Of a stretch of DNA of 64,000 nt, positions 1 to 64,000 are shown in pieces. The DNA comes from Gluconobacter sp. Dm-62 (GTDB lineage Bacteria; Pseudomonadota; Alphaproteobacteria; Acetobacterales; Acetobacteraceae). Each line of letters opens with the position of its first letter. Position 1 is the first letter of the stretch. The notes under the pieces were generated by a model. It was not told the origin of the DNA. It worked only from the letters and a program-made list of their open reading frames with translations, and did not search any database. The stretch is taken from assembly GCF_018256155.1 (NCBI RefSeq), contig NZ_JAERLY010000005.1:1-64000 (forward strand). Reading direction: 5' to 3'. The position numbers and the translations under genes were made by a program.

Positions 1-92
1 TCCACATCCCAAGGGTGAAACACCTTTCAGACCCAATGCAAAGCCCCATACCCCCAATTTCCAAAAAGGCTCTAAGGTGTTTGCGCTTTTTC

Positions 93-1250
93 TTACAAAG
101 GGACAGGAACAGGCGCGGTCTCGGCAATCAGCTTTTTTTGCTTGAGTTCGTCCCAAAATGCAGCCGGAATCATGACTTCCATGGACTTCGCATTAGCCTG
201 CATCTGGGCAGCGTTACGTGCCCCCGGAACAATAGCAGCGATAGTTGGATGTGCCGCTGCGAACTGCAGCGCTGCCGTACGCAGATCAATGCCGTTCTGC
301 TTGGCGATGACATCCATAGCAGCCCGCTTCCGGTTCATACCTGATGGAATGGTGCCTCCATAATCGTATCGATTGCGCCCGGCAGCATAACCGGCATTAA
401 GCGGAGCGCCGACAACAGCAGAGATGCCACGTGATGCGAGCGCAGGGAGCGTGTGCGTCAGCGCCTCATTATGCCGCAGGATAGAATATTGCGTTGCAAG
501 AAGCACAATATCCGGGTCTCCCATCTCGATGGTTCGCAGGACTGCCTGAGGGGTATTCACCCCAAGCCCCCACCCCTTGATGAGACCTTCTTCCCGCATT
601 CTGGTCAGCGCTGGAATTGCTCCTTTGGCGGCCTGATCGAAATAGGTTGTCCACCGTGGTCCCATATCCTTGTTTTCCGGTGACAGGTCATGAATGTAGA
701 CAATATCCAGCCGGGAAATTCCCAGTCTTTGAAGGCTGTCTTCGATCGAACGCCGAACGCCATCTGCTGTGTAGTCATAGCGATAATTGAAAGGAGATGG
801 ATCATGCCACATTGTCCCAGCCGGAGGCTGGGGGGCGGCAGTCAATAGCCGTCCGACCTTAGTGGACAAGACGAACTCATCCCGCGGCCGCGTATGAAGA
901 AAATGACCGACCCGCCGTTCACTCAGGCCCAGACCATACCAAGGTGAGGTATCAAAGTAGCGTACGCCCGAATTCCATGCCGCTTCCAGTGCTGCTTCGG
1001 CGTCTTCATCGGTACCGGCCGCGAAACCGTTGCCAATTGGAACACCGCCAAGCCCGAGACGGGTTGGAGGGCGGAACCGCTGTCCTGCCTGCGGCACGTT
1101 CAAGGGTAAAGTATTACGAACCACGTTCCCCATGGTCGGGGTAACGTCGCCGGCATGCTGTGCATCCTGACCTTGGCCGCTTCGAGGCAGCAAAACCGCG
1201 GCACCCCCCAAAGCAGAAAGGGCAAGAAGATTGCGTCGGGTGGCTGTCAT
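93..1250 (-). CDS. Aldo/keto reductase with Tat-type signal peptide
   Basis: 385-residue aldo/keto reductase that should reduce an aldehyde or oxidise a sugar with NAD(P)H. The (beta/alpha)8 barrel core shows the family landmarks: YFDTSPWYG (Asp and catalytic Tyr, about residues 98-106), IHD (catalytic His, about 188) and a late IVPGARN cofactor loop. It most resembles the D-threo-aldose 1-dehydrogenase/pyridoxal dehydrogenase branch. Residues 1-27 begin ATRRNLLALSALGGAAVLL, a twin-arginine export signal, so the enzyme is predicted to act in the periplasm; this is odd for an NAD(P)-dependent enzyme. The ATG is preceded by a GAGG ribosome-binding site. It lies 354 bp downstream of the dehydrogenase operon on the same strand, so it is probably transcribed separately. 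The substrate is unknown. Confidence 0.85.
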   Translation of the reverse strand: MTATRRNLLALSALGGAAVLLPRSGQGQDAQHAGDVTPTMGNVVRNTLPLNVPQAGQRFRPPTRLGLGGVPIGNGFAAGTDEDAEAALEAAWNSGVRYFDTSPWYGLGLSERRVGHFLHTRPRDEFVLSTKVGRLLTAAPQPPAGTMWHDPSPFNYRYDYTADGVRRSIEDSLQRLGISRLDIVYIHDLSPENKDMGPRWTTYFDQAAKGAIPALTRMREEGLIKGWGLGVNTPQAVLRTIEMGDPDIVLLATQYSILRHNEALTHTLPALASRGISAVVGAPLNAGYAAGRNRYDYGGTIPSGMNRKRAAMDVIAKQNGIDLRTAALQFAAAHPTIAAIVPGARNAAQMQANAKSMEVMIPAAFWDELKQKKLIAETAPVPVPL

Positions 1251-1604
1251 CGCATCCTCATATGATAGTGGTTTAGGCTATAATGCCTACGCCCTTTCAA
1301 GGTTCGAACCTTATTGGCTATCATTAGGAAAATTACGCCATCGTGTTTTTTATTTAAGGAAATAAAAATATTCACTTCTTATTAAGAAAAAACCAACCAT
1401 ACCGATACTATTCTATATAGAATTTGAATTTATTCGGGATAATATTTTTAAATATAATATAGAAATCTATTGTTATTATAAATAAGATTTGATCCATATT
1501 GATGATGTTTTTGATTCGGAAAGTTTTTAGATGTTTTTACATAAATAAATCCCGGAACATTATAAGTAATGAACCGGGATCAAAATAAAAAAATAAACGT
1601 AAAG
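1251..1604. other. AT-rich intergenic region
   Basis: 354 bp without a plausible gene. It should hold the promoter of the aldo/keto reductase in its left part. Near its right edge an inverted repeat ATCCCGG/CCGGGAT (1549-1555 and 1574-1580), with a 18-base loop and T-rich sequence on the minus strand, is a weak terminator candidate for the upstream cytochrome gene. The middle (about 1320-1545) is markedly AT-rich compared with neighbouring genes. Confidence 0.5.
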
Positions 1605-2933
1605 TCAATTCAACGGAATAATGCCTTTTTGAATAACGGAATCAGGTGCCGTTTTCTGGAGGTTCTCCACAGTTTCGCGTGTTACAGGAGACGCATTGTT
1701 CCCCCAAGCCTTGCGGATAAAGGTGACGACATCGGCGATTTGCTGTGTGCTGATCGTACTTCCATATGCTGGCATAGCGAGTGCAGAAGGCGCTCTGGCC
1801 ATTCCCGGCAGAACCGCACCACTTTGGACAATATGCACCAAAGACGCTGGATCATCGCTCATAAGGACGGGGTTTCCGGCCAATGGCGGGAAGGCAGGTG
1901 CATATCCGCGACCGTCCGATCGGTGGCAGGCTGCGCAATGGTCTACATAGACTTTTGCACCCTGTGCAGAGGCATCTCCCGCCTGAAGAGCGGTTGCAGT
2001 TGAAGGGTCGTAATGCCATGCCGATAGCGTCGACTGATTGGGTCGTAATGAGAGCAGATATTGTGCCATCGCATGAAGATCCGCGTCCGTCAGATGCTGG
2101 GTTCCATGGAAAATGGCGTCTGTCATCCCGCCAAACGCTTCGCCGCGCTGGTTACGCCCTGTAGCGAGGAATTGTACGATATCGTCTTCCGACCATCCGG
2201 CCAAACCGGTACGCTGATCCTGCCGCAAACTTGTTGGTACAAAGCCATCAATTGCGGCTCCCCCCGAAAGGAAAAGCGATCCGCTACTGTTTGAAAGGGA
2301 CTTCTCCTGCAACGCTAGTCCGCGAGGCGAATGACATGCGCCGCAATGTCCTGGCCCCTCGACCAGATAAGCCCCCCGCCCTATTCCATCATTGGGTAGC
2401 GACCGATTGACGTCCTTCTGAGCCGCCACAACAGAAGGAGAGAATACCGCCCGCCAGATGGTCATTGGCAGACGAATAGACAGTGGCCATGGAATACCGT
2501 TGTGTGGCGTTGCCTGTGCAACAGGCTGCACCCCCTTCATGAGATAGACATACAGAGCGTGAATATCTCCGTCGCTCATACGGGCGTAAGACGGAAACGG
2601 CATTGCCGGATAAAGACTTGCACCGTCACGACGCACGCCTTCACGTACTGCGCGGGAGAACTCCGCTTCGGAATAGGCGCCAATGCCATGCGTAGGATCT
2701 GGCGTAATGTTGGAAGAATAGATCGATCCAATGGGGAGCTTGAATTCCATCCCCCCTGCGAAGTCGCCTCTGCCTGTGACGGTATGACATGCGCTGCAAT
2801 CGGAAGCTTCCGCAACATATTTCCCCTGTGTAATCAGGGAACTTGTATCTTCGGCACGAAGTTCGGAAATCGAACCTGCCAGCACAGCGGCAACGCCAAA
2901 GAACGCTGCACGGGAGAATAAACTGTACTTCAT
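1605..2933 (-). CDS. Triheme cytochrome c subunit of membrane dehydrogenase (gluconate 2-dehydrogenase type)
   Basis: 442-residue cytochrome c subunit that passes electrons from the flavoprotein subunit to ubiquinone in the inner membrane. A signal peptide (residues 1-27) is followed by three CXXCH heme sites, CSACH at 46-50, CGACH near 197 and CAACH near 332, the spacing typical of alcohol, gluconate and sorbitol dehydrogenase cytochrome subunits. Its ATG overlaps the stop of the flavoprotein gene in an ATGA, so it is translationally coupled as the last gene of a small-large-cytochrome operon. It ends in a soluble tail (GIIPLN) with no C-terminal membrane helix, unlike the cytochrome of the second dehydrogenase at 11594-13024. 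The subunit role is secure; whether the complex oxidises gluconate or 2-ketogluconate is not decided by the sequence. Confidence 0.9.
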   Translation of the reverse strand: MKYSLFSRAAFFGVAAVLAGSISELRAEDTSSLITQGKYVAEASDCSACHTVTGRGDFAGGMEFKLPIGSIYSSNITPDPTHGIGAYSEAEFSRAVREGVRRDGASLYPAMPFPSYARMSDGDIHALYVYLMKGVQPVAQATPHNGIPWPLSIRLPMTIWRAVFSPSVVAAQKDVNRSLPNDGIGRGAYLVEGPGHCGACHSPRGLALQEKSLSNSSGSLFLSGGAAIDGFVPTSLRQDQRTGLAGWSEDDIVQFLATGRNQRGEAFGGMTDAIFHGTQHLTDADLHAMAQYLLSLRPNQSTLSAWHYDPSTATALQAGDASAQGAKVYVDHCAACHRSDGRGYAPAFPPLAGNPVLMSDDPASLVHIVQSGAVLPGMARAPSALAMPAYGSTISTQQIADVVTFIRKAWGNNASPVTRETVENLQKTAPDSVIQKGIIPLN

Positions 2934-4708
2934 GCCTGCACCATCGGGCCTGGGTTTTTCAGATAGGTTGTCCGGATATGATAGGCAGCCCAGTATGCCA
3001 GGGCGGCGACCATTCCGGTCGGGTTATATCCCATTCCCTGTGGGAACGCGCTGGCGCCGATCACGAAAACATTCGAGACGTCCCAACTCTGTAAGTATCG
3101 GTTGATGCAACTTGTCTTGGGATCAGTCCCCATAACGGCACCGCCGCCAAGATGCGTGGTCTGATACCGACGGGTGTCAAAAACCTCCCCATCCTTCAGC
3201 ATTCCCAGAGAATACTTGGTCGCTCCCATTGCCTTGATGATAGGTTCGATCTTACCCACCACATACTGGTTCATCCGGATATCGTTGTCTTTCCAGTTGA
3301 ACGTCATCCGGAGCAGAGGCTGACCGTAGGCGTTATTATAAGTGGGATCGAGATCCAGATAAACGTCCCTGTACGCCATGTTACTGCCATGGGCGTCGAT
3401 CGTCAGGGAATGACGGTATGTATCGACCATTGCGTCTTTGTAGCCTTCGCCCCACGTTGGCGCTTTACCGCCCGGGCCTCCGATTGCAGCCGCAATTGGC
3501 TTTACACCGGCCTGATTGACCCAGACAGGCGACCCACCTACGAAGCCAAGCGGCCCATGATCGAAGTTCATGCTGTTGAAGTCATCAATGGCAACGCCTG
3601 CTCCGCCGGCTCCCACAAAGAGGTTGGTATATTGCTTGGGTGACAGCCAGGCCCGGGATGTCGTGATTGTCTGATAAACGAAATTCCGCCCTACTGTTCC
3701 AGTATTTTGCTTCGGATCGTAAGGCTGACCAATACCGGACAGCAGCATGAGATGAACATTATGGAACTGGAAGGCGCTGATGATAACCAGATCGGCATCC
3801 AGTTCGACCTGCTGCCTGGTTCGAAGGTCCAGGTAGCTCACACCCGTCGCTTTTTTCTTGTCAGCATCGAGATTTACCTTGAGTACATGCGCCTTGGTAA
3901 TCAGCGTGAACTTCGGGTCCTGACGAAGGGCCGGAAGAATGTTTACGTTGGGAGAGGCTTTGGAGTACATGTAACAGTCATACCCACTGCAATATCCACA
4001 GAAATTGCATGGCCCCATCTGTACACCATAAGGATTGGTATACTGCGCGGATGCATTCGCCGCAGGCAGGGCATAGGGATGATAGCCGACGTTCGAGGCA
4101 GCTGACCGGAACAGGCTGGCAGAATAAACTTCTCCCATCGCTGGCAGTGGAAACGCGTCAGAGCGGTCAGGAGCAAAACGGTTCCCGTTTCCTGCGATCT
4201 TTCCATTGATGGTGTAAGGCTCGCCAGAGGTCCCGAACACCTTTTCCGCCTTATCGAAAAACGGTTCAAGCTCCTCATAGGTCACACCGTAATCCTGAAG
4301 ATTCATACCTTCAGGAATGAAATTCTTTCCGTAGCGGGCGACAACATTGGTGCGTAATGCCAAATCATCCGGAGCAACACGGAAATGAACTCCTGACCAG
4401 TGCAGTCCTGCACCCCCGACTCCTTCCCCAGGAAGGAAAGCTGCCAGACGGCGATAAGGCAGGGCTTCCTGATCCAACGTGTTCCGTATGGTGACCGTGG
4501 ACTGGGACAGGTTCTGAAAAAGACGATGACGAATTGCGCCTCTCAACTCGTCAATGGAACTGGGGTAATCCCCCTCGACTGCCGTAGCACGCTCGTCACC
4601 GCGCTCAAGCATGACGACAGAAAGTCCTGCCTCCGTAAGTTCCTTGGCCAGAATGGAGCCGGCCCAGCCTGCCCCGATGACGATGGCATCAACTTTTTTC
4701 GCACACAT
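2930..4708 (-). CDS. GMC flavoprotein large subunit, gluconate 2-dehydrogenase/2-ketogluconate dehydrogenase type
   Basis: 592-residue FAD-dependent catalytic subunit of a periplasmic membrane dehydrogenase. The FAD-binding Rossmann motif GAGWAG sits at residues 12-17; a cysteine-rich stretch (CNFCGYCSGYDCY, about 230-242) matches the large subunits of gluconate 2-dehydrogenases; the C-terminal GMC region has HLGGG (near 519) and NPTG (near 562), which place the catalytic His and Asn. There is no signal peptide: the small subunit carries the Tat signal and would export it as a complex. It lies 13 bp after the small-subunit gene and overlaps the cytochrome gene by 4 bp. The length fits gluconate 2-dehydrogenase alpha chains. 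The exact substrate (gluconate, 2-ketogluconate or another aldonic acid) cannot be decided by eye. Confidence 0.88.
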   Translation of the reverse strand: MCAKKVDAIVIGAGWAGSILAKELTEAGLSVVMLERGDERATAVEGDYPSSIDELRGAIRHRLFQNLSQSTVTIRNTLDQEALPYRRLAAFLPGEGVGGAGLHWSGVHFRVAPDDLALRTNVVARYGKNFIPEGMNLQDYGVTYEELEPFFDKAEKVFGTSGEPYTINGKIAGNGNRFAPDRSDAFPLPAMGEVYSASLFRSAASNVGYHPYALPAANASAQYTNPYGVQMGPCNFCGYCSGYDCYMYSKASPNVNILPALRQDPKFTLITKAHVLKVNLDADKKKATGVSYLDLRTRQQVELDADLVIISAFQFHNVHLMLLSGIGQPYDPKQNTGTVGRNFVYQTITTSRAWLSPKQYTNLFVGAGGAGVAIDDFNSMNFDHGPLGFVGGSPVWVNQAGVKPIAAAIGGPGGKAPTWGEGYKDAMVDTYRHSLTIDAHGSNMAYRDVYLDLDPTYNNAYGQPLLRMTFNWKDNDIRMNQYVVGKIEPIIKAMGATKYSLGMLKDGEVFDTRRYQTTHLGGGAVMGTDPKTSCINRYLQSWDVSNVFVIGASAFPQGMGYNPTGMVAALAYWAAYHIRTTYLKNPGPMVQA

Positions 4709-4721
4709 AATTCAAAAATCC

Positions 4722-5420
4722 TCAGGCGGTTTCGCCAGACATGGAAACAGGCCCGAACGGATACGGCGCCCCCTTCTGATTGACCCAGTCCATGAAGTCG
4801 GCCCGCGCGCCGGGAAAGCCGAGAAGGGTCCATCCCGCGAGGCCTTTGTTGCCTCCATAAAGCGGGTCGGAAAAAACACCTTCGAGCGTGTTCTGTCGCA
4901 GCTGCTCGAAGAATGCATGGGCCGGCACATCCCCCAGCATCATCTTCCCCTGTTCAAATGCTTTGAGAACCGCGATCTGCTCAGGAGCCGCCAGTTGAGC
5001 GAAAACTTGTCCCTGATGATGATCACGGACGTACATATTCGCTGCCGCAATGGCCTGCCGATAGAGATCACGAGGCGGCAGCGGCAGCTGGTACCCTAGA
5101 TTTGGCGCACCTGCGCGGAATGGGCCGGACATATACCACAACTGGCCGTGCCCATATGGCGTATCCATCTGTCGGTCGATGAATTCAGGGGCCCCAAGCA
5201 ATGCTCCGTCAGGTCCATGAGCATCCGCAGGAAATATTCGAGCGCAGGCAGCATTTATGAACTGCCATTCTTCATGGTTGAAATACTGCGGCTTGTAAGC
5301 CAGCGCACCTTCTGACTGCAACGCGTCGGCCCAGACTTTATGGCCGCCATACATCCAAAAGGAGGTGGACCCAAGAAGACCGGCCGTAAAATTACGCCGC
5401 GTCGATGAGGGGATTTTCAT
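4722..5420 (-). CDS. Gluconate 2-dehydrogenase subunit 3 family (small subunit)
   Basis: 232-residue small subunit of the same complex, member of the gluconate 2-dehydrogenase subunit 3 family. It begins MKIPSSTRRNFTAGLLG, a twin-arginine signal, and is expected to carry the folded FAD subunit across the membrane. The core contains EEWQFINAACARIFPAD, GAPEFIDRQMDTPYG and GWTLLGFPGARADF motifs usual for the family. An open frame extends six codons upstream to a TTG, but the ATG at 5420 has a GGAG site at good spacing and starts the Tat signal properly. It is the first gene of the small-large-cytochrome operon, divergent from the LacI regulator at 5601. Confidence 0.9.
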   Translation of the reverse strand: MKIPSSTRRNFTAGLLGSTSFWMYGGHKVWADALQSEGALAYKPQYFNHEEWQFINAACARIFPADAHGPDGALLGAPEFIDRQMDTPYGHGQLWYMSGPFRAGAPNLGYQLPLPPRDLYRQAIAAANMYVRDHHQGQVFAQLAAPEQIAVLKAFEQGKMMLGDVPAHAFFEQLRQNTLEGVFSDPLYGGNKGLAGWTLLGFPGARADFMDWVNQKGAPYPFGPVSMSGETA

Positions 5421-5600
5421 TTCTCGCTCCAGTAACAAACATAACCTGACGGCAGGGAGACGCCCCGTCGCCCTTCAGCCTTTTTGCTTTCCGCGTACCC
5501 GGAAGTGTGGGATGCTCAGAAATAAGAAGATCCTCTGTAGGAAAGGTCTGTTTTTGAATAATCCTGATATATTGCAGCCCTTGGACGCCGGTTGAGGGTC

Positions 5601-6611
5601 ATGAAGAAAACAGTAACCCTCAATTCCGTTGCAGTCGAAGCAGGGGTCTCTCGCGCTACGGCGTCTCTTGTGCTTCGGAACAGCCCCCTTGTTTCGGTGG
5701 AAACGAGAGCGCGTGTCATTTCTGCGATGGATAAGCTGGGCTATATCTACAACCGCGGCGCCGCAAACCTGAGGGGGCAGAAGACTGGCACGATCGGGCT
5801 GGTTCTGTGTGACATTGGCAGCCCATTCTATAGCCAACTGATGCTGGGGATCGACGAAGTTATCGTTGACGCCAATATCGTAGCAATCCTGGTCAATAGC
5901 GCTGAAAACCCGGCCAGACAGCTGCGGCAAATTCGGCGATTGCGCGAACATGGCGTGGATGGTCTGATCCTGTGTCCAGCCGCAGGAAGCTCCGACGCCC
6001 TGCTGTCTGAAATCGAACCGCTTCACCTGCCCTGTATTCAGGTTCTCCGACATGTCTCGCAGAGAAATGGCGACTATGTCGGACCTGATTACGCAGACGG
6101 AATTTCTCTGGCGGTCAAACATCTTATCAGACATGGCCGACGGAAAATTGTATTTCTCGGCGGCAGACCTATTCATTCCGCTGCACGTGAACGTCTCGAT
6201 GGCTTTAGAAAGACACTCAGAAAACACAAGCTGGAACATGATCTGATCGTTCCCACAAATCTGGAAAACCTCTCCGACCTGGGTTCTTTTCCAGACCTTA
6301 TGGCGTGCTCTTCCCCGCCCGACGCCGTGATCTGTTACAATGACATGCTCGCCCAGTCTGTAATGGGATATCTGTTGGCTCGAGAGAAAATACCCGGACA
6401 GGATATCGCGGTTATCGGAGCTGACGATCTGCCTCAAAGTGCGGTGTCTTTTCCGACTCTGACCACCATCGTGACTGACCCGGTTGGAGTTGGACGCAAC
6501 GCAGCACGTCTGTTGCTTGACAGGATCGACAATCCTACGACGTCCAGCATGCGCATTCTGGTTTCCGGACACTTGACGGTTCGTCAGAGCTGCGGCGGCC
6601 ACCTGCCCTGA
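5601..6611 (+). CDS. LacI-family transcriptional regulator
   Basis: 336-residue sugar-responsive repressor. The N-terminal helix-turn-helix (TLNSVAVEAGVSRATASLVLR, within residues 5-26) and hinge are followed by a periplasmic-binding-protein-like sensor domain (TIGLVLCDIGSPFYSQLM through IAVIGADDLP and TTIVTDPVGVG). It is divergent from the gluconate dehydrogenase operon and convergent with oprB. The ATG at 5601 is preferred over an in-frame TTG nine bases upstream because the HTH starts right after it. Three central-CG palindromes (TAGANCGATCTA) near 6697, 8483 and 8638 have the shape of LacI-family operators and point to oprB and the sld operon as targets (inference). The effector is probably a sugar or sugar acid. 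Confidence 0.9.
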   Translation: MKKTVTLNSVAVEAGVSRATASLVLRNSPLVSVETRARVISAMDKLGYIYNRGAANLRGQKTGTIGLVLCDIGSPFYSQLMLGIDEVIVDANIVAILVNSAENPARQLRQIRRLREHGVDGLILCPAAGSSDALLSEIEPLHLPCIQVLRHVSQRNGDYVGPDYADGISLAVKHLIRHGRRKIVFLGGRPIHSAARERLDGFRKTLRKHKLEHDLIVPTNLENLSDLGSFPDLMACSSPPDAVICYNDMLAQSVMGYLLAREKIPGQDIAVIGADDLPQSAVSFPTLTTIVTDPVGVGRNAARLLLDRIDNPTTSSMRILVSGHLTVRQSCGGHLP

Positions 6612-6696
6612 GCGAAATTTTAATATCGAAAGACTTTCTGCCTCTAACCGTCCTGGATCGGTTTTTGCATATAGGGTGTTCATGCGGCGGCCTCCA

Positions 6697-6708
6697 TAGA
6701 TCGATCTA
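6697..6708. promoter_or_regulatory. Perfect palindrome TAGATCGATCTA, candidate auxiliary LacI operator
   Basis: Perfect 12-bp palindrome with the central CG typical of LacI-family operators, overlapping the oprB stop codon. The same core recurs with one to two changes at 8483 and 8638. Its position downstream of both convergent genes would suit a looping auxiliary site, or it may be coincidental. Confidence 0.4.
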
Positions 6709-8295
6709 AAAGACAGACACATAAGACTTGAACCCCAGCATCGCTGAATTGCGTAATCCGACCTGTCCGTTGGGATGTATATAATACTGAAAATCGGGTC
6801 TGAACGTCACACCGGTCATCACATTTATGGAATAATCGATTTCCAAAACCTCGGCGTTGGTTTGGACGCCGGTTGCATGGTTCGGCATTCCCGCATACTT
6901 CCCTGCGGCAACCATTGCCAAAGTCGTATCACGTGTCCCGGGAGCGATGCTGACATAAGAAAAAGCTACCCCGAACATGTCTTCGGGACGACCGGGAATA
7001 AGGCCCTGGCTCATAAGAGCACCATATACTTCGAAGTCACGAACAGCAGTGTTCGGGGAGTTGTAAATATATCCTCCCATAAATGTTAAGCCTGAAGATT
7101 TTGGTCTTCCTGAATAATTCATCAGTTTCTGGTCGAACATAAAATATGTCTGCCAAGAAGAGTTTCTCATTAACTGCGTGCCACCATAAACATAATAGGA
7201 TTGACCGGCAGTATTGTAATAATTGTCAGCGCGCCGCACATCGTCGTAAACAAACCCGAGCTTATAATGGCCAGGAAGATCATGGTGGGGACCAAAATGA
7301 GGTTCCCACTGCGCTTCAATCGGGACCTCATATCCAACGATATTGGCACCGTTGAATTTGAAACCTGTCCTGTGTTGGTAGTTCTGATAAATGCCGTTTT
7401 CCGCGAAATAGACACCAGCCTGGATGTAAAGATCCTTACGAGGGCGTCCTTTCATACGAAAACCCCATGTCGCTGCAGGGTAACTACCGTAATAAGTGCT
7501 ATCTGCAGCCGCCTTTGGACGTCCGCAGAAAGAATTATTCTGAAAGCTACAGAAAATAGGGCTGGATGCGAAATCTGACATCTGGGACAAACGCCCGCCC
7601 GCAATCAGGAACCTGCCGCCAAACAGGCTTTCTTCTCCATATAAAGAAACGAGATGGACGACCACGTTTCCTCCACCACCATAGATTTCAGAACTATGTG
7701 CCAGCCAGTCACCAAACATCCGGTTAGCCGTCGTTCCATACCGACCCACGGTCGTCATACGGGTAACAAACCCTTTGATACCAGCAAGATGCTCCCAATC
7801 GACAATCAGATTTGCTGAGTATTGACCTGCGTTACTCGAGCCATCCCGATAATTTCCGTAATGAGGCCCTCTCGTTGGATGTTGCAATGCACCGGTATAC
7901 TCATTTGTATTATCAAAATGGAAACCAATACCATTTTTTCTTAACCATGAGGTTATGCCAAAGGGATCCGGAAGAATGGAAGGCGGTCCTTCCGTGATTG
8001 CTGAAGGTGCTGCATGCGGAGGAGACAAAGGTGGTGCGGGATAAGTCGTGAAAATGCCCGGAGCAATATCTGACTGAGGAGGAGCATTCTGCTCGACCGA
8101 GTTCAGAGGGCTCGATGCATTTTGCTGCGGCCCCAGATTCTGGGACTGGGACGGTGTCACATCCGCAGCAAAAAGAAAGGAGAATCCACCAGAAACGTTA
8201 TAAACGAAAAAGACATATAAGATTTTTTTACAGCTTTTTTTTGCGAAAAACGAGCAACCAATCGAATCGCTTACTTTAAGCTTATTCTTAAACAT
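6706..8295 (-). CDS. OprB-family carbohydrate-selective porin
   Basis: 529-residue outer-membrane beta-barrel porin for diffusion of sugars. A long N-terminal export region (a basic start, then a hydrophobic stretch ending near residue 44 FLFAA) precedes a proline/serine-rich linker (44-110) and an OprB-type barrel beginning SWLRKNGIGFHFDNTNEYTG. The final strand ends YVSVF, with the terminal aromatic residue expected for Omp85-dependent assembly. It is flanked by two periplasmic sugar-oxidising complexes and by LacI-like operator candidates upstream (8483-8494) and at its stop codon, which suggests that it feeds substrate to the dehydrogenases. Earlier internal starts are possible because the N-terminus is unusually long. 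Confidence 0.85.
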   Translation of the reverse strand: MFKNKLKVSDSIGCSFFAKKSCKKILYVFFVYNVSGGFSFLFAADVTPSQSQNLGPQQNASSPLNSVEQNAPPQSDIAPGIFTTYPAPPLSPPHAAPSAITEGPPSILPDPFGITSWLRKNGIGFHFDNTNEYTGALQHPTRGPHYGNYRDGSSNAGQYSANLIVDWEHLAGIKGFVTRMTTVGRYGTTANRMFGDWLAHSSEIYGGGGNVVVHLVSLYGEESLFGGRFLIAGGRLSQMSDFASSPIFCSFQNNSFCGRPKAAADSTYYGSYPAATWGFRMKGRPRKDLYIQAGVYFAENGIYQNYQHRTGFKFNGANIVGYEVPIEAQWEPHFGPHHDLPGHYKLGFVYDDVRRADNYYNTAGQSYYVYGGTQLMRNSSWQTYFMFDQKLMNYSGRPKSSGLTFMGGYIYNSPNTAVRDFEVYGALMSQGLIPGRPEDMFGVAFSYVSIAPGTRDTTLAMVAAGKYAGMPNHATGVQTNAEVLEIDYSINVMTGVTFRPDFQYYIHPNGQVGLRNSAMLGFKSYVSVF

Positions 8296-8478
8296 CTTCG
8301 TTCCAGTGAGTCATACTCTATGCGTTTACTTATCTACTCTGCCGAATCATCCAATGAACAATTAGTACTTCGCATATTCTCTGAAAGCGGCATGCCATAT
8401 AATTTTCGCATTTCCCATACCAACAACCATCACGAATTCCGTGAAGACATCCTCACGACATTGCGAAAATGAAAAAAG

Positions 8479-8498
8479 AATTTAGAGCGATCTAAATT
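8479..8498. promoter_or_regulatory. Palindrome AATTTAGA-GCGA-TCTAAATT, candidate LacI operator
   Basis: Eight-base perfect arms around GCGA; the core TAGAGCGATCTA (8483-8494) matches the site at 6697 except for one base. It lies about 185 bp upstream of the oprB start. Likely target of the LacI protein encoded at 5601-6611 (inference from shape, repetition and proximity). Confidence 0.55.
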
Positions 8499-8637
8499 TT
8501 TAATGAAACTCTTAATTAGGAAAAATGACGTTTTTTCATTGAGATAGCATTCAAGATCACTTTTTTTGTGCTGTGAGGTCAGTTCCCCATTTGAGGAAAA
8601 CCCCCGAACATCCACAGTTTGTCACAATATAGTGAAT

Positions 8638-8649
8638 TAGACCGATCTA
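8638..8649. promoter_or_regulatory. TAGACCGATCTA, candidate LacI operator upstream of the DUF336-sld operon
   Basis: Third copy of the TAGANCGATCTA core, about 87 bp upstream of the DUF336 start codon, in a position where it could cover the promoter of the sld operon. The core differs from the 6697 palindrome by a single central base; the flanks are less symmetrical than at 8479-8498. Confidence 0.5.
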
Positions 8650-8735
8650 GTTGGACTCTCGGTTCTCGTGGCACATGCCATTTAGCCGTTACGAAATATG
8701 ACCGAAAGGCGCGTCAAGTGCTGCTATTCAGGAAT

Positions 8736-9224
8736 ATGTCCGCAAAGAAAGCTTTCAGAATTTCACGATATATCTGTTGTGCTGTGATTTTGGGAGCAGG
8801 TGTCATTCCGCAGCTGGTTCAAGCGGAAGAGCTCACAACTCTATCTCTTTCTCAGGCGCGTTTTCTCGCGCAGGCCGCTGAAAAAAGAGCTGCTTCGAAC
8901 CAGACAAGCGTTGTGGTGACTGTTGTCGACGCTTCAGGGCAGCCTCTGCTTGTCGAGCGCATGGCAGGAGCACAACTCGCCAGTATCGAACTTTCCCAAC
9001 GCAAGGCCGTAAGCGCCGTTTTCTACAGGCGACCCTCGGCAGCGTTTGAAGCAGCCTTGAGCGGCGGAAAAATGGCCGTTTTGGCTCTGCCTCACGCTAT
9101 GCCTGCCGGAGGCGGTGTCCCCATTTTCCACAACATTCAGCTGGTAGGGGGCATTGGTGTCAGCGGTGGAAATAATGCCCAGGACTCTGAGGCCGCCAAC
9201 GCCGCCGTGGGAGCGCTGAAATGA
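8736..9224 (+). CDS. GlcG/HbpS-like DUF336 protein, secreted
   Basis: 162-residue heme-degrading/GlcG-like (DUF336) protein. It has a signal peptide (MSAKKAFRISRYICCAVILG to about QLVQA, residues 1-27) and then one DUF336 domain with the usual AQAAEKRAASNQTSVVVTVVDASG start, LVERMAGAQLASIELSQRKAVSA and the glycine-rich GGGVPIFHNIQLVGGIGVSGG end. The ATG at 8736 is preferred to an upstream start because the signal peptide begins there. It is the first gene of the cluster leading to the sorbitol dehydrogenase-type complex. DUF336 proteins are often found next to periplasmic alcohol or sugar dehydrogenases in acetic acid bacteria; their role there is not settled, and cofactor or heme handling is a guess. 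Confidence 0.8.
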   Translation: MSAKKAFRISRYICCAVILGAGVIPQLVQAEELTTLSLSQARFLAQAAEKRAASNQTSVVVTVVDASGQPLLVERMAGAQLASIELSQRKAVSAVFYRRPSAAFEAALSGGKMAVLALPHAMPAGGGVPIFHNIQLVGGIGVSGGNNAQDSEAANAAVGALK

Positions 9225-9267
9225 GAATGATCCCTGTTGCGGACCGCAGCGGACAAGGAGTTGAGGC

Positions 9268-9936
9268 ATGATCAAATCCAGCACTCCTCCATCCGGTATG
9301 TCCCAATCTGTTCTAGGGCGTCGCTCTCTGCTGATCGGCACCATTATGGGCAGTGTTACAGCGGCTATAGGCAGTTCCGTCCTTGGTAAAGCCGGCGCTC
9401 TTGCCGCCACCCCGCTTGACGAAACATTCCTCAATATCTCGCGGGCAGTCACCGGCCGACCGGATCTCGATCCGGTCCTCAGCAGCCGGCTCTGTGCTGC
9501 GATGCAGGCAACCTTTCCCGGTTATGCGACCACAATTCAGGCTCTGGCCTCGGTGACGACGCGTGGGGGGCAGCCACATGAGATTCTTGATCGTGCAGGC
9601 GATCTGAAGAAGGCGTTCCTGGCGCTCAATGCTGCCTGGTACACCGGTTCAGTCGAAGACAAAATGGGCGCGCCAATGGTCGCCTATTATGATGCCCTCA
9701 TGTACCAGCCCACGAAAGATGGATTGCCTGTACCCACCTATTGCTATGGCCGCCCAGGCTGGTGGACAGAGGCGCCTCCGGCTCTCGGCATTCCTATCCA
9801 TGCACCATTGCCTGCGACGCCGGCCCCCCCTGCTCCACCGGGCGTAGAAAGCAAAATTCCTCCGCAGTCGCCGCCTTTGAAAACCATTACGCCCTCTTCC
9901 CCCCCATACGTCCCAAAACCTCGTCAGGAGCACTAA
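9268..9936 (+). CDS. sldS: FAD-sorbitol dehydrogenase-type small subunit
   Basis: 222-residue small subunit of a three-subunit membrane dehydrogenase. It carries a Tat-like signal (LGRRSLLIGTIMGSVTAAIG, about residues 13-32), the sorbitol dehydrogenase small-subunit core (DETFLNISRAVTGRPDLDPVL, then ALNAAWYTG and a C-terminal TYCYGRPGWWTEAP near 156-169) and a proline-rich tail (170-222) that is longer than usual. The small subunit exports and supports the FAD subunit encoded immediately downstream. FAD-SLDH in Gluconobacter oxidises D-sorbitol to L-sorbose, and the fructose dehydrogenase small subunit belongs to the same family, so the substrate remains open. Confidence 0.8.
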   Translation: MIKSSTPPSGMSQSVLGRRSLLIGTIMGSVTAAIGSSVLGKAGALAATPLDETFLNISRAVTGRPDLDPVLSSRLCAAMQATFPGYATTIQALASVTTRGGQPHEILDRAGDLKKAFLALNAAWYTGSVEDKMGAPMVAYYDALMYQPTKDGLPVPTYCYGRPGWWTEAPPALGIPIHAPLPATPAPPAPPGVESKIPPQSPPLKTITPSSPPYVPKPRQEH

Positions 9937-9938
9937 CA

Positions 9939-11597
9939 ATGGCCAAACCGGTTTTTTCATCGTCCGGAGATGCATCGGCAGACGTCATTGTCGTCGGATC
10001 CGGAGTGGTGGGCGGGATGGTGGCAAACGAGCTCGCAGCTGCTGGCCATTCCGTTCTGATCCTGGAAGCGGGGCTACGCCTCAAGCGCGCGGAATATGTG
10101 GAAAACTGGCGTAATATGCCGTTCCACAACCGGCTTCATTCAGATTTTCAGGGGCTTTATCCGCAGTCCCCGATGGCTCAAGCCCCCTTATATTTCCCCC
10201 CAAATGATTACGTGGGCCTGTCGGGACCCAACGGTTCAGCTTTCAAGCAGGGCTATCTTCGTACCGTAGGTGGCACAACATGGCACTGGGCGGCTTCATG
10301 CTGGCGGCATCTTCCTTCTGATTTCGAGATGAAGTCACGCTATGGTGTCGGTCGTGACTGGGCCATTTCGTATGATGAGCTGGAACCATTTTATTGCCGT
10401 GCGGAGGAGGAGATGGGGGTTTCGGGCCCCCATGACAAATCTCTCCAGTCCCCTTCGGAACGGAGCCGCCCCTACCCCCGGGACATGATCCCGTTCGGCT
10501 ATGGTGACCGTCGGGTCGCGGAAATCGTGAATCCCCACGGTTTTCATCTCGTTCCCATTCCACAGGGGCGGAGTATCGAACCTTATGGCGAGCGCCCGGC
10601 CTGTTGCGGCAACAACAACTGTCAGCCCATCTGCCCCATCGGCGCCATGTATAACGGCATCCAGCATATTGAAAAAGCTGAGTCCAAAGGCGCTGTCACC
10701 ATTGCGGAAGCGGTCGTCTATCGGATTGATACCGATGAAAACAACCGTGTGACCGCCGTCCACTGGTATGACGCCCATCGGCAGTCCCACAAGGCGACCG
10801 GCAAGACATTCGTCCTTGCGTGTAATGGCATCGAAAACCCCCGCCTGCTCCTGCTGGCAGCAAACGAGCGCAATCCGAGTGGTATTGCCAATTCGTCTGA
10901 CCAGGTGGGCCGCAACATGATGGACCACTCTGGGGTGCACGCATCCTTTCTGGCCAACGAGCCGCTCTGGTTCGGACGCGGCCCGGCGCAGAGCAGTTGC
11001 ATCGTTGGCCCCCGGGATGGGGATTTCCGACGGGATTACTCGGCCAACAAGATGATCCTCAACAATATCAGCCGCGTCGCTCCTGCCACGGAACAGGCTC
11101 TCAAGCTTGGTCTTGTCGGAAAGGAGCTTGATGACGAAATTCGCCGTCGTGCAGCTTGCGGTGTGGATCTTTCCATCAGCCTGGAGCCCCTTCCCGACCC
11201 GGAAAACCGCCTGACGCTCAGCAAAACCCGCAAGGATCCCCAGGGACTGGCCTGTCCTGATATCCATTACGATGTGGGCGATTATGTCCGCAAAGGGCTC
11301 AATGCCGTCACCACCCAGGTCAAGGAAATTGCTGGTCTGCTTGGGGGTACCGAGCTTCGCATCACGACAGATTACAACGCCAATAACCACATCATGGGCG
11401 GAACGATCATGGGCCGTGATCCGAAGGATTCGGTCGTAGACGGCGATTGCCGCGCCCATGACCATCCCAATCTGTGGATCCCCGGCGGTGGCGCGATGCC
11501 GTCTGCAAGCGTCGTCAACACCACGCTGAGCATGGCAGCGCTCGGTCTGAAAGCTGCTGACTCCATCAAGGCCGCTTTCGCACGGGGGCTGGCATGA
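9939..11597 (+). CDS. sldL: FAD-sorbitol/fructose dehydrogenase-type large subunit (GMC)
   Basis: 552-residue GMC-family FAD subunit. The Rossmann motif is VVGSGVVGG (residues 18-26), followed by GGTTWHWA near 108, a cysteine-containing ACCGNNNCQPICP segment near 222-234 that matches SldL/FdhL proteins, and the GMC C-terminus NNHIMGG (near 485) and SVVNTTLSM (near 526) bearing the catalytic His and Asn. The frame is open further upstream, but the ATG at 9939 lies two bases after the sldS stop with a CAGGAG ribosome-binding site. It overlaps the cytochrome gene by 4 bp. The length agrees with sorbitol and fructose dehydrogenase large subunits. Confidence 0.85.
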   Translation: MAKPVFSSSGDASADVIVVGSGVVGGMVANELAAAGHSVLILEAGLRLKRAEYVENWRNMPFHNRLHSDFQGLYPQSPMAQAPLYFPPNDYVGLSGPNGSAFKQGYLRTVGGTTWHWAASCWRHLPSDFEMKSRYGVGRDWAISYDELEPFYCRAEEEMGVSGPHDKSLQSPSERSRPYPRDMIPFGYGDRRVAEIVNPHGFHLVPIPQGRSIEPYGERPACCGNNNCQPICPIGAMYNGIQHIEKAESKGAVTIAEAVVYRIDTDENNRVTAVHWYDAHRQSHKATGKTFVLACNGIENPRLLLLAANERNPSGIANSSDQVGRNMMDHSGVHASFLANEPLWFGRGPAQSSCIVGPRDGDFRRDYSANKMILNNISRVAPATEQALKLGLVGKELDDEIRRRAACGVDLSISLEPLPDPENRLTLSKTRKDPQGLACPDIHYDVGDYVRKGLNAVTTQVKEIAGLLGGTELRITTDYNANNHIMGGTIMGRDPKDSVVDGDCRAHDHPNLWIPGGGAMPSASVVNTTLSMAALGLKAADSIKAAFARGLA

Positions 11598-13024
11598 AAC
11601 AGAAGTCCCACAAAAGCCTGAGGGTTTTCGGCTGTCTTGCTCTTGCCGCGGCACTTGATCTCGGCGCCAGCACAGTCGTTCATGCTCAGGACGCTGGTTC
11701 AAATGAGGCCGTCGCCCAGCGCGGACACTATCTCGCCATCGCTGCCGACTGCGCAGCCTGCCACACGGCTCCGGACGGCGGAAAAGCATTTGCCGGCGGA
11801 TACGGCATCGCGTCTCCACTTGGATCGATCTATTCGACCAATATCACGCCATCAAAGAATTACGGGATCGGCAATTACACCGAAAAAGAATTTGCACACG
11901 CGCTCCGCGAAGGCGTCCGACGCGACGGGGCACATCTTTATCCGGCGATGCCTTACACGTCCTATACCAAGCTGACAGACGACGACATCCACGCCCTGTA
12001 TGTCTACTTCATGTCCTCGGTGAAGCCTGTCGAGAGCAGCCCGCAGAAAACCGCTCTGCCGTTTCCCTATAATATCCGGGCTTCCATGGCGATCTGGAAT
12101 GCCCTGTTCCTTGACGATACGCGTTTCAAGCCAGACCCTTCCAAATCCGTTGAGGTCAATCGCGGGCATTACCTGTCCTATGCGCTGGCCCATTGCGACA
12201 CGTGCCACACTCCCCGAAATGCCATGATGGCGGAAAAGGGAAGCAGCCCTCTGGCCGGTGCGTCACTGTCGTCGTGGTATGCGCCGAATGTGACTTCTGA
12301 TCCCGTCAGCGGCATCGGCGGCTGGAGCAACGAGGACCTGTTCCGCTACCTCAAGACCGGAGATGTTCCTGGCAAGGCGCAGGCAGGTGGCCCCATGGCA
12401 GAAGCCATTGAGCACAGCTTCCAGTATCTGGATGACGCCGATATCCGAGCCATGGTTGCTTATATCAAGCAGGTCCCGGCCATTTCGGACAGCAAGGACA
12501 AAGCTGCCCGCGAAAGCTATGGGAAAACTTCCGATCGTGAAGCCGTTTACCGCGCTTTGCCCACCAATCGGATCAGTCGTGGCGAGTATCTCTTTTCGGG
12601 AGAATGCGCGGCCTGCCATCGGCCAACCGGTCAGGGCAGCCCGGACGGCTACTACCCACAGCTTTTCCATAATACCGCCGTGGGGGCACCCATCGCCGAT
12701 AACCTGATCACCACGATCCTCATGGGGGTCCGGCGCGAGGTCAACGGCCATACGACCTACATGCCGGGGTTTGGGGAAGGCTCTTACGTTGACACGCTCT
12801 CCGATCAGGACATTGCGGATATCAGCAATTACGTCGAGCAGCATTTCGGTAACCCGAATGTCAAAGTCACTCCTGACGACGTGAAGCTGATCCGTTCCGG
12901 TGGACCCAAGCCCCTTATTGCGCAGCTTGGCGCCTACACAGTGCCCGCAATGATCGGGGCAGCCCTGATTTTCGCCCTGGCCATCCTTTTCTTCATCCGA
13001 CTTTCCCGAAAAGTGAAGGCCTGA
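11594..13024 (+). CDS. sldC: Triheme cytochrome c subunit of the sorbitol dehydrogenase-type complex
   Basis: 476-residue cytochrome c subunit that relays electrons to ubiquinone. It has a signal peptide (1-31), three heme sites (CAACH at 53-57, CDTCH near 201, CAACH near 338) and a C-terminal transmembrane helix (AMIGAALIFALAILFFIRL, about 450-468) with positive residues after it, which anchors the complex. It is coupled to the large subunit by a 4-bp overlap. The paralogue at 1605-2933 shares the heme layout but lacks this anchor. Confidence 0.87.
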   Translation: MKQKSHKSLRVFGCLALAAALDLGASTVVHAQDAGSNEAVAQRGHYLAIAADCAACHTAPDGGKAFAGGYGIASPLGSIYSTNITPSKNYGIGNYTEKEFAHALREGVRRDGAHLYPAMPYTSYTKLTDDDIHALYVYFMSSVKPVESSPQKTALPFPYNIRASMAIWNALFLDDTRFKPDPSKSVEVNRGHYLSYALAHCDTCHTPRNAMMAEKGSSPLAGASLSSWYAPNVTSDPVSGIGGWSNEDLFRYLKTGDVPGKAQAGGPMAEAIEHSFQYLDDADIRAMVAYIKQVPAISDSKDKAARESYGKTSDREAVYRALPTNRISRGEYLFSGECAACHRPTGQGSPDGYYPQLFHNTAVGAPIADNLITTILMGVRREVNGHTTYMPGFGEGSYVDTLSDQDIADISNYVEQHFGNPNVKVTPDDVKLIRSGGPKPLIAQLGAYTVPAMIGAALIFALAILFFIRLSRKVKA

Positions 13025-13067
13025 GGCTTTCGCTCCTTTCGTCTAACGTCTCCAGGAGACCCCAGAG

Positions 13068-14213
13068 ATGCAAAGACTGTGCCTGTTATCCTGTGCCGCA
13101 CTTCTTGCGTTCGCTTCGTCCGCCCATGCCCAGACAGTGGTATCGGCCAATGATGCACATTCCATTCTCCGGAACGGGGTGCAGGTCCTGCCTCATCCGC
13201 TCAGATCGGATTCCCTTTCGTTTCTTGAAAAAACACCCGACGGGGCATGGAAAGTCCGCACCAGTATTGATGTTCCAACCAGCGTCATCGGGCCGCCAAC
13301 CGCTGTGACCTTCAGCCCGGACGGTAAGACACTTGTCGTGTCGGCCGCATCCAGGCCTGACCCGCAGACCGGGAAAATCGTTCCTGATGACCAGATCACC
13401 GTTATCGATATTTCCGGACCAGAACCAAAAATCGCGCAGCGCATAGCATCCGCACCGGGTGCGACCACCCTGCGTTTTACGCCGGATGGACATCATCTTC
13501 TCGTCGCCAATGGCAAGTCGGGAGTCCTGACATGGTTCACGTTTGACGGGATGACCCTCGGCAACCGGCGTGTTATCTCCCTGCCCGTCTCCGGTTTTCC
13601 GGGTGGTCTCGCCATTCTTCCGGACGGAAAGCGCGCCCTCGTAAGCCTGTGGCAGGCTGACAGGGTCTACACCCTCCATATCAATGGCGATCAGATCTCC
13701 GTCGATCCTCATCCTCTCGCCATCAAACCAGGGCCCTGGAATATCCAGCTGAGCAAAGACGGGCACTATGCCGTCATGGGGCTGCTGGGCCATGGTGAAG
13801 GACTGCCGGGGGCTCTTGCGGTTCTGGACGTCAGTGCCGATCCAATCCGGGAAATACAGCGAACTCCCGTTCCCAACGCGCCGGAGGGGCTCGATATCTC
13901 TCCAGACGGTCAGTATGTCGCGGTCGTCTCACAGAACGGTTCAGCGCTCTCCCCGTCTTCTCCGCGCTACCATGATCGGGGCATCGTCACTGTGCTCTCA
14001 TTCCATGACGGTCATCTGGCATCGCTGGCACACGCGCCGGGGACGTTATGGCCGCAGGGCCTGACCTTCTCCCCGGATGGTCATGACATTCTCGTTCAGG
14101 GCGTCATGGATCGCAGCCTGTTGACCCTGTCGTGGAATGGCACCCAGCTTCGCAAATTAGGTGAAACCGTGCTGCCGAGCGGTGGGGCCGACCTCGAAAA
14201 GAGTTCACCGTAG
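13068..14213 (+). CDS. Secreted YVTN/lactonase-like beta-propeller protein
   Basis: 381-residue protein with a signal peptide (1-21, ending SAHA) and repeated propeller blades with the motif TFSPDGK, TLRFTPDGHHLLVANG, GLAILPDGKRALVS, GLDISPDGQYVAVVS and GLTFSPDGHDILVQG. This is the YncE/YVTN or 6-phosphogluconolactonase-like beta-propeller fold. It lies 43 bp after sldC on the same strand with a CAGGAG site, so it probably belongs to the same transcript. A periplasmic lactonase working on the aldonolactone products of sugar oxidation would fit the context, but family members also have non-enzymatic binding roles, so this is only an inference. Confidence 0.75.
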   Translation: MQRLCLLSCAALLAFASSAHAQTVVSANDAHSILRNGVQVLPHPLRSDSLSFLEKTPDGAWKVRTSIDVPTSVIGPPTAVTFSPDGKTLVVSAASRPDPQTGKIVPDDQITVIDISGPEPKIAQRIASAPGATTLRFTPDGHHLLVANGKSGVLTWFTFDGMTLGNRRVISLPVSGFPGGLAILPDGKRALVSLWQADRVYTLHINGDQISVDPHPLAIKPGPWNIQLSKDGHYAVMGLLGHGEGLPGALAVLDVSADPIREIQRTPVPNAPEGLDISPDGQYVAVVSQNGSALSPSSPRYHDRGIVTVLSFHDGHLASLAHAPGTLWPQGLTFSPDGHDILVQGVMDRSLLTLSWNGTQLRKLGETVLPSGGADLEKSSP

Positions 14214-14413
14214 CGGAGGAAATTTCTGGTTGGGTGTTCCTTTTTGCTGCTCTTCGCGCGGAGTGGAGAAGCCTGTCCTCCCTAACTTTCAGGGCCAGCC
14301 TCTGAGTCCCCTGATTGTCTGGGTAAACCACACACCCGTAAAAGACTGGTGGAAAGGCAGGCAGCGCACATGGTGATGCACGATATATCGGGAGCTACAG
14401 GACTACATTTCGC

Positions 14414-15166
14414 TCACAGGCAAAGAAAACCCTCCTGTGCTCTGCGAAAGCGTTTCTCAAGGCTGCACCGGGCCGCGATGACTGCGTCTGGCAGACGTTT
14501 ACCATCTGCCAATGCCGAAGCCATGCTGCTCGCCAGCTGACATCCTGTTCCTCTGAGATCAACGGGATAACGGGGCGAACAAAAAGACATCGCAGGGTAG
14601 TCCGTCCGATAGAGAACATCCGTCGATACATCGGAATGCTGATCATGGCCGCCTTTCAGAAGGACGCTGTGGCAGCCACGATCCAGAAGGGCCTCCACAA
14701 CATCAATACGTTCGGAGGCCTGATCCATCTGTAATGCCGACTTCAATACCGCCAGCTCTGGCAGGTTTGGGGTCAGAACAGTTGCACGGGGTAGAAGCAG
14801 CTCGATGAGGGCCTGAACACCTTCCGGCTCCAGCAGGCGATGCCCGGAGCTGGAACACAGGACGGGGTCCAGCACGATTGGCACATCCGGAAGATGAGCA
14901 GCCACAACCCGTATGAGAGCGGCGTTGCACAAAACGCCAACCTTGATGGCGCCGATCCCGTCTTCCAGCGCAGTCTCGATCTGGGCTGCGAGCATATTCG
15001 GAGAAACAGGTTCCACACCCTGAACCCTGCGATCTGTCTGGGCTGTAACCGCGGTGACGGCGATGCGGGCCGTTTGTCCGGCCTCATGAACGGCAAGAAG
15101 GTCGCGTGCAATGCCGGCCCCTCCGCTGGAATCCATCCCGCCGATCAGAAGGACGGGACGCTTCAT
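14414..15166 (-). CDS. thiD: Hydroxymethylpyrimidine/phosphomethylpyrimidine kinase
   Basis: 250-residue ribokinase-fold kinase that phosphorylates HMP and HMP-P to HMP-PP for thiamine synthesis. The N-terminus LLIGGMDSSGGAGIARDL matches the substrate-binding GSDSSGGAGI loop, VLDPVL is present mid-protein, and the anion-hole/catalytic region reads DLRGTGCQLASSMA (canonical GTGC). It is the last gene of the thi operon and overlaps thiF by 4 bp. The C-terminus is a little shorter than in many ThiD proteins (about 265 residues) but covers the domain. Confidence 0.9.
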   Translation of the reverse strand: MKRPVLLIGGMDSSGGAGIARDLLAVHEAGQTARIAVTAVTAQTDRRVQGVEPVSPNMLAAQIETALEDGIGAIKVGVLCNAALIRVVAAHLPDVPIVLDPVLCSSSGHRLLEPEGVQALIELLLPRATVLTPNLPELAVLKSALQMDQASERIDVVEALLDRGCHSVLLKGGHDQHSDVSTDVLYRTDYPAMSFCSPRYPVDLRGTGCQLASSMASALADGKRLPDAVIAARCSLEKRFRRAQEGFLCL

Positions 15167-16125
15167 TGCCCTGTTGTCGCAATATAGGAAACGGCCCCAT
15201 TCCGTTCAGAAAAGCGTCTCGCGGCCCGCCATGCTCGCAGGCCGCTCGCACAAACGAACACGGTTCTTCCTGCTCCAACGTCCGGTATTTCCGGATTTTC
15301 CAGTGGCCCGCGTACGGCCCAGTCCACGGAAGGCGGCCCCTTTTCGCCTCGCTCCCGGAGATCAAACACGCGATCCGCCTCAGTGAGCTCTGCAAGCCCG
15401 AGAACAAAGGGAGCGTCTTCTTCCGGCGGAGGGGCGTCATCAAAGCGGAAAGACGAACTGCGCCAGTGCTCCAGATCCAGACTGATCATCTGCCCCAGCG
15501 GGGACGGCTGTAAATCGAGCAGGATCGACAACGTCATCTGAGCCTGAATCGCTCCCAGAGCCGCTACGACAGGCCCGGACACACCCGCATCTGAACAGGT
15601 CGGAAAACGGGCAGGAATGTCTGGAAATACTGCGCGATAACCTGGCGCTCCGCTGCAAAATCCACCTGCATAGCCAGCCTGACCCAGCACCGAAGCGCTG
15701 ACGAGCGGGATGCCCGTCTCAAGACAGAGGTCAGACAGCATGTATGTAACAGCCACACTATCGGCCGCATCCACCACAACAGAGATCCCCGGCAACAGGC
15801 AACGGGCTGATGCGGGTTCCAGACGCTGAGCGACGGGGACGATCCGGCAATCCGGATTTAAGCCGGACAAACGGTCCGCCACGCAGGAGACCTTCAGCTT
15901 CCCGATATCCTCCATGCGAAACAGGGTCTGCCGATGAAGATTGCTTTCATCCACACGGTCATGATCCACCACTGTAATTCTTCCGCATCCCGCTCCGACG
16001 ACAGCTGGCAGCACAGTCGCCCCTAGCCCGCCCGCTCCCACAACCAGAACATGGGCGTCGAGAAGGCGCTTCTGATCAGCTTCGCCCTGCGGAAAGAGGC
16101 TGATCTGCCGCACATATCGGCTCAT
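15163..16125 (-). CDS. thiF: ThiF/MoeB adenylyltransferase fused to a rhodanese-like domain
   Basis: 320-residue E1-like enzyme predicted to adenylate the C-terminal glycine of Thi[35 protein letters not shown] gives the R-finger and nucleotide-binding GxGxxG; the catalytic Cys is in TCSDAGV (about residue 172). The paired CXXC zinc motifs usual for MoeB/ThiF are not visible. After about residue 225 there is a rhodanese-like domain (VFDLRERGE, WAVRGPLEN, VFVCASGLRAWRAA) with the active-site Cys in the CASGLR loop, which could supply the sulfur for ThiS thiocarboxylation. The start is set at 16125, where ATGA overlaps the thiE stop; a longer open frame exists upstream. Confidence 0.85.
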   Translation of the reverse strand: MSRYVRQISLFPQGEADQKRLLDAHVLVVGAGGLGATVLPAVVGAGCGRITVVDHDRVDESNLHRQTLFRMEDIGKLKVSCVADRLSGLNPDCRIVPVAQRLEPASARCLLPGISVVVDAADSVAVTYMLSDLCLETGIPLVSASVLGQAGYAGGFCSGAPGYRAVFPDIPARFPTCSDAGVSGPVVAALGAIQAQMTLSILLDLQPSPLGQMISLDLEHWRSSSFRFDDAPPPEEDAPFVLGLAELTEADRVFDLRERGEKGPPSVDWAVRGPLENPEIPDVGAGRTVFVCASGLRAWRAARRFSERNGAVSYIATTGQ

Positions 16126-16733
16126 CGCCTGTAAGCCCGTGTGGAAGACACCCATTCCTGACAGCGGGTAACGGGGTTTTGCGCCATCTGGATATCCGTC
16201 ACTACCGCAGCGCTGTCCGCCCCGGCAGAAAAGACACCGGCAAGCCGCTCAGGCTTCAGCCCGCCGATAGCGACGAGCGGCGTCTGACCAGCCCGCTTCT
16301 TCCAGTCCGTCACCCGCTCCAACCCCTGCGGTCCCCATTTCATTTTTTTCAGAAGGGTCGGGTAAACAGGCCCAAGGGCAACATAGGCGGGTTCATACGA
16401 CAGGGCGCGTTCAAGTTCCGCCGGATCATGGGTGGACAGGCCAAACCTGATCCCGGCTTTCCGCAGCGCATCAAAATCCGCCGTTTCCATGTCTTCCTGC
16501 CCGAGATGGACGAAATCGCATCCCAGTTCCATCGCAAGGCGCCAGTAATCGTTGATGACAAGCTGCGTGCCATGCTGCGCGCACAGGTCACGGGCGTGAC
16601 GGATCTGACGGCGGATTTCGGCCTCGGGCTTGTCCTTGAGGCGAAGCTGCACCAGCCGCACGCCACAGGGCAGAAGTGTTTCAAGAAGCCCCACGTCACC
16701 CACAAGCAGATAAAACGGATCAAGCGTCATCAT
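16122..16733 (-). CDS. thiE: Thiamine-phosphate synthase
   Basis: 203-residue TIM-barrel enzyme that joins HMP-PP and the thiazole phosphate to thiamine monophosphate. It shows [35 protein letters not shown] (pyrophosphate and Mg binding region, about residues 65-88), [21 protein letters not shown] and [11 protein letters not shown]. One substitution-prone feature is the loop after [11 protein letters not shown], which lacks the usual TxTK signature. It overlaps thiG upstream and thiF downstream by 4 bp each, in a tightly coupled operon. Confidence 0.9.
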
Positions 16734-17488
16734 GCCAGCTCCGCCATCCCGAAAACGGGTGTCGACGCACTGGCCATATCCCGTTCCGGCATGAGACCGG
16801 CCTCGAAACCCTCCCGCCCCGCCTGTATGGCGCGCCCGAAGGCCCGTGCCATACCCACAGGATCAACCGCCTTCGCCACGGCGGTGTTCAGCAGCACGCC
16901 ATCAAATCCCAGTTCCATGGCCTGTGCGGCCTGACTGGGCGCGCCGATCCCCGCATCCACAACCAGCGGCACACCGGAGAAATGCGCCCTCATGGTCCGC
17001 AATCCCGCCAGATTTCGCAGCCCCTGCCCCGAACCAATGGGCGCGCCCCAGGGCATCAGGACTTTGCAACCGGCCTCAAGCAGCTTTTCTCCTACGATCA
17101 GATCCTCGGTCGTGTAGGGAAACACATCGAACCCTTCCGAACACAGCACATGCGCGGCTTCAACAAGGCCAAACGGATCAGGCTGGAGCGTGTCTGCATG
17201 GCCGATGACTTCCAGCTTGATCCATGACGTTCCGAACACCTCCCGCGCCATACGGGCGGTGGTTACCGCTTCCCTGACGGTATGACAGCCCGCTGTGTTA
17301 GGCAGCAGGCGGCAGCGACTGTTCGCGAGAAGGTCCCGGAATGCTCCCCCGGCCACCCCTTCGCGCCTCAGAGAGGCAGTAATGACCTCGGCGCCGGACG
17401 CTTCGATGGCCTCAAGCAGGATCTTGGGCGACGGATATTGCGCCGTGCCGAGCATCAGCCGGGACGTCAGATCAACATCATAGAACAT
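16730..17488 (-). CDS. thiG: Thiazole synthase
   Basis: 252-residue TIM-barrel thiazole synthase that condenses deoxyxylulose 5-phosphate, dehydroglycine and ThiS-thiocarboxylate. Landmarks are [12 protein letters not shown], the catalytic Lys in [41 protein letters not shown] (phosphate binding) and [29 protein letters not shown]. It follows thiS by 2 bp and overlaps thiE. The length is normal. Confidence 0.93.
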
Positions 17489-17490
17489 AC

Positions 17491-17677
17491 TTAGCCCCCC
17501 TGCATCGGAGACAGGACCTCGACCTTCACGCCATCATTCAGACGGGTTTCGGAGCGAAGGGGGCGGGCAATGAAATCACCATTCAAGGCCGTGGCCACAC
17601 AGGGGGATTCAAAACCTTGCTCGATCAGCAGATCGGCCAGTGTCCGGACCTGCGTTTCGATATTCTGACCGTTCAGT

Positions 17678-17688
<11 letters not shown>
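17491..17688 (-). CDS. thiS: Sulfur carrier protein ThiS
   Basis: 65-residue ubiquitin-fold sulfur carrier ending in the diagnostic Gly-Gly (SPMQGG), which is adenylated by ThiF and thiocarboxylated. Start chosen at MRIELNGQ, which aligns with other ThiS proteins; the frame continues six codons upstream. The start lies inside the end of thiO (11-bp overlap), and the stop is 2 bp before thiG. Confidence 0.9.
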
Positions 17689-20517
<2,829 letters not shown>

Positions 20518-20556
20518 TCAATCCCCATACAACGACGGAAATGAGAGCCCTTCGGT

Positions 20557-20669
20557 CTTCCTACGCCAGTATCAACTGGGTCAGGTTCAAAGGGTCGCCT
20601 CACCGTACAGTCAGTTTCCCGACAGCACCAATCAGCCTCTCAGTCCCTTAGGCGGGACCCCCCTGACGA
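20557..20669 (-). promoter_or_regulatory. TPP riboswitch (THI element)
   Basis: Read on the minus strand the leader contains all conserved blocks of the TPP aptamer in order: a GGGG-rich P1 strand, ACTGAGAGGCTG, GACCCTTTGAACCTGA, then GTTGATACTGGCGTAGGAA. It begins about 260 bp upstream of thiC and should shut down thiCOSGEFD when TPP is abundant. No strong terminator hairpin is obvious between aptamer and thiC, so translational control or a Rho-dependent stop is possible. Confidence 0.96.
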
Positions 20670-20812
20670 AATTCGATCGTGATGGAGAAACAGAAGAAAA
20701 TCAACAGCGGAAATGTGTTCCGTTCAGATATGAAATTTTTATCTGAGTAAAATACATGGATGAAGCCCAAGAAAGACAACCACAACTCCTCAGCAATGCT
20801 ATCCGCTTTAGA

Positions 20813-22255
20813 CTAAATAATTCCGTCCCTATCGGCGTTTCCCTGCCCTGTAATGACCCCTGCGATAATCGTGAGTGCTCGCCCTAGTTCCTCCCTGCTA
20901 TCCGGGGCACCTAAACAGAGCCGCAAACCTGTATCAGCCTGCATGGAGACAGCCGATGCATCTGGTGGCGTTACTTCCACTCCTGCACGCAGTAATCGAG
21001 CCGTTACCCGTTCAGCGTCCAGTGCCGACATGGGCAGCCAGACATGAGGCGAATGCGATGCCCCCGGTAGCGCGACGAAACTGCCCAAAACTGAGTTCGC
21101 CATTTCCCATCTTGCTGCTGCTTCCGTCTGAACTGCCTGCCCGATGGCATCAATCCGTCCATCCTGGACCCACTGGCTGAATACCAGTGCTCCCAGTGCG
21201 GGTGGACAATAGCCTAACGCCCGGACTCCTCTCATGAGCCGCTCACGCGAAAGATCAGGCGGAAGCGCCAGAAACGCAAGCCGCAACCCCGGACAGACAC
21301 CTTTGGAAAGGCTGGCAAGATATAGCGTCCGCTCAGGTGCATACGACACGATCTGGCGCGGACGTTCGGAATAAGCGTAATACGCATCATCTTCCAGAAT
21401 CAGAAGATCACGAGCCCTTGCGACTGCCACGATGTCCTGCCGACGCTGTTCTGACATCGTCCGGGTTGTCGGATTATGCAGGGTCGGCAGCGTAAACAGC
21501 AGGCGGCTGCCGGTTTCTCTGGCTGCCTGATCAACCGCTTCAGGTAACAGTCCTTCATCATTCATCGGTAGACCACGCAGCTTCAGGCCCAAATGATCCG
21601 CTGCCATTCGGGCGCCGTAGAACGTGGAAGATTCACACAGGACGGTGTCCCCAGGCGAACACAACGATGAGAAAACCAAGGCGATACCGTGCTGACCACC
21701 ATTGCATTGAATCAGGTTTCCTGCCTCAAAATCGAGTCCATACTGCTGCCTGATCCATTGTGCGCCGGCGTCACGAACATGAGGCAGCCCAGCTCCCTGA
21801 ATATAATGTACCGCGGGATCGAGGGCTCCACGCGCCATCAGGTCGACCAGCGCGGCATTCAGATCGGTCATCAGAGGAACTGGCGGTGGCGTATTGCAGC
21901 GAAGATCAATCGGCCCATTGCGGCTCTGCCACTCACGTGAGCCCCGCTCAATGGTGGGAACATCTGGAACCACTGGTAATCCACCAGATACGAACGATCC
22001 CCGGCCTACATGCGCGGCCAATAATCCCCGTCGCTCCGCTTCGGCGTAAGCGCGCGTCACGCTTCCCACGCTGATACCAAGCCGAAAAGCGAGCTCACGT
22101 TGAGGTGGCAGTTTGGCGCCGGGCGAAAGTTCTCCGGTCCGGATAGCCTGCGCCATTGCCACCACCAGTCGCTCATAAAGCGGCATAGGGCCGGATTGAA
22201 GTTCAGGTTGCCACATATCCGGCTCCATCAACGCAATTGGCATAGAACAATACAA
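20813..22255 (-). CDS. MocR-type GntR/aminotransferase-like regulator
   Basis: 480-residue chimeric regulator: an N-terminal GntR winged helix (LYERLVVAMAQAIRTGELSPGAKLPPQRELAFRLGISVGSVTRAYAEAERRGLL, about 26-78) joined to a fold-type I aminotransferase-like domain with NPTTRTMS, LEDDAYYAYSERP and the PLP lysine in YLASLSKGVCPGLRLAFLALP (about 318). Such proteins (PdxR, GabR, TauR) sense PLP or amino acid adducts. It is divergent from urcA-like and phzF-like genes with paired CTAGAACAAT repeats between them, the arrangement expected for its targets. The start may be one of several nearby Met codons (MPIALM, MWQPEL). Confidence 0.87.
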   Translation of the reverse strand: MYCSMPIALMEPDMWQPELQSGPMPLYERLVVAMAQAIRTGELSPGAKLPPQRELAFRLGISVGSVTRAYAEAERRGLLAAHVGRGSFVSGGLPVVPDVPTIERGSREWQSRNGPIDLRCNTPPPVPLMTDLNAALVDLMARGALDPAVHYIQGAGLPHVRDAGAQWIRQQYGLDFEAGNLIQCNGGQHGIALVFSSLCSPGDTVLCESSTFYGARMAADHLGLKLRGLPMNDEGLLPEAVDQAARETGSRLLFTLPTLHNPTTRTMSEQRRQDIVAVARARDLLILEDDAYYAYSERPRQIVSYAPERTLYLASLSKGVCPGLRLAFLALPPDLSRERLMRGVRALGYCPPALGALVFSQWVQDGRIDAIGQAVQTEAAARWEMANSVLGSFVALPGASHSPHVWLPMSALDAERVTARLLRAGVEVTPPDASAVSMQADTGLRLCLGAPDSREELGRALTIIAGVITGQGNADRDGII

Positions 22256-22284
22256 AGATTGAAGTCTTTGACGGAGTTGTCAAT

Positions 22285-22327
22285 CTAGAACAATCGAATC
22301 GATTCGTCTCTATTGTACTAGAACAAT
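22285..22327. promoter_or_regulatory. Paired direct repeats CTAGAACAAT, candidate MocR sites
   Basis: Two identical 10-mers CTAGAACAAT at 22285-22294 and 22318-22327, 33 bp apart (close to three helical turns), with ATTGT at 22312-22316 forming an inverted pair with the second copy and a palindrome CGAATCGATTCG (22295-22306) in between. MocR proteins commonly bind same-orientation repeats in the shared promoter region, which is where these lie. Confidence 0.55.
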
Positions 22328-22390
22328 AAGGCTTCACATATGTTGCAACCACTCTTGGACATTCCAGGCCAACAACATGAAATTCGAAAA

Positions 22391-22765
22391 ATGCCTGAAA
22401 CAATCACGGCTCTCGGAATTCTTAGTGCCATCATGGGAGGATTAATGCTCCTCATAGCCATTCATCAGCCCGCATCAGCACAGGACTTGGAGGAAAGCGT
22501 GGATCCGGTCTTCGTTTCCTACATTCCTCAGGATCTCAGTGATCCTGCCCGGGAACGGCGCCTGCTGATCAGGATCGATAAAGCTGCGCTGAAAGCTTGC
22601 GGCAGCATGAATGGCCTCTCCATCCCTACGCAGGAGCTGATTATCCGATCAGATTGCCACCACGAGACTTTCAACAGAACGGTAGCAGCCTTCCACAGCT
22701 CAACCCTGACCCATATGGCCAAGGCCGTCGATCCGTGGGTCGGCCCCACAATGCAGGAACCCTGA
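22391..22765 (+). CDS. UrcA family protein
   Basis: 124-residue exported protein with a signal peptide (MPETITALGILSAIMGGLML to ASAQ, residues 1-31) and an UrcA-type core: FVSYIPQDLSDPARERRLLIRIDKAALKACG, with two Cys (about 76 and 97) in the usual positions. UrcA proteins are small periplasmic proteins of unknown function in Alphaproteobacteria. Start chosen at the signal peptide Met. It ends 2 bp before the phzF-like gene, so the pair should be co-transcribed from the promoter facing the MocR gene. Confidence 0.7.
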   Translation: MPETITALGILSAIMGGLMLLIAIHQPASAQDLEESVDPVFVSYIPQDLSDPARERRLLIRIDKAALKACGSMNGLSIPTQELIIRSDCHHETFNRTVAAFHSSTLTHMAKAVDPWVGPTMQEP

Positions 22766-22767
22766 CA

Positions 22768-23607
22768 ATGGACCTTATTTTCCAACAGGTGGATGTGTTC
22801 TCTGCCGAACCTTTTCGAGGCAATCCGCTCGCCGTGATCGTTGGTGCAGATGCATTATCCGACACGCAAATGGCAGAAATCGCGAACTGGACCAATCTCA
22901 GCGAAACAACCTTTCTTCTTAAGCCGACACATCCGGATGCTGATTATCACGTAAGGATATTCACTCCGCATGCAGAACTGCCCTTTGCAGGGCATCCAAC
23001 GCTGGGCAGCGCACATGTCTGGAGCTCTCTGGGGCACCCAACGAAATCTGACGTGATCATGCAGCAATGTGGTGCCGGGCTCGTCCCGGTACGCAAGAGC
23101 AAAGGACGATTGGCTTTTGCCGCACCACCAAGACGTCGGACCGGACCGGTCGCGCAGGATGATCTGATCCTCGCTCTCAAGGCTCTCCGGCTGACACATG
23201 ACGATATTCTTGATGCGCAATGGGCTGACAATGGCCCAGGATGGATGGTCATCAGATTGCCTGGTCGCGAACAGGTGTTGAGTATTCAGCCAGATTGGCA
23301 CGCGCTAAAGGGACAGAGCATAGGCGTTGTCGGTGCATGTCATTTTGAGCTGGATAGAACAAAAGTACAATTTGAAGTACGGGCTTTCGTGGGAGAGGGA
23401 CAAGGTTGGGAAGACCCGGTCACAGGCAGTCTTAATGCCGGGATCGCCCAATGGTTGATCGAAGGCGGTATCGCTCCGGCCCATTATATAGCCAGCCAGG
23501 GAACCGCACTGCGCAGGTCTGGCCGCATTTTTGTGGATAAGATTGATAGCGATATCTGGATTGGGGGTGACGTAATCACCCGTATTGCCGGGACAATCGC
23601 CGTATGA
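22768..23607 (+). CDS. PhzF-family isomerase/epimerase
   Basis: 279-residue PhzF-fold protein (diaminopimelate epimerase superfamily). Family motifs are clear: FRGNPLAVI (residues 14-22), catalytic Glu in NLSETTFLL (about 46), FTPHAELPFAGHPTLGSAHV (66-85) and the C-terminal WEDPVTGSLNAGIAQWL (about 211-227). Most chromosomal PhzF homologues have unknown substrates; there are no phenazine genes here, so phenazine synthesis is not implied. Control by the adjacent MocR protein would suggest an amino acid-related substrate (inference). Start at 22768 aligns with the family. Confidence 0.88.
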   Translation: MDLIFQQVDVFSAEPFRGNPLAVIVGADALSDTQMAEIANWTNLSETTFLLKPTHPDADYHVRIFTPHAELPFAGHPTLGSAHVWSSLGHPTKSDVIMQQCGAGLVPVRKSKGRLAFAAPPRRRTGPVAQDDLILALKALRLTHDDILDAQWADNGPGWMVIRLPGREQVLSIQPDWHALKGQSIGVVGACHFELDRTKVQFEVRAFVGEGQGWEDPVTGSLNAGIAQWLIEGGIAPAHYIASQGTALRRSGRIFVDKIDSDIWIGGDVITRIAGTIAV

Positions 23608-23797
23608 GCGTTTGAGATCTACAAACTATTTTGCTTGTGTAAGACGAATCAAACGTGCCGACCCGCTGCAAACCAGAACTTTGTTCAGCAAGTTTTTTGG
23701 AGTCTATTATAGGAATTCAGTGAACGGTAAGTGGTTGGCATGTATAATCTGACGAAAACGATTGGAAACGCGCTCATATCTGGACTCATTTTTTTTA

Positions 23798-24241
23798 ATG
23801 GCTGCCGCACCGACAGATGAAAACTGGTACCGTGCAGCCGCTTTGGGTCTCGAAATAAAAGCATTGGACACTGCTCAGCCACTAACTGCCCAAAAGGTCT
23901 CTGAAATCCTTGGTATGAGCCTGAAATGTGATGACCATAGCCGTGTCTCCACAGACCCAGGTGACACAAATGCCTTGCTAACTGACATTGATTTCAGGTT
24001 TTATAATAATAAGTCTTCTGTACTAATTTTGAATATAAATAAAAAATTTTGCATAACGCCAAACATGCTGGAAAAACAATTTGGACTGGGGCATGCAACA
24101 TTGAGTTGTTCTCACAGTATTTCTTGTGCGGCCCTCTTATTTAGAGGAAGATGGCGGCACGTAATTGTTTCTATGCCTGAGCAGATTCAAGATCAATCGT
24201 GTGTGCCGAGCATTACAATAAATAGCGATTGGGGAAAATGA
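23798..24241 (+). CDS. Hypothetical protein
   Basis: 147-residue protein of unrecognised family. It opens MAAAPTDENWYRAAALGLEIKALDTAQPLTAQKVSEILGM, looks like a soluble or exported globular domain with several Cys (CDDHS, CITPN, CSHSISCAALLFRG), and has no obvious signal peptide or membrane helix. The frame is open 12 codons further upstream, and no ribosome-binding site stands out before either start. Codon use becomes AT-rich after position 24000. Alone between phzF and the iron cluster. Whether it is expressed is uncertain. Confidence 0.45.
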   Translation: MAAAPTDENWYRAAALGLEIKALDTAQPLTAQKVSEILGMSLKCDDHSRVSTDPGDTNALLTDIDFRFYNNKSSVLILNINKKFCITPNMLEKQFGLGHATLSCSHSISCAALLFRGRWRHVIVSMPEQIQDQSCVPSITINSDWGK

Positions 24242-24452
24242 ACACCTCAATGTGTTACGTGCGATCCGGTCTCACAAATTGAGCTGATCCCGACGCAGGG
24301 CAACGTCTATACATGTTCTGTATCAATCAGCCGCCACCACATCGTCTAGCAACATCCATTATTTTCTGTACTGAATATCAAAGAAATCAACGACATTGTA
24401 CGGCTTGAGTTACATATCCAGTTTCGGGGAATATCAAGATTCTAATCCTACC

Positions 24453-24824
24453 CTAAAAATTAGCCGATTCATGACGGTTTCCATCGTGATTTGTAATAAA
24501 CATTAGAGTCACTGACACGGGCGCATCCTGTCGGTGCCAGGTCTTTCCTGGGACGACCAGAACATCTCCCTTCTTCGCTGTGGATTTTATTTCACCATTT
24601 CCTGTCCGGAGCGTCAGTATTGTTTCCCCCTCCACCACAAGAAGAAATTCATCATTCGGATGCTCTTCCCATGGCGTAGCGCCTTTGAAGCAAAAAAGCC
24701 CAACATCGTGACTTCCGAACGGGAAAAGCATTTTCAGACCATTGGTAGAAACTGCTTCCGTCTTTCTTTCAATATCGCTAACCGATAATCCGTTGGCGAC
24801 TTCTGAGAGATTGTAGATTTTCAT
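24453..24824 (-). CDS. Cupin-domain protein in iron-uptake operon
   Basis: 123-residue single-domain cupin. Motif 1 is seen as PWEEHPNDEFLLVVEGETIL and motif 2 as KKGDVLVVPGKTWHRQDAP, giving the metal-binding Glu/His residues of a small beta barrel. The start at MKIYNLSEVANG is chosen because it begins 7 bp after the MFS gene ends; a longer frame upstream would run into that gene. Third gene of the receptor-MFS-cupin operon. Function unknown; a sensor or small-molecule modifying role linked to siderophore use is possible. Confidence 0.75.
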   Translation of the reverse strand: MKIYNLSEVANGLSVSDIERKTEAVSTNGLKMLFPFGSHDVGLFCFKGATPWEEHPNDEFLLVVEGETILTLRTGNGEIKSTAKKGDVLVVPGKTWHRQDAPVSVTLMFITNHDGNRHESANF

Positions 24825-24831
24825 GATTATA

Positions 24832-26103
24832 TTAATCCTTGGAAACTTTGCGGTGAAAGTGCCAAATATTACCAGGCTCGGAAATATTTCTGGTAGCCAA
24901 CAGCACAAATATCAACATGAAAGCGCCGAATATCGCTGTAATCAGAGAGGTATTCCTGTAACCAATCACGGCAGCTAGCGGCAAAATTGATATACTGGAA
25001 AGTACATTTGCCAGGCTCTCGCCACATTGCAAAAAACTATAATCCGTTCCTGGTCTCTCTTCTGAAGACCAGTTCATAAGCACAGACCAGACGGAGACGT
25101 AGAATCCTCCATCAATGAAGTTTTCGAGCCCTAGGGTGATATACAAAAGCGGCTGGGTAGCTCTTCCTGTAATTGTCAGAAGCAGGAGCGTTCCGAGTAA
25201 CAAGGTGGCTGGCCAGACAAACAGGCCGACAGCACGCTGGCTTCCGAAAGATCTGACTGCTGGAAAGCCAAGAATGGCGTCACCAAGAGCAGCGCAGATG
25301 ATATTAGACATCTGGAGCATTCCAGAAAAATCCAAACTGAAAGCCTGATCCATCAGCCAGGGCTGAAGTAGTATGGCAAGCGCTGAGCTGGCGAATTTAA
25401 AAATTAGAGCCAGCAAAAATGCCCAGCGAAATCCCGGCTGCCGAAAAAGATCCATGAGACGCGAGGGCTTCTGGAATATATTGGCAGGCTCGATGCAGGC
25501 TCTCAGAGGCAGAAGTGCCAGCCATAAAACAAACAGTTCGCACGCCATTCCCCACATGGCGCCGCGCCAGCCATATCGCTCGTAAATGATAAGTGACCCT
25601 GCGCCACCGATAACCATTCCAAGAAGAAATGTTACAACCTGCAGGGCATTAGCCAGCCCCGCATTATGGCCCTTCATGGGAGATACGGCGCAGGCATTTG
25701 TCAAAATATCCTGGGTAGCAAAAACCGTATTCAGAAGAAGTACACCTGACAAGGCCATCAGGAAATGTTGGGCAGGAGAAATAGCCCCCAGAAGCAGACA
25801 CAGCACGACTGCTAAAATATGCGTCCGTAGTGCGAGATGCCCGTACCCCACTCGCTTGCCAGCGTTATCCGCAATGCCGGACCAGAAACATTTCAATGCC
25901 CAGGGTAGAAATACCAGTCCTGTCAGACCGATATCTTTTAACGGGGTTCCGCTATGACGAAGAATGGTAGCAAAGGCGTTGAACGCCAGACCCGCAGGAA
26001 TGCCCTGAGAGCCATACATCAACCCTATTGCCAGAAGTCGCTTGAGTAACGTTTTGCTGGTTTCAGCGTGTGTTATCTGGACGGAATTTACTGAAGGCTT
26101 CAT
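24832..26103 (-). CDS. MFS transporter, RhtX/FptX siderophore-carrier type
   Basis: 423-residue inner-membrane transporter with about 12 hydrophobic segments. Its start (LAIGLMYGSQGIPAGLAFNAFATILR, then PLKDIGLTGLVFLPWALKCFWSGIADN) is typical of the RhtX/FptX family, single-protein permeases for xenosiderophores such as rhizobactin 1021 and pyochelin, related to AmpG-like carriers. It lies 1 bp after the TonB receptor stop, in the order receptor-permease-cupin, behind a Fur-like box. The ligand is not known. Confidence 0.82.
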   Translation of the reverse strand: MKPSVNSVQITHAETSKTLLKRLLAIGLMYGSQGIPAGLAFNAFATILRHSGTPLKDIGLTGLVFLPWALKCFWSGIADNAGKRVGYGHLALRTHILAVVLCLLLGAISPAQHFLMALSGVLLLNTVFATQDILTNACAVSPMKGHNAGLANALQVVTFLLGMVIGGAGSLIIYERYGWRGAMWGMACELFVLWLALLPLRACIEPANIFQKPSRLMDLFRQPGFRWAFLLALIFKFASSALAILLQPWLMDQAFSLDFSGMLQMSNIICAALGDAILGFPAVRSFGSQRAVGLFVWPATLLLGTLLLLTITGRATQPLLYITLGLENFIDGGFYVSVWSVLMNWSSEERPGTDYSFLQCGESLANVLSSISILPLAAVIGYRNTSLITAIFGAFMLIFVLLATRNISEPGNIWHFHRKVSKD

Positions 26104-26104
26104 G

Positions 26105-28234
26105 TCAGAAATTCACACCGACGCGGAAGCCAAGCTGCCGCGGATTGGAGGCTACGACATATCCGCCCGATAGGCCGCGTGTGAAGTAGCTAGAATTGGT
26201 CAGGTTGTGTCCGTAAAGCGCCACATTCCAGTGTTTCCAGCGCCTTTCAATCTGCGCGTCCACCAAGACATACGGCGCATTCTGTATACTGCTGCTGGGA
26301 TAAAGAGTTGTTCGTCCCCGTCGGACAATACTCGCATTCAGGGCCCATCCGGGAACGGGTTGCCATTCTCCCGAGAAACCAAAATTGCTTCGTGGAGTAC
26401 CAGACATCTGCTTGCCGCTGTAATCCGCACCGCCAAACACAAAACGATCATATGCAGCATAAGTGAGTCCCATGAACGCGTTTAGCTGGAGTGTACCGAG
26501 CGGCTTCCAGTGCGCAGTGGCTTCCACACCTCGTGAATGTGCTGTGCCGGCCGTTCCAATCAGAGACTCCCCTGCACCATTGGTTGCAGAGACCTGGAGA
26601 TTTGAAAGAAAATTTGCAAAGCCCGTCGCTTCCACGGACCATCGTCCTCCGGCGTCCCCGAGACGGTAACCCAGCTCCAGATTATTGCCATAACTTGACG
26701 TATAGGGCTCTGAAACTGTGCTCGTATAAGAACCATAAGGACTGTAATTCGGCGGCAGAAATGAGCGTGAATAGCTCAGCCAGCCAAACTGGCTTAGTTT
26801 TCCCGAAGACTGAGGACTGTATTCAATTTTAAGGCCGGGAAGCGGTACAGTTTTGGAAAGAGACTGGCGTGGAAGGCTCTCCCGCGTGCTGTAAGCATAG
26901 GGCACGTCTCCGCCCATGACGCTTGTCCAATTACTAAGAGAGCTGTCAACATGTTCAATTCGTAAAGATGAAACGAGACGCCAGTCCTGAAACAAATGCC
27001 ATCCCAACTCCCCCATGAAGGCTATATTCGCTGTTCCCAGGGTCGCTGTTGTTCGGCTGAGATAGTAAGGGGACATATCAAAGGTATAGGGTGCCCAGCG
27101 CTTTGACTGTTGCCCATAAATGCCACCCTTCCAATCCAGATGGCCCGCGTTTCCTGACAGCATGATGGAACCGCCGATTTGACGTGTGGGAAGTGTGAAT
27201 CCGGAATTTGCAGAAAAGACGGAGTAAGGATTGCTGTAACGCCAGTCGGTCGAAGCACCTCCAAACACTACATCCAAAATCATATGCTGGCTGAAACGTC
27301 GATGGTATTGCGCGGAACCCAGAAGATATTCTGTATCATTCACACCTTCAGACGTGTTGTAAGACACGTGGTTACGGGCATTTTGCGGCGTTTCAAAATA
27401 GTCATTGCCGCCGTGGTTCAGCATGTGATGCAAGCTGAAGCGCCATTCACCGCCAGCATTATCTTTGTGCAGCAGCTTGATGCGACCGAACCAGCCATGC
27501 CAACCGCCGGTATCATGTCGGTTCAGGGTACGGTTATGGATATAGCCATCAGCAGTTTCCCCACCGACGGAAAGCCGGAGGCTCGTAGAGGCATTAAGAG
27601 TAAGGTCCCCCGAAAACGTCGCGCGTTTGCGATTTCCGGTCCCGTATTCAAAATCCAGAGCCCCGTCTGAACGGCTTGTAGGATCAACGGACTGCGCTGA
27701 GATCAGCCCCCCAAACGCGTTGATACCTTCAGTAAGCTGCGGACCCCGCAGAATGTCCACATTCTTCAAGTCAAACATCTGTCCCAGTGCAAAGCTTGGA
27801 ACAGGTACCCCATCGATCAAGATTGGCGTGTAAAGGGCGGGTCCTTCGTCTTCCGCGCCCCCAAGCCCACGCAGCATCAAAACCGGGTTGTTAGGCGTCG
27901 TGTTGGTGAAAGAGAGATTGGGAACGCGTTCAGCAAGGTCTCCCAAAGTCTGCATTCTATACGACGCCATGTCCTGAGCGGAGATATGAGTCGTGCTTAC
28001 GGGTAACGTAAAGGCCGCTCGCTTGCCCCAGATTGTGAGATTTTCTCCACTGATATTGCACTGCTCGCTGGAGGTCGCCGGTTTCTCCGCCGACTCATGA
28101 AAACACTTTGTCGCAGGCTCGGAAGCTGCCCATCCTGGAACAGGCCGCACACTTAGAGCTGTACAAACAGAAGCCAGGAAACTGGCTTTCCACAAGCCGG
28201 TAGCAGGCCTCGAAAGGGAGAGGTTTTCTTTCAT
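26105..28234 (-). CDS. TonB-dependent receptor (siderophore type)
   Basis: 709-residue outer-membrane receptor with a signal peptide (1-35), a plug domain (TLPVSTTHISAQDMASYRMQTLGDLAERVPNLS through LMLRGLGG, YTPILIDGVPVPSF and VDILRGPQ) and a 22-strand barrel ending GFRVGVNF with terminal Phe. The barrel and plug match the FecA/pyochelin-receptor-like group. It heads an operon with an MFS carrier and a cupin, is divergent from a PchR-like AraC regulator, and has a Fur-like box over its promoter, so iron-repressed siderophore uptake is the likely job. The substrate is unknown. Confidence 0.9.
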   Translation of the reverse strand: MKENLSLSRPATGLWKASFLASVCTALSVRPVPGWAASEPATKCFHESAEKPATSSEQCNISGENLTIWGKRAAFTLPVSTTHISAQDMASYRMQTLGDLAERVPNLSFTNTTPNNPVLMLRGLGGAEDEGPALYTPILIDGVPVPSFALGQMFDLKNVDILRGPQLTEGINAFGGLISAQSVDPTSRSDGALDFEYGTGNRKRATFSGDLTLNASTSLRLSVGGETADGYIHNRTLNRHDTGGWHGWFGRIKLLHKDNAGGEWRFSLHHMLNHGGNDYFETPQNARNHVSYNTSEGVNDTEYLLGSAQYHRRFSQHMILDVVFGGASTDWRYSNPYSVFSANSGFTLPTRQIGGSIMLSGNAGHLDWKGGIYGQQSKRWAPYTFDMSPYYLSRTTATLGTANIAFMGELGWHLFQDWRLVSSLRIEHVDSSLSNWTSVMGGDVPYAYSTRESLPRQSLSKTVPLPGLKIEYSPQSSGKLSQFGWLSYSRSFLPPNYSPYGSYTSTVSEPYTSSYGNNLELGYRLGDAGGRWSVEATGFANFLSNLQVSATNGAGESLIGTAGTAHSRGVEATAHWKPLGTLQLNAFMGLTYAAYDRFVFGGADYSGKQMSGTPRSNFGFSGEWQPVPGWALNASIVRRGRTTLYPSSSIQNAPYVLVDAQIERRWKHWNVALYGHNLTNSSYFTRGLSGGYVVASNPRQLGFRVGVNF

Positions 28235-28244
28235 GGTTTGCGAT

Positions 28245-28263
28245 GATAATAATTCTCATTATC
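28245..28263. promoter_or_regulatory. Fur-like box upstream of the TonB receptor
   Basis: GATAATAATTCTCATTATC matches the classical 19-bp Fur consensus at 16 of 19 positions and lies 11 bp from the receptor start codon, between the divergent receptor and AraC genes. It should mediate iron repression of the receptor operon. Confidence 0.75.
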
Positions 28264-28315
28264 GCCGCTACCCGGATCAGGCTATATACCCCGATCGGAC
28301 AGGAAAGACCTCGCC

Positions 28316-29203
28316 GTGATAGCAGATGTCAGTTCAACGCAGATTCATAAAGCGCACCCAGACCACATTGCTGGCACGTCCCTGCGTCATCCGCACACAT
28401 GCGTTTTTCCTGGAGGCTTACATACAAGTGGATTTGTGGCGTCGCGAGCAGGTGCGCTGAACGGGTGTTTTGATGAGCGTAGCTTAACGACCCGCTGCTC
28501 CGTTATTCTTTCCGGCGAATGCTGCATGAAAGCATCTGGCCAGACACACCATTTCCAGACCTGCGACATTATTCTTGCTCACACATTTCATGACAATTTT
28601 TCATTTGAAAACAGTAAAGAATTTTCCGCCCTCGAAATCCATATTCCGCTTCCACTTCTGGAGCAAATGAAAATCACCTCTTCACCAGGCATAGAAAAGC
28701 GCTCTCTGGGGCTTCAGGGTATGGCGATGAAATCCGCCAGACAACTTTTCGGTTATTTATGCAATAACCGGCACTCTGGTTCGCCATCTCTCACCTCTGA
28801 TCTCCTGGTAGGATACGGTCTGGCAATGACCACGCTGGGATATGCTTTTACTGCGTGGAACGTCGAACAGGCGCAATCTAATGAGAGACATGCAACGTGC
28901 CTTGAAACTGCAAGACAGACCCTCCTCAGGAATTTTGATCAAGCCCCCACGATCACACAACTGGCAGTAATGTGTGGTCTCAGTCCTACCCGCTTTAAGG
29001 AATTATTCCGTCAGCAGTTTGGGTGTGGGCCTTACGCCTATTATCAGGCTCACCGCATGAAATATGCGTGCCATTTACTGCAACAGAAAAACGTAACCCA
29101 GACGGCAATGGAGCTTGGGTACAGTAATGTAAGCCATTTCAGTGCTGCATTTCAGAGACAGTTTGGATGCAGTCCAAGCAAATGGCAGAGAATTCCACAT
29201 TGA
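28316..29203 (+). CDS. AraC-family regulator, PchR-like
   Basis: 295-residue regulator with an N-terminal sensing domain and a C-terminal AraC double helix-turn-helix (TITQLAVMCGLSPTRFKELFRQQFGCGPYAYYQAHRMKYACHLLQQKNVTQTAMELGYSNVSHFSAAFQRQFGCSPSKW within residues 213-290). The C-terminal signature matches PchR-type regulators that activate siderophore uptake when the ferric siderophore is inside. Divergent from the TonB receptor with an 81-bp shared promoter region containing the Fur-like box, the usual arrangement for a substrate-induced activator. Confidence 0.85.
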   Translation: MIADVSSTQIHKAHPDHIAGTSLRHPHTCVFPGGLHTSGFVASRAGALNGCFDERSLTTRCSVILSGECCMKASGQTHHFQTCDIILAHTFHDNFSFENSKEFSALEIHIPLPLLEQMKITSSPGIEKRSLGLQGMAMKSARQLFGYLCNNRHSGSPSLTSDLLVGYGLAMTTLGYAFTAWNVEQAQSNERHATCLETARQTLLRNFDQAPTITQLAVMCGLSPTRFKELFRQQFGCGPYAYYQAHRMKYACHLLQQKNVTQTAMELGYSNVSHFSAAFQRQFGCSPSKWQRIPH

Positions 29204-29278
29204 AACTTGATCTATTTTTGTGGCTGAGTAATTTTTCAACACTGTAATTTTGAGAGACCAAACTCAGCGTTTGCGCTC

Positions 29279-30907
29279 TCATGGAGTAGAACCGTGTTTT
29301 GGATTGGGCAGTACGCATACAAAATTTGATGCTACGGCCGGATCGCCATGGCCATCGTATAAAGCAGCTTCTGGCCATGCGCAGAGCGGTCGCGTCCGGA
29401 CAACCTTCCCGTCCACAACCCGGGACGCCACGATTTTTTCTGGAGCGTTCTGACGCACGACCCATTCGTCAATAGCGCCCAGCTTGCTGAACGTGTCACA
29501 GCCCGCTCCGCCGTAGCAGTGTCTCATGCCTGGGATTTCAAAAAGCCGCGCGGAGTTTCGTTCGGCCGGAGCGGCGTTCTGCATCAGCGCCTGATAATAA
29601 CCGGCCAATTGCTGCGGATTATGGCCGTCATTCCAGCCAATATACATCAGGAGCTTGCCACCATGCCTGAAAAAGGGTTCCAGATTGTCGTCCACATGCA
29701 GTAGCGGCCCAAGTTTTCTGGTCGCAGCGGTAATGTCAGTATTCCAGTTCAGAGTTGTCCAGTCCCATTCCGGGTTCTGGAAAGCAGCAAACATGAAGAG
29801 ATCAAGGGCGACAGGAAATGCCTTACCATCGGCAGAAAAGCCGTCTTCGCTACCTTTCGCAGGACCGGGGAAGATGACTTTACCTGTCCGGGGATCGACC
29901 GGGCCGCGATAAATCTGTTCCGCTGCCTTAACTTCGTTGGCGGTGAGACATTCTGATGTATCCGATCCCTTGCAAAGAAGTTGCGAGGGCTCAAATCCAC
30001 ATTGATCCGGAGTTTCAAGAACCCCCTGATTTTGACCGACAGGTGAACCGCATGCCTTCATGACTGCCCGGTTCAGAAGCTGGAATTTCCCGCGCCCTAC
30101 GCGCAGGGCCGGATCATGATAACTCATCCAGCCAGCCCAGAGCTGTTCTGCGTTGAAATTCACAATCGGATTGGGAGGCGCACCGGCGACGACCCCATCA
30201 TAATCCTGAGGATAGCGTCTGGCCTCGATCAGTCCTTTCAGCCCCCCGAGCGAGCATCCGATCCAGTATGCATGAGACGCATCTTTCCCATAAAACTGCC
30301 GGATAAGCTGCTTCGCCGTCAGCGTCATCAGGTGATCGGCTCTGTAGGCATAATCGACCAGTTTTTCGGGATGACCTAGTGTAAAGCGGCCTCCCTCACC
30401 CTCAGGAGTGGAACTGTCATGCCCGGTATCTGTGCTTGCGACGGCATAGCCTACCCCCACCCCGGTCGCCATCCCGTCGTACATGATCGACCCTGCCCAG
30501 CCGAAATTGCCAACGCCCAGAAGTTTGCCATTCCAGCCGTGCAAAGGAAGCCAGATTTCCGTGCGGATCACTGAATCCGCAGACGGACGCAGTGTTATGG
30601 CAACCCGGCAGAACGCAGGGTTGCTTTTCTGAATTGGATGGCCCGCAAGGTTCATCCCCGGCGCTGTCATGATCTGGCTCAGATGCGTCTGCGGACTGTG
30701 CCAGTCTCCGGCCTGAACGATTTCCACCTTGGTAAAGGTCGCCCCCGGGAGCATCAGATGCGTGAGATCTACGCAGCTTTCAGCGTGAGCATGCGAAGAC
30801 AGCAGAAATGAAGCCGAGACCGTAAGAAACGTTCCAGCCGCAAAAGTCCTGAGCAACGGCTGGAGTGACTGTATGGAGCGACGACAAAAGGGCTGTGAAA
30901 ACGGCAT
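29279..30907 (-). CDS. Tannase/feruloyl esterase family protein, secreted
   Basis: 542-residue exported alpha/beta-hydrolase of the tannase/feruloyl esterase family, which cleaves gallate or hydroxycinnamate esters. Signal peptide residues 1-42 (ending HAHA). The nucleophile motif is GCSLGGLKGLIEARRYPQDYDGVVAGAP (about 218-245) with the Ser preceded by Cys, as in the fungal-type family; the paired Cys and the catalytic His lie in GMRHCYGG near the C-terminus. Start placed at MPFSQPF, where the signal peptide begins, not at the 71-codon longer open frame. It stands alone between the iron cluster and the DUF3500 gene. Confidence 0.85.
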   Translation of the reverse strand: MPFSQPFCRRSIQSLQPLLRTFAAGTFLTVSASFLLSSHAHAESCVDLTHLMLPGATFTKVEIVQAGDWHSPQTHLSQIMTAPGMNLAGHPIQKSNPAFCRVAITLRPSADSVIRTEIWLPLHGWNGKLLGVGNFGWAGSIMYDGMATGVGVGYAVASTDTGHDSSTPEGEGGRFTLGHPEKLVDYAYRADHLMTLTAKQLIRQFYGKDASHAYWIGCSLGGLKGLIEARRYPQDYDGVVAGAPPNPIVNFNAEQLWAGWMSYHDPALRVGRGKFQLLNRAVMKACGSPVGQNQGVLETPDQCGFEPSQLLCKGSDTSECLTANEVKAAEQIYRGPVDPRTGKVIFPGPAKGSEDGFSADGKAFPVALDLFMFAAFQNPEWDWTTLNWNTDITAATRKLGPLLHVDDNLEPFFRHGGKLLMYIGWNDGHNPQQLAGYYQALMQNAAPAERNSARLFEIPGMRHCYGGAGCDTFSKLGAIDEWVVRQNAPEKIVASRVVDGKVVRTRPLCAWPEAALYDGHGDPAVASNFVCVLPNPKHGSTP

Positions 30908-31111
30908 GCTAAGTTCTCGGCTTGTTCTGTATGTCCCTGTCATGGTCGCAAACGTCACACCTCTGCCGCCCATAACTGCGCCCGGCAGTCTGAACTCATA
31001 TAGACCCGAAAGGCAAAGCCTTGATCGCGCCGCCGAGGCCATGCAGTGTGGCCAAACCGCTTTCTGGAACAGACTGCAGTCGGCAGAAAAACACAGTAAG
31101 GTCAGGCCAGC

Positions 31112-32270
31112 GTGAAGCACAGATTCTGGATATTGGGCAGCGCATATCTGGCTATTTTGTCTGTCACGAGTGCGGATATCCGCCAGTCCCGAGCTGCCTC
31201 GCCATCAGGAGAAAGCATGTCTTCAAACCAGACGCATGAAGCTGTCATCGCAGCGCGCTCCTTTCTGGCCACGTTCGATTCACACGCCCTCGCGAATGTG
31301 CAGTTTCCTTTTATTGCACAAAAATCGGGTACGCTCGCACGCTTCCGCAGAAGCGCTCCGGGGCAGCCAGTCGCCCCTGTCATGAAGGACCAGGGGAACG
31401 CCCCCACAGCGCGCGGCCCGGGCATGGGACCTCCAGGAGGGTTCGTCGGAGAACGCTATGGCACGGCTGTATGGTCCAATTTTCCGGTCAGTGACGTCCT
31501 CCGTCCCGGCATGCAGATGGGGCAACTCACGGCGAACCAGCGCTCTGCCGCACTGCACCTTCTGCAAACCCTTCTGAGCAAAAAAGGGTATCAGAAAGTG
31601 CAGGACATCATGGACGGAGATCAGGCCCTGGCAGATGCTGGAACCGACTTCGCGTCCGGAAAGGCCGTCTACACCATCGCCATTTTCGGCCAGCCGTCGG
31701 AAAAGTCTCCGTGGATGGCGCAGTTTGGCGGTCACCATCTGGGCCTCAACCTTGTGATTGATGGTGCGCATGGTGTGATGACACCGACACTGACTGGCGC
31801 GCAGCCAGCAATTTATCAACGTGATGGTAAAACGGTCCGGGTGCTGGCTGGGGAAAATGACAGGGCCTTTGCACTTCTGAACGCGCTTGATCCAAAACAA
31901 CGTCGGGAGGCCATTCTTCCTTACACCGTGGACGATCTCGTTCAGGGGCCCGGACATGACGGCGAAACGCTTGTCCCTGAAGGCATCAAGGGATCAGCCC
32001 TGACCCCCGCTCAGAAGACCATGCTTATGGACGTACGCTGCTCCTCGCCTCGCGGAAATTCGCGATGGGCTGGATGACACCTGGTTTGCCTGGAGCGGTC
32101 CGACCACTCATGAACCCCACCGCAACGGATCGTCCTATTACCGTATCCAGGGCCCTCACCTGCCAATCGAATTCTCCCCTCAAGGCGTGGGCGGTGATCC
32201 CACATTGCATGCCCGTACGGTTTATCGTGACCCGACCAACAGTTATGGCAACCGGTTTACAGTCCAGTGA
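31112..32270 (+). pseudogene. DUF3500 protein gene interrupted by frameshift/deletion
   Basis: The first frame (31112-32077) encodes a signal peptide and a DUF3500 domain (ARSFLATFDSHALANVQFPF, then GGHHLGLNLVIDG) up to ALTPAQKTMLMDV, then runs into unrelated residues and stops. The natural continuation appears in another frame from about 32046 to the TGA at 32268: RLAEIRDGLDDTWFAWSG, YYRIQGPHLPIEFSPQG, DPTLHARTVYRDPTNSYG. Compared with the family spacing, roughly ten codons are also missing at the junction, so an out-of-frame deletion around 32030-32050 is more likely than a single base error. The likely GTG start is at 31112. Function of DUF3500 is unknown. Confidence 0.75.
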
Positions 32271-32815
32271 GCGTGTTAAGGAACGCATCCTTTCTCTGGG
32301 TAGCTCTGATTTTTCTGCCCATGGCGGCTTCGGCTCACCGGCTGGATGAATACCTTCAGGTCACGATGATCGATCTTGCCCGCGATCATATCGCTCTGCA
32401 CCTGCACCTGCGCCTCGTTCCGGGTGTGGAAGTCGCCGCGGGTGTTATTCGTCAGATGGATACAAACCACGACGGAGTTCTATCGCGAGCCGAGCAGGAG
32501 ACCTACGTCTATCGGGTCACTCAAAATCTATCCCTCTCCCTGAACGGGCAGCCGCTTGTTCTGACGCTGAGCGCCGCTACCTTTTCCTCACTGACCGCAA
32601 TAAGGGAAGGCACAGGCGTTCTGGATCTTGAATTCACGAGCAGCGCCTCCCTCAGGAACAGCTCCAACCATCTGGCCTATAGCAATCGAGGCACAGCGAC
32701 AGCGTGGCTCGTGAACTGTCTGCTTCCACGAGATCCGAGCCTGCGCGTGGTCCATCAGAGACGCTCCCGAAATCAGTCAGACTATCAGCTGGACGTCATG
32801 GTGACGTCCAGCTGA
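32267..32815 (+). CDS. EF-hand-containing exported protein, HupE N-terminal-like
   Basis: 182-residue protein with a signal peptide (residues 1-22, ASA) followed by HRLDEYLQVTMIDLARDHIALHLHLRLVPGVEVA and one EF-hand loop, DTNHDGVLSRAE (about 66-77), with Ca-binding Asp, Asn, Asp and Glu at standard positions. The layout resembles the periplasmic region in front of HupE/UreJ-like transporters and small partners of DUF3500 proteins. The GTG start overlaps the DUF3500 stop (GTGA), showing translational coupling. The last six codons lie inside a 19-bp perfect hairpin. Function unknown. Confidence 0.7.
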   Translation: MSVLRNASFLWVALIFLPMAASAHRLDEYLQVTMIDLARDHIALHLHLRLVPGVEVAAGVIRQMDTNHDGVLSRAEQETYVYRVTQNLSLSLNGQPLVLTLSAATFSSLTAIREGTGVLDLEFTSSASLRNSSNHLAYSNRGTATAWLVNCLLPRDPSLRVVHQRRSRNQSDYQLDVMVTSS

Positions 32816-32820
32816 TAGTC
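32780..32820. terminator. Perfect 19-bp hairpin between convergent genes
   Basis: GACTATCAGCTGGACGTCA (32780-32798), loop TGG, and its exact complement (32802-32820). It covers the end of the EF-hand protein gene and lies 24 bp before the end of the convergent TonB receptor gene. No T-tract follows, so it may act as a bidirectional transcription block or mRNA 3'-end stabiliser rather than a standard terminator. Confidence 0.6.
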
Positions 32821-32843
32821 CGTGATTGATCAGGAGCTGAAAA

Positions 32844-35057
32844 TTACCAGCTATACCCGATGCTGGCCTGTGCGTTCCGACGTTCGCCGTAGTAGCAGTA
32901 TTGACCGTCTGCTCCGTATGCGAAGCAGTTTGCGATATAGTTCTTGTCAAACAGGTTCCTGACGCTGGCGGAAACTTTCCAGCCCCGCAGGGAGTGGGAC
33001 ATGTTCCTCAGATCATAAGCCACAGATGCGTCGAAAAGGGCATATTGCGGAAGCCAGACACTGCCGTAAGTGGCTTCACCACCATAGGTCTTGTTGGAAT
33101 ACCGCATACCACCGCCGAAACCGAACCCTTTAAGTGGACCGGAAGGCATCGTGTAGAAGGCGAACAGCGACGCGTTCCCCTTGCCGGACTGGATCAGCGG
33201 CTTACCGGTCGAGTCATCCTTCACCTTCTGGAAACTGACCGCTGCCGTGACCATCAGGTTGTGGAATGGCTGGGCATGGGCTTCGAATTCGAAACCGTCG
33301 GAATGAACCAGACCGCTTTGCAGGCTGTATCCGGTATTGGCGACGGAAACGAGGACGTTGCTCTGCTCGATATGAAAGCCCGCTGCCGTAAAGAGAACGG
33401 ATGTGCCAGGGATCTGGTATTTTAGGCCACCTTCAAGCTGCTTGCCAATAGACGGATGAGCCTGCCGCAGCGTGGCACCGCCATCGTTCGAGACCGTACC
33501 GGACTGCGGCTGGAATGACGTCGAGTAGCTGATGTAAGGCGAGAGGCCGAAGTCGAAATGATATAGCCCCGACGCGCGCCAGGTGATCTGGCTCGCACTC
33601 TGCCGGTCATTGGACTGCTCGAAATATTCGGTCTGATTGGACCGGTACCAGTCATTACGGATGCTGCCCGTCAGGATCAGACGCTTCCAGCGGATCTCAT
33701 CCTGCCCATAGGCACCAGCCTGATGCGATTTCGTGACATAACGCAGATAAGGCGTCAGGTCCGGAATAGCCATGTGATAGTCGGGATGCAGGACATCCAG
33801 GTCCGGCGCATCGCCATAGGCTTCGGTGTCGTTTGCCTTCTGCTGCATATAATCGAAGCCGAACATCAGCGTATGACGTAGCGGCCCCGTGCGGACCTTT
33901 CCCTTGAACTGGCTGTCAAAGGCCAGATTATAGGTATGCTCCTGCGTGCCATAGGCGGAACGCGATAGCATCTGACCGCTGGTGCCATCATCGCTGTCGT
34001 AATATCCATTGTCATAGACACTGCGATAGACCGTTCTGATATCATCATAACGGCCACGTGTGCTGAAGCTCCAGTCATCGTTGAAGCGATGGTTCAGGAT
34101 ATAGGTAATGGCGCCCTGACGCCGGTTGAATTTCTCAGCCGACACATCTCCATCATAGAAATTGCGTGGCAGATAACCGTAAGACGCACGCTTGAGGCTG
34201 CCGATCAACGGCACACCACCATATGAGCCGTTTTCTGGATCATACTGGTAGTTTCCGAGCAGCGTCAGCGTCGTCGGACCATCGCCACCAAAGGTAAAGG
34301 ACGGGCTGATGCTGAAACGTCGGCTTCCGGTCCGGCTCAGTTGCGTGTGCTGTCCGTTGACAGTGCCATAAACCCGATAACGGACCATCCCGTCATCTGT
34401 CGCAAATCCACCCACATCGGCATCAACGCGGTAAAGATCGAACATACCGCCAGTCGCGTTCACGCCACCATAGAACCGCTGATCCGTCGGTAGTTTGCTG
34501 GACATCGCCGTCAGACCGCCTGGGCTGGACTGGCCATAAAGCGCGGATGCTGGCCCCTTCAGAAGCTCGACGCGATCAAGCCGGAACGTGTCCGTCTGGG
34601 CTACCGCAAAACCTGTCGGACTGTCCTGAAATTTGAGGCCATCCAGAAACGTGGGCACCGTAAAGCCACGCAGATCGAAAAGATCGTAACGCGTTCCTTC
34701 GCCTCCACGCGTATCGGCCGTTACACCCGCTGCGTACCGGACGGCCTGATTGAGGTTCAGCACACCGCGTGCATCCATTTCGTCACGCGTAATGACCGTC
34801 ACCGACTGTGCCGTCTCGACAAGGGGGGTGTTGGACTTGGTCGCAGATGAGGCAATTGTCGAAGCCAGATGCCCGCGAACCTTGATTTTCTCGACGTCTT
34901 TAGCGCGTGTTTCTGATGTTTTCTGAGGTGCCTGCCCTGTTACGGATGTTCCGGAATGCCGGTCCGCATCGGGCTTCTTTTCCTGATCGGCCGCGAAAGC
35001 CGTATCGCTCAGAACAATCGAGAAAAGCGCTGTGTAGATGATCCTGTTACGCTGCAT
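32844..35057 (-). CDS. TonB-dependent siderophore receptor
   Basis: 737-residue outer-membrane receptor. Signal peptide (QRNRIIYTALFSIVLSDTAFA), a serine/basic linker, then the plug (NTPLVETAQSVTVITRDEMDARGVLNLNQAVRYAAGVTADTRGG, DLRGFTVPTFLDGLKFQDS, VELLKGPASALYGQSSPGG) and the barrel ending ASIGYSW with terminal aromatic. The plug signatures put it in the ferric hydroxamate (FhuA/ferrichrome) group. The start at 35057 is chosen for the signal peptide; in-frame ATGs exist up to 35090. A Fur-like palindrome lies upstream at about 35119-35139, and an AraC regulator is encoded just beyond. Confidence 0.9.
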   Translation of the reverse strand: MQRNRIIYTALFSIVLSDTAFAADQEKKPDADRHSGTSVTGQAPQKTSETRAKDVEKIKVRGHLASTIASSATKSNTPLVETAQSVTVITRDEMDARGVLNLNQAVRYAAGVTADTRGGEGTRYDLFDLRGFTVPTFLDGLKFQDSPTGFAVAQTDTFRLDRVELLKGPASALYGQSSPGGLTAMSSKLPTDQRFYGGVNATGGMFDLYRVDADVGGFATDDGMVRYRVYGTVNGQHTQLSRTGSRRFSISPSFTFGGDGPTTLTLLGNYQYDPENGSYGGVPLIGSLKRASYGYLPRNFYDGDVSAEKFNRRQGAITYILNHRFNDDWSFSTRGRYDDIRTVYRSVYDNGYYDSDDGTSGQMLSRSAYGTQEHTYNLAFDSQFKGKVRTGPLRHTLMFGFDYMQQKANDTEAYGDAPDLDVLHPDYHMAIPDLTPYLRYVTKSHQAGAYGQDEIRWKRLILTGSIRNDWYRSNQTEYFEQSNDRQSASQITWRASGLYHFDFGLSPYISYSTSFQPQSGTVSNDGGATLRQAHPSIGKQLEGGLKYQIPGTSVLFTAAGFHIEQSNVLVSVANTGYSLQSGLVHSDGFEFEAHAQPFHNLMVTAAVSFQKVKDDSTGKPLIQSGKGNASLFAFYTMPSGPLKGFGFGGGMRYSNKTYGGEATYGSVWLPQYALFDASVAYDLRNMSHSLRGWKVSASVRNLFDKNYIANCFAYGADGQYCYYGERRNAQASIGYSW

Positions 35058-35118
35058 ACCCCACCCATGTGTCATTACCGGCTTCTGCACCCAGAGGGTC
35101 GGCGGTCTGTCATTTTAA

Positions 35119-35139
35119 TGCGAATAACTCTTAATTGCG
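35119..35139. promoter_or_regulatory. Fur-like imperfect palindrome
   Basis: A 21-bp near-palindrome with TGCGAAT on the left and AATTGCG on the right, about 60 bp upstream of the receptor start. It resembles the TGCAAAT...ATTTGCA form of Fur boxes seen in Alphaproteobacteria. Confidence 0.5.
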
Positions 35140-35289
35140 CTCCTAACCATATTCATGAGCGGCATCAACTGGCGCGAAGGCCATTGGCCCGAACGCAAAC
35201 AAAGTCTGCCTGATCGCCGACAATGAAACGCCACGCATTGCCGCCGGGTGGGACGGGGACGGCGGTTTTCCGGGAAATAAATCCGCCTG

Positions 35290-36069
35290 CTAAAGAGGCT
35301 TCGTCAACATGCCCGAACGCACCATACGAGGTGATACCCCGAAGGTTCGATGAAACATCGTGCTGAAACTGCCTGCGTTCTCGTAACCAAGCTCGAACGC
35401 GACCTCAGAAATCGACTGCCCCGCAGCAATACGCGATGCCGCCTCGATCACCCGGACACGACGGCGCCAGGCCGCAAAACCCATCCCCATTTCCTGCTGG
35501 AAAAGACGGGTGAAAGTCCGTCTGGCCATCCCTGCCTCGCGTGCCCAGTGATCGATATCACGACAGTCCCCGGGCTGGGCGGCAATCGCCTCACAAACCC
35601 GCAGTAGACGATGATCGGAGGGAAAAAGCAGACGGTCCGCAATGGGAGGTGCACGGCGAATTTCGCCGACGAGAAGCCGCGCAATAGAAGTCATGCGATC
35701 GTCCATGGCAAACTCGTATCGCATGGCAATAATCTCTTCCACGAGCCCGCGCATGAGAGACGATGCATCGAACATCTTGCATGGAAGATCGGCAGCATTC
35801 GTTAACACGGGGTCGACATAAATCACCTGAAATGCAAGATCGGTACGGCAGTTTGCCTGATGCAATGTATTGGCCGGAAGCCACATTCCCTGCCCTGCCC
35901 CCAGCACAAAGCTTCTGCCCAGAGCGCTGATCGTCACCGTCCCTCCAAGGAAGAGCGAAAGCTGGGCACGGTCGTGCCTGTGATACCCGTCTACAAAGCC
36001 GCCGACATACCGATCAGCAAACCCCACAACTGGGGGGGGCTGAAGCGGCAGATCTGTCGTGCGCTTCAT
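35290..36069 (-). CDS. AraC-family regulator with cupin N-terminal domain
   Basis: 259-residue regulator. The N-terminal cupin sensor (DRYVGGFVDGYHRHDRAQLSLFLGGTVTI, FVLGAGQGMWLPANTLHQ) is followed by the double HTH (DIDHWAREAGMARRTFTRLFQQEMGMGFAAWRRRVRVIEAASRIAAGQSISEVAFELGYENAGSFSTMFHRTFGVSPRMV, about 178-256). It is encoded upstream of, and in the same direction as, the siderophore receptor; the intergenic region with the Fur-like box separates them. It may control the receptor, but this type also regulates efflux genes, so the target is uncertain. Start taken at MKRTTDL. Confidence 0.8.
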   Translation of the reverse strand: MKRTTDLPLQPPPVVGFADRYVGGFVDGYHRHDRAQLSLFLGGTVTISALGRSFVLGAGQGMWLPANTLHQANCRTDLAFQVIYVDPVLTNAADLPCKMFDASSLMRGLVEEIIAMRYEFAMDDRMTSIARLLVGEIRRAPPIADRLLFPSDHRLLRVCEAIAAQPGDCRDIDHWAREAGMARRTFTRLFQQEMGMGFAAWRRRVRVIEAASRIAAGQSISEVAFELGYENAGSFSTMFHRTFGVSPRMVRSGMLTKPL

Positions 36070-36478
36070 GGCTCCACAACCGGGCGCATTTTTCTTCAAG
36101 AGAGGCCTAGCGAGATAGTGGTGTCCGGCATCCGTTCACCTACGTTATATGTTGAGAATGGACTGGTATTCCACATGAGCGAACACCGCACGCGTCCATT
36201 TTTTTTTATGCTATAGAATAGCAGCTCAGACCTAAGAAATTTCGAAATGAAACATATCGTTATGAAAAATAACTCCGCGCCACCATGTAGAAAATAAAAT
36301 TCGATCTCACTTTTCTCCCTTCAGATTAGTTTTTAAGGCACCAAAGTATGCATCATGGCGCAGGACAAAACCTCTTCAACTGAAGGTTTCCTCTCTGAAT
36401 ATAAATGCTTCGAGGAAACATCGGCATTGCGACAGCGTTTTGGGTCATTATCCCAATGGCCCGAAGGCGTGTCTGCAC
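36070..36478. other. Intergenic region without a recognised gene
   Basis: 409 bp. AT-rich in 36180-36350, as expected for promoters. An open frame beginning ATG at 36355 overlaps the next gene and has no recognisable features. I see no RNA gene or repeat. Confidence 0.45.
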
Positions 36479-36946
36479 ATGAAATCCCGTCTCCTGAAAA
36501 CCACGCTTTACGGTGCTGCTGCCTCGACCTGCGCCGTGCTGACGCTCAGCCGTCTTCGCACTGGATGGTATGGTCCTGGGGTCAACTGCACGGCTCACTG
36601 GCTTCATGGCAATGATGCAGCGGAGGTGACAGAGCTTGATGCACGCCATTCCGGCATCGGAGTTGCGACGAATGCCGCGGCTATCCTGTTCTGGGCATGG
36701 CTCTACTGCAAAGCTCTTGGAAAATGCCCGGGAAACCCCAGAGCTGTTTTCGTTACTCTCGCTTTAGGGCCTGTCGCCTGCCTGATCGATTACAAGGCAA
36801 CTCCAAAGCGCTTCACTCCTGGATGGGAACTCGTCTTTTCAAGGAAAGACATGGTGCTGATCTATATCGCAATGGTGGTGAGCATGGCTTTGGGAGCCTT
36901 GCCCACCCAAACGCCCAGAGGTGGCGTTCAGGGAGCATCGTCATGA
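36479..36946 (+). CDS. Small multi-spanning membrane protein
   Basis: 155-residue integral membrane protein with about four hydrophobic segments (LYGAAASTCAVLTL, GIGVATNAAAILFWAWLY, AVFVTLALGPVACLIDY, MVLIYIAMVVSMALGAL). The LDYKATPKRFTPGWE-like loop (LIDYKATPKRFTPGWE) between segments 3 and 4 recalls YagU/DUF1440-type inner-membrane proteins, but I cannot assign the family firmly. Start set at MKSRLLKT; the frame is open upstream. Its stop overlaps the next gene start in ATGA, so the two are coupled. Confidence 0.6.
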   Translation: MKSRLLKTTLYGAAASTCAVLTLSRLRTGWYGPGVNCTAHWLHGNDAAEVTELDARHSGIGVATNAAAILFWAWLYCKALGKCPGNPRAVFVTLALGPVACLIDYKATPKRFTPGWELVFSRKDMVLIYIAMVVSMALGALPTQTPRGGVQGASS

Positions 36947-37428
36947 TTGTGCGGCTTCATGATGGAATGGAAGCAGACGCCAAACGAACGCCGCTCGAAG
37001 GCGGTCTGCTGGGCTGGGCGGCTATCCTTATGCTCGGCGTTTGTCTCATCGCCCTGCGGGTTCTCCCCAAAGCCTGCACACCTTTCCTCAAGCGTTTCGT
37101 TCAGGTTTGGACAGCCGCACTATTCTGTTTCTTCGCAGGCGTTCATCGCGGTGCAAGCTTTTACAATCCCAGAGGCCCCCAACTCTCTGACCCCATAATT
37201 TTTCTTGCAATGCACTTTATGGGGTTAGGAATACTACTCTCACCGCCGCGGATTTCCGGACGTCTTTCTATGGCGGCAACGCTCGCAACACTGGCAGGAG
37301 ACACCTATCTTGCCCAGCAGAACCGGCTTCCGCATTTTTTCGTACGACTACGTCCGTTACAGCTCTTAACAGCGTTCGTTCTCATCAGTTTTTTATCTCA
37401 AGACTCTGAAAATAAAGGAATAAATTAA
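36943..37428 (+). CDS. DUF3429-like membrane protein
   Basis: 161-residue protein with about five hydrophobic segments. GGLLGWAAILMLGVCLIALRVLP, ALFCFFAGVHRGASFY and a C-terminal FVLISFLSQ resemble the DUF3429 layout, in which a FxGxxHxG segment is conserved. Coupled to the preceding membrane protein by ATGA and to the next gene by TAATG, so three genes form one translational unit. Function unknown. Confidence 0.6.
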   Translation: MIVRLHDGMEADAKRTPLEGGLLGWAAILMLGVCLIALRVLPKACTPFLKRFVQVWTAALFCFFAGVHRGASFYNPRGPQLSDPIIFLAMHFMGLGILLSPPRISGRLSMAATLATLAGDTYLAQQNRLPHFFVRLRPLQLLTAFVLISFLSQDSENKGIN

Positions 37429-37634
37429 TGTCTGAAGATTTTTATAACGGCGCGTCCGTCACATGGAAAAGCCATGGTGGAGAAGCTCACGGACATGTCG
37501 TCAAAAAAATTACCGCCCCGATGAAGATCAAGGGAAATAACGTCGCGGCCTCAAAAGACAATCCCGAATTCGTCGTGCAAACAGACAGTGGAAAACGCGC
37601 TGTTCACAAACCCTCGGCGCTAAAAAAAGATTAG
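37428..37634 (+). CDS. DUF2945 (HVA1-type TUDOR) small protein
   Basis: 68-residue protein of the hypervirulence-associated TUDOR-domain/DUF2945 family: GASVTWKSHGGEAHGHVVKKITAPMKIKGNNVAASKDNPEFVVQTDSGKRAVHKPSALKK covers the complete small beta domain. Its start overlaps the preceding stop (TAATG). Its TAG stop overlaps the TTA (TAA) stop of the convergent ltrA gene. These proteins are common in stress-associated gene sets, but their role is not known. Confidence 0.85.
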   Translation: MSEDFYNGASVTWKSHGGEAHGHVVKKITAPMKIKGNNVAASKDNPEFVVQTDSGKRAVHKPSALKKD

Positions 37635-38797
37635 TTCTGACTGTTCCACTCTGCTCCACCCGCAACGAGTAAAAGTATAACAGTGCCGATGGCACATATC
37701 GCCAGAGGCGACAAAGACAATCCCAAAGAAGACAGCGCAGCAAATGCACAAATACCCGCGATATGCCATATCGACCAACAGGAGGTGACGATCCTGCCGT
37801 AAAGGCAGCTGCCAAACAGATAGAGCAATGGACCTAACGTCATCACCGCAAGCGCTGGTCGAGACAGCGACTCAAAAGGATTTTCCAGAAGAATATCCAT
37901 CCCAACTGCGGTCACGATGATCCCGGCAATAAGAATGGCGTGGATATAATGGACATATGCCCCCATCCGCCCGGGATCTGAAGAACGGGTAATGGCGTGC
38001 TCAGCTTTTTTGATGGATGTCCCAAAGTACAGCCACCACATCGCAATCGTACACAGGAAGCTCACACAAAAGCTTAACAGAACCGGCGTATTCCAGTTTT
38101 CAGCGCGTGCCATGGACAGACCGGAAGCCATGATGGCCTCACCCAGCGCCACCATGACAAAAAGCTGACACCGCTCAACGAGATGGCTACCCGAAATCGT
38201 CCAGTCAGAGGTATGCGACCGCCCGAGAAACGGTAGCCAGAAACCAAACATAGGCGAAACATATTCGCACAGGACAGCCATGCACCAGAACATGAGGCGC
38301 ATATCAGACGGATAGAGCGCTCCAATAATCCAGCAGGCTCCACTGATCAGGTTCCAGCCCAGAATACGCCTATAATTGGGAAGAAGATCATGTCCGGGTG
38401 GCAATCTCCACACTACAAAAGCTGATCTCCCGGCCTGCATGACAGCATAGCAGATTGCGAAATCAAGCCCTCTCACCCCAAATGCTTCCGGCGCTGCGGC
38501 ACCGCACAACAATGCAAGCGCCATGGACCCAAACAGAACACAGCGTAACGAGGGTGAGCGTGGATCAAACCAGTTGGTGACCCATCCGGTATATTGCCAG
38601 CCCAGCCACGCAGCGAACCACAGAACAAGCGTCTGAAGAAAACCCGTTCCATTGAGGTGATGAAGCAATCCGTGGCTGATCTGGGTGACGAGAAAAACGT
38701 AAATCAGATCGAAGAACAGTTCTTCGGTCGTAACCTCGACATGACCGCCTTCTGATTTCCTGAGGAATGGGTAACCCGCACCATCTTGAAAAATCAC
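37631..38797 (-). CDS. ltrA: Low temperature requirement protein A family
   Basis: 388-residue inner-membrane protein of the LtrA family with about ten hydrophobic segments. EVTTEELFFDLIYVFLVTQISHGLLHH is the diagnostic start, followed by WLGWQYTGWVTNWFDPRSP and LVERCQLFVMVALGEAIMASG. Function is poorly known; the family was named from cold-sensitive growth in Listeria. The 3' end overlaps the convergent DUF2945 gene by 4 bp. Confidence 0.88.
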   Translation of the reverse strand: MIFQDGAGYPFLRKSEGGHVEVTTEELFFDLIYVFLVTQISHGLLHHLNGTGFLQTLVLWFAAWLGWQYTGWVTNWFDPRSPSLRCVLFGSMALALLCGAAAPEAFGVRGLDFAICYAVMQAGRSAFVVWRLPPGHDLLPNYRRILGWNLISGACWIIGALYPSDMRLMFWCMAVLCEYVSPMFGFWLPFLGRSHTSDWTISGSHLVERCQLFVMVALGEAIMASGLSMARAENWNTPVLLSFCVSFLCTIAMWWLYFGTSIKKAEHAITRSSDPGRMGAYVHYIHAILIAGIIVTAVGMDILLENPFESLSRPALAVMTLGPLLYLFGSCLYGRIVTSCWSIWHIAGICAFAALSSLGLSLSPLAICAIGTVILLLVAGGAEWNSQN

Positions 38798-38854
38798 TGC
38801 ATTTTCTCGTTAAATTGGCTTCGCCCCAACTCATGGAACAGAGATGGTATTGTC

Positions 38855-39751
38855 TCACTTAGCGGGCACGTCGTCCTGATGAAATGATTCACTTACCGGA
38901 GTTGAACGTTTTTCACACCGGAACCACTCAGCTAGACCTGCAAGGAGGTTCTGCATGTTTTTCCGAGTTTTCTCGAAGTCGCTTCCAGGCTGAAGTGTCG
39001 CTGTATTCAGGTAAAGGGAACGGCAGATTTCCATCTGAATGGCATGGATATTCTGGTCCGGTCGTCCATAATACTGTGTAATGTATCCCCCCGAGTAAGG
39101 AATATTCCGCCGGACCGAATATCCTCCGCTCTCCAGTAGGCTCTCTACCCTCTCTGTGACTTCTGGCGCACAACTTTTGCCATGCACATCCCCTAGAACG
39201 ATATCGGAGGGCCGTGTGTAGGGCAATTTCGGCATGGAATGGGCTTCCAGAAGAACCGCATATCCAAAACGCGCCCCCATCTCAGATAATAACGCAGCAA
39301 GAGCCTCATGGTAGGGAAGCCATGCAGTTGCAATCCGCTCTCTTATTTCCGAAAGGTTTAAAGAATGCCCGTAAATCTGACGACCCTGTGAGACGTAGCG
39401 CGGAATAACTCCAAAACCAGCCTTCACCTTGGCGGTCAGAAGTACTTCATCTTCCGGTGGTGCTGGATCAAACATTCCTGGATCCACCTCGCGCCAGTCT
39501 CGATTCACGTCACACCAGACACGGGGAAACTCCGCGCTCAGCAAGGTGGCGCCAAAGTCAGGCGCGTCTCCAAGCAACCGATCCATGAAGCGATCCTCAC
39601 TCTGCTGCAGTTCATGAGAGGAAAGCACTGCGCTGCTAAGGAAATCCGAGGGATAATGACGCCCTGAGTGCGGGGACGAAACGAGGAGAGGAATGGCAGA
39701 ATTCCGGGGCCGGTCCACTCTGAAAGACGTCAGTGGCAAAGAAGATCGCAT
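38855..39751 (-). CDS. N-formylglutamate amidohydrolase family protein
   Basis: 298-residue metal-dependent amidohydrolase that would release formate and glutamate from N-formylglutamate. SPHSGRHYP (about 26-34), DRFMDRLLGDAP, WCDVNRDWREVDPGMF, LLEAHSMP (about 168-175) and QMEICRSLYLN are conserved. No other histidine-degradation genes are near, so a role in a hut pathway is not supported by context. It ends immediately after the LtrA gene in the same orientation and lies 75 bp from tRNA-Val. Confidence 0.85.
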   Translation of the reverse strand: MRSSLPLTSFRVDRPRNSAIPLLVSSPHSGRHYPSDFLSSAVLSSHELQQSEDRFMDRLLGDAPDFGATLLSAEFPRVWCDVNRDWREVDPGMFDPAPPEDEVLLTAKVKAGFGVIPRYVSQGRQIYGHSLNLSEIRERIATAWLPYHEALAALLSEMGARFGYAVLLEAHSMPKLPYTRPSDIVLGDVHGKSCAPEVTERVESLLESGGYSVRRNIPYSGGYITQYYGRPDQNIHAIQMEICRSLYLNTATLQPGSDFEKTRKNMQNLLAGLAEWFRCEKRSTPVSESFHQDDVPAK

Positions 39752-39826
39752 ATTTTTTTCATATTTCGCCCCACAGGGGGTTGCAAGGTTTTCCGGGTAA
39801 AGCTAGAAACCGCCTCACCGGACCGG

Positions 39827-39901
39827 GGGCGCATAGCTCAGCGGTAGAGCACTACCTTGACATGGTAGGGGTCACAGGTTCAATCCCTGTTGCGCCCACC
39901 A
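39827..39901 (+). tRNA. tRNA-Val(GAC)
   Basis: 75-nt cloverleaf with encoded CCA: acceptor GGGCGCA/TGCGCCC, D arm GCTC-AGCGGTA-GAGC, anticodon stem CTACC/GGTAG with loop TTGACAT giving anticodon GAC, and T arm ACAGG-TTCAATC-CCTGT. Its 3' half forms the left copy of the 56-bp direct repeat bounding the genomic island; the tRNA is intact because the integrated copy restores the 3' end. Confidence 0.97.
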
Positions 39902-39912
39902 CTCGGTCCGGC
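39857..39912 (+). repeat. Left attachment repeat (att core, 56 bp)
   Basis: Covers the tRNA-Val 3' half from the anticodon loop (TTGACATGG) through CCA and 11 bp of downstream sequence. Identical to 56215-56270. This is the expected crossover region of the integrase at 39982-41076. Confidence 0.92.
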
Positions 39913-39970
39913 AGAAAACCAACGGTTTTCTGAGGCTTATGCATTGGACTGCCATCCTTTGCTGTTAAGT

Positions 39971-39991
39971 CTAATACGCTACTAGCACGCA
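39971..39991. repeat. Candidate integrase arm site, left
   Basis: Contains TACGCTACT and GCACGCA; matches 56109-56129 at 19 of 21 positions in the same orientation. It overlaps the integrase stop codon region, 59 bp from the att core. Confidence 0.45.
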
Positions 39992-41076
39992 AATTGAGAT
40001 TTTACCATTGATCGGGCTGCCACCCGGTCAATGGTGCTTGCGACCTCGTCAATAGCCTGTTTGGCATTCGCGAGAAAGTCTGGACGTACGTGTACGTAAC
40101 GACCCGTCGTCCTGAGATTCGGCATGGCGTGCCCCATTAGGGAAGCGACCTCAATTTCAGGGACACCACGGGTGATAAGCTCGGTCGCCATCGTATGGCG
40201 AACCGTGTAAGGTACAATCTCTTGCGAAAGGCATGCGGCTTCGCGCGCAGCTCGCCATGCGCCATTAATCTTAAGTATCGGTTTGCTCTTATATGTTATG
40301 AGATGACCAATCGGCACATCTTCAATCCATGACTTCAAAAAATTAGGGATTGGAATGCGCGGGCGTCTCTTCTTGGTTTGCATACGTCCTGTAGGATTGA
40401 GGTCTATGACACCATGACGCAAATCACACTGCTCACGCGTGAGCTGTAAGAGAGCCTCCGGACGAGACGCAGTTCCAATAAGAAGCGCGAGAAACATGCG
40501 GAGATGCGGTGGCATATCTACCTCCCAAAGACGAGCCATCTCTTCAATCGTCATTATTCGTTCGCGTCCACTACCTTCGGGAGGCAACACAATCGGAATT
40601 TGACGGTCAATTTCGCCATTCTTCCAAGCCCAATTCACCCCCGCAGCAGCGATACCCATGACACGTCGCGTGTAGCCAGCAGAATACCCTTTTCTGCGCA
40701 AACATGTCGCAATCCTACGCTGCTCAGCCACGGTATAGCTAGCAACAGACGCGCCTGGGTCCACATGGTCGAGCATAAGCTCCAATGCCCGTCTATTGGG
40801 GCCTGCACTTCGCGTTTTCTCACTATGATTTTTGAAATAACGCATAAAAACCGAAGCTAAACTCACCTCAGATGTTGGTTCATTCTTCCTCTTCGCGTTT
40901 CCTGTCACATATTCTGCAAGCTTTAGCTGCGCTTCTTGAAAAACATCTGTGCCAAGAGATGCTCGTTTTGTTTGTCTGGTTTTCGAATCATACCAGCAGG
41001 CACACCATGCCTTTGAGTTAGGGCGTTTTCCGAGAAAGAATTGCCCAATTCGGAAGACGGTATCAGCCTCGGGCAT
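39982..41076 (-). CDS. Tyrosine recombinase integrase
   Basis: 364-residue phage-type integrase expected to insert and excise the island at tRNA-Val. The catalytic domain shows the first Arg in GTASRPEALLQLTREQ (about 200-215), VRHTMATELITRG (His-Thr box with Arg) and the terminal GHAMPNLRTTGRYVHVRP with nucleophile Tyr (about 334). An N-terminal arm-binding and core-binding region precedes it. It sits 81 bp inside the tRNA, the standard position, reading toward the att core. Its start codon lies within the end of the excisionase-like gene. Confidence 0.93.
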   Translation of the reverse strand: MPEADTVFRIGQFFLGKRPNSKAWCACWYDSKTRQTKRASLGTDVFQEAQLKLAEYVTGNAKRKNEPTSEVSLASVFMRYFKNHSEKTRSAGPNRRALELMLDHVDPGASVASYTVAEQRRIATCLRRKGYSAGYTRRVMGIAAAGVNWAWKNGEIDRQIPIVLPPEGSGRERIMTIEEMARLWEVDMPPHLRMFLALLIGTASRPEALLQLTREQCDLRHGVIDLNPTGRMQTKKRRPRIPIPNFLKSWIEDVPIGHLITYKSKPILKINGAWRAAREAACLSQEIVPYTVRHTMATELITRGVPEIEVASLMGHAMPNLRTTGRYVHVRPDFLANAKQAIDEVASTIDRVAARSMVKSQFAC

Positions 41077-41249
41077 CTTTCATTCCTTGCAAGATAATCC
41101 GTTAGATGAACTTCAGAATAACGTACACGGGCGCGAATTTTTAGATAGCCGATCCGGCCTTCATGCCTCTCACGTCGCAGAGTAATGGTAGAGACGCCTA
41201 GACGAGATGCTGCCTCACTTTCTGTAAACAAAAGATAACTCGGCATCAT
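40923..41249 (-). CDS. Excisionase-like helix-turn-helix protein
   Basis: 108-residue protein whose first 56 residues form a MerR/excisionase-type winged helix: LLFTESEAASRLGVSTITLRRERHEGRIGYLKIRARVRYSEVHLTDYLARNE. Proteins of this type next to an integrase direct excision or regulate it. The rest of the frame overlaps the integrase gene by 154 bp in another phase, and no domain is visible there. The start overlaps the stop of the 41246 gene (ATGA), so the two are coupled. Confidence 0.75.
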   Translation of the reverse strand: MMPSYLLFTESEAASRLGVSTITLRRERHEGRIGYLKIRARVRYSEVHLTDYLARNERCPRLIPSSELGNSFSENALTQRHGVPAGMIRKPDKQNEHLLAQMFFKKRS

Positions 41250-41518
41250 TCGAGGTTTACTCGTAACACCGTCTCTAAAAGCTTTGCTTCTTTGCCCAGC
41301 TCTTTTTGAAGAACGCGCCTTGCTCGTTCGCGAAAAACTTGCAGCGACATAGAGAAGACTTCACCATAGCATTCCAAGAATGCCTCATGGATGGACTCAT
41401 AAGACCATTCTTCTTCACGCAAGCGTCGTAATTCATTGGCGTGACGCACAAGAAGCGATCGGGAAGCACGCGCACCTTTCGGAATAGGTAGATCTGGATT
41501 TTTCTTAAGAACACACAT
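41246..41518 (-). CDS. Small island protein of unknown function
   Basis: 90-residue basic/acidic helical protein. Residues 15-85 (LLVRHANELRRLREEEWSYESIHEAFLECYGEVFSMSLQVFRERARRVLQKEL) look like a small helical DNA-binding or relaxosome accessory domain, similar in style to short proteins seen beside integrases and mobilisation genes in Alphaproteobacteria. Coupled (ATGA) to the excisionase-like gene. No family assigned. Confidence 0.6.
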   Translation of the reverse strand: MCVLKKNPDLPIPKGARASRSLLVRHANELRRLREEEWSYESIHEAFLECYGEVFSMSLQVFRERARRVLQKELGKEAKLLETVLRVNLE

Positions 41519-42065
41519 CTCGTTTCTATTTCCTATAAGATGTAATCCGCATAACGAGATAATACGTTATAGTTAGTTTTTAATCGTGTAAAGTATATAT
41601 TATTTATTTACTTAAAGAATACTTCCCTTCTTCCCTTCTTCCCTTCTTCCCTTCTTCCCTCATCGTCAGGAGATAATACGCTGCGATCCTGCCCGGGAGA
41701 TGACTTAATCGTGCCTCCATTATGGATCTCGGGGGTCATGATTCTCCGGAAAGAGGTTTAGCAAAGGCTACTCGTCTTGTTTGCCAAAAGCAGGCTAACG
41801 CAAGCGGCTTTCTGTAGCAGCCATGGTTTCAGCTCCAGCGGCTGATCAGGGGGGTGAACGGAAGGTCCGTCTTTCAGCGCCCAGACGATGTTTCCTGCCG
41901 TTCATTCAATGCGTGTGGCGGCCGCTGTGCGCCCATTCCGGTCATTGAATGGTTCTCCCCGTCTGCTTGGAGGCGGACATTCGCTATGGTTCGCGAGGAG
42001 AGATAAGATTTATAATAAGGGACGCATGCCAGACTTTGTTAAGTTATCACAATCCGAGAAGAACA
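41519..42065. other. Intergenic region with polypyrimidine repeat
   Basis: 547 bp with no convincing gene. Includes an AT-rich promoter-like zone (41530-41620), the tandem repeat at 41622-41660 and then GC-richer sequence without recognisable features up to the HEPN-like gene; an open frame starting at 41888 lacks any protein-like character. Confidence 0.5.
41622..41660. repeat. Tandem 8-bp repeat (CTTCCCTT)
   Basis: Nearly five uninterrupted copies of an 8-bp polypyrimidine unit. It lies about 100 bp upstream of the excisionase-like operon start on the opposite side from coding sequence. Such tracts are prone to slippage and can form triplex DNA. Confidence 0.9.
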
Positions 42066-43439
42066 ATGAATCCATCTACTGAGGCGCGAAAGCGGGATCT
42101 GGTTAAAAGTGCATTACAAAATTTTATTATAACGCCTGTACCTGACGCCATGCTTGTCAATGACCAAGCGCAGCAGTGGCTAAAAAAGTACGAAATTGCC
42201 TTTGCAATGGATTGGCTTCCTACCGGAGAAGCACGCGGCTTTAAGCAAAGCGGCGTCAACGCACTCATTGAATTAACATCGATTCTGAGGAAGGAAGAAC
42301 CGACTTACCGACGCGGTACGAGACCCGAAAGACTCGCAGTTCACGTCGCACATTCGATTGTCGCTGTCTTTAAGAATTGCCTCGCCTCGATACCGACGCC
42401 AGATAACATCGTGGCTATTGAAAAGGAGGTAAGGCAGTCCTTTGCTGCCAAAGCCGTCACCTGTACGCATTGTATTCCATGCCGAATTATCCCTGAGCAC
42501 GCATCCTCATTCTCTGTCGGACCGGTAGAATTTTACAGCCAGGAAGACCTGATCAAGCGCGAGAACATTTCCAAAGGTAATCCTCTCAAAGAAATGTCCT
42601 ACGGACCGCTATTAGAATTCATGCAAAGTCAATCTGCCTATTGGGTTGCCGATGTAACTGTCGATGGCTTCGACGATGTATCTGGGTTGGAACGGGCCAA
42701 TATTGCCATCGACCTTGCTCTCATTGCTGTCCAGATAGCGATCCCTCCCTATTATTCTCGCTGTATGGCTCGCCTTACGGATCGGACATTGCCAAGCACA
42801 ATAGGCAGCGTCACGAAGGTTGGCGGCAACGCCCGTTTTGGTTCGCAACGGTGCGATCCGGGACTTGGCTTTTCTGCAGGCGCATTTGATCAATTTCTAT
42901 CGAGATCGGCGCCTATACTGGTATCGATTGGGAACCGCGTCAGAGGCTTCATCACTGACAACGCTGTGTTGCCCAAGCTGGATCAGAGCTGGAGCGATGC
43001 CGCCTACTGGCTCCATGAAGGGCTTACGGAGCCTCTCGACACCGTGGCAGTTACAAAGCTGGAGACCGCAATAGAAGTGCTTCTTTCGGCCGCGAGTTCT
43101 AAAAATAGCGGCTCTCGTCTCGAAGATGCATTTTCATCTTTCTATGGCCTTTCGCCTGAATGCTCCTATCCGTCTGGAAGCAACCGGAAGGTGAAACACG
43201 TTGTGAAGGCGATCGTAGAAAGCCGGTCACGGATACTTCACGGCACCCTATCGACGCTCACAGCGGACTCCCTGGCTACTGACAATCACGGCGGGAGACG
43301 TATGCTTGAGTTTTTGTGTATGGACCTGCTTGCGGCTTTTTCATTGAAACTGGACGCTTACGCGTTAATCACAGCCCCAAAAGACGACATAAAGGATTTC
43401 CTGCAATTCGTCTCGGCGGAGCGAAAGCCCGCTACATGA
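42066..43439 (+). CDS. Hypothetical protein with C-terminal HEPN-like motif
   Basis: 457-residue soluble protein of unrecognised overall family. The C-terminal 120 residues are predicted helical and contain the motif R-X4-H in SRSRILHGTLSTL (about 392-397), in a context (LETAIEVLLSA ... FSSFYG ... VKAIVESRSRILHG ... LDLLAAFSLKLDAY) that resembles ApeA-type HEPN RNase domains. A CTHCIPCRI segment near residue 136 may bind metal. HEPN proteins on islands often act as abortive-infection RNases or toxins. The ATG at 42066 follows a GAGAAG site; the open frame upstream is not protein-like. GC content lower than the R-M block. Function is inferred only. Confidence 0.6.
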   Translation: MNPSTEARKRDLVKSALQNFIITPVPDAMLVNDQAQQWLKKYEIAFAMDWLPTGEARGFKQSGVNALIELTSILRKEEPTYRRGTRPERLAVHVAHSIVAVFKNCLASIPTPDNIVAIEKEVRQSFAAKAVTCTHCIPCRIIPEHASSFSVGPVEFYSQEDLIKRENISKGNPLKEMSYGPLLEFMQSQSAYWVADVTVDGFDDVSGLERANIAIDLALIAVQIAIPPYYSRCMARLTDRTLPSTIGSVTKVGGNARFGSQRCDPGLGFSAGAFDQFLSRSAPILVSIGNRVRGFITDNAVLPKLDQSWSDAAYWLHEGLTEPLDTVAVTKLETAIEVLLSAASSKNSGSRLEDAFSSFYGLSPECSYPSGSNRKVKHVVKAIVESRSRILHGTLSTLTADSLATDNHGGRRMLEFLCMDLLAAFSLKLDAYALITAPKDDIKDFLQFVSAERKPAT

Positions 43440-43671
43440 CCAGCGTCTGCTTTGCAGGCTTCGTGTTACAAACCCGTCATTCCGTTTACGGCCCCTTGCT
43501 CGCGAGAGGTTGTGGTGGTCATGTCCGCTATCGGGGCGGCTCATAGAGGCCACGAATGACCGGGGTGAGGCGGAAGCAGCCGTCAATTATGCAATCCTCG
43601 AACACTTACCTTCTTGAAAAATTCGCTTCCTTGCGAAAGGTAGCGATAGACAATTATCTTCTTTTCTACCG
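43440..43671. other. Short non-coding gap
   Basis: 232 bp between the HEPN-like gene and the convergent VirB5-like pair. No terminator, repeat or gene is evident. Confidence 0.4.
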
Positions 43672-44121
43672 CTATCTGTTCCCGAATGGCAGAAGCGGCG
43701 GCATCCCGCCCTTTTCCTCTATCAGCCTGCTCAGATAGCTGACATTACCTTGCTGCATGTCTGCGGTAAGTTCACCAGGCAAAGGATGCTCATAACCGTT
43801 CAAACGGCGTGCCTGGCTGTACGTCCGGTTGATAGATCGTATCTCTTGGTCAAGCCCCTGAACGCTCTCTCCACCAAATCGCCGACGCACATAGGGCATC
43901 GTGCCTGGCACAAGTCCCTTTGCCGTGTAGGTTGCCTGGAGCTGCTCTTGGCACTGAAACTTGCGTGTTAGCGTCATGTGCCGGCATTGCTTCTGCTCAT
44001 CGGCTTTTATGGCGGCCTGCGTCGCCCGCCATTCGGTGTCTATGATTTGTGCATGAGCCGTGTGGGGCTCGCCCACACCCACCCCGGCCATCACTGTAGC
44101 CAACAATAGAGCCTGTCTCAT
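43672..44121 (-). CDS. Exported protein accompanying VirB5-like gene
   Basis: 149-residue protein with a signal peptide (MRQALLLATVMAGVGVGEPHTAHA) and a helical, Cys-pair-containing body (KQCRHMTLTRKFQCQEQL). No family recognised. It starts one base after the VirB5-like stop (TGA-C-ATG) and is clearly the second gene of that pair. In conjugative plasmids small exported proteins follow virB5; a transfer-related role is possible but cannot act without the rest of the system. The longer open frame upstream overlaps VirB5 and is rejected. Confidence 0.6.
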   Translation of the reverse strand: MRQALLLATVMAGVGVGEPHTAHAQIIDTEWRATQAAIKADEQKQCRHMTLTRKFQCQEQLQATYTAKGLVPGTMPYVRRRFGGESVQGLDQEIRSINRTYSQARRLNGYEHPLPGELTADMQQGNVSYLSRLIEEKGGMPPLLPFGNR

Positions 44122-44122
44122 G

Positions 44123-44935
44123 TCAGTCACTCGATGCTTCAAAAGCCTGCACCTTTTGCAGATGCTTGAGGTTCTTTTCAGCAATGTCGTTCTCGATTTC
44201 CAGTTGTCGAATATGCTGTTGAAAAGCCATGTCCGCCATGGTCTGCTGTAACTGCAAGCTGGCGTCGTTCTGATGCAACGCAGTGGACTGCTCGGCCGCG
44301 ATGAGCTGCGTGGACGCCCCCACATCATCATCTCCCAAGTCGGCCAGAGCCTCGTCCTGTCGCTGCATCACCTGGGTCGATGCCTGACGATACTCGTTCA
44401 CTGACGCCAGAGATGCAGCCTCCCGCATGGACTGGTTGGTATCACGGGCCGCCCGATCATATCCGGCATCTGTCGGGCTGTCCGAGGCCAGGCCCATCAG
44501 GCTGGCCGCACCTGCCTGGGAGCTGGTGCTTCCCGGTAGATTGTAGGTTCTGGAAAGAACTTCTCTCGCTGCCTGAGAGAAATTCCCACCAAACCCGTTC
44601 AGTGAATAAAGATCACTCAGGTCATCCGTGACGCTCTCAAGGCGGGAAATATCAGAATCCAGTGATCCACCCCCCAATGAAGCGATATTAGCCAGACCTT
44701 TAGCATTCTGTATTTCTTGCGCCGCCTGCTCTATCTGCTCGTAATACTGCTCTCCCTGCATGTAGTACTGCTGACCTTGTTGCAGGTAGGACTTGGCAGC
44801 TTCGAGATAGCTCAGGTCGGTACTAACTTCGGTCTTTGGATCGGTCACTATGACCTGCGCTTTTGCATCAACGGATATGCTGCACAGCGCAAAAATCGTG
44901 ACTGCCAAAGCACTTTTGAACATGTTTACGGTCAT
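44123..44935 (-). CDS. VirB5/TrbJ-like type IV secretion protein, orphan
   Basis: 270-residue exported protein: signal peptide (TVNMFKSALAVTIFALCSISVDAKA) then a long alpha-helical coiled body with YLEAAKSYLQQGQQYYMQGEQYYEQIEQAAQEIQNAKGL, a glycine/serine loop region around SLGGGSLDSD, and helical repeats to the end, as in VirB5/TrbJ pilus-tip proteins. Start chosen at 44935, nine bases after GGGAG; alternative Met codons lie up to 22 residues upstream. No VirB4, VirB6, VirB8-11 or VirD4 is present in the island, so this is a leftover of a conjugation system or a recruited adhesin/entry-exclusion-like factor. Confidence 0.6.
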   Translation of the reverse strand: MTVNMFKSALAVTIFALCSISVDAKAQVIVTDPKTEVSTDLSYLEAAKSYLQQGQQYYMQGEQYYEQIEQAAQEIQNAKGLANIASLGGGSLDSDISRLESVTDDLSDLYSLNGFGGNFSQAAREVLSRTYNLPGSTSSQAGAASLMGLASDSPTDAGYDRAARDTNQSMREAASLASVNEYRQASTQVMQRQDEALADLGDDDVGASTQLIAAEQSTALHQNDASLQLQQTMADMAFQQHIRQLEIENDIAEKNLKHLQKVQAFEASSD

Positions 44936-45207
44936 ATTTTTTGCACTCCCGCGCATATCCTCAGTCATGTTCATGGCGCGTTTTCTGTGTTCAACCGGCA
45001 TATTTAAGCGGCAATAAAATACTCACTTAAATACACTTTAACTTTGAGAAAACCGCGCACGAACCGTAACACAGAAATTAAAAAATAAGGTAGTGTCAAA
45101 ATACAGATACATGCTTTCAACACCGAACATTAATGTATCGCGATACATTAATAATCCTATACTTGATTCGTGCAACACCCCGACGTGAGTGCGCGGCCAG
45201 GACGTGA

Positions 45208-45305
45208 CAGGCGTTCAGAAACGTTCGTTTTCGTTCAAATACGTTCGATAACCGTCGATTTCGTTCGGATTCCGTCGATAACCGTCGGAAACGTTCGAAT
45301 TTTAT
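45208..45305. repeat. Phased CGTTCG/CCGTCG short repeats, iteron-like
   Basis: About nine copies of CGTTCG or the variant CGTCG spaced mostly 10-11 bp, including ACGTTCG, CGTTCGATAAC and CCGTCGATAAC (the latter twice). The regular one-turn spacing on one face of the helix suggests binding by a protein array, as in plasmid iterons. A palindrome CGAACGGC-AA-GCCGTTCG follows at 45393-45410 using the same core. Confidence 0.6.
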
Positions 45306-45392
45306 ATATATTGTTGATTTATAATGGTATTTTTCAAGGAAACTCACCTATCGCGAGGTGAGTTGTATACTTCATATAAAATAAGCGGAATG

Positions 45393-45410
45393 CGAACGGC
45401 AAGCCGTTCG
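45393..45410. promoter_or_regulatory. Palindrome CGAACGGC-AA-GCCGTTCG
   Basis: Perfect 8-bp arms with two-base centre, containing the CGTTCG unit of the adjacent repeat field in both orientations. This is the arrangement of an iteron-binding Rep autoregulation operator, although no rep gene directly follows. Confidence 0.45.
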
Positions 45411-45870
45411 AATACTTCATAACTTGAACATCCTATAAAAAATTACTTGATGGGCGGAATCAGGGTGAGGCATCCTGCCCTGGCAGGACCTCCACGTCCT
45501 GCATGCGCGTTGATTGACATACGCGGGGCGGCTGGATGCCGACACCCGATCCTCACATAGAAAGCCGCAATGCGTGCCGGTCGCTGGCACACCGAAAGAA
45601 CCGGCGTTCCGGTTCCTGATTCTGGTCGTCGAAATCGTATCCCTCGTGGTCGATCTTCGATGCCCGCCAAGCATCAGGACCGACCCTCGCCATCCTTCCG
45701 GTGCTGCGCCAACAGCACCCCACCAATCCGGCCCCATGAAAGGAGAGGGCCAGGCTGCAAACCACCACCTCAGCACGTCACTTCGTATTGCCGCCCCAGT
45801 CGGGGCACGCCTGCCGTCTAACCATCGGCAAGCAGGGTGCGGCCTAACCAGTCCCACCCGATCTGTTGCT
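45411..45870. other. Region with no supported gene
   Basis: GC-rich, with several overlapping open frames on both strands (for example 45417-45857 minus and 45514-45888 plus), none with family features, signal or ribosome-binding site. Possibly remnants of plasmid genes. Confidence 0.4.
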
Positions 45871-46903
45871 GTAGCCGGATGCCTTTAATCGGGCTCGTCC
45901 GGTTGCAACGGGCGCTCGGGGGTGAAACTCCCCCGTTCGATCCAATCCGATCTTTGACATTTCAAGATGAAGATGGGCGACGCGGACACGGCCACCCCTG
46001 CCGGTTTCGGCAAGGGGTGAGCCTGTCAGATGGGAGAAACGGTATCCAGTCCGTTCTACGGGCGGCAAGGGATTGTCGAACGTGTGCCGCGCAGGTGGGC
46101 GACGGCATGGCGGGAAACCGTCATGGGCCTCAGAGGGGAAACCTGGATGAGGCGGTACCAGGGGGCGCAAGCCACCTGGATCGTTGGATAGCTCAAGCCT
46201 GTAACGGCGTTCAGTAGGACGCTGCGCGGAGAGAAAGTGCGAGTGCCGGGGCCTATAGTGTCCCGGTGGGTAAAATTGGAAACCATGATGTGAGTAAGGG
46301 AGGCGCTTTGGATGTTCGGCCCCCCCAAATTGGCCGTGCCCCGGCACGGTCGAAAGGCTCCGAGAGCCTAGCAATCATGGTGAGATGCTCGCGTACTGCT
46401 CGTTAAAATCCGTCTGAATAACGCGGGAAGGTCTAAGGGCTGCTCGGGGTGGTTCCTGAGCGACAGCCTATGACCGGGAGCGGGCTTAGTAGAGTGAAAA
46501 TCCCCTTCGCGGTTTATCCGAAGCGTTGGGGAGAGGCAGGGATTTCGAGGGTGGTTCCTCGTCCTGTCAAAGTCTCGAAAGGTCCATGCGACAGAGAAGC
46601 AATACAGAGGGTGCCTGGCGGCGCCCGGTGACGATGTTCCTGGTCCTCGTGGGTGGTACCATGATCGACCGGGGGAAAAGGGAATGTTGGTCGCATTCCC
46701 CTTAAAACTGGCAGTTTTCCAACAATCAGCAATAAATGCACATGCAGCAATAAGGAGATAATCTTATGAGGATGTCGAGTTCTGTACGCCGGGTAACCGG
46801 CAAAACCTGCGGTAAAAGAGGACGCCCCTTTCCTGGGGCCTGGGCGTTGCACAGGTAGTCCTTCGGCTGTCCCGTTGGGAACGGCTGACCGGTCAACAGG
46901 TCC
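45871..46903 (+). ncRNA. Probable truncated group II intron (ribozyme domains I-IV start)
   Basis: About 1 kb rich in local hairpins and lacking protein-like frames. Landmarks typical of group II intron domains I-III occur in order: GGGGAAACCTGG, GTGAGTAAGGGAGG (46291), TGACCGGGAGCGGG, GAGTGAAAATCCCC, TCGAAAGGTCCATG and GGTGCCTGGCGGCGCCC, then AAACTGGCAGTTTTCC and an AAGGAG-preceded ATG (46766) where the intron-encoded reverse transcriptase would begin. That frame stops after 30 codons, and no reverse transcriptase or domain V follows, so the element would be 3'-truncated and unable to splice itself. The 5' boundary is not resolved. Based on pattern memory, not on a model search. Confidence 0.5.
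46766..46858 (+). pseudogene. Remnant of intron-encoded protein start
   Basis: A 30-codon frame MRMSSSVRRVTGKTCGKRGR... with a good AAGGAG site 8 bases upstream, ending in TAG. Position and leader fit the start of a group II intron reverse transcriptase/maturase, but nothing of the enzyme remains. Confidence 0.35.
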
Positions 46904-46933
46904 GAGGGAGAAGCATTAATTTGCTTCTCCCTC
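46904..46933. terminator. 11-bp perfect hairpin
   Basis: GAGGGAGAAGC, eight-base loop, GCTTCTCCCTC. It directly follows the intron-like stretch and precedes a gene-free gap up to the first serine recombinase. No T-run follows on the plus strand. Confidence 0.5.
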
Positions 46934-47162
46934 TCCAAGCTTGGCTTGCATAACTTCCAATTTTTCCTCCAAGCTATTTATGCCTCCTACACGGTTGCAC
47001 GACGAGGTTCAGGGAGGCCTCCAACTCTCTGAACCTCACCATTTACACGATGATCGTAAGTGCTTTGTGGACAAGCGAGGAGAGGAGTTACAGCAGCATT
47101 CCATAGCCCTATGCTTCTTAAAGCATTGTAGATGAGAATATTTTTTAGAGTGAGATTTTCGT

Positions 47163-47885
47163 TTGAAATCTAAAAAAGCTCCGAGTAGTGAAATTGAACC
47201 TTCCCCGATGACCCCAGAAAAAATAAAACAAAATAAAATTAGTAATATTTATCCAAATATAGCGCGATTTTATCTTCGAATTAGTAACAACAAGCATGAC
47301 CAAATAAGGCAGGATAAAATAATAGAGAATATTAGAATGTCAGGATATTATATTGCTGCTATATACAGGGAAAAGCCATCTGGCCCATCCCCCGATCGAC
47401 CTGAATTGGGAAGAATGATCTCTGATCTCCAAGCAGGAGAACTAGTAGTCGCAGAAAAAATGAACCGTCTTAGTCACCTTCCATTGGGAGAAGCAGATAG
47501 GCTGGTTCAGGCTATCCGGCAGTATCGAGTTCGGCTTGTCATTCCCGGATTGGTAGATCTATCTGAAGTTCCATCCGAAACTGATGCCGTGATATATGGT
47601 GACTTAGAAGTCAAACAAGAGATGCTTCTACGACTTGCCCTACAAACCGCGCGGGAAAACTACGAAGAAATGAGGGCGCGTCAAAAACAGGGTATTGAGC
47701 AGGCGAAAGCCTCGGGGCGCTATCGCGGACGAAAACCAAACTATGAAGTGCACGAGCGCATTATCACTTTGCGCGAAGCAGGAAACAGCATCTTGGAAAC
47801 AGCGCGTTTGATAGACTGCAGTCCGAGCCATGTGAAAAAGATATGGCTTGAGTATGCCAGCGCAGCGTCTTTAGAAACGGCATAA
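47163..47885 (+). CDS. Serine recombinase (resolvase/invertase family)
   Basis: 240-residue site-specific recombinase. The catalytic domain begins ARFYLRISNNKHDQIRQDKII with the nucleophile Ser in RIS (about 42), continues with YREKPSGPSPDRPELGRMISDLQAGELVVAEKMNRLSHLPLGEADRLV, and ends in a Hin-type DNA-binding domain (RGRKPNYEVHERIITLREAGNSILETARLIDCSPSHVKKIW). The active-site loop differs from the Tn3 type (KMNRLSH instead of LDRLGRS). The first 35 residues are AT-rich in code and unusual; starts at TTG 47163 or ATG 47208 are both possible. Common on plasmids of acetic acid bacteria, probably in multimer resolution. Confidence 0.8.
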   Translation: MKSKKAPSSEIEPSPMTPEKIKQNKISNIYPNIARFYLRISNNKHDQIRQDKIIENIRMSGYYIAAIYREKPSGPSPDRPELGRMISDLQAGELVVAEKMNRLSHLPLGEADRLVQAIRQYRVRLVIPGLVDLSEVPSETDAVIYGDLEVKQEMLLRLALQTARENYEEMRARQKQGIEQAKASGRYRGRKPNYEVHERIITLREAGNSILETARLIDCSPSHVKKIWLEYASAASLETA

Positions 47886-48030
47886 GATCAAGCATTATCG
47901 AACCTTATGATTATCACTGTTCATAAAACGGTGGTTTTCTGGACTGTCTGGGCGGCTTGGCTTTTTCATCGCACGTGAGTAAGCGTTGCGTTAAGATGGC
48001 CGTCAAGTTTTCTATGTCCCGGTAATATAA

Positions 48031-48600
48031 ATGAAACAACGCATAGGGTACGCCCGTGTCTCAACGGACGACCAGCACCTAGACCTGCAACGCGACGCGC
48101 TCGTGCAGGGCGGATGCGACGTGATCTACGAGGAAGCGGCCAGCGGTAAGAACACGACAAGGCCGGAGTTGGAGCAGTGCCGTAAAGCACTGCGGGCTGG
48201 GGATACACTCGTCGTGTGGCGGCTCGATCGCCTTGGGCGTAGTTTGCCCGACCTGGTGCAGATCGTGACCGACCTAGAGCAGCACGGCATCGGCTTTGAG
48301 AGCCTGACAGAGAAGATCGAGACGGGCAGCGCAGCGGGCAAGCTGATTTTCCATGTGTTCGCGGCACTGGCCGAATTCGAACGTGGCTTGATCCGCGAGC
48401 GGACACATGCCGGCTTGGCTGCCGCCCGTGCCCGAGGTCGGGCCGGTGGCCGCAAGCCGAAGCTAGATGACCAGCAGGTAAAAGAGATCAAAGCCTTGCT
48501 GCGCGATCCCGATATTCAGGTGGCAGACGTGGCCCGCCGCTATGGCGTGTCGCGCACCACCCTTTACAAACACGTCGGCGTCATCCCGCCACGTCAATGA
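48031..48600 (+). CDS. tnpR: Tn3-family resolvase
   Basis: 189-residue serine resolvase with the classical YARVSTDDQHLDLQRDAL (nucleophile Ser about residue 10), DTLVVWRLDRLGRS, GSAAGKLIFHVFAALAEFERGLIRERTHAGLAAARARGR and C-terminal HTH (VADVARRYGVSRTTLYKHVG). It ends 9 bp before the methylase gene, so it may be co-transcribed. No tnpA or complete 38-bp Tn3 inverted repeats were found around it. It marks the left edge of a GC-richer block running to about 54625 and probably came in with it. Confidence 0.9.
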   Translation: MKQRIGYARVSTDDQHLDLQRDALVQGGCDVIYEEAASGKNTTRPELEQCRKALRAGDTLVVWRLDRLGRSLPDLVQIVTDLEQHGIGFESLTEKIETGSAAGKLIFHVFAALAEFERGLIRERTHAGLAAARARGRAGGRKPKLDDQQVKEIKALLRDPDIQVADVARRYGVSRTTLYKHVGVIPPRQ

Positions 48601-48609
48601 GGACATAGG

Positions 48610-50358
48610 ATGCTCGTAAAGTTAGATGCCGCAGGTGGCACACGCAGCAAGGACTCGCATAGAGCTGTTGCCGTACCTGCATGCCCAGTCATGGAGGCGA
48701 CTGAGGCGCTGGCGGCAGATGGGGGGCACGAGGCTCGGGGAGCCATTTTCACTCGCTCTGAGGTGGTGGACTTCATTCTCGATCTGGCCGGCTACACGGA
48801 GGATCAACCACTTCACGAAAAGCGGCTTTTGGAACCGTCATTCGGTGGCGGCGATTTCCTGTTGCCGATCATCGAGCGACTGTTGAGTGCGTGGCGAGCG
48901 GCTAGGCCGAACGGCTCTGCGGTCGAAGATTTGGCCGATGCAATCCGAGCTGTGGAGCTGCACCACGACACCTTTCGAGGTACACAATCCGCCGTTGTCG
49001 CTTTGCTCAAGAGGCAGGGGGTCAGGGCCAATGCGGCGACCACCTTGGCGGGATGTTGGCTGTCGCAAGGCGACTTCCTACTGGCTCCACTGGAGGGGCA
49101 ATTCGATTTTGTGGTGGGCAACCCGCCCTATGTTCGTCAAGAGCTGATTCCGGCGCCACTGCTCGCCGAGTACCGCCATCGTTACCTGACGATGTATGAC
49201 CGCGCCGATATCTATATTCCCTTCATTGAGCGGTCGCTGTCGGTCTTGACGAATGGAGGCAGTCTGAGTTTCATCTGCGCCGATCGTTGGATGAAAAATC
49301 GCTATGGTGGTCCGCTGCGAAGTCTCGTGGCCGAGCGCTTCCATCTGAAAATTTATGTGGATATGGTGGACACACCGGCGTTTCATTCTGATGTGATCGC
49401 CTACCCAGCCATCACCATCATTAGCCGTGAAACGCCGGGGGCAACGCGCATTGCTCATCGTCCAACCATTGACCGGGCAACACTGAACACACTGGCAGGC
49501 TTGTTACATGCGCCGACACTGCCGAAGGTTGCTGGGCCGGTGCGGGAACTAGCACGCGTGACCAATGGCTCGGAGCCGTGGTTGCTAGAGTCAGCCGACC
49601 AGATGACCCTTATTCGTCGCCTGGAAGGTGCTTTTCCTCTGCTGGAAGAGGCAGGGTGCAAGGTTGGAATCGGTGTCGCAACTGGCGCGGATAAAGCGTT
49701 TATCGGGGACTTTGAGACTCTTGATGTCGAGCTAGACCGCAAGCTGCCGCTGGTGACAACGAAAGACATCATGACCGGTGAAGTGCAGTGGCGTGGTCAG
49801 GGTGTCATCAACCCTTTTGCCGATTCAGGCGGGTTAGTCAGTCTTGATAAGTACCCGCGCCTGCGTCGTTATCTTGAGGCCCGTCGAGAGGCGATTGCGG
49901 GGCGTCACTGTGCGCAGAAAGCTCCTGCTAACTGGTATCGCACGATTGACCGCATTACCCCTGCGCTAGCCGCGCGGCCGAAGCTCCTGATCCCGGATAT
50001 CAAGGGAGAGGCTCACATCGTTTTTGAAAGTGGCGAGCTGTACCCTCATCACAACCTCTATTACGTCTCGTCAGACGAGTGGGATTTACGAGCCTTGCAG
50101 GCAGTGCTGCTGTCCGCCGTCACGCGTCTGTTTGTGGCGACTTATTCAACGAAGATGCGGGGAGGTTTTTTGCGCTTCCAAGCGCAATATCTGCGCCGCA
50201 TTCGCATTCCGCACTGGCTGGAAGTACCCGAACTACTGCGCCGTGAGTTGGCTGAGGCAGCCATTAAGCGAGACGTGCAAGCCTGCAACCAGGCTGCGTT
50301 CAAGCTCTACGGCCTGAATCACGAAGAACGATCTGCCCTTGGAGGCAACGGAGAATAG
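48610..50358 (+). CDS. PaeR7I-type N6-adenine DNA methyltransferase
   Basis: 582-residue gamma-type adenine methylase. Motif I region [15 protein letters not shown] (about residues 74-88) binds SAM and motif [12 protein letters not shown] (about 171-180) is the catalytic NPPY. The C-terminal half is the target-recognition region. The following gene encodes an endonuclease of the PaeR7I family, so recognition of CTCGAG is predicted. The stop codon is directly followed by the endonuclease ATG. The first 40 residues are poorly conserved-looking, so a start further in is possible. Confidence 0.88.
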
Positions 50359-51099
50359 ATGGCACTTGATCTTGTCAATCACGAACAGAAAGCCCGTGAT
50401 GCTGTAAAGGCATTTTGGGGGAACCGCGAAGCTGCGCGACAGAAGCAGGTTGAGTCCGGAAAGGCCGACCAGGGTGAACGCGCTGGCGTCACTGGTGGCA
50501 AGAACATGGATGGATTCTTGGCTTTGGTACTCGATATCATCAAGGCCAACGGGCTGGCGCATGCAGAGATCCACCAAAACAAAGCGATGCTGACCTTGCC
50601 AGGCTACTTCCGCCCGACAAAGCTATGGGATTTACTGGTGATCTACAAAGGTGAGTTGATCGCGGCCATTGAGCTGAAGAGTCAGGTCGGCCCATCGTTC
50701 GGAAATAATTTCAACAATCGAACCGAGGAAGCCATCGGGACGGCGCATGACCTCTGGACAGCCTTCCGGGAGGAGGCATTCGGTAAGCGGCCGCGCCCAT
50801 TCGTCGGATGGTTGATGATGGTCGAAGATGCTCCAGAATCACGCAGGCCCGTGCGCGACTCGTCGCCGCATTTTCCAGTATTCGAGGAATTTAAAGGAGC
50901 GTCGTACCTTAAGCGGTATGACTTGTTATGTCAGCGTCTGGTGCAAGAGCAGCTTTACACCACTGCTGCCCTCATCGCTGCGGAACGCAGCGCGGTGGAC
51001 ACGGGCGATTTCACTGAGCTGTCGCCGATGACCAGTCTTAGAACATTCGTTGCCGCGTTGGCCGGACACATTGCGGCTGAGGCGGCGCGGTTGGGCTAA
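50359..51099 (+). CDS. PaeR7I-family type II restriction endonuclease
   Basis: 246-residue endonuclease, the length of R.PaeR7[34 protein letters not shown] and the active-site region [43 protein letters not shown] (about 84-126) match the family; WDLL...ELK gives the PD-(D/E)XK metal site. PaeR7I and XhoI cut C^TCGAG, so this is the predicted site. The ATG abuts the methylase stop with no gap, so expression of both is linked. Confidence 0.9.
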
Positions 51100-51124
51100 T
51101 AGTCCTTGAAATCAAGGGAAGAGC

Positions 51125-53779
51125 ATGAGCGGACAGCACACCTACGCGAAATTCTGGCGCTGCGCGCTCCAGGTTAATCCTGTTGGCTACAACGGTACCT
51201 ATCGCGGAGCCGATCACGGATTGGATGAGGCTGGGTACAACCAAGAACTTCTCCAGAAATGCCTTGGCCTAGGCATCACGGTAGTTGGCTTAGCCGACCA
51301 CGGTAGCGTGGCCAGCGTGGATGCGTTGCGGGCGGTGCTTCAACCTCACGGGATCGTAGTGTTCCCTGGCTTTGAGATCGCCTCGAACGACAAGACTCAT
51401 TATGTCTGCCTGTTTTCGGAGGAGACGACGGGACAGCAACTCGAACGCTATCTAGGTAGTCTTGATTTACTTGATCCGGCGAATGGTGTCCGCCCGTCTC
51501 GATTAAGTTCTGAGCAGCTGGTTGAGAAAGTCGATCAGCTCGGTGGCTTCATCTACGCCGCGCATTGTACCTTAGATAATGGCCTCCTGAAGAACAGGCT
51601 CAACCACGTATGGAAGCTCTCCAAGTTGCGCGCCGCCCAGATTCCTGGGCCGATAGATGACTTGGCGAATGTGGAGGGCGGCTTCTATCGGAAGGTGTTG
51701 CTGAATAAGGACGGTGCCTACCGACGCGAGCGCCCCGTGGCTGTCATCAATGCCAAGGATGTTGCGAAGCCGGAGGACTTAGAAAAGCCGGGGGCTACTT
51801 GTCTCATTAAAATGACTCGGCCCAACTTTGCGGCATTCAAAGTGGCTTTCCTTGATCCAGGATCGCGCATCCGCTTGAATTCACAGCAGGCCGAAAGTCC
51901 GATTGGCAAGGTACTCCGCATGACCGTCACGGGTGGCTACCTGGATGGTGTTCGCGTGGACTTCTCCGATCACCTAAACACTGTCATTGGCGGTCGAGGG
52001 ACAGGTAAGTCAACCTTGCTCGAATGCTTGCGCTATGCCTTGGACTTGCCGCCCAAGGGCAAGCAAGCTTTGAAGCTTCATCAAGAGATCATCAAGGAAA
52101 ATCTTGGCCGGTCGGCGGGTCGGTTGGAGTTGGCGGTGGTATCGTCAGCTCAGAACGGTAAGCAGTACATAGTCTCAAGGCGTTATGGTGAGCCCCCGAT
52201 TGTTCGTGACCTGGACGACAACGTCTCCAGCCTTCTCCCGAGAGACTTGCTGCCGGGCATCGACATTTATGGGCAGAACGAGATTTATGAGCTAGCCCAA
52301 GACGAAACCAGCCGGGTACAGTTGCTGGATCGCTTCCTTCCACAGGACAGGGACTATGAGGCGAAGAGCGCTGACGTTCACCAACACTTGACCGATAGTC
52401 AGCGTACGCTCGCGAAGTCCTTGTCCGACCTCGATGACGTGAAGGCGCAAGTGGATCGTCTGCCGAAGCTGGAAGAGCAGCTACGCGGGTTTGAAAAGTT
52501 GGGCATCAAGGAGCGGCTGGCCAAGACTTCGTTGCTCGCCAGAGAACGGGAGATTGCCAAGAGTGCCACGGAGAGCGCGCAGTCTCTGCGGGATACCCTT
52601 GCAGTCTTTCGTGACAACTTACCCGATCTCACTTTCATCAGCGATGAAGCCCTCGAAGGTCTGCCAGACACTGCCGAGTTGGTTGCCATGCGCACGACAC
52701 TGGACAGGATCAGCCAAGGATTCACCGACCACCTGACTGCGATGACGGCTTTGTTGGACGAGGCGTCAGGTCAGTTCACCGCACAGCATCAGTCTTGGCA
52801 GCAGGCCATTCAAGGGCACGATGCGGAGCTGGAAAAGGCGCTTCGGACGCTACCTGCGGCGGCTGGCAAGAGTGGCCAAGAGGTCGGTGCAGCCTATCAG
52901 CGGCTCATGGGCGATATTGAGCGCATCAAGCCAATGAGGGCAAAGCTATCAATGCATGACCGGCAAGGCAACGCCTTGAAACAGGATCGACGCAATCTCT
53001 TGGCCGAGCTGTCCGACCTCAGGGGGCAACGCATTCAGGCATTGCAGAAAGCGGCGAAGCGCCTGAACAGACGGCTTGAAGGCAAACTCAAGGTCGAGAT
53101 CGTACCGGAGGCCGACCGTTCTCCGCTGCTGAACTTCCTGCTTGGGTGCAAGCTGGAAGGTATTGGGGAAAAGCGGTTGGCATGGATTGCAGAAGCCGAA
53201 ACGATCAGCCCGTTGTCGTTGGCGCAGTCGATCAAGAATGGTTCGACCGATGTTCAACTAAACTGGAGTGTCACCCAGATGGTGGCGGAGGCGCTGACCA
53301 AGCTCCAGCCATCGCAGCTCATGGAGTTGGAGGCGCTGGAGTTGGAACATCGGGTAGACATATTTCTGAACGTCGCTCACGGTCAAGCTGCCCCCGTGTT
53401 CCGCTCGCTAAACAAGCTATCGACTGGACAGCAGTGCACGGCCATATTGCACATGCTCCTGTTGGAGAACGCCGATCCTTTGCTAATGGATCAGCCAGAG
53501 GACAACCTAGACAACGCCTTCATCGCAGAGAGGATCGTTACCGAGCTGAGGGATGCCAAGACTAGTCGGCAGTTCCTGTTTGCAACGCATAACGCGAACA
53601 TCCCGGTTTTTGGTGACGCTGAGTGGATTGGCGTCTTTACTGCAGCAGAGAACCAGGGTTGCCTTGGGCTAGATGCGCAAGGGTCGATCGACGTCCCAGT
53701 GATTCGTGATCAAGTTGCCCGCATTCTGGAGGGAGGGCGTGATGCCTTCATCCAACGCAAGGAAAAGTATGAGTTCTAA
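51125..53779 (+). CDS. PHP-domain/SMC-like AAA ATPase (TrlF-like), R-M associated
   Basis: 884-residue ATPase. The N-terminus (1-250) is PHP-like: GLADHGSV (about 57-64), FPGFEIAS, AAHC; the usual first HxH metal pair is replaced by QVNPVGYN, so phosphoesterase activity is uncertain. A split ABC/SMC ATPase follows: Walker A GGRGTGKST (about 289-297), a long coiled coil (about 420-680), LSTGQQC signature (about 765), Walker B LLMDQPEDNLD (about 786) and an H-loop FATHN. Such proteins are found with restriction systems and suspected in DNA-end or phage sensing. It lies 25 bp after the endonuclease gene and is probably co-expressed, making a three-gene module. Mechanism unknown. Confidence 0.85.
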   Translation: MSGQHTYAKFWRCALQVNPVGYNGTYRGADHGLDEAGYNQELLQKCLGLGITVVGLADHGSVASVDALRAVLQPHGIVVFPGFEIASNDKTHYVCLFSEETTGQQLERYLGSLDLLDPANGVRPSRLSSEQLVEKVDQLGGFIYAAHCTLDNGLLKNRLNHVWKLSKLRAAQIPGPIDDLANVEGGFYRKVLLNKDGAYRRERPVAVINAKDVAKPEDLEKPGATCLIKMTRPNFAAFKVAFLDPGSRIRLNSQQAESPIGKVLRMTVTGGYLDGVRVDFSDHLNTVIGGRGTGKSTLLECLRYALDLPPKGKQALKLHQEIIKENLGRSAGRLELAVVSSAQNGKQYIVSRRYGEPPIVRDLDDNVSSLLPRDLLPGIDIYGQNEIYELAQDETSRVQLLDRFLPQDRDYEAKSADVHQHLTDSQRTLAKSLSDLDDVKAQVDRLPKLEEQLRGFEKLGIKERLAKTSLLAREREIAKSATESAQSLRDTLAVFRDNLPDLTFISDEALEGLPDTAELVAMRTTLDRISQGFTDHLTAMTALLDEASGQFTAQHQSWQQAIQGHDAELEKALRTLPAAAGKSGQEVGAAYQRLMGDIERIKPMRAKLSMHDRQGNALKQDRRNLLAELSDLRGQRIQALQKAAKRLNRRLEGKLKVEIVPEADRSPLLNFLLGCKLEGIGEKRLAWIAEAETISPLSLAQSIKNGSTDVQLNWSVTQMVAEALTKLQPSQLMELEALELEHRVDIFLNVAHGQAAPVFRSLNKLSTGQQCTAILHMLLLENADPLLMDQPEDNLDNAFIAERIVTELRDAKTSRQFLFATHNANIPVFGDAEWIGVFTAAENQGCLGLDAQGSIDVPVIRDQVARILEGGRDAFIQRKEKYEF

Positions 53780-53926
53780 GATGCTGCGTCAGGGGACTAC
53801 ATGAGGGATAGAGATGAACATGTGCGAGCTAGAGGGAACAGCATTCCATGGTTTCTGTGAAATGAGCAGTAGCTCATTTGCGAGAACAGCGTGGTTTTTC
53901 GCCGTTAAATTTTGTTTGGCGTGCAA

Positions 53927-54625
53927 ATGACACAATCAGCTTGGACCCGTGACGGTCGGCCGGTGGATGCGGCCGCCATCCCCAGCGCTGAGTGGGAGTC
54001 GTTGAAACAGGTCGCGCAGCTCGGCGACTTCATGATGCCTTGCTGCAAGGCACCAGCAGTGCTTAAGACCAGCATCAACGGCTTGCCGTTCTTCGCTCAT
54101 TTGTCGGACGAGTGCGGCACTGCGCCTGAAACGAAATGGCATAAGGCCGGCAAGGCGGCCGTGCTAGCCGCCTTGACCAGCATGGGCATCCAAGGTTGTG
54201 ATGAGGTGCCGGGCCGATCGCCGAGAGGCGATAAGTGGGAAGCCGATGTTCTCTTCTCAGTTTCTGGTCGTACCATCGTGATCGAGCTGCAACGCTCCTA
54301 TCAGCATCTGCGGGACTTCACGCGCCGACAGGAGCGGTACACCGCTTCGGCCGTCGAATGCTATTGGTTGGTCCGCCCGCAAACCTTTATAACCCTGGGG
54401 AAAGCCACGTCGCGCCTGATGTTGAAACGCGACTTCGGCAACGTGTTCCCACCCGGCGGTATCGGTACTGGCATGTTGCCTGAGCTACCGGTGGCGATGC
54501 TGGACACGGAGGGTGAGCAGTTGGTCCAGTTCGGCGAATTCAAGACGGCAAAGGTGCCGATATGGCTGGCCGGCATCCTCGACGGCGCTTATCAATATCG
54601 TCGTGGCTCCTGGAACCTTGGCTGA
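53927..54625 (+). CDS. CoiA-like competence/nuclease protein
   Basis: 232-residue protein with the CoiA pattern: a short Cys-containing start (MMPCCKAPAVLKTSINGLPFFAHLSDECG), the FFAH plus HKAGKAAVLAAL segment, then KWEADVLFSVSGRTIVIELQRSYQHLRDFTRRQERYTASAVECYWLVRP, whose D, E-X-Q and basic residues make a PD-(D/E)XK-like active site. CoiA helps natural transformation in Gram-positive bacteria; island homologues in Proteobacteria are of unknown role and could be defence nucleases. It begins 147 bp after the ATPase gene, at the right end of the GC-richer block. Start taken at MTQSAW; five codons more are open upstream. Confidence 0.75.
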   Translation: MTQSAWTRDGRPVDAAAIPSAEWESLKQVAQLGDFMMPCCKAPAVLKTSINGLPFFAHLSDECGTAPETKWHKAGKAAVLAALTSMGIQGCDEVPGRSPRGDKWEADVLFSVSGRTIVIELQRSYQHLRDFTRRQERYTASAVECYWLVRPQTFITLGKATSRLMLKRDFGNVFPPGGIGTGMLPELPVAMLDTEGEQLVQFGEFKTAKVPIWLAGILDGAYQYRRGSWNLG

Positions 54626-54779
54626 TAAGGCGTGGTATTTTCCATGGTATTTGATTGTGCTACCTTTAAATATCTGTGTATTTAATGGATGCTTATTGGC
54701 TTTTGATAATTGAGTAGTAATGATGAATTCTACTTGGAATTTCCAATCAATCTCCTGCAATACTTAGAACTATCTATAT

Positions 54780-55176
54780 ACTCGTTCAGGGAACGACGTC
54801 GGAGCCATGAATCGAACGCGCCTTGCTCAATGGTACCAGACACAAGCGCTACCATGACTTCGACGGCATCTGGGACGCTGACCTGCACACGAGTTCCATG
54901 CAGTCGAAGGAAAAGGATGCAGCAGCTCCAAGTTGTCCGATTGTTGGCGTCACTGAAGGGACGATTACGCGCAGTGCCCTAAGCGTAGGTAGCCGCCATA
55001 ATCGCGGCATCCGGTCGAGGCGCCTCATCATAGTACCATCGGTTTTCGGCGCGAGCTAACTCGCTCTGCATCAAGTTTTCGCTTTTGAGACCATGTGTCC
55101 CACCATATTCCTTCAGAGCCTGATCGTGCATGAACAGCACCGCATCACGCTTCAGAAACTCAAGCAGATCCGGCAT
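54780..55176 (-). pseudogene. Doc/Fic-type toxin pseudogene
   Basis: The frame starts LLEFLKRDAVLFMHDQALKEYGGTHGLKSENLMQSELARAENRWYYDEAPRPDAAIMAATYA, a good Doc N-terminus, then meets TAG where Doc has Phe (YAFGI). The same frame continues GTARNRPFSDANNRT and ends with PDAVEVMVALVSGTIEQGAFDSWLR, the Doc C-terminus. The Fic motif HPFxxGNKR has become RPFSDANNR, so catalytic His is lost as well. Only point changes and no frameshift are seen. The antitoxin gene lies directly upstream. Confidence 0.85.
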
Positions 55177-55403
55177 CAGCGCTTGGCCAGCTCCTGAAGA
55201 ACATCAGCCTGCTCACGCAGTGTCTCACGCGCCATCTCCATCTGGCGCCCAAGCTTAAGATTGCGCTTCACGAGCTTGATGCCATCGGCCATTTCGACCA
55301 GCATGAGTTCCTGCCCGACTTCCAAACCAAGACGGATACGTGTTTCCGCCGGAAGGGTAACACCCAAAGAATTACCCTGTTTGCGAACGACGACCGTTTC
55401 TAT
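55176..55403 (-). pseudogene. AbrB/MazE-type antitoxin with altered start codon
   Basis: The reading frame IETVVVRKQGNSLGVTLPAETRIRLGLEVGQELMLVEMADGIKLVKRN gives a normal AbrB/MazE swapped-hairpin domain and a helical toxin-binding tail, but the codon where Met is expected is ATA (55403-55401) and no ATG, GTG or TTG precedes it before a stop. The first usable start, TTG at 55367, removes the first strand (63 residues left). Together with the dead Doc gene this points to a decaying toxin-antitoxin operon, although initiation at ATA cannot be excluded. Stop overlaps the toxin start. Confidence 0.65.
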
Positions 55404-55417
55404 GGACTTAGCTCCGA

Positions 55418-55436
55418 ATTACGTATCGTAATACGT
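55418..55436. promoter_or_regulatory. Overlapping palindromes, candidate TA operator
   Basis: ATTACG-TAT-CGTAAT (55418-55432) overlaps ACGTAT-CGTA-ATACGT (55421-55436) directly upstream of the antitoxin frame, where AbrB/Doc complexes usually autoregulate. Confidence 0.5.
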
Positions 55437-55504
55437 CACAGAGCCACATCAGAGGTAACAAGCCCTAAAAGCCCTTAGCAGTCCTGCGCAAACAGAATTG
55501 CCGG

Positions 55505-56023
55505 TCAGGTGGTTTCCCAACTGTTGATGATTTCCACCCACTCGCTGGGTGAAAACTGACTTGGACCGTGCGGTTCCGGATATCGACGCCCTGAAAGCAG
55601 TCGCTTCTCTTGAATATGTATATCTATAGACGCCTTCTGCGCCATCCTGTCACTTAGAACCCGCACACCACGGAAAATGGCTCGGGCCATATGTTGTCCA
55701 GCCGCGCGAACCTGATCAGCGGCCTTGATAAGCAGCTTGTAGGTATTGCTAGTTCTCACCCATCGCCCCTCAACCCGCTTGCGCCGATAAGTTCGCTCGA
55801 CCAGTCCGAGTTCATAGCCTCTTTCAAGCGCCCGGATGACCGTTCGCACGGAATACCGGCAAGCCCGAGCGATTGCATCGTGGCTTGGATAGAGCCCATC
55901 CGCCCCCAGGAAGGTAGCGAGCGTCATGAGCACTGACTTTTCGGACGGCTTTAGTTTGTGTTCATAAAAGAGGCTCATAACCTGCTTGCGGAAAGCTGCC
56001 TTAACGGAAGCATAGCGACTCAT
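55505..56023 (-). CDS. Winged-helix, Rep-like island protein
   Basis: 172-residue protein with a winged helix of the replication-initiator/GntR-like type: KLKPSEKSVLMTLATFLGADGLYPSHDAIARACRYSVRTVIRALERGYELGLVERTYRRKRVEGRWVRTSNTYKLL (about 23-98). Such helix-turn-helix proteins are common on plasmids and integrative elements of acetic acid bacteria, as replication or regulatory factors. The C-terminal third has no recognised domain. It is the last gene before the right att site. Role is inferred from fold and context only. Confidence 0.7.
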   Translation of the reverse strand: MSRYASVKAAFRKQVMSLFYEHKLKPSEKSVLMTLATFLGADGLYPSHDAIARACRYSVRTVIRALERGYELGLVERTYRRKRVEGRWVRTSNTYKLLIKAADQVRAAGQHMARAIFRGVRVLSDRMAQKASIDIHIQEKRLLSGRRYPEPHGPSQFSPSEWVEIINSWETT

Positions 56024-56108
56024 CGCTCCGCACTCCCGTTTGAAACCAGAACGCTGTGAAAAAAACTTTCCTGAAAGGTCCGGAGATTCGTGACAACAGA
56101 ATCAGTTT

Positions 56109-56129
56109 CTAGTACGCTACTCGCACGCA
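56109..56129. repeat. Candidate integrase arm site, right
   Basis: Same-orientation copy (19 of 21 bases) of 39971-39991, 85 bp inside the right att core. The similarity continues weakly for about 25 further bases (ATTTT, TTGATCG), which on the left lie inside the integrase 3' end. Confidence 0.45.
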
Positions 56130-56214
56130 TTGCACGATTTTTCCTTGATCGTGCGTGCCGTTTTTGAACGTGTTTGACTCTGTAAGTCTCTGATTTCGTT
56201 GGGGTCAGCCGGTT

Positions 56215-56270
56215 TTGACATGGTAGGGGTCACAGGTTCAATCCCTGTTGCGCCCACCACTCGGTCCGGC
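56215..56270 (+). repeat. Right attachment repeat (tRNA-Val 3' fragment, 56 bp)
   Basis: Exact copy of 39857-39912. It is a partial tRNA (anticodon loop to CCA plus 11 bp) and not a functional gene; it marks the right end of the island. Confidence 0.92.
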
Positions 56271-56437
56271 GATAACTCCTTAAAAATATAGAGTTTTTAG
56301 AGATCCTTTCAGTCCATTGGGCTGATTAGCATGGATTGCTTATAGCCGTTTTATACCGCATAAAGCCGGATATGACCGAGCAAATCCGTGCACTATTCTC
56401 GGCATCTGCGCGCTCATGCGAATCGGGGATGGCGAGT

Positions 56438-56620
56438 TCAGTCCCTGATGCCCAGGCATGCCAATATCTCGGCCCGGTAAGCCTCTGGCATCACCTTGGC
56501 GTAGCGCGTAACCGTCGTGATGTTACCCCACCCGCCGTCAGCCTTGAGTCGCATCAGATCCTTGTGCAGGCAATATTGCATGCTTGCCCAAGTGTGACGG
56601 GCATCATGCGGGATGACGTC
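56438..56620 (-). pseudogene. Integrase C-terminal relic
   Basis: Minus-strand frame of about 60 codons reading IPHDARHTWASMQYCLHKD, LMRLKADGGWGNITTVTRYAKVMPE and ending ACLGIRD-stop. It contains the HxxR (HDARHTW), the GGW box and the nucleophile Tyr (RYA) of a tyrosine recombinase, but an in-frame TAG and unrelated sequence lie upstream. It is different from the island integrase at 39982 and is the remains of a second element, probably the prophage whose tail gene follows. Confidence 0.85.
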
Positions 56621-57218
56621 CTAGCGGAATGCTAGCAGCATCGTGGACGCCGTCCGCCTTGTCCGGCGCCGTCCATACACCTGTGTGAATGATGACGTTT
56701 AAGCCTCCCTTTACCAGCTATTGCTGATGCTCAGCGTTCTATACTGAAAGACCCATTACAACACCGTGGGCAGCGCAAGAGCTGTAAACGAAAAACGCAT
56801 TAGTCTGTCTTGGACCGTCATTGCAGCTTGACGCAACACTCTTCTTGGCGCGCGCGGTTTGTTGTCGCTATGGCCATGCTGCTCTTTGGCGTCTTTTCCA
56901 ATTTTGGAGAACTGAAAATAGATTGGATGTTTGTAGTCCAGATGGTCCTGCAGTATCTGCCTCTGCAGTAAGGATGCGATATCGTCTTGATCCCGAATTT
57001 CTTGCTCACGGCCGCCTCTCCGACGCAGTCCAACGGAGGAGTACTAACACCCAAGCGCGCCACGACGTCATAACCCTGAACATCCCAACCAATGCCAGCT
57101 ATGTCGTTGAGGGGGCCAAGTTAGGCTTGGTCTTGGCCTCGCCCCATCCCAAGGCGGCTAAGCAGCTAAAACCTAGCCGACTGGCCGCTCATCGGGCGTT
57201 GGTTCCGTATCGTGATTC
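56621..57218. other. Decayed prophage region
   Basis: Almost 600 bp without a recognisable complete gene, apart from the small frame at 56810-56971. A longer plus-strand frame (56821-57312) runs through both terminator hairpins and lacks family features, so it is not called. Confidence 0.45.
56810..56971 (+). CDS. Possible small membrane protein
   Basis: 53 codons from TTG: a basic start (QHSSWRARF) followed by a single hydrophobic segment (VVAMAMLLFGVFSNFGEL) and a second amphipathic stretch (WMFVVQMVLQYLPLQ). It resembles a small phage or lysis-type membrane peptide, but no ribosome-binding site is clear and no family is recognised. Confidence 0.3.
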   Translation: MDRHCSLTQHSSWRARFVVAMAMLLFGVFSNFGELKIDWMFVVQMVLQYLPLQ

Positions 57219-57254
57219 CCGGTCTGGCAGCAAACATGCTGCCAGACCGGTTTT
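57219..57254 (+). terminator. Strong intrinsic terminator
   Basis: Perfect 14-bp stem CCGGTCTGGCAGCA/TGCTGCCAGACCGG with AACA loop and TTTT tail. Confidence 0.85.
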
Positions 57255-57260
57255 GTCCAT

Positions 57261-57283
57261 GGCGCCCCCTCGGGGCGCCTTTT
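57261..57283 (+). terminator. Second intrinsic terminator
   Basis: GGCGCCCC-CTC-GGGGCGCC followed by TTTTC, 10 bp after the first hairpin. The twin insulates the tail-fibre genes from upstream transcription. Confidence 0.8.
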
Positions 57284-57299
57284 CTTATGGGAGGCCGTT

Positions 57300-57602
57300 G
57301 TGGCTATTCTGAATTCTCTGACGTCTCTACAGACGCTCTTATCCGCCTTGGCGGGTAAGCATGGGAATGATGCCGTCGCACAGGATCTGGCGCTCATAGG
57401 CACGGCCTTATCGGTGCCAGGCCGGACACTGGTTCCGCATATAGCCCCCTACCCGAACCTGGTGGCAATCGAAGCCGGTCTCGTCAAAGCCTTCAACGGC
57501 ATTACCGACATTGTGACCGCCATAGAGAGCAAGCTGATGGCCGAACTCAACATGGACGCTGATCCTTTTTCGACCCAGACGGAGCTTCTCGCCAATGCGT
57601 AA
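57300..57602 (+). CDS. Small phage-associated hypothetical protein
   Basis: 100-residue helical protein starting at GTG with a GGGAGG ribosome-binding site. Sequence LTSLQTLLSALAGKHGNDAVAQDLALIGTAL ... LVAIEAGLVKAFNGITDIVTAIESKL suggests two helical hairpins without membrane segments. It lies between the twin terminators and the tail-fibre gene, so it is probably a structural or accessory protein of the former prophage. No family assigned. Confidence 0.6.
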   Translation: MAILNSLTSLQTLLSALAGKHGNDAVAQDLALIGTALSVPGRTLVPHIAPYPNLVAIEAGLVKAFNGITDIVTAIESKLMAELNMDADPFSTQTELLANA

Positions 57603-57621
57603 CTGCTTCCCTGCTTCTGGC

Positions 57622-57690
57622 ATGGATACCCCGCTGTTCATCTCCATTGCGACTTTTAACACGCTCGTAACCAAAGTGAGGGTAGCATGA
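57622..57690 (+). CDS. Possible 22-residue coupled mini-ORF
   Basis: ATG at 57622 to TGA at 57690, ending in ATGA overlap with the tail-fibre start at 57687 ([19 protein letters not shown]...). The overlap suggests translational coupling, but the product is tiny and may be only a leader. Confidence 0.25.
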
Positions 57691-58937
57691 CGACGGTTCA
57701 CAATCTGACCCCCTCCCCGCTGCGAACAATCGTTCTGCAGGGAAGCAATGGGACAGTCTCTCAGGTCATCTTCGCCCCAAAATCTTCTGCTGACTGTCTG
57801 GACTATACACTGGACTTCTCCGCACTTCTGGTCGGCACAGACGATACTCTGGCCGCGATCAAGTCGGCAACAGTCATCACGGGCCCGGGTGGAGACTATG
57901 CCCTTGCGATCATGTGGAGTGCCGTAGCAGGCACACAGCTGGTCATGTTTCTCGCCAGCGGTCAGCCGGATACGACCCAGAAAGTCCTTTTGGAAGTCAT
58001 AACTGCACAGGGTCGTGTCTACTCCGTGATGACTGCCCTTCAGGTCACGAACCTGACAGCCGCGACCGCCCCGCCATCGGACTTTCCAGCTGATACGCTG
58101 ACAAACGGTAAAGTCATGATCGCTGGCACTGCGGTGCTGCCGGCTGGCTACTCGGATAACGGGCAAGTGGTCATGGCGACAGAGGATGAGGCCCCAGTCG
58201 GCACGCCGGCGTTCGAGAGTGTCGCAGCGGAATCCTACTCCGGCGACGGATCAGGCCTGAATGTCACGTCCTCTGATAAGACCCAGACACTGGCGGAGTG
58301 GATGTCGAGCTCGGGCACAGCAGGGCCAGAAGGTCCCACTGGTCCCGTTGGCCCTGCCGGTCCTTTAGGTCCGCAAGGAGAACCCGGTCCGGCAGGAAAA
58401 GATGGTGCTACCGGACCTCAGGGGCCAGCCGGAGAAACAGGCGCGAAAGGTGACACTGGCACGACGGGAGCAACTGGCCCGCAAGGGTTACCGGGAGATA
58501 CTGGCCCAGTGGGGCCTGCAGGGCCAGCTGGCTCAGACGCTGACGTGACGGCTGACAGCATTAAGGCCGCGCTCGATTTCACGCCTGCAGATGCCGCTGA
58601 CACTCTTTCGCTCGCGAACGGCGGTATTGTTAAAGGCGGCGTAACACTGCAAGGCGGTGGGGCAACCATTACCTTCAAAGATGACGTTGGAAGTTATGTC
58701 TTCGGGCAGTGGTCCTACAACAAACTGACATTCATGGGCGGATCAAACGCGTGCTTCGTCTGGCCTGGCGCTATAGGGACGGCTTCCTACGCGTTTGCAG
58801 ACCTACCTTCCCCGGATGTGAGGGTCATGGCTTTTGTGACAGACAAATCCATCAACGGCGGCGCGCAAGGCGTCATGGCCGTGTGGAACCCGGACACAAA
58901 AGTCTGGACCGGAATGGGTGGGGAGACGCTGACATAA
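57687..58937 (+). CDS. Collagen-like phage tail-fibre protein
   Basis: 416 residues. The N-terminal 120 residues ([45 protein letters not shown] ... [14 protein letters not shown]) form a beta-rich fibre/tail adaptor domain; 210-284 is an unbroken run of 25 Gly-X-Y triplets, which should fold as a collagen-like trimeric rod; the rest is a C-terminal trimerising/receptor-binding part with [14 protein letters not shown] and a final [16 protein letters not shown] motif common in phage tail proteins. Isolated relic of a tail module, with no other structural genes beside it. It may still be expressed because promoter-side terminators and a ribosome-binding site are intact. Confidence 0.8.
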
Positions 58938-59224
58938 GGGCGCTGGCATTCTGCGGGCTTCTTGCCCTCTGGTCGGATTGGCCGCAGCTGTTACGATCTG
59001 TCAGGCCCTTGCCAGTTTTCGGAATATTGACAGATATCAGCCGAAGGATGGACCGGATGCCAGAGCCCGGACAGTAGTTTAGTCATGCCAAGGCGCCATA
59101 TAGGAAAAATGATACTGTCAGGCAGAATCTGGATCGGCATCCGGAGCCATTGATCTCAAACATCCGAGGTGGACCCGTCCGTTCGGACAGTTTTGTGGGC
59201 TTGATAAGCTATACCCGGTTGTCG

Positions 59225-60103
59225 TTATGCCGCCATTCTGACGGCGCTGCTGTTGGCCATCTGGTCCGGGGTTAACCCCGGACCAGATGGCGTCGGCACG
59301 TCATGATACGCCTCATCGGGCGTGCGTCCAGCCAGTGCCGAGTGCGGATGCTGCTCGTTATAATGGGCGATCCATCCGGCAAGCCCGGCCCGTAGCTCCG
59401 ATCCGGTCTCGAATGCGTGCAGATAGACACATTCGTATTTCAACGACCGCCACAGACGTTCGATGAACACGTTGTCCAGCCAACGACCGCGCCCATCCAT
59501 GCTGATGCGAACCTGGCGTCGCTCCAGGACCTCGGTGAACCGGGGCGTCGTGAATTGTGAACCCTGGTCCGTGTTGAAAATCTCCGGGGTGCCGTAGCGC
59601 ACCAGCGCATCCCGGAGTGCCTCGACGCAGAATTCCGCATCCATCGTGTTCGACAGACGCCAGGACAGCACCTTGCGCGTGTGCCAATCCATGACCGCCA
59701 CCAGATAGAGAAAGCCCTTCCGCATCGGGATATAAGTGATGTCGGAACACCATACCTGGTTGGGCCGGTCGATGACCGGATTCCGTAGCAGATACGGATA
59801 TTTCCGATGCTCCGGATGGGGCACGGTCGTGCGCGGCTTCTGATAGATCGCCCGCAAGCCCATTCGCGCCATGAGCCGGCGAGCCCGCTTGCGGCCGACA
59901 TCGTGGCCGAGACGACGAAGATGCCGGGTCATCTGGCGGGATCCGTAATACGGTGTCTCCAGGAACTGCGCGTCGATCAGCCGCATCAGTTCGAGATTCA
60001 CCTCGCTCTCTGGCACAGGCCGGTAGTAGACGCCCGATCGGTTGAGTTGCAGCAACGTGCATTGCCGCACGACCGAAAGCCGAGGCCGTTTCAGGTCGAT
60101 CAT
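59225..60103 (-). CDS. IS3-family transposase OrfB
   Basis: 292-residue DDE transposase (rve core). HTH_21-like start (YGSRQMTRHLRRLGHDVGRKRARRLMARMGLRAIY), then D in VWCSDITYIPMRKG, D in NTDQGSQFT and E in FIERLWRSLKYECVY, with the IS3-type C-terminus YNEQHPHSALAGRTPDEAY. Catalytic residues intact. In this family OrfA and OrfB are joined by frameshifting; here the OrfB ATG overlaps the OrfA stop (ATGA). Confidence 0.93.
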   Translation of the reverse strand: MIDLKRPRLSVVRQCTLLQLNRSGVYYRPVPESEVNLELMRLIDAQFLETPYYGSRQMTRHLRRLGHDVGRKRARRLMARMGLRAIYQKPRTTVPHPEHRKYPYLLRNPVIDRPNQVWCSDITYIPMRKGFLYLVAVMDWHTRKVLSWRLSNTMDAEFCVEALRDALVRYGTPEIFNTDQGSQFTTPRFTEVLERRQVRISMDGRGRWLDNVFIERLWRSLKYECVYLHAFETGSELRAGLAGWIAHYNEQHPHSALAGRTPDEAYHDVPTPSGPGLTPDQMANSSAVRMAA

Positions 60104-60413
60104 TTGCCGCCTCTGATCACGCCCAACCGAACAGAGGCATCGCGCAAAAAATCACGTTCCACCGGTAATTGGCCGATCTTCGCATGCAGCTTCTCCACGT
60201 CGGCCGGGCTGGCTGTCGCTTCCGGTGCTGCCTTGCCAGAAAAGAGGCTCGCCATGCCCTCGATCGCCTGGCGCTTCCATTGGGCGATCATCGTCTGATG
60301 CACGCCGTGCTTCGACGCCAGTTCCGCCAGCGTCTGCTCACCCCGGATCGCCTCTAGCGCGACCCGCGGACTTGAACTCACCCGAATACCGTTTCCGCGT
60401 AACCTTGCCCATA
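60100..60413 (-). pseudogene. IS3-family OrfA with N-terminal frameshift
   Basis: The HTH/leucine-zipper part is complete (VALEAIRGEQTLAELASKHGVHQTMIAQWKRQAIEGMASLFSGK ... VEKLHAKIGQLPVERDFL). The expected start MGKVTRKRYSGEFKS is present from about 60413, but one extra base near 60370 (a G in TCCGCGGG) shifts it out of frame. The downstream frame can start only at GTG about 60381 (93 residues), which lacks the first 14 residues. Transposition should be impaired. Confidence 0.7.
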
Positions 60414-60478
60414 AACCCGCCCTGTCTCAGGTCGGATTATAGCTTATCGCCCTGTCCGAAAAACGGGGACCACCTCAG

Positions 60479-60952
60479 GTTGCATGACCTCATTTCCAGC
60501 CAAGGCGGGCGCGGGCATCTTCATGGTGTCGCTTTATCTTCAATTATTCTGAGGACGCATACGACCCGTTTTCCCCTGACCTGCGTCAGACAACCGCTGA
60601 CTTTTCGCATTTTCAATTTTCAGGAGCAGCCTGAACCCAACACGCGCCCGCTTCGGTTAGGTCTGCTTCAACGCGATGTCCACGGCGGAAGAAACCTACC
60701 CAGAGGACGAATACGATATTGGTGTGGCTTTGCTCGCTGCAATGGTGGATCAGGCTGCCGCCTGTCAGCGTTCTCCACAAGACCGGTGTCATGCAGTTTG
60801 GGATCAGGGCTTACTGAAGGGAGAGCTGGCTTCGTGGTGCACTTGTCAATTGGAATGGACATGATTTGCCCTCCTGCAAAATGATTCAAGCACCACGCGA
60901 ACCAGAGGTTCATCTGAGACAAAAAGAAACCCGGCTCTCCTCGGGTTGCTTG
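60479..60952. other. Region without a supported gene
   Basis: 474 bp right of the IS. A short open frame at 60676-60864 (MSTAEETYPEDEYDIGVALLAAMVDQ...) has no ribosome-binding site or family features. The right part carries the terminator of the proline-rich gene. Probably further phage debris. Confidence 0.4.
60921..60946 (-). terminator. Intrinsic terminator of the proline-rich gene
   Basis: Minus-strand AACCCG ... CGGGTT hairpin followed by TTCTTTTT, seven bases after the mini-protein stop codon. Confidence 0.75.
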
Positions 60953-61096
60953 TTAGTTCACCAGATTGGGTGGCTCCTGCATTGGCGGGGGATCCTCACC
61001 CGGAGGTGGATACGGGTTGGGCTTGGGCGGGGCTGGCGGCATTGGTGGCCGAGGGTTGGGCAATTCACTGACGCGCTGAGGATAGGACATCATCAT
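60953..61096 (-). CDS. Proline-rich mini-protein
   Basis: 47 codons from the first of three consecutive ATGs (61096) to TAA, with GGAG in front. After MMMSYPQRVSELPN it is dominated by proline (PRPPMPPAPPKPNPYPPPGEDPPPMQEPPN), about 45 percent in the second half, implying an extended polyproline-II chain. A strong terminator follows directly, so it is probably a real single-gene unit. Function unknown; it may belong to the phage remnant. Confidence 0.55.
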   Translation of the reverse strand: MMMSYPQRVSELPNPRPPMPPAPPKPNPYPPPGEDPPPMQEPPNLVN

Positions 61097-61344
61097 CTCC
61101 AGTTCAGGTGTGACAGTGCTTGAAAGCTGGTGCGAGACGCGAGTTCACTCGCCACCGAAATAAAGCTGGTCAGACCGGGCTATTTTCCGGCGTCAGGCCA
61201 TATCTTAAGTCCATACCTCGACATGGCTGACGATCAAATGCTGAGAGAACAATTATTTACTGTAGTCAAAATATATCTCGGCACAAACCTGACCTAATCA
61301 AGTAGGGTTCTAATTTTTCCGTGTTCCAATAGTGAAAATCACTC
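61097..61344. other. Intergenic gap
   Basis: 248 bp between the mini-protein and the gluconate permease gene stop, holding the mini-protein promoter. No repeat or RNA gene seen. Confidence 0.4.
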
Positions 61345-62688
61345 TCAATGAACGAATATTGACGCTATCATACACAAAACCAACCCACAGACCGCAATCA
61401 ATGTCTCAAGAACAGACCATGTTTTCAGTGTCTGAGGGACTGTAAGCCCCAGATATTCCTTCAGCTGCCAGAAGCCGGCATCGTTCATCGGACCAAAAGC
61501 AACCGAACCCGCGCCAGTTACCAGAACCATGAGTTCAGGTGAGACCCCGGTGGAGCGGGCAAGGATCGGCGCTACAATACCGGAGGCCGTTGCCATCGCA
61601 ACAGTGGAAGACCCACACGCAACACGGACAATAGCTGCAAGCATCCAGGCCAGAACAAGCAACGGCATATGGGCGCCAAGAGCGGCATCCGTAATGGAAC
61701 GCGATACACCGCTATCAACCAGAACACGCCCAAAACCACCGCCCGCTCCAACGAGAAGCATGATCAGTGCGGTAGGTCCAAGACATTCATTCGTAAATCG
61801 CAGAATTGTCTCGCGCGAAAAGCCTCGTGCCTGTCCAAGTACATAAAATGACAACAACGTAGCTAATAGAAGCGCAATGTCAGTATTCCCGACAAAGCGC
61901 AATACAGTGTTCAATGTCGTGTGCGGAGCAGCAATATGATCCGCTGTAGATCCAACAAGCATCAGAATAACTGGCGACAGGATTGTGAAAACCGTAACAC
62001 CAAAGTTCGGAAGATTGGTGGGAGGCTCACTATTTACAAACTGCTTTGCCAGTGGATTGACCCCGACTGGTATTACGCGCGCTGAAGCAAAACGACCGAA
62101 CAAGGGGCCCGCTATGACTGCGATCGGGGTTCCGATCAGAACACCGAGGAGAATAGTGCGCCCAATATCAGCATGATAGGCGCTCAGTGCCAGGAGTGCG
62201 GCTGGATGGGGCGGAATCAGGGCATGCGTGATGGACAGCGCCGCACCCATGGGGAGAGCGACACGCAGCAAAGGCGTATCGGTACGATCTGCCAAAACAA
62301 AGGCTAGCGGAATTAGAAGAACAAACCCAACTTCGAAAAATACCGGCAGACCGACCAGAAGCCCGATCAGCATCATCGCCCAATCTACATGTCGGCGACC
62401 CGAAATCGACGATATGGTCAGGACAATACGATCAGCTCCGCCAGACTCAGCCAGCATTTTTCCGAGCATGGTCCCAAGTGCAATAACAGTTCCGACATGC
62501 CCCAGAACATGGCCCGCCCCGGCTTCGAAAGATCCTACGACCTTGTCCGCGGGCATTCCGGCAATCAATGCCAATAGAATTGAGACGGAAAAAAGCACAA
62601 TAAATGGATTAATTCGAAGACGGGCAATGAGGATCACGACGGATGCAATAGCAGCGGTCGCAAGCGAGATGGCGAAGATTGAGCTCAT
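61345..62688 (-). CDS. gntP: Gluconate:H+ symporter (GntP family)
   Basis: 447-residue inner-membrane permease with about 12-14 hydrophobic segments. ARLRINPFIVLFSVSILLALIAGMP, GHVLGHVGTVIALGTMLGKMLAESGGADRIV, FEVGFVLLIPLAF, THALIPPHPAAL and ACGSSTVAMATASGIVAPIL are GntP-family signatures. Start chosen at MSSIFAISLA. It lies 132 bp downstream of the gluconate 5-dehydrogenase gene on the same strand; uptake of gluconate and its cytoplasmic oxidation form one pathway. Confidence 0.92.
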   Translation of the reverse strand: MSSIFAISLATAAIASVVILIARLRINPFIVLFSVSILLALIAGMPADKVVGSFEAGAGHVLGHVGTVIALGTMLGKMLAESGGADRIVLTISSISGRRHVDWAMMLIGLLVGLPVFFEVGFVLLIPLAFVLADRTDTPLLRVALPMGAALSITHALIPPHPAALLALSAYHADIGRTILLGVLIGTPIAVIAGPLFGRFASARVIPVGVNPLAKQFVNSEPPTNLPNFGVTVFTILSPVILMLVGSTADHIAAPHTTLNTVLRFVGNTDIALLLATLLSFYVLGQARGFSRETILRFTNECLGPTALIMLLVGAGGGFGRVLVDSGVSRSITDAALGAHMPLLVLAWMLAAIVRVACGSSTVAMATASGIVAPILARSTGVSPELMVLVTGAGSVAFGPMNDAGFWQLKEYLGLTVPQTLKTWSVLETLIAVCGLVLCMIASIFVH

Positions 62689-62820
62689 CCGGTGATAACT
62701 TCCTTCTGGTGTCCCCGACCAGAACGCCGTTCGTGTCGAAAACCGTCCTATCACAAACCTGACAGACAACGCCCCGTACCACGCTTTACAGACATTGAAA
62801 CGGGGATCTTATTCAAAATA

Positions 62821-63591
62821 CTAAAGTGATACGGTAATTCCGCCATCAACAGTCAGCATCTGACCATTTACAAAGCTTGAGGCCGACGAAGACAGAAACA
62901 CGGCCGCGCCGACAAGCTCCTCCACCTGTCCCCAGCGCCCGGCGGGGGTGCGTTTGCAAAGCCATTCCGTAAATGCCTCATCAGAAACAAGCTTCTGGTT
63001 CATCTCCGTTGCAAAATATCCCGGCGCCAGTCCATTAATCTGAAGACCATACCGAGCCCAGTCTGTCGCCATGCCTTTTGTAAGATTTTTAACCGCGCCC
63101 TTGGTGGCCGTGTAGGGTGCGATACCCGGCCGGGCGAGGTCACTCTGCACAGAACAGATATTGACGATCTTGCCACGCCCCCGTGGGATCATGTGCCGCG
63201 CAACAGCTTGTCCCACGAAAAAAACAGCATTGAGATTAGTCGAAATCAGGTCATCCCAGTCTTTTCGCGTAAACTCTTCCAACGGTGCGCGTCGTTGTAT
63301 CCCGGCGTTGTTGATGAGAATGTCGATCGGCCCCCGATCGCGTTCGATCGCAGCAACACCGTCAATCACCGCATCCTGATCCGTCACGTCGAAAACAGCT
63401 GTACTGGCTTTAAAGCCCGCTGAATTGAAGTCCCTTTGAACCGCGTCCAGACTTTCTGCATGCCGACCATTCAGGACGATTTCCGCGCCGTAGAGCGCCA
63501 GCCCTTTTGCCAGAGTCAGACCGATTCCGCGCGATGCTCCTGTCACAAGTGCGCGCGTACCGGAAAGTGAAAAAAGATCGGGATGGGGCAT
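62821..63591 (-). CDS. gno: Gluconate 5-dehydrogenase
   Basis: 256-residue SDR enzyme that interconverts gluconate and 5-ketogluconate with NADP(H). It has the cofactor motif TGASRGIG (about 17-24), NNAG (about 93-96), catalytic Ser in CSVQS, Tyr-X3-Lys in YTATK, and the Gno-like stretch INGLAPGYFATEMNQKL. Length and sequence are very close to the G. oxydans enzyme as I recall it. Start at MPHPDLF; a longer frame upstream is rejected. It is paired with gntP. Confidence 0.92.
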   Translation of the reverse strand: MPHPDLFSLSGTRALVTGASRGIGLTLAKGLALYGAEIVLNGRHAESLDAVQRDFNSAGFKASTAVFDVTDQDAVIDGVAAIERDRGPIDILINNAGIQRRAPLEEFTRKDWDDLISTNLNAVFFVGQAVARHMIPRGRGKIVNICSVQSDLARPGIAPYTATKGAVKNLTKGMATDWARYGLQINGLAPGYFATEMNQKLVSDEAFTEWLCKRTPAGRWGQVEELVGAAVFLSSSASSFVNGQMLTVDGGITVSL

Positions 63592-63875
63592 ATTGATAAC
63601 CTCGAAAATCACTATTTCCCTGTTCCTAGCAGTCCGAACCGCTCAGGGAACAACAACTCCACGTGCCTGCAACGCAGCTCGTCACGCAGGTACCAAACTT
63701 TTGTAAGAAAAATATCTCACATGCATATGGACACCTTAATTGTTATATGTAACACGTTAAATGATAGTTCATGCCGGTGATATGTGATATTTAATCACGA
63801 TCAGGTGTCGTACGGAACTTCAGGTCTGCATGATCTGTCATGCAGACGCTGCTTCTCTGATCTGGGTGTGAATGT

Positions 63876-64000
63876 ATGGATCTGGTTCTTGGAATTGACG
63901 TCGGCACAGGCAGCGCGCGCGCAGGTCTCTTCACCCTTGACGGGCAGAAGAAGGCAGCTTTTGTCCAGAAAATCCAGACATGGACACCTCGGGCTGAATA
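63876..64000 (+). CDS. FGGY-family carbohydrate kinase (partial, cut by window end)
   Basis: The first 41 codons read MDLVLGIDVGTGSARAGLFTLDGQKKAAFVQKIQTW, the phosphate-1 motif of FGGY sugar kinases of the ribulokinase/xylulokinase group. The rest lies beyond the window. Divergent from gno across about 280 bp. In acetic acid bacteria such kinases feed pentuloses or pentitols into the pentose phosphate pathway; the substrate is not decided. Confidence 0.8.
   Translation, partial: MDLVLGIDVGTGSARAGLFTLDGQKKAAFVQKIQTWTPRAE

Follow-up and report, generated by a model that had tools for sequence, protein, structure and literature searches.

Why is the gene for a large ATPase encoded directly behind a restriction-modification (R-M) pair in Gluconobacter sp. 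Dm-62, and do the two act together in defence? The locus lies in the first 64,000 nucleotides of contig NZ_JAERLY010000005.1, the stretch that we analysed and refer to as the window, in which open reading frames (ORFs) were called mechanically. An initial annotation made from the sequence had interpreted the locus as a candidate composite defence system. Here we show the gene identities, order and spacing of the locus and the predicted PHP-plus-SMC architecture of its ATPase, and we find partial support for that interpretation.

A resolvase-led cassette carries a PaeR7I-type pair and a TrlF-family gene

Four forward-strand genes occupy positions 48031-53779 in the order serine resolvase, methylase (M), endonuclease (R) and TrlF-family ATPase, with gaps of 9 bp, 0 bp and 25 bp, respectively. 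We place the whole cassette at 47990..53796 (+) from homology to relatives that have common ends. In blastn comparisons the matches of three relatives (L068, L010 and L009) all start at 47990, while on the right the match of L010 stops at 53796 and those of most other relatives at 53777-53784. The left-end match of the PstI-type cassette L189 starts further out, at about 47918, and no border repeats of at least 11 bp were found at the cassette ends. A resolvase had been named as the leading gene, and the 189-aa product encoded at 48031..48600 (+) bears this out: it matches the Resolvase profile (PF00239) at 154.6 bits and is a serine resolvase/invertase homologous to paeR7IN, its amino acid identity being 89% with the L068 and L189 resolvases and 76% with that of L188. 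The block had also been described as GC-richer, which is true relative to the adjoining 47-48 kb (0.55-0.60 versus 0.44), however, it does not stand out as a GC island, because the stretch at 9-20 kb of the window is equally rich or richer (0.575-0.649).

The methylase gene (48610..50358, +) encodes a 582-aa N6-adenine methyltransferase of the PaeR7I/XhoI type, with matches to Eco57I (81.7 bits) and TaqI_C, an NPPY motif at residues 171-174 and an E value of 2e-278 to MTase_II, which is among the best type II models in PADLOC. M adjoins R and is 88-89% identical in amino acid sequence to its counterparts in L188 and L068. The R gene (50359..51099, +) encodes a 246-aa type IIP endonuclease of the XhoI/PaeR7I family, whose match to PF04555 (XhoI, 361.8 bits) spans residues 29-219, with ELK at residues 105-107; its best type II model in PADLOC gives an E value of 1e-135, and a search against PDB sequences returned no match up to E 1. 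The profile matches of M, R, the ATPase and the resolvase are all far beyond chance. Over its full length R is 93.5-94.3% identical to R on 22 plasmids, which upholds the assignment to the PaeR7I type and therefore makes CTCGAG, the specificity predicted at the outset, a good prediction; from this identity R would be expected to recognize CTCGAG and M to protect it. Among 64 palindromes, CTCGAG is the most depleted in the window (2 observed versus 12.5 expected). We rejected this scarcity as a sign of R-M activity on the element, since it does not discriminate: the site ranks equally lowest in 360 kb of other contigs of the genome (26 observed versus 71.6 expected).

The initial annotation had also counted a CoiA-like gene (53912..54625, +; CoiA_nuc 30.1 bits, cut-off 20.3) in the system and described the methylase, endonuclease and ATPase genes as tightly packed. 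Tight packing holds for M, R and TrlF but not for the CoiA-like ORF, which begins 132 bp past TrlF and lies outside the cassette. When 3 of 70 matching plasmid records were searched by tblastn with flanks of up to 5 kb, neither resolvase, M, R nor TrlF was found near the CoiA relatives, and for this reason we rejected the gene as a component. The genes first noted at the locus are real, then, with details in part amended.

TrlF is predicted to join an EndoQ-like PHP fold to a Rad50/SMC head

The last gene of the cassette (51125..53779, +) encodes an 884-aa protein that scores 548.3 bits against the curated TrlF model (TrlF_fam_ATP, NF045780; cut-off 350) across residues 7-883, and is thus a member of the TrlF family. 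Its AlphaFold2 model (mean pLDDT 86.1, pTM 0.69), with structural matches taken from VIA-align, predicts that a PHP fold similar to that of EndoQ is joined to a Rad50/SMC head. The PHP-fold domain, residues 1-255 (51125..51889, +), is closest to endonuclease Q, and residues 260-873 (51902..53743, +) form an SMC/Rad50 head with an antiparallel coiled coil. The head has Walker A at 289-297, Q384, a signature at 765-770, Walker B at 786-796 (with Q790) and a His switch at H822, and the ABC/SMC motif set is complete, K295, Q384, S766, G768, Q769, D789 and H822 being present in 75 of 75 sequences.

The PHP domain scores under the Pfam cut-off (15.3 versus 26.4 bits), gives only sub-threshold PHP matches against PDB sequences and aligns to the DnaE PHP domain at a probability of 50 across 51 columns (hhalign); the fold is nevertheless clear from the predicted structure. 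Its metal ligands are incomplete. Motifs I and V, which we take to be HxH and DxH, read Q16-V-N18 and N209-A-K211, so nuclease activity of the domain is doubtful; H59, E84, H92 and H147 of the site are retained. An altered PHP domain had been noted in the initial annotation; we rejected the idea that the change is specific to this locus because nearly all 75 family sequences carry Q-x-N at motif I and N-A-K/R at motif V. The retained PHP residues and the ABC motifs are likewise near-invariant across the family.

Compared with endonuclease Q, other PHP-fold proteins and Rad50/SMC heads, TrlF fuses both parts and has motifs I and V substituted. It resembles Ppl, a PHP-plus-ATPase anti-phage protein described as a solo system, and matches the Ppl models of NCBIfam (167.7 bits) and PADLOC (122.1 bits), however, 167.7 bits is far under the Ppl cut-off of 1000 and we rejected that assignment. 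As with PrrC and RloC, an ABC/Rad50-like ATPase gene lies in or beside a restriction locus, here 25 bp behind R. Unlike those proteins, TrlF carries a PHP fold at its N terminus and lacks a C-terminal anticodon-nuclease domain in the model, where SMC-head matches run to at least residue 873 of 884 with no further domain behind them, and we did not file it with PrrC/RloC. The curated model relates it to TrlF-TrlG of the temperature restriction locus (TRL, TrlR-TrlF-TrlG), but no SLFN_AlbA_2/HATPase gene follows in the window, where the next larger ORF is the CoiA-like one; with no trlG adjoining trlF, the locus was not classed as a TRL operon.

Related cassettes exchange both restriction and accessory genes

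The same order, resolvase-M-R-TrlF, is found in Thiomonas (L068), with 84% DNA identity across 47990-52449. This is the only other PaeR7I-plus-TrlF set found, and its TrlF is interrupted by an insertion, suggesting that TrlF is not strictly needed there. Five relatives (L002, L008, L009, L010 and L027) have the resolvase region (67-74% DNA identity) and TrlF in common with the window, with type IIG, III or ISP genes in between, and across these different R-M types homology resumes 0-17 bp before the TrlF ATG. The initial annotation had staked its composite system on the ATPase and R-M genes co-occurring elsewhere. They do so in Thiomonas and wherever other R-M types precede TrlF, which removes that objection.

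PaeR7I modules of IncP-6/IncU and rep_cluster_429 plasmids (pRSB105, pVF2) carry paeR7IN, M and R in the order seen in the window. Their DNA identity to the window is about 79% (about 94% for the R protein) and stops at the R stop codon. Behind R, where the window has TrlF, these plasmids have an 82-aa ORF, a 274-aa ORF and an Abi_C gene, so that an Abi_C gene trio occupies the slot of TrlF. At least 80% of the resolvase-PaeR7I-Abi trio cassette is present in 21 plasmid records. Among the matches listed, 5 of 30 plasmid rows have the Abi trio without PaeR7I, and the one of these that was opened carries a resolvase, BsuBI/PstI R-M genes and the Abi trio. Cassettes therefore exchange their R-M genes as well as their accessory genes.

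TrlF genes recur beside and within defence operons

We surveyed the neighbours of 85 TrlF loci: that of the window, 5 from plasmids and 79 distinct ones among the 80 best of 107 that were confirmed. Upstream sequence extends for 3 kb or more at 63 of them. The nearest same-strand upstream gene of at least 180 aa is an R-M, BREX, Wadjet II or Hma-like core gene in 27 of these 63, and one further locus has a defence core gene two genes upstream of TrlF. Some loci owe their upstream label to profile scans of the genes themselves, the others to blastp clusters with a scanned or context-named member. The label PglX-like denotes a protein with an Eco57I domain encoded next to PglZ and BrxL, L033 has such a methylase only, and a type ISP fragment at L003 is left out of the 28 counted loci. 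TrlF, usually with the Schlafen-like TrlG, also lies within BREX, Wadjet II and type I operons; at L191, TrlF-TrlG sits between hsdS and hsdR. TrlG is downstream of TrlF in 58 of the 85 loci. The TrlF of the window falls in a 20-row clade (SH-aLRT 100, in a tree run at quick settings with no bootstrap) in which no TrlG was seen, the sequence behind TrlF being missing or nearly so in L003, L011, L067 and L068. No R-M gene was seen upstream in 11 of the 20 rows, some of which are at contig ends.

As controls, 50 of 70 listed ORFs more than 6 kb away were scanned, the 20 omitted being nearly all at the ends of the fetched stretch. Within the 25 of 28 PADLOC families listed for these 50 ORFs there were two BrxB members and one JetD, and no methylase or endonuclease family. 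Control ORFs also match CBASS cyclase, AbiEii and mads models, so TrlF loci are defence-rich neighbourhoods anyway.

In a class-wide draw, TrlF exceeded the cut-off in 12 of 385 genomes, the window's own included. Twelve loci from the 11 other genomes, in which R-M genes were sought by blastp to a small reference protein set and by a methylase motif only, had adjoining R-M in one case, TrlG in three and neither in eight. When a TrlF relative served as query in a stringent search across the phylum, it was found in 2 of 398 genomes, again counting the window's own. TrlF was also seen at five distant loci on viral contigs, one with a distant TrlG, and, at 23% identity, in two records that belong to a single Yersinia phage.

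Starting from the endonuclease, TrlF was beside none of 7 XhoI-family loci from other genomes of the 398-genome draw and none of 9 from viral contigs, with several of these 16 short behind R (L197 has less than 0.5 kb; L100 and L101 are on short contigs). The co-occurrence of an XhoI-type system with TrlF is as such rare, and the link of TrlF is to R-M cassettes in general.

Discussion

We hypothesize, with our confidence evenly poised, that the locus is a mobile, resolvase-led, modular defence cassette of two layers, a common R-M system and an exchangeable backup effector. In the first layer M would methylate CTCGAG and R would cut unmodified CTCGAG. The second would be TrlF, encoded 25 bp after R in the same gene string and filling the slot behind the R-M genes that in sister cassettes holds the Abi_C trio. 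This common position would fit a role in abortive infection, and as a backup effector TrlF may be to this system what PrrC is to type I restriction. In the excerpted text of PMC2610378, PrrC is a well-studied restriction-linked fail-safe, always with type I, which its restriction enzyme keeps in check and anti-restriction sets free, and 8 of 72 RloC cases map to a type I or III locus. We speculate that the Rad50-like head engages abnormal DNA, either phage ends or breaks from failed restriction or R-M imbalance, and that growth or phage replication would next be halted, either by the PHP domain or by a host partner standing in for the absent TrlG.

Several observations stand against the two-layer reading: the other XhoI-family loci have no TrlF (0 of 7 and 0 of 9), 8 of 12 class-sample loci show neither R-M nor TrlG, the Thiomonas TrlF is interrupted, the PHP metal site has substitutions in motifs I and V, the clade is without TrlG, 11 of its 20 rows have no R-M gene seen, and control ORFs also match defence models. 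Some of these would be expected if the genes were independent passengers, with the resolvase and a plasmid recombination hotspot gathering unrelated defence genes and TrlF self-sufficient and uncoupled from R-M. TrlF without adjoining R-M on Xanthomonas citri, Acetobacter, Staphylococcus and Lactiplantibacillus plasmids also fits that account, as does the free recombination of R-M, TrlF and Abi parts. Unrelated passengers are nonetheless harder to reconcile with so specific a position, at which homology resumes within 17 bp of the TrlF start across R-M types, or with TrlF-TrlG lying inside rather than beside BREX, Wadjet II and type I operons, and we regard this account as unlikely, if a serious contender. 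Slot specificity and operon-internal position would fit co-expression of TrlF and are no proof of coupling.

TrlF might instead be an end-processing partner similar to SbcCD/Mre11-Rad50, its SMC head and PHP domain attacking the ends left by R and so preventing phage repair. We consider this improbable: a full metal site is not to be expected, because motifs I and V are replaced in nearly all 75 sequences, and TrlF also accompanies BREX, which is not known to cut DNA. Its partner TrlG is moreover Schlafen/AlbA_2-like, a family described as RNases in the excerpted text of PMC12839542. Very improbable, in our estimate, is that TrlF mainly stabilizes the plasmid or limits growth under stress, with phage defence incidental. 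PaeR7I itself causes post-segregational killing (PMC3031569, excerpted text), and the sole relevant paper among the literature matches listed for TrlF (PMC7554251) names trlF within the temperature-restriction operon of Photorhabdus. In the excerpted text of that paper, however, tolerant isolates carry mutations in trlG, one has a mutation in fur, some have no mutation found and none is mutated in trlF, and trlG is absent at the window locus; the recurrent slot inside defence operons also points elsewhere.

We tentatively offer a wider form of the two-layer reading, in which TrlF, with or without TrlG, would be a portable guard for nearly every defence that modifies or senses DNA, namely type I, IIP, IIG, III and ISP, BREX and Wadjet II systems. 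The altered PHP/EndoQ-like domain on its Rad50-like head would detect failure or damage and trigger an abortive second layer, often from within the host operon, with guard and restriction slots swapped independently in resolvase-led cassettes. The presence of TrlF in a slot held by an abortive-infection gene in close relatives suggests exchangeable backup defences plugged into restriction systems. If true, the fail-safe idea known from PrrC would also cover plain type II and a number of further systems, a single slot accepting backup modules that can replace one another. It would also account for TrlF inside BREX, Wadjet II and type I operons and would give this little-studied large ATPase a job.

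Results

The cassette comprises four genes on the forward strand: a serine resolvase (48031-48600, PF00239), a methylase, M (48610-50358, Eco57I and TaqI_C matches), an endonuclease, R (50359-51099, XhoI PF04555, 361.8 bits), and an 884-aa TrlF ATPase (51125-53779), which scored 548.3 bits against the curated TrlF cut-off of 350. As the initial annotation had described, M, R and the ATPase are closely packed behind the resolvase, with gaps of 9 (resolvase/M), 0 (M/R) and 25 bp (R/TrlF) on one strand. Over the whole protein, R shares 93.5-94.3% identity with its counterparts on 22 plasmids, one of them annotated paeR7IR, and the plasmid PaeR7I module has ~79% DNA identity to the window's resolvase-M-R, with homology ending at the R stop codon (51100). 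Given this identity to an enzyme of published specificity (PMC3031569), CTCGAG, the site already proposed in the initial annotation, is a sound prediction for the recognition sequence. Searches of the window's own genome, where the contig spans 184.5 kb, returned one XhoI-family gene and one TrlF. The restriction pair itself is ordinary.

We also considered scarcity of CTCGAG as a sign of R-M activity on this element. Among the 64 palindromic hexamers it ranks as the most depleted, both in the window and in 360 kb of other contigs (own genome G000, loci L105-L124), and this genome-wide depletion ruled the idea out. Such depletion hints at long exposure of the lineage to enzymes of this kind.

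Several other features were recorded in the window. A second, divergent serine recombinase (47163-47885, PF00239, 47.2 bits) closely precedes the cassette, in AT-rich sequence (GC 0.44). The reverse strand of 54979-55367 encodes a MazE-like antitoxin (26.7 bits) and, behind it, a 65-aa ORF that matched nothing in Pfam at E 0.01 and may be a shortened toxin partner. Elsewhere are a protein with long collagen-like Gly-Pro-rich repeats, judged from translation (57687-58937), a TPP riboswitch aptamer (20541-20674, reverse strand) and a tRNA-Val gene (39827-39901, forward strand), the sole tRNA gene in the window.

The resolvase-M-R-TrlF order is not unique to the window, since a Thiomonas locus (L068) is colinear with 47990-52449 at 84% DNA identity; its TrlF is broken at residue 442, where an insertion encodes what resembles an IS3-type integrase, judged from translation. 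The initial annotation had suggested a synteny check, and R-M and ATPase genes do co-occur elsewhere, in L068 and in relatives where other R-M types precede TrlF. In none of the three relatives inspected was the CoiA-like gene, which it had included, linked to these genes. In five loci (L002, L008, L009, L010 and L027) the resolvase region is common with the window (67-74% DNA identity over 463-607 bp) and TrlF homology restarts 0-17 bp ahead of the start codon. Between them lies a type IIG system in L002 (scanned), L008 and L009 (both by clustering), type III in L010 and type ISP in L027.

The accessory part of PaeR7I plasmids is an 82-aa ORF, a 274-aa ORF and an Abi_C gene (PF14355, 50 bits), and this 5-kb resolvase-PaeR7I-Abi trio cassette is at least 80% present in 21 plasmid records. 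Among the matches listed, 5 of 30 rows carry the trio without PaeR7I. The one inspected, pPae-13 (L189), encodes a resolvase (89% protein identity to that of the window), a methylase and a BsuBI/PstI-type endonuclease, then the Abi trio, at 96% DNA identity to that of plasmid pRSB105. Because R-M genes are swapped beside TrlF, the accessory is swapped beside PaeR7I, and the trio also stands behind a PstI-type pair, we conclude that these cassettes are built of three parts, resolvase, R-M and accessory, of which the latter two vary independently.

We then surveyed 85 TrlF loci: 79 from a one-genome-per-species scan (the best 80 of 107 confirmed, 79 distinct), 5 from plasmids and the window. TrlG, a gene of ~413 aa, lies behind TrlF in 58; the member scanned has SLFN_AlbA_2 and HATPase_c_4 domains, an architecture reported for Photorhabdus TrlG (PMC7554251). 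The window TrlF falls in a 20-row clade (support 100) across which no TrlG was seen; in L003, L011, L067 and L068 little or no sequence follows TrlF. R-M genes or a fragment lie upstream in 9 rows of this clade and were not seen in 11, some of which end at a contig edge.

Upstream sequence of at least 3 kb was available for 63 loci. In 27 of these, the first same-strand gene of 180 aa or more ahead of TrlF, at a distance of up to about 600 bp, belonged to an R-M, BREX, Wadjet II or Hma-like system; in one further BREX locus, L072, two genes intervene, giving 28/63. As a control, 50 of the 70 ORFs listed at more than 6 kb from TrlF in the same loci were scanned with PADLOC. In the 25 of 28 PADLOC families listed, none matched methylase or endonuclease families; matches were to BrxB (2 members), JetD (1), CBASS cyclase, AbiEii and mads models, so TrlF neighbourhoods are defence-rich in any case. 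The counted system classes reached at most 3/50 among the families listed, versus the 28/63 upstream of TrlF.

In BREX loci, TrlF-TrlG sits between PglX and PglZ/BrxL; a PglX-like gene precedes TrlF in 11 loci, 10 of which also have PglZ or BrxL downstream, and no TrlG ORF was called at the BREX-type locus L049. Three Wadjet II loci carry the pair within the order JetA2-JetB2-TrlF-TrlG-JetC2 (L058 scanned, L043 and L062 by clustering), and a Citrobacter plasmid carries it flanked by hsdS and hsdR (L191; TrlG 63% identical). A Klebsiella grimontii plasmid has TrlF without TrlG after brxL. The anticodon nuclease PrrC is likewise inserted in an hsd region, according to a 1990 reference title in PMC2610378, which describes PrrC as kept inactive by the type I enzyme to which it is linked until a phage anti-restriction peptide frees it. 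A 2026 BREX survey (PMC12839542) reports that at least 1017 taxa with BREX or related loci have Schlafen-type RNases that include a minimal histidine kinase; a whole-word search of its text found no mention of TrlF or PHP.

Several relatives (L006, L027, L068 and search hits H174-H176 and H178) have a TrlF that is cut short or split by an insertion, as would fit a costly gene. Ahead of TrlF-TrlG at L036 (2109-7847) stand a 1247-aa ORF that matched nothing in PADLOC at E 1e-8 and a gene for an HSP90-like protein (219.7 bits); this set may form an uncharacterised defence operon. A 543-aa ORF in L026 (6373-8004) overlaps the TrlF start by 4 bp and matched neither Pfam (E 1e-3) nor PADLOC (E 1e-8) profiles.

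Discussion

Our analysis establishes the composition, order and exchangeability of these cassettes, together with a predicted architecture. We give roughly even odds to a two-layer cassette, in which R-M would restrict via CTCGAG and TrlF would act as a backup effector. This role for TrlF is suggested by its occupying the slot of the Abi_C trio, by the pairing of its relatives with a Schlafen-like protein, by a predicted head of the DNA-engaging Rad50/SMC type, and by a Walker B glutamine that suggests a slow, switch-like ATPase. Since TrlG is missing from the window's clade, these members would act via the PHP domain or a host partner.

TrlF could instead be an independent passenger not coupled to R-M, which we regard as unlikely, though a serious alternative. 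Several observations weigh against the two-layer reading. Carriage of TrlF is not a feature of XhoI-type systems as such: it was beside none of seven XhoI-family loci from other genomes of a phylum-wide draw of 398 (two of these loci on short contigs) and none of nine on viral contigs, where R is in some cases followed by little sequence. TrlF also occurs without adjoining R-M. It exceeded the cut-off in 12 of 385 genomes of a class-wide draw (own genome included), and of 12 loci inspected from the 11 others, one adjoined a type III R-M, three had TrlG and eight had neither, R-M being sought by blastp to a small reference-protein set plus a methylase motif. That TrlF is an end-processing partner of R seems improbable to us, and a maintenance or stress role very improbable. 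What is of interest here is not the restriction pair but the exchangeable accessory slot and the place of TrlF within it.
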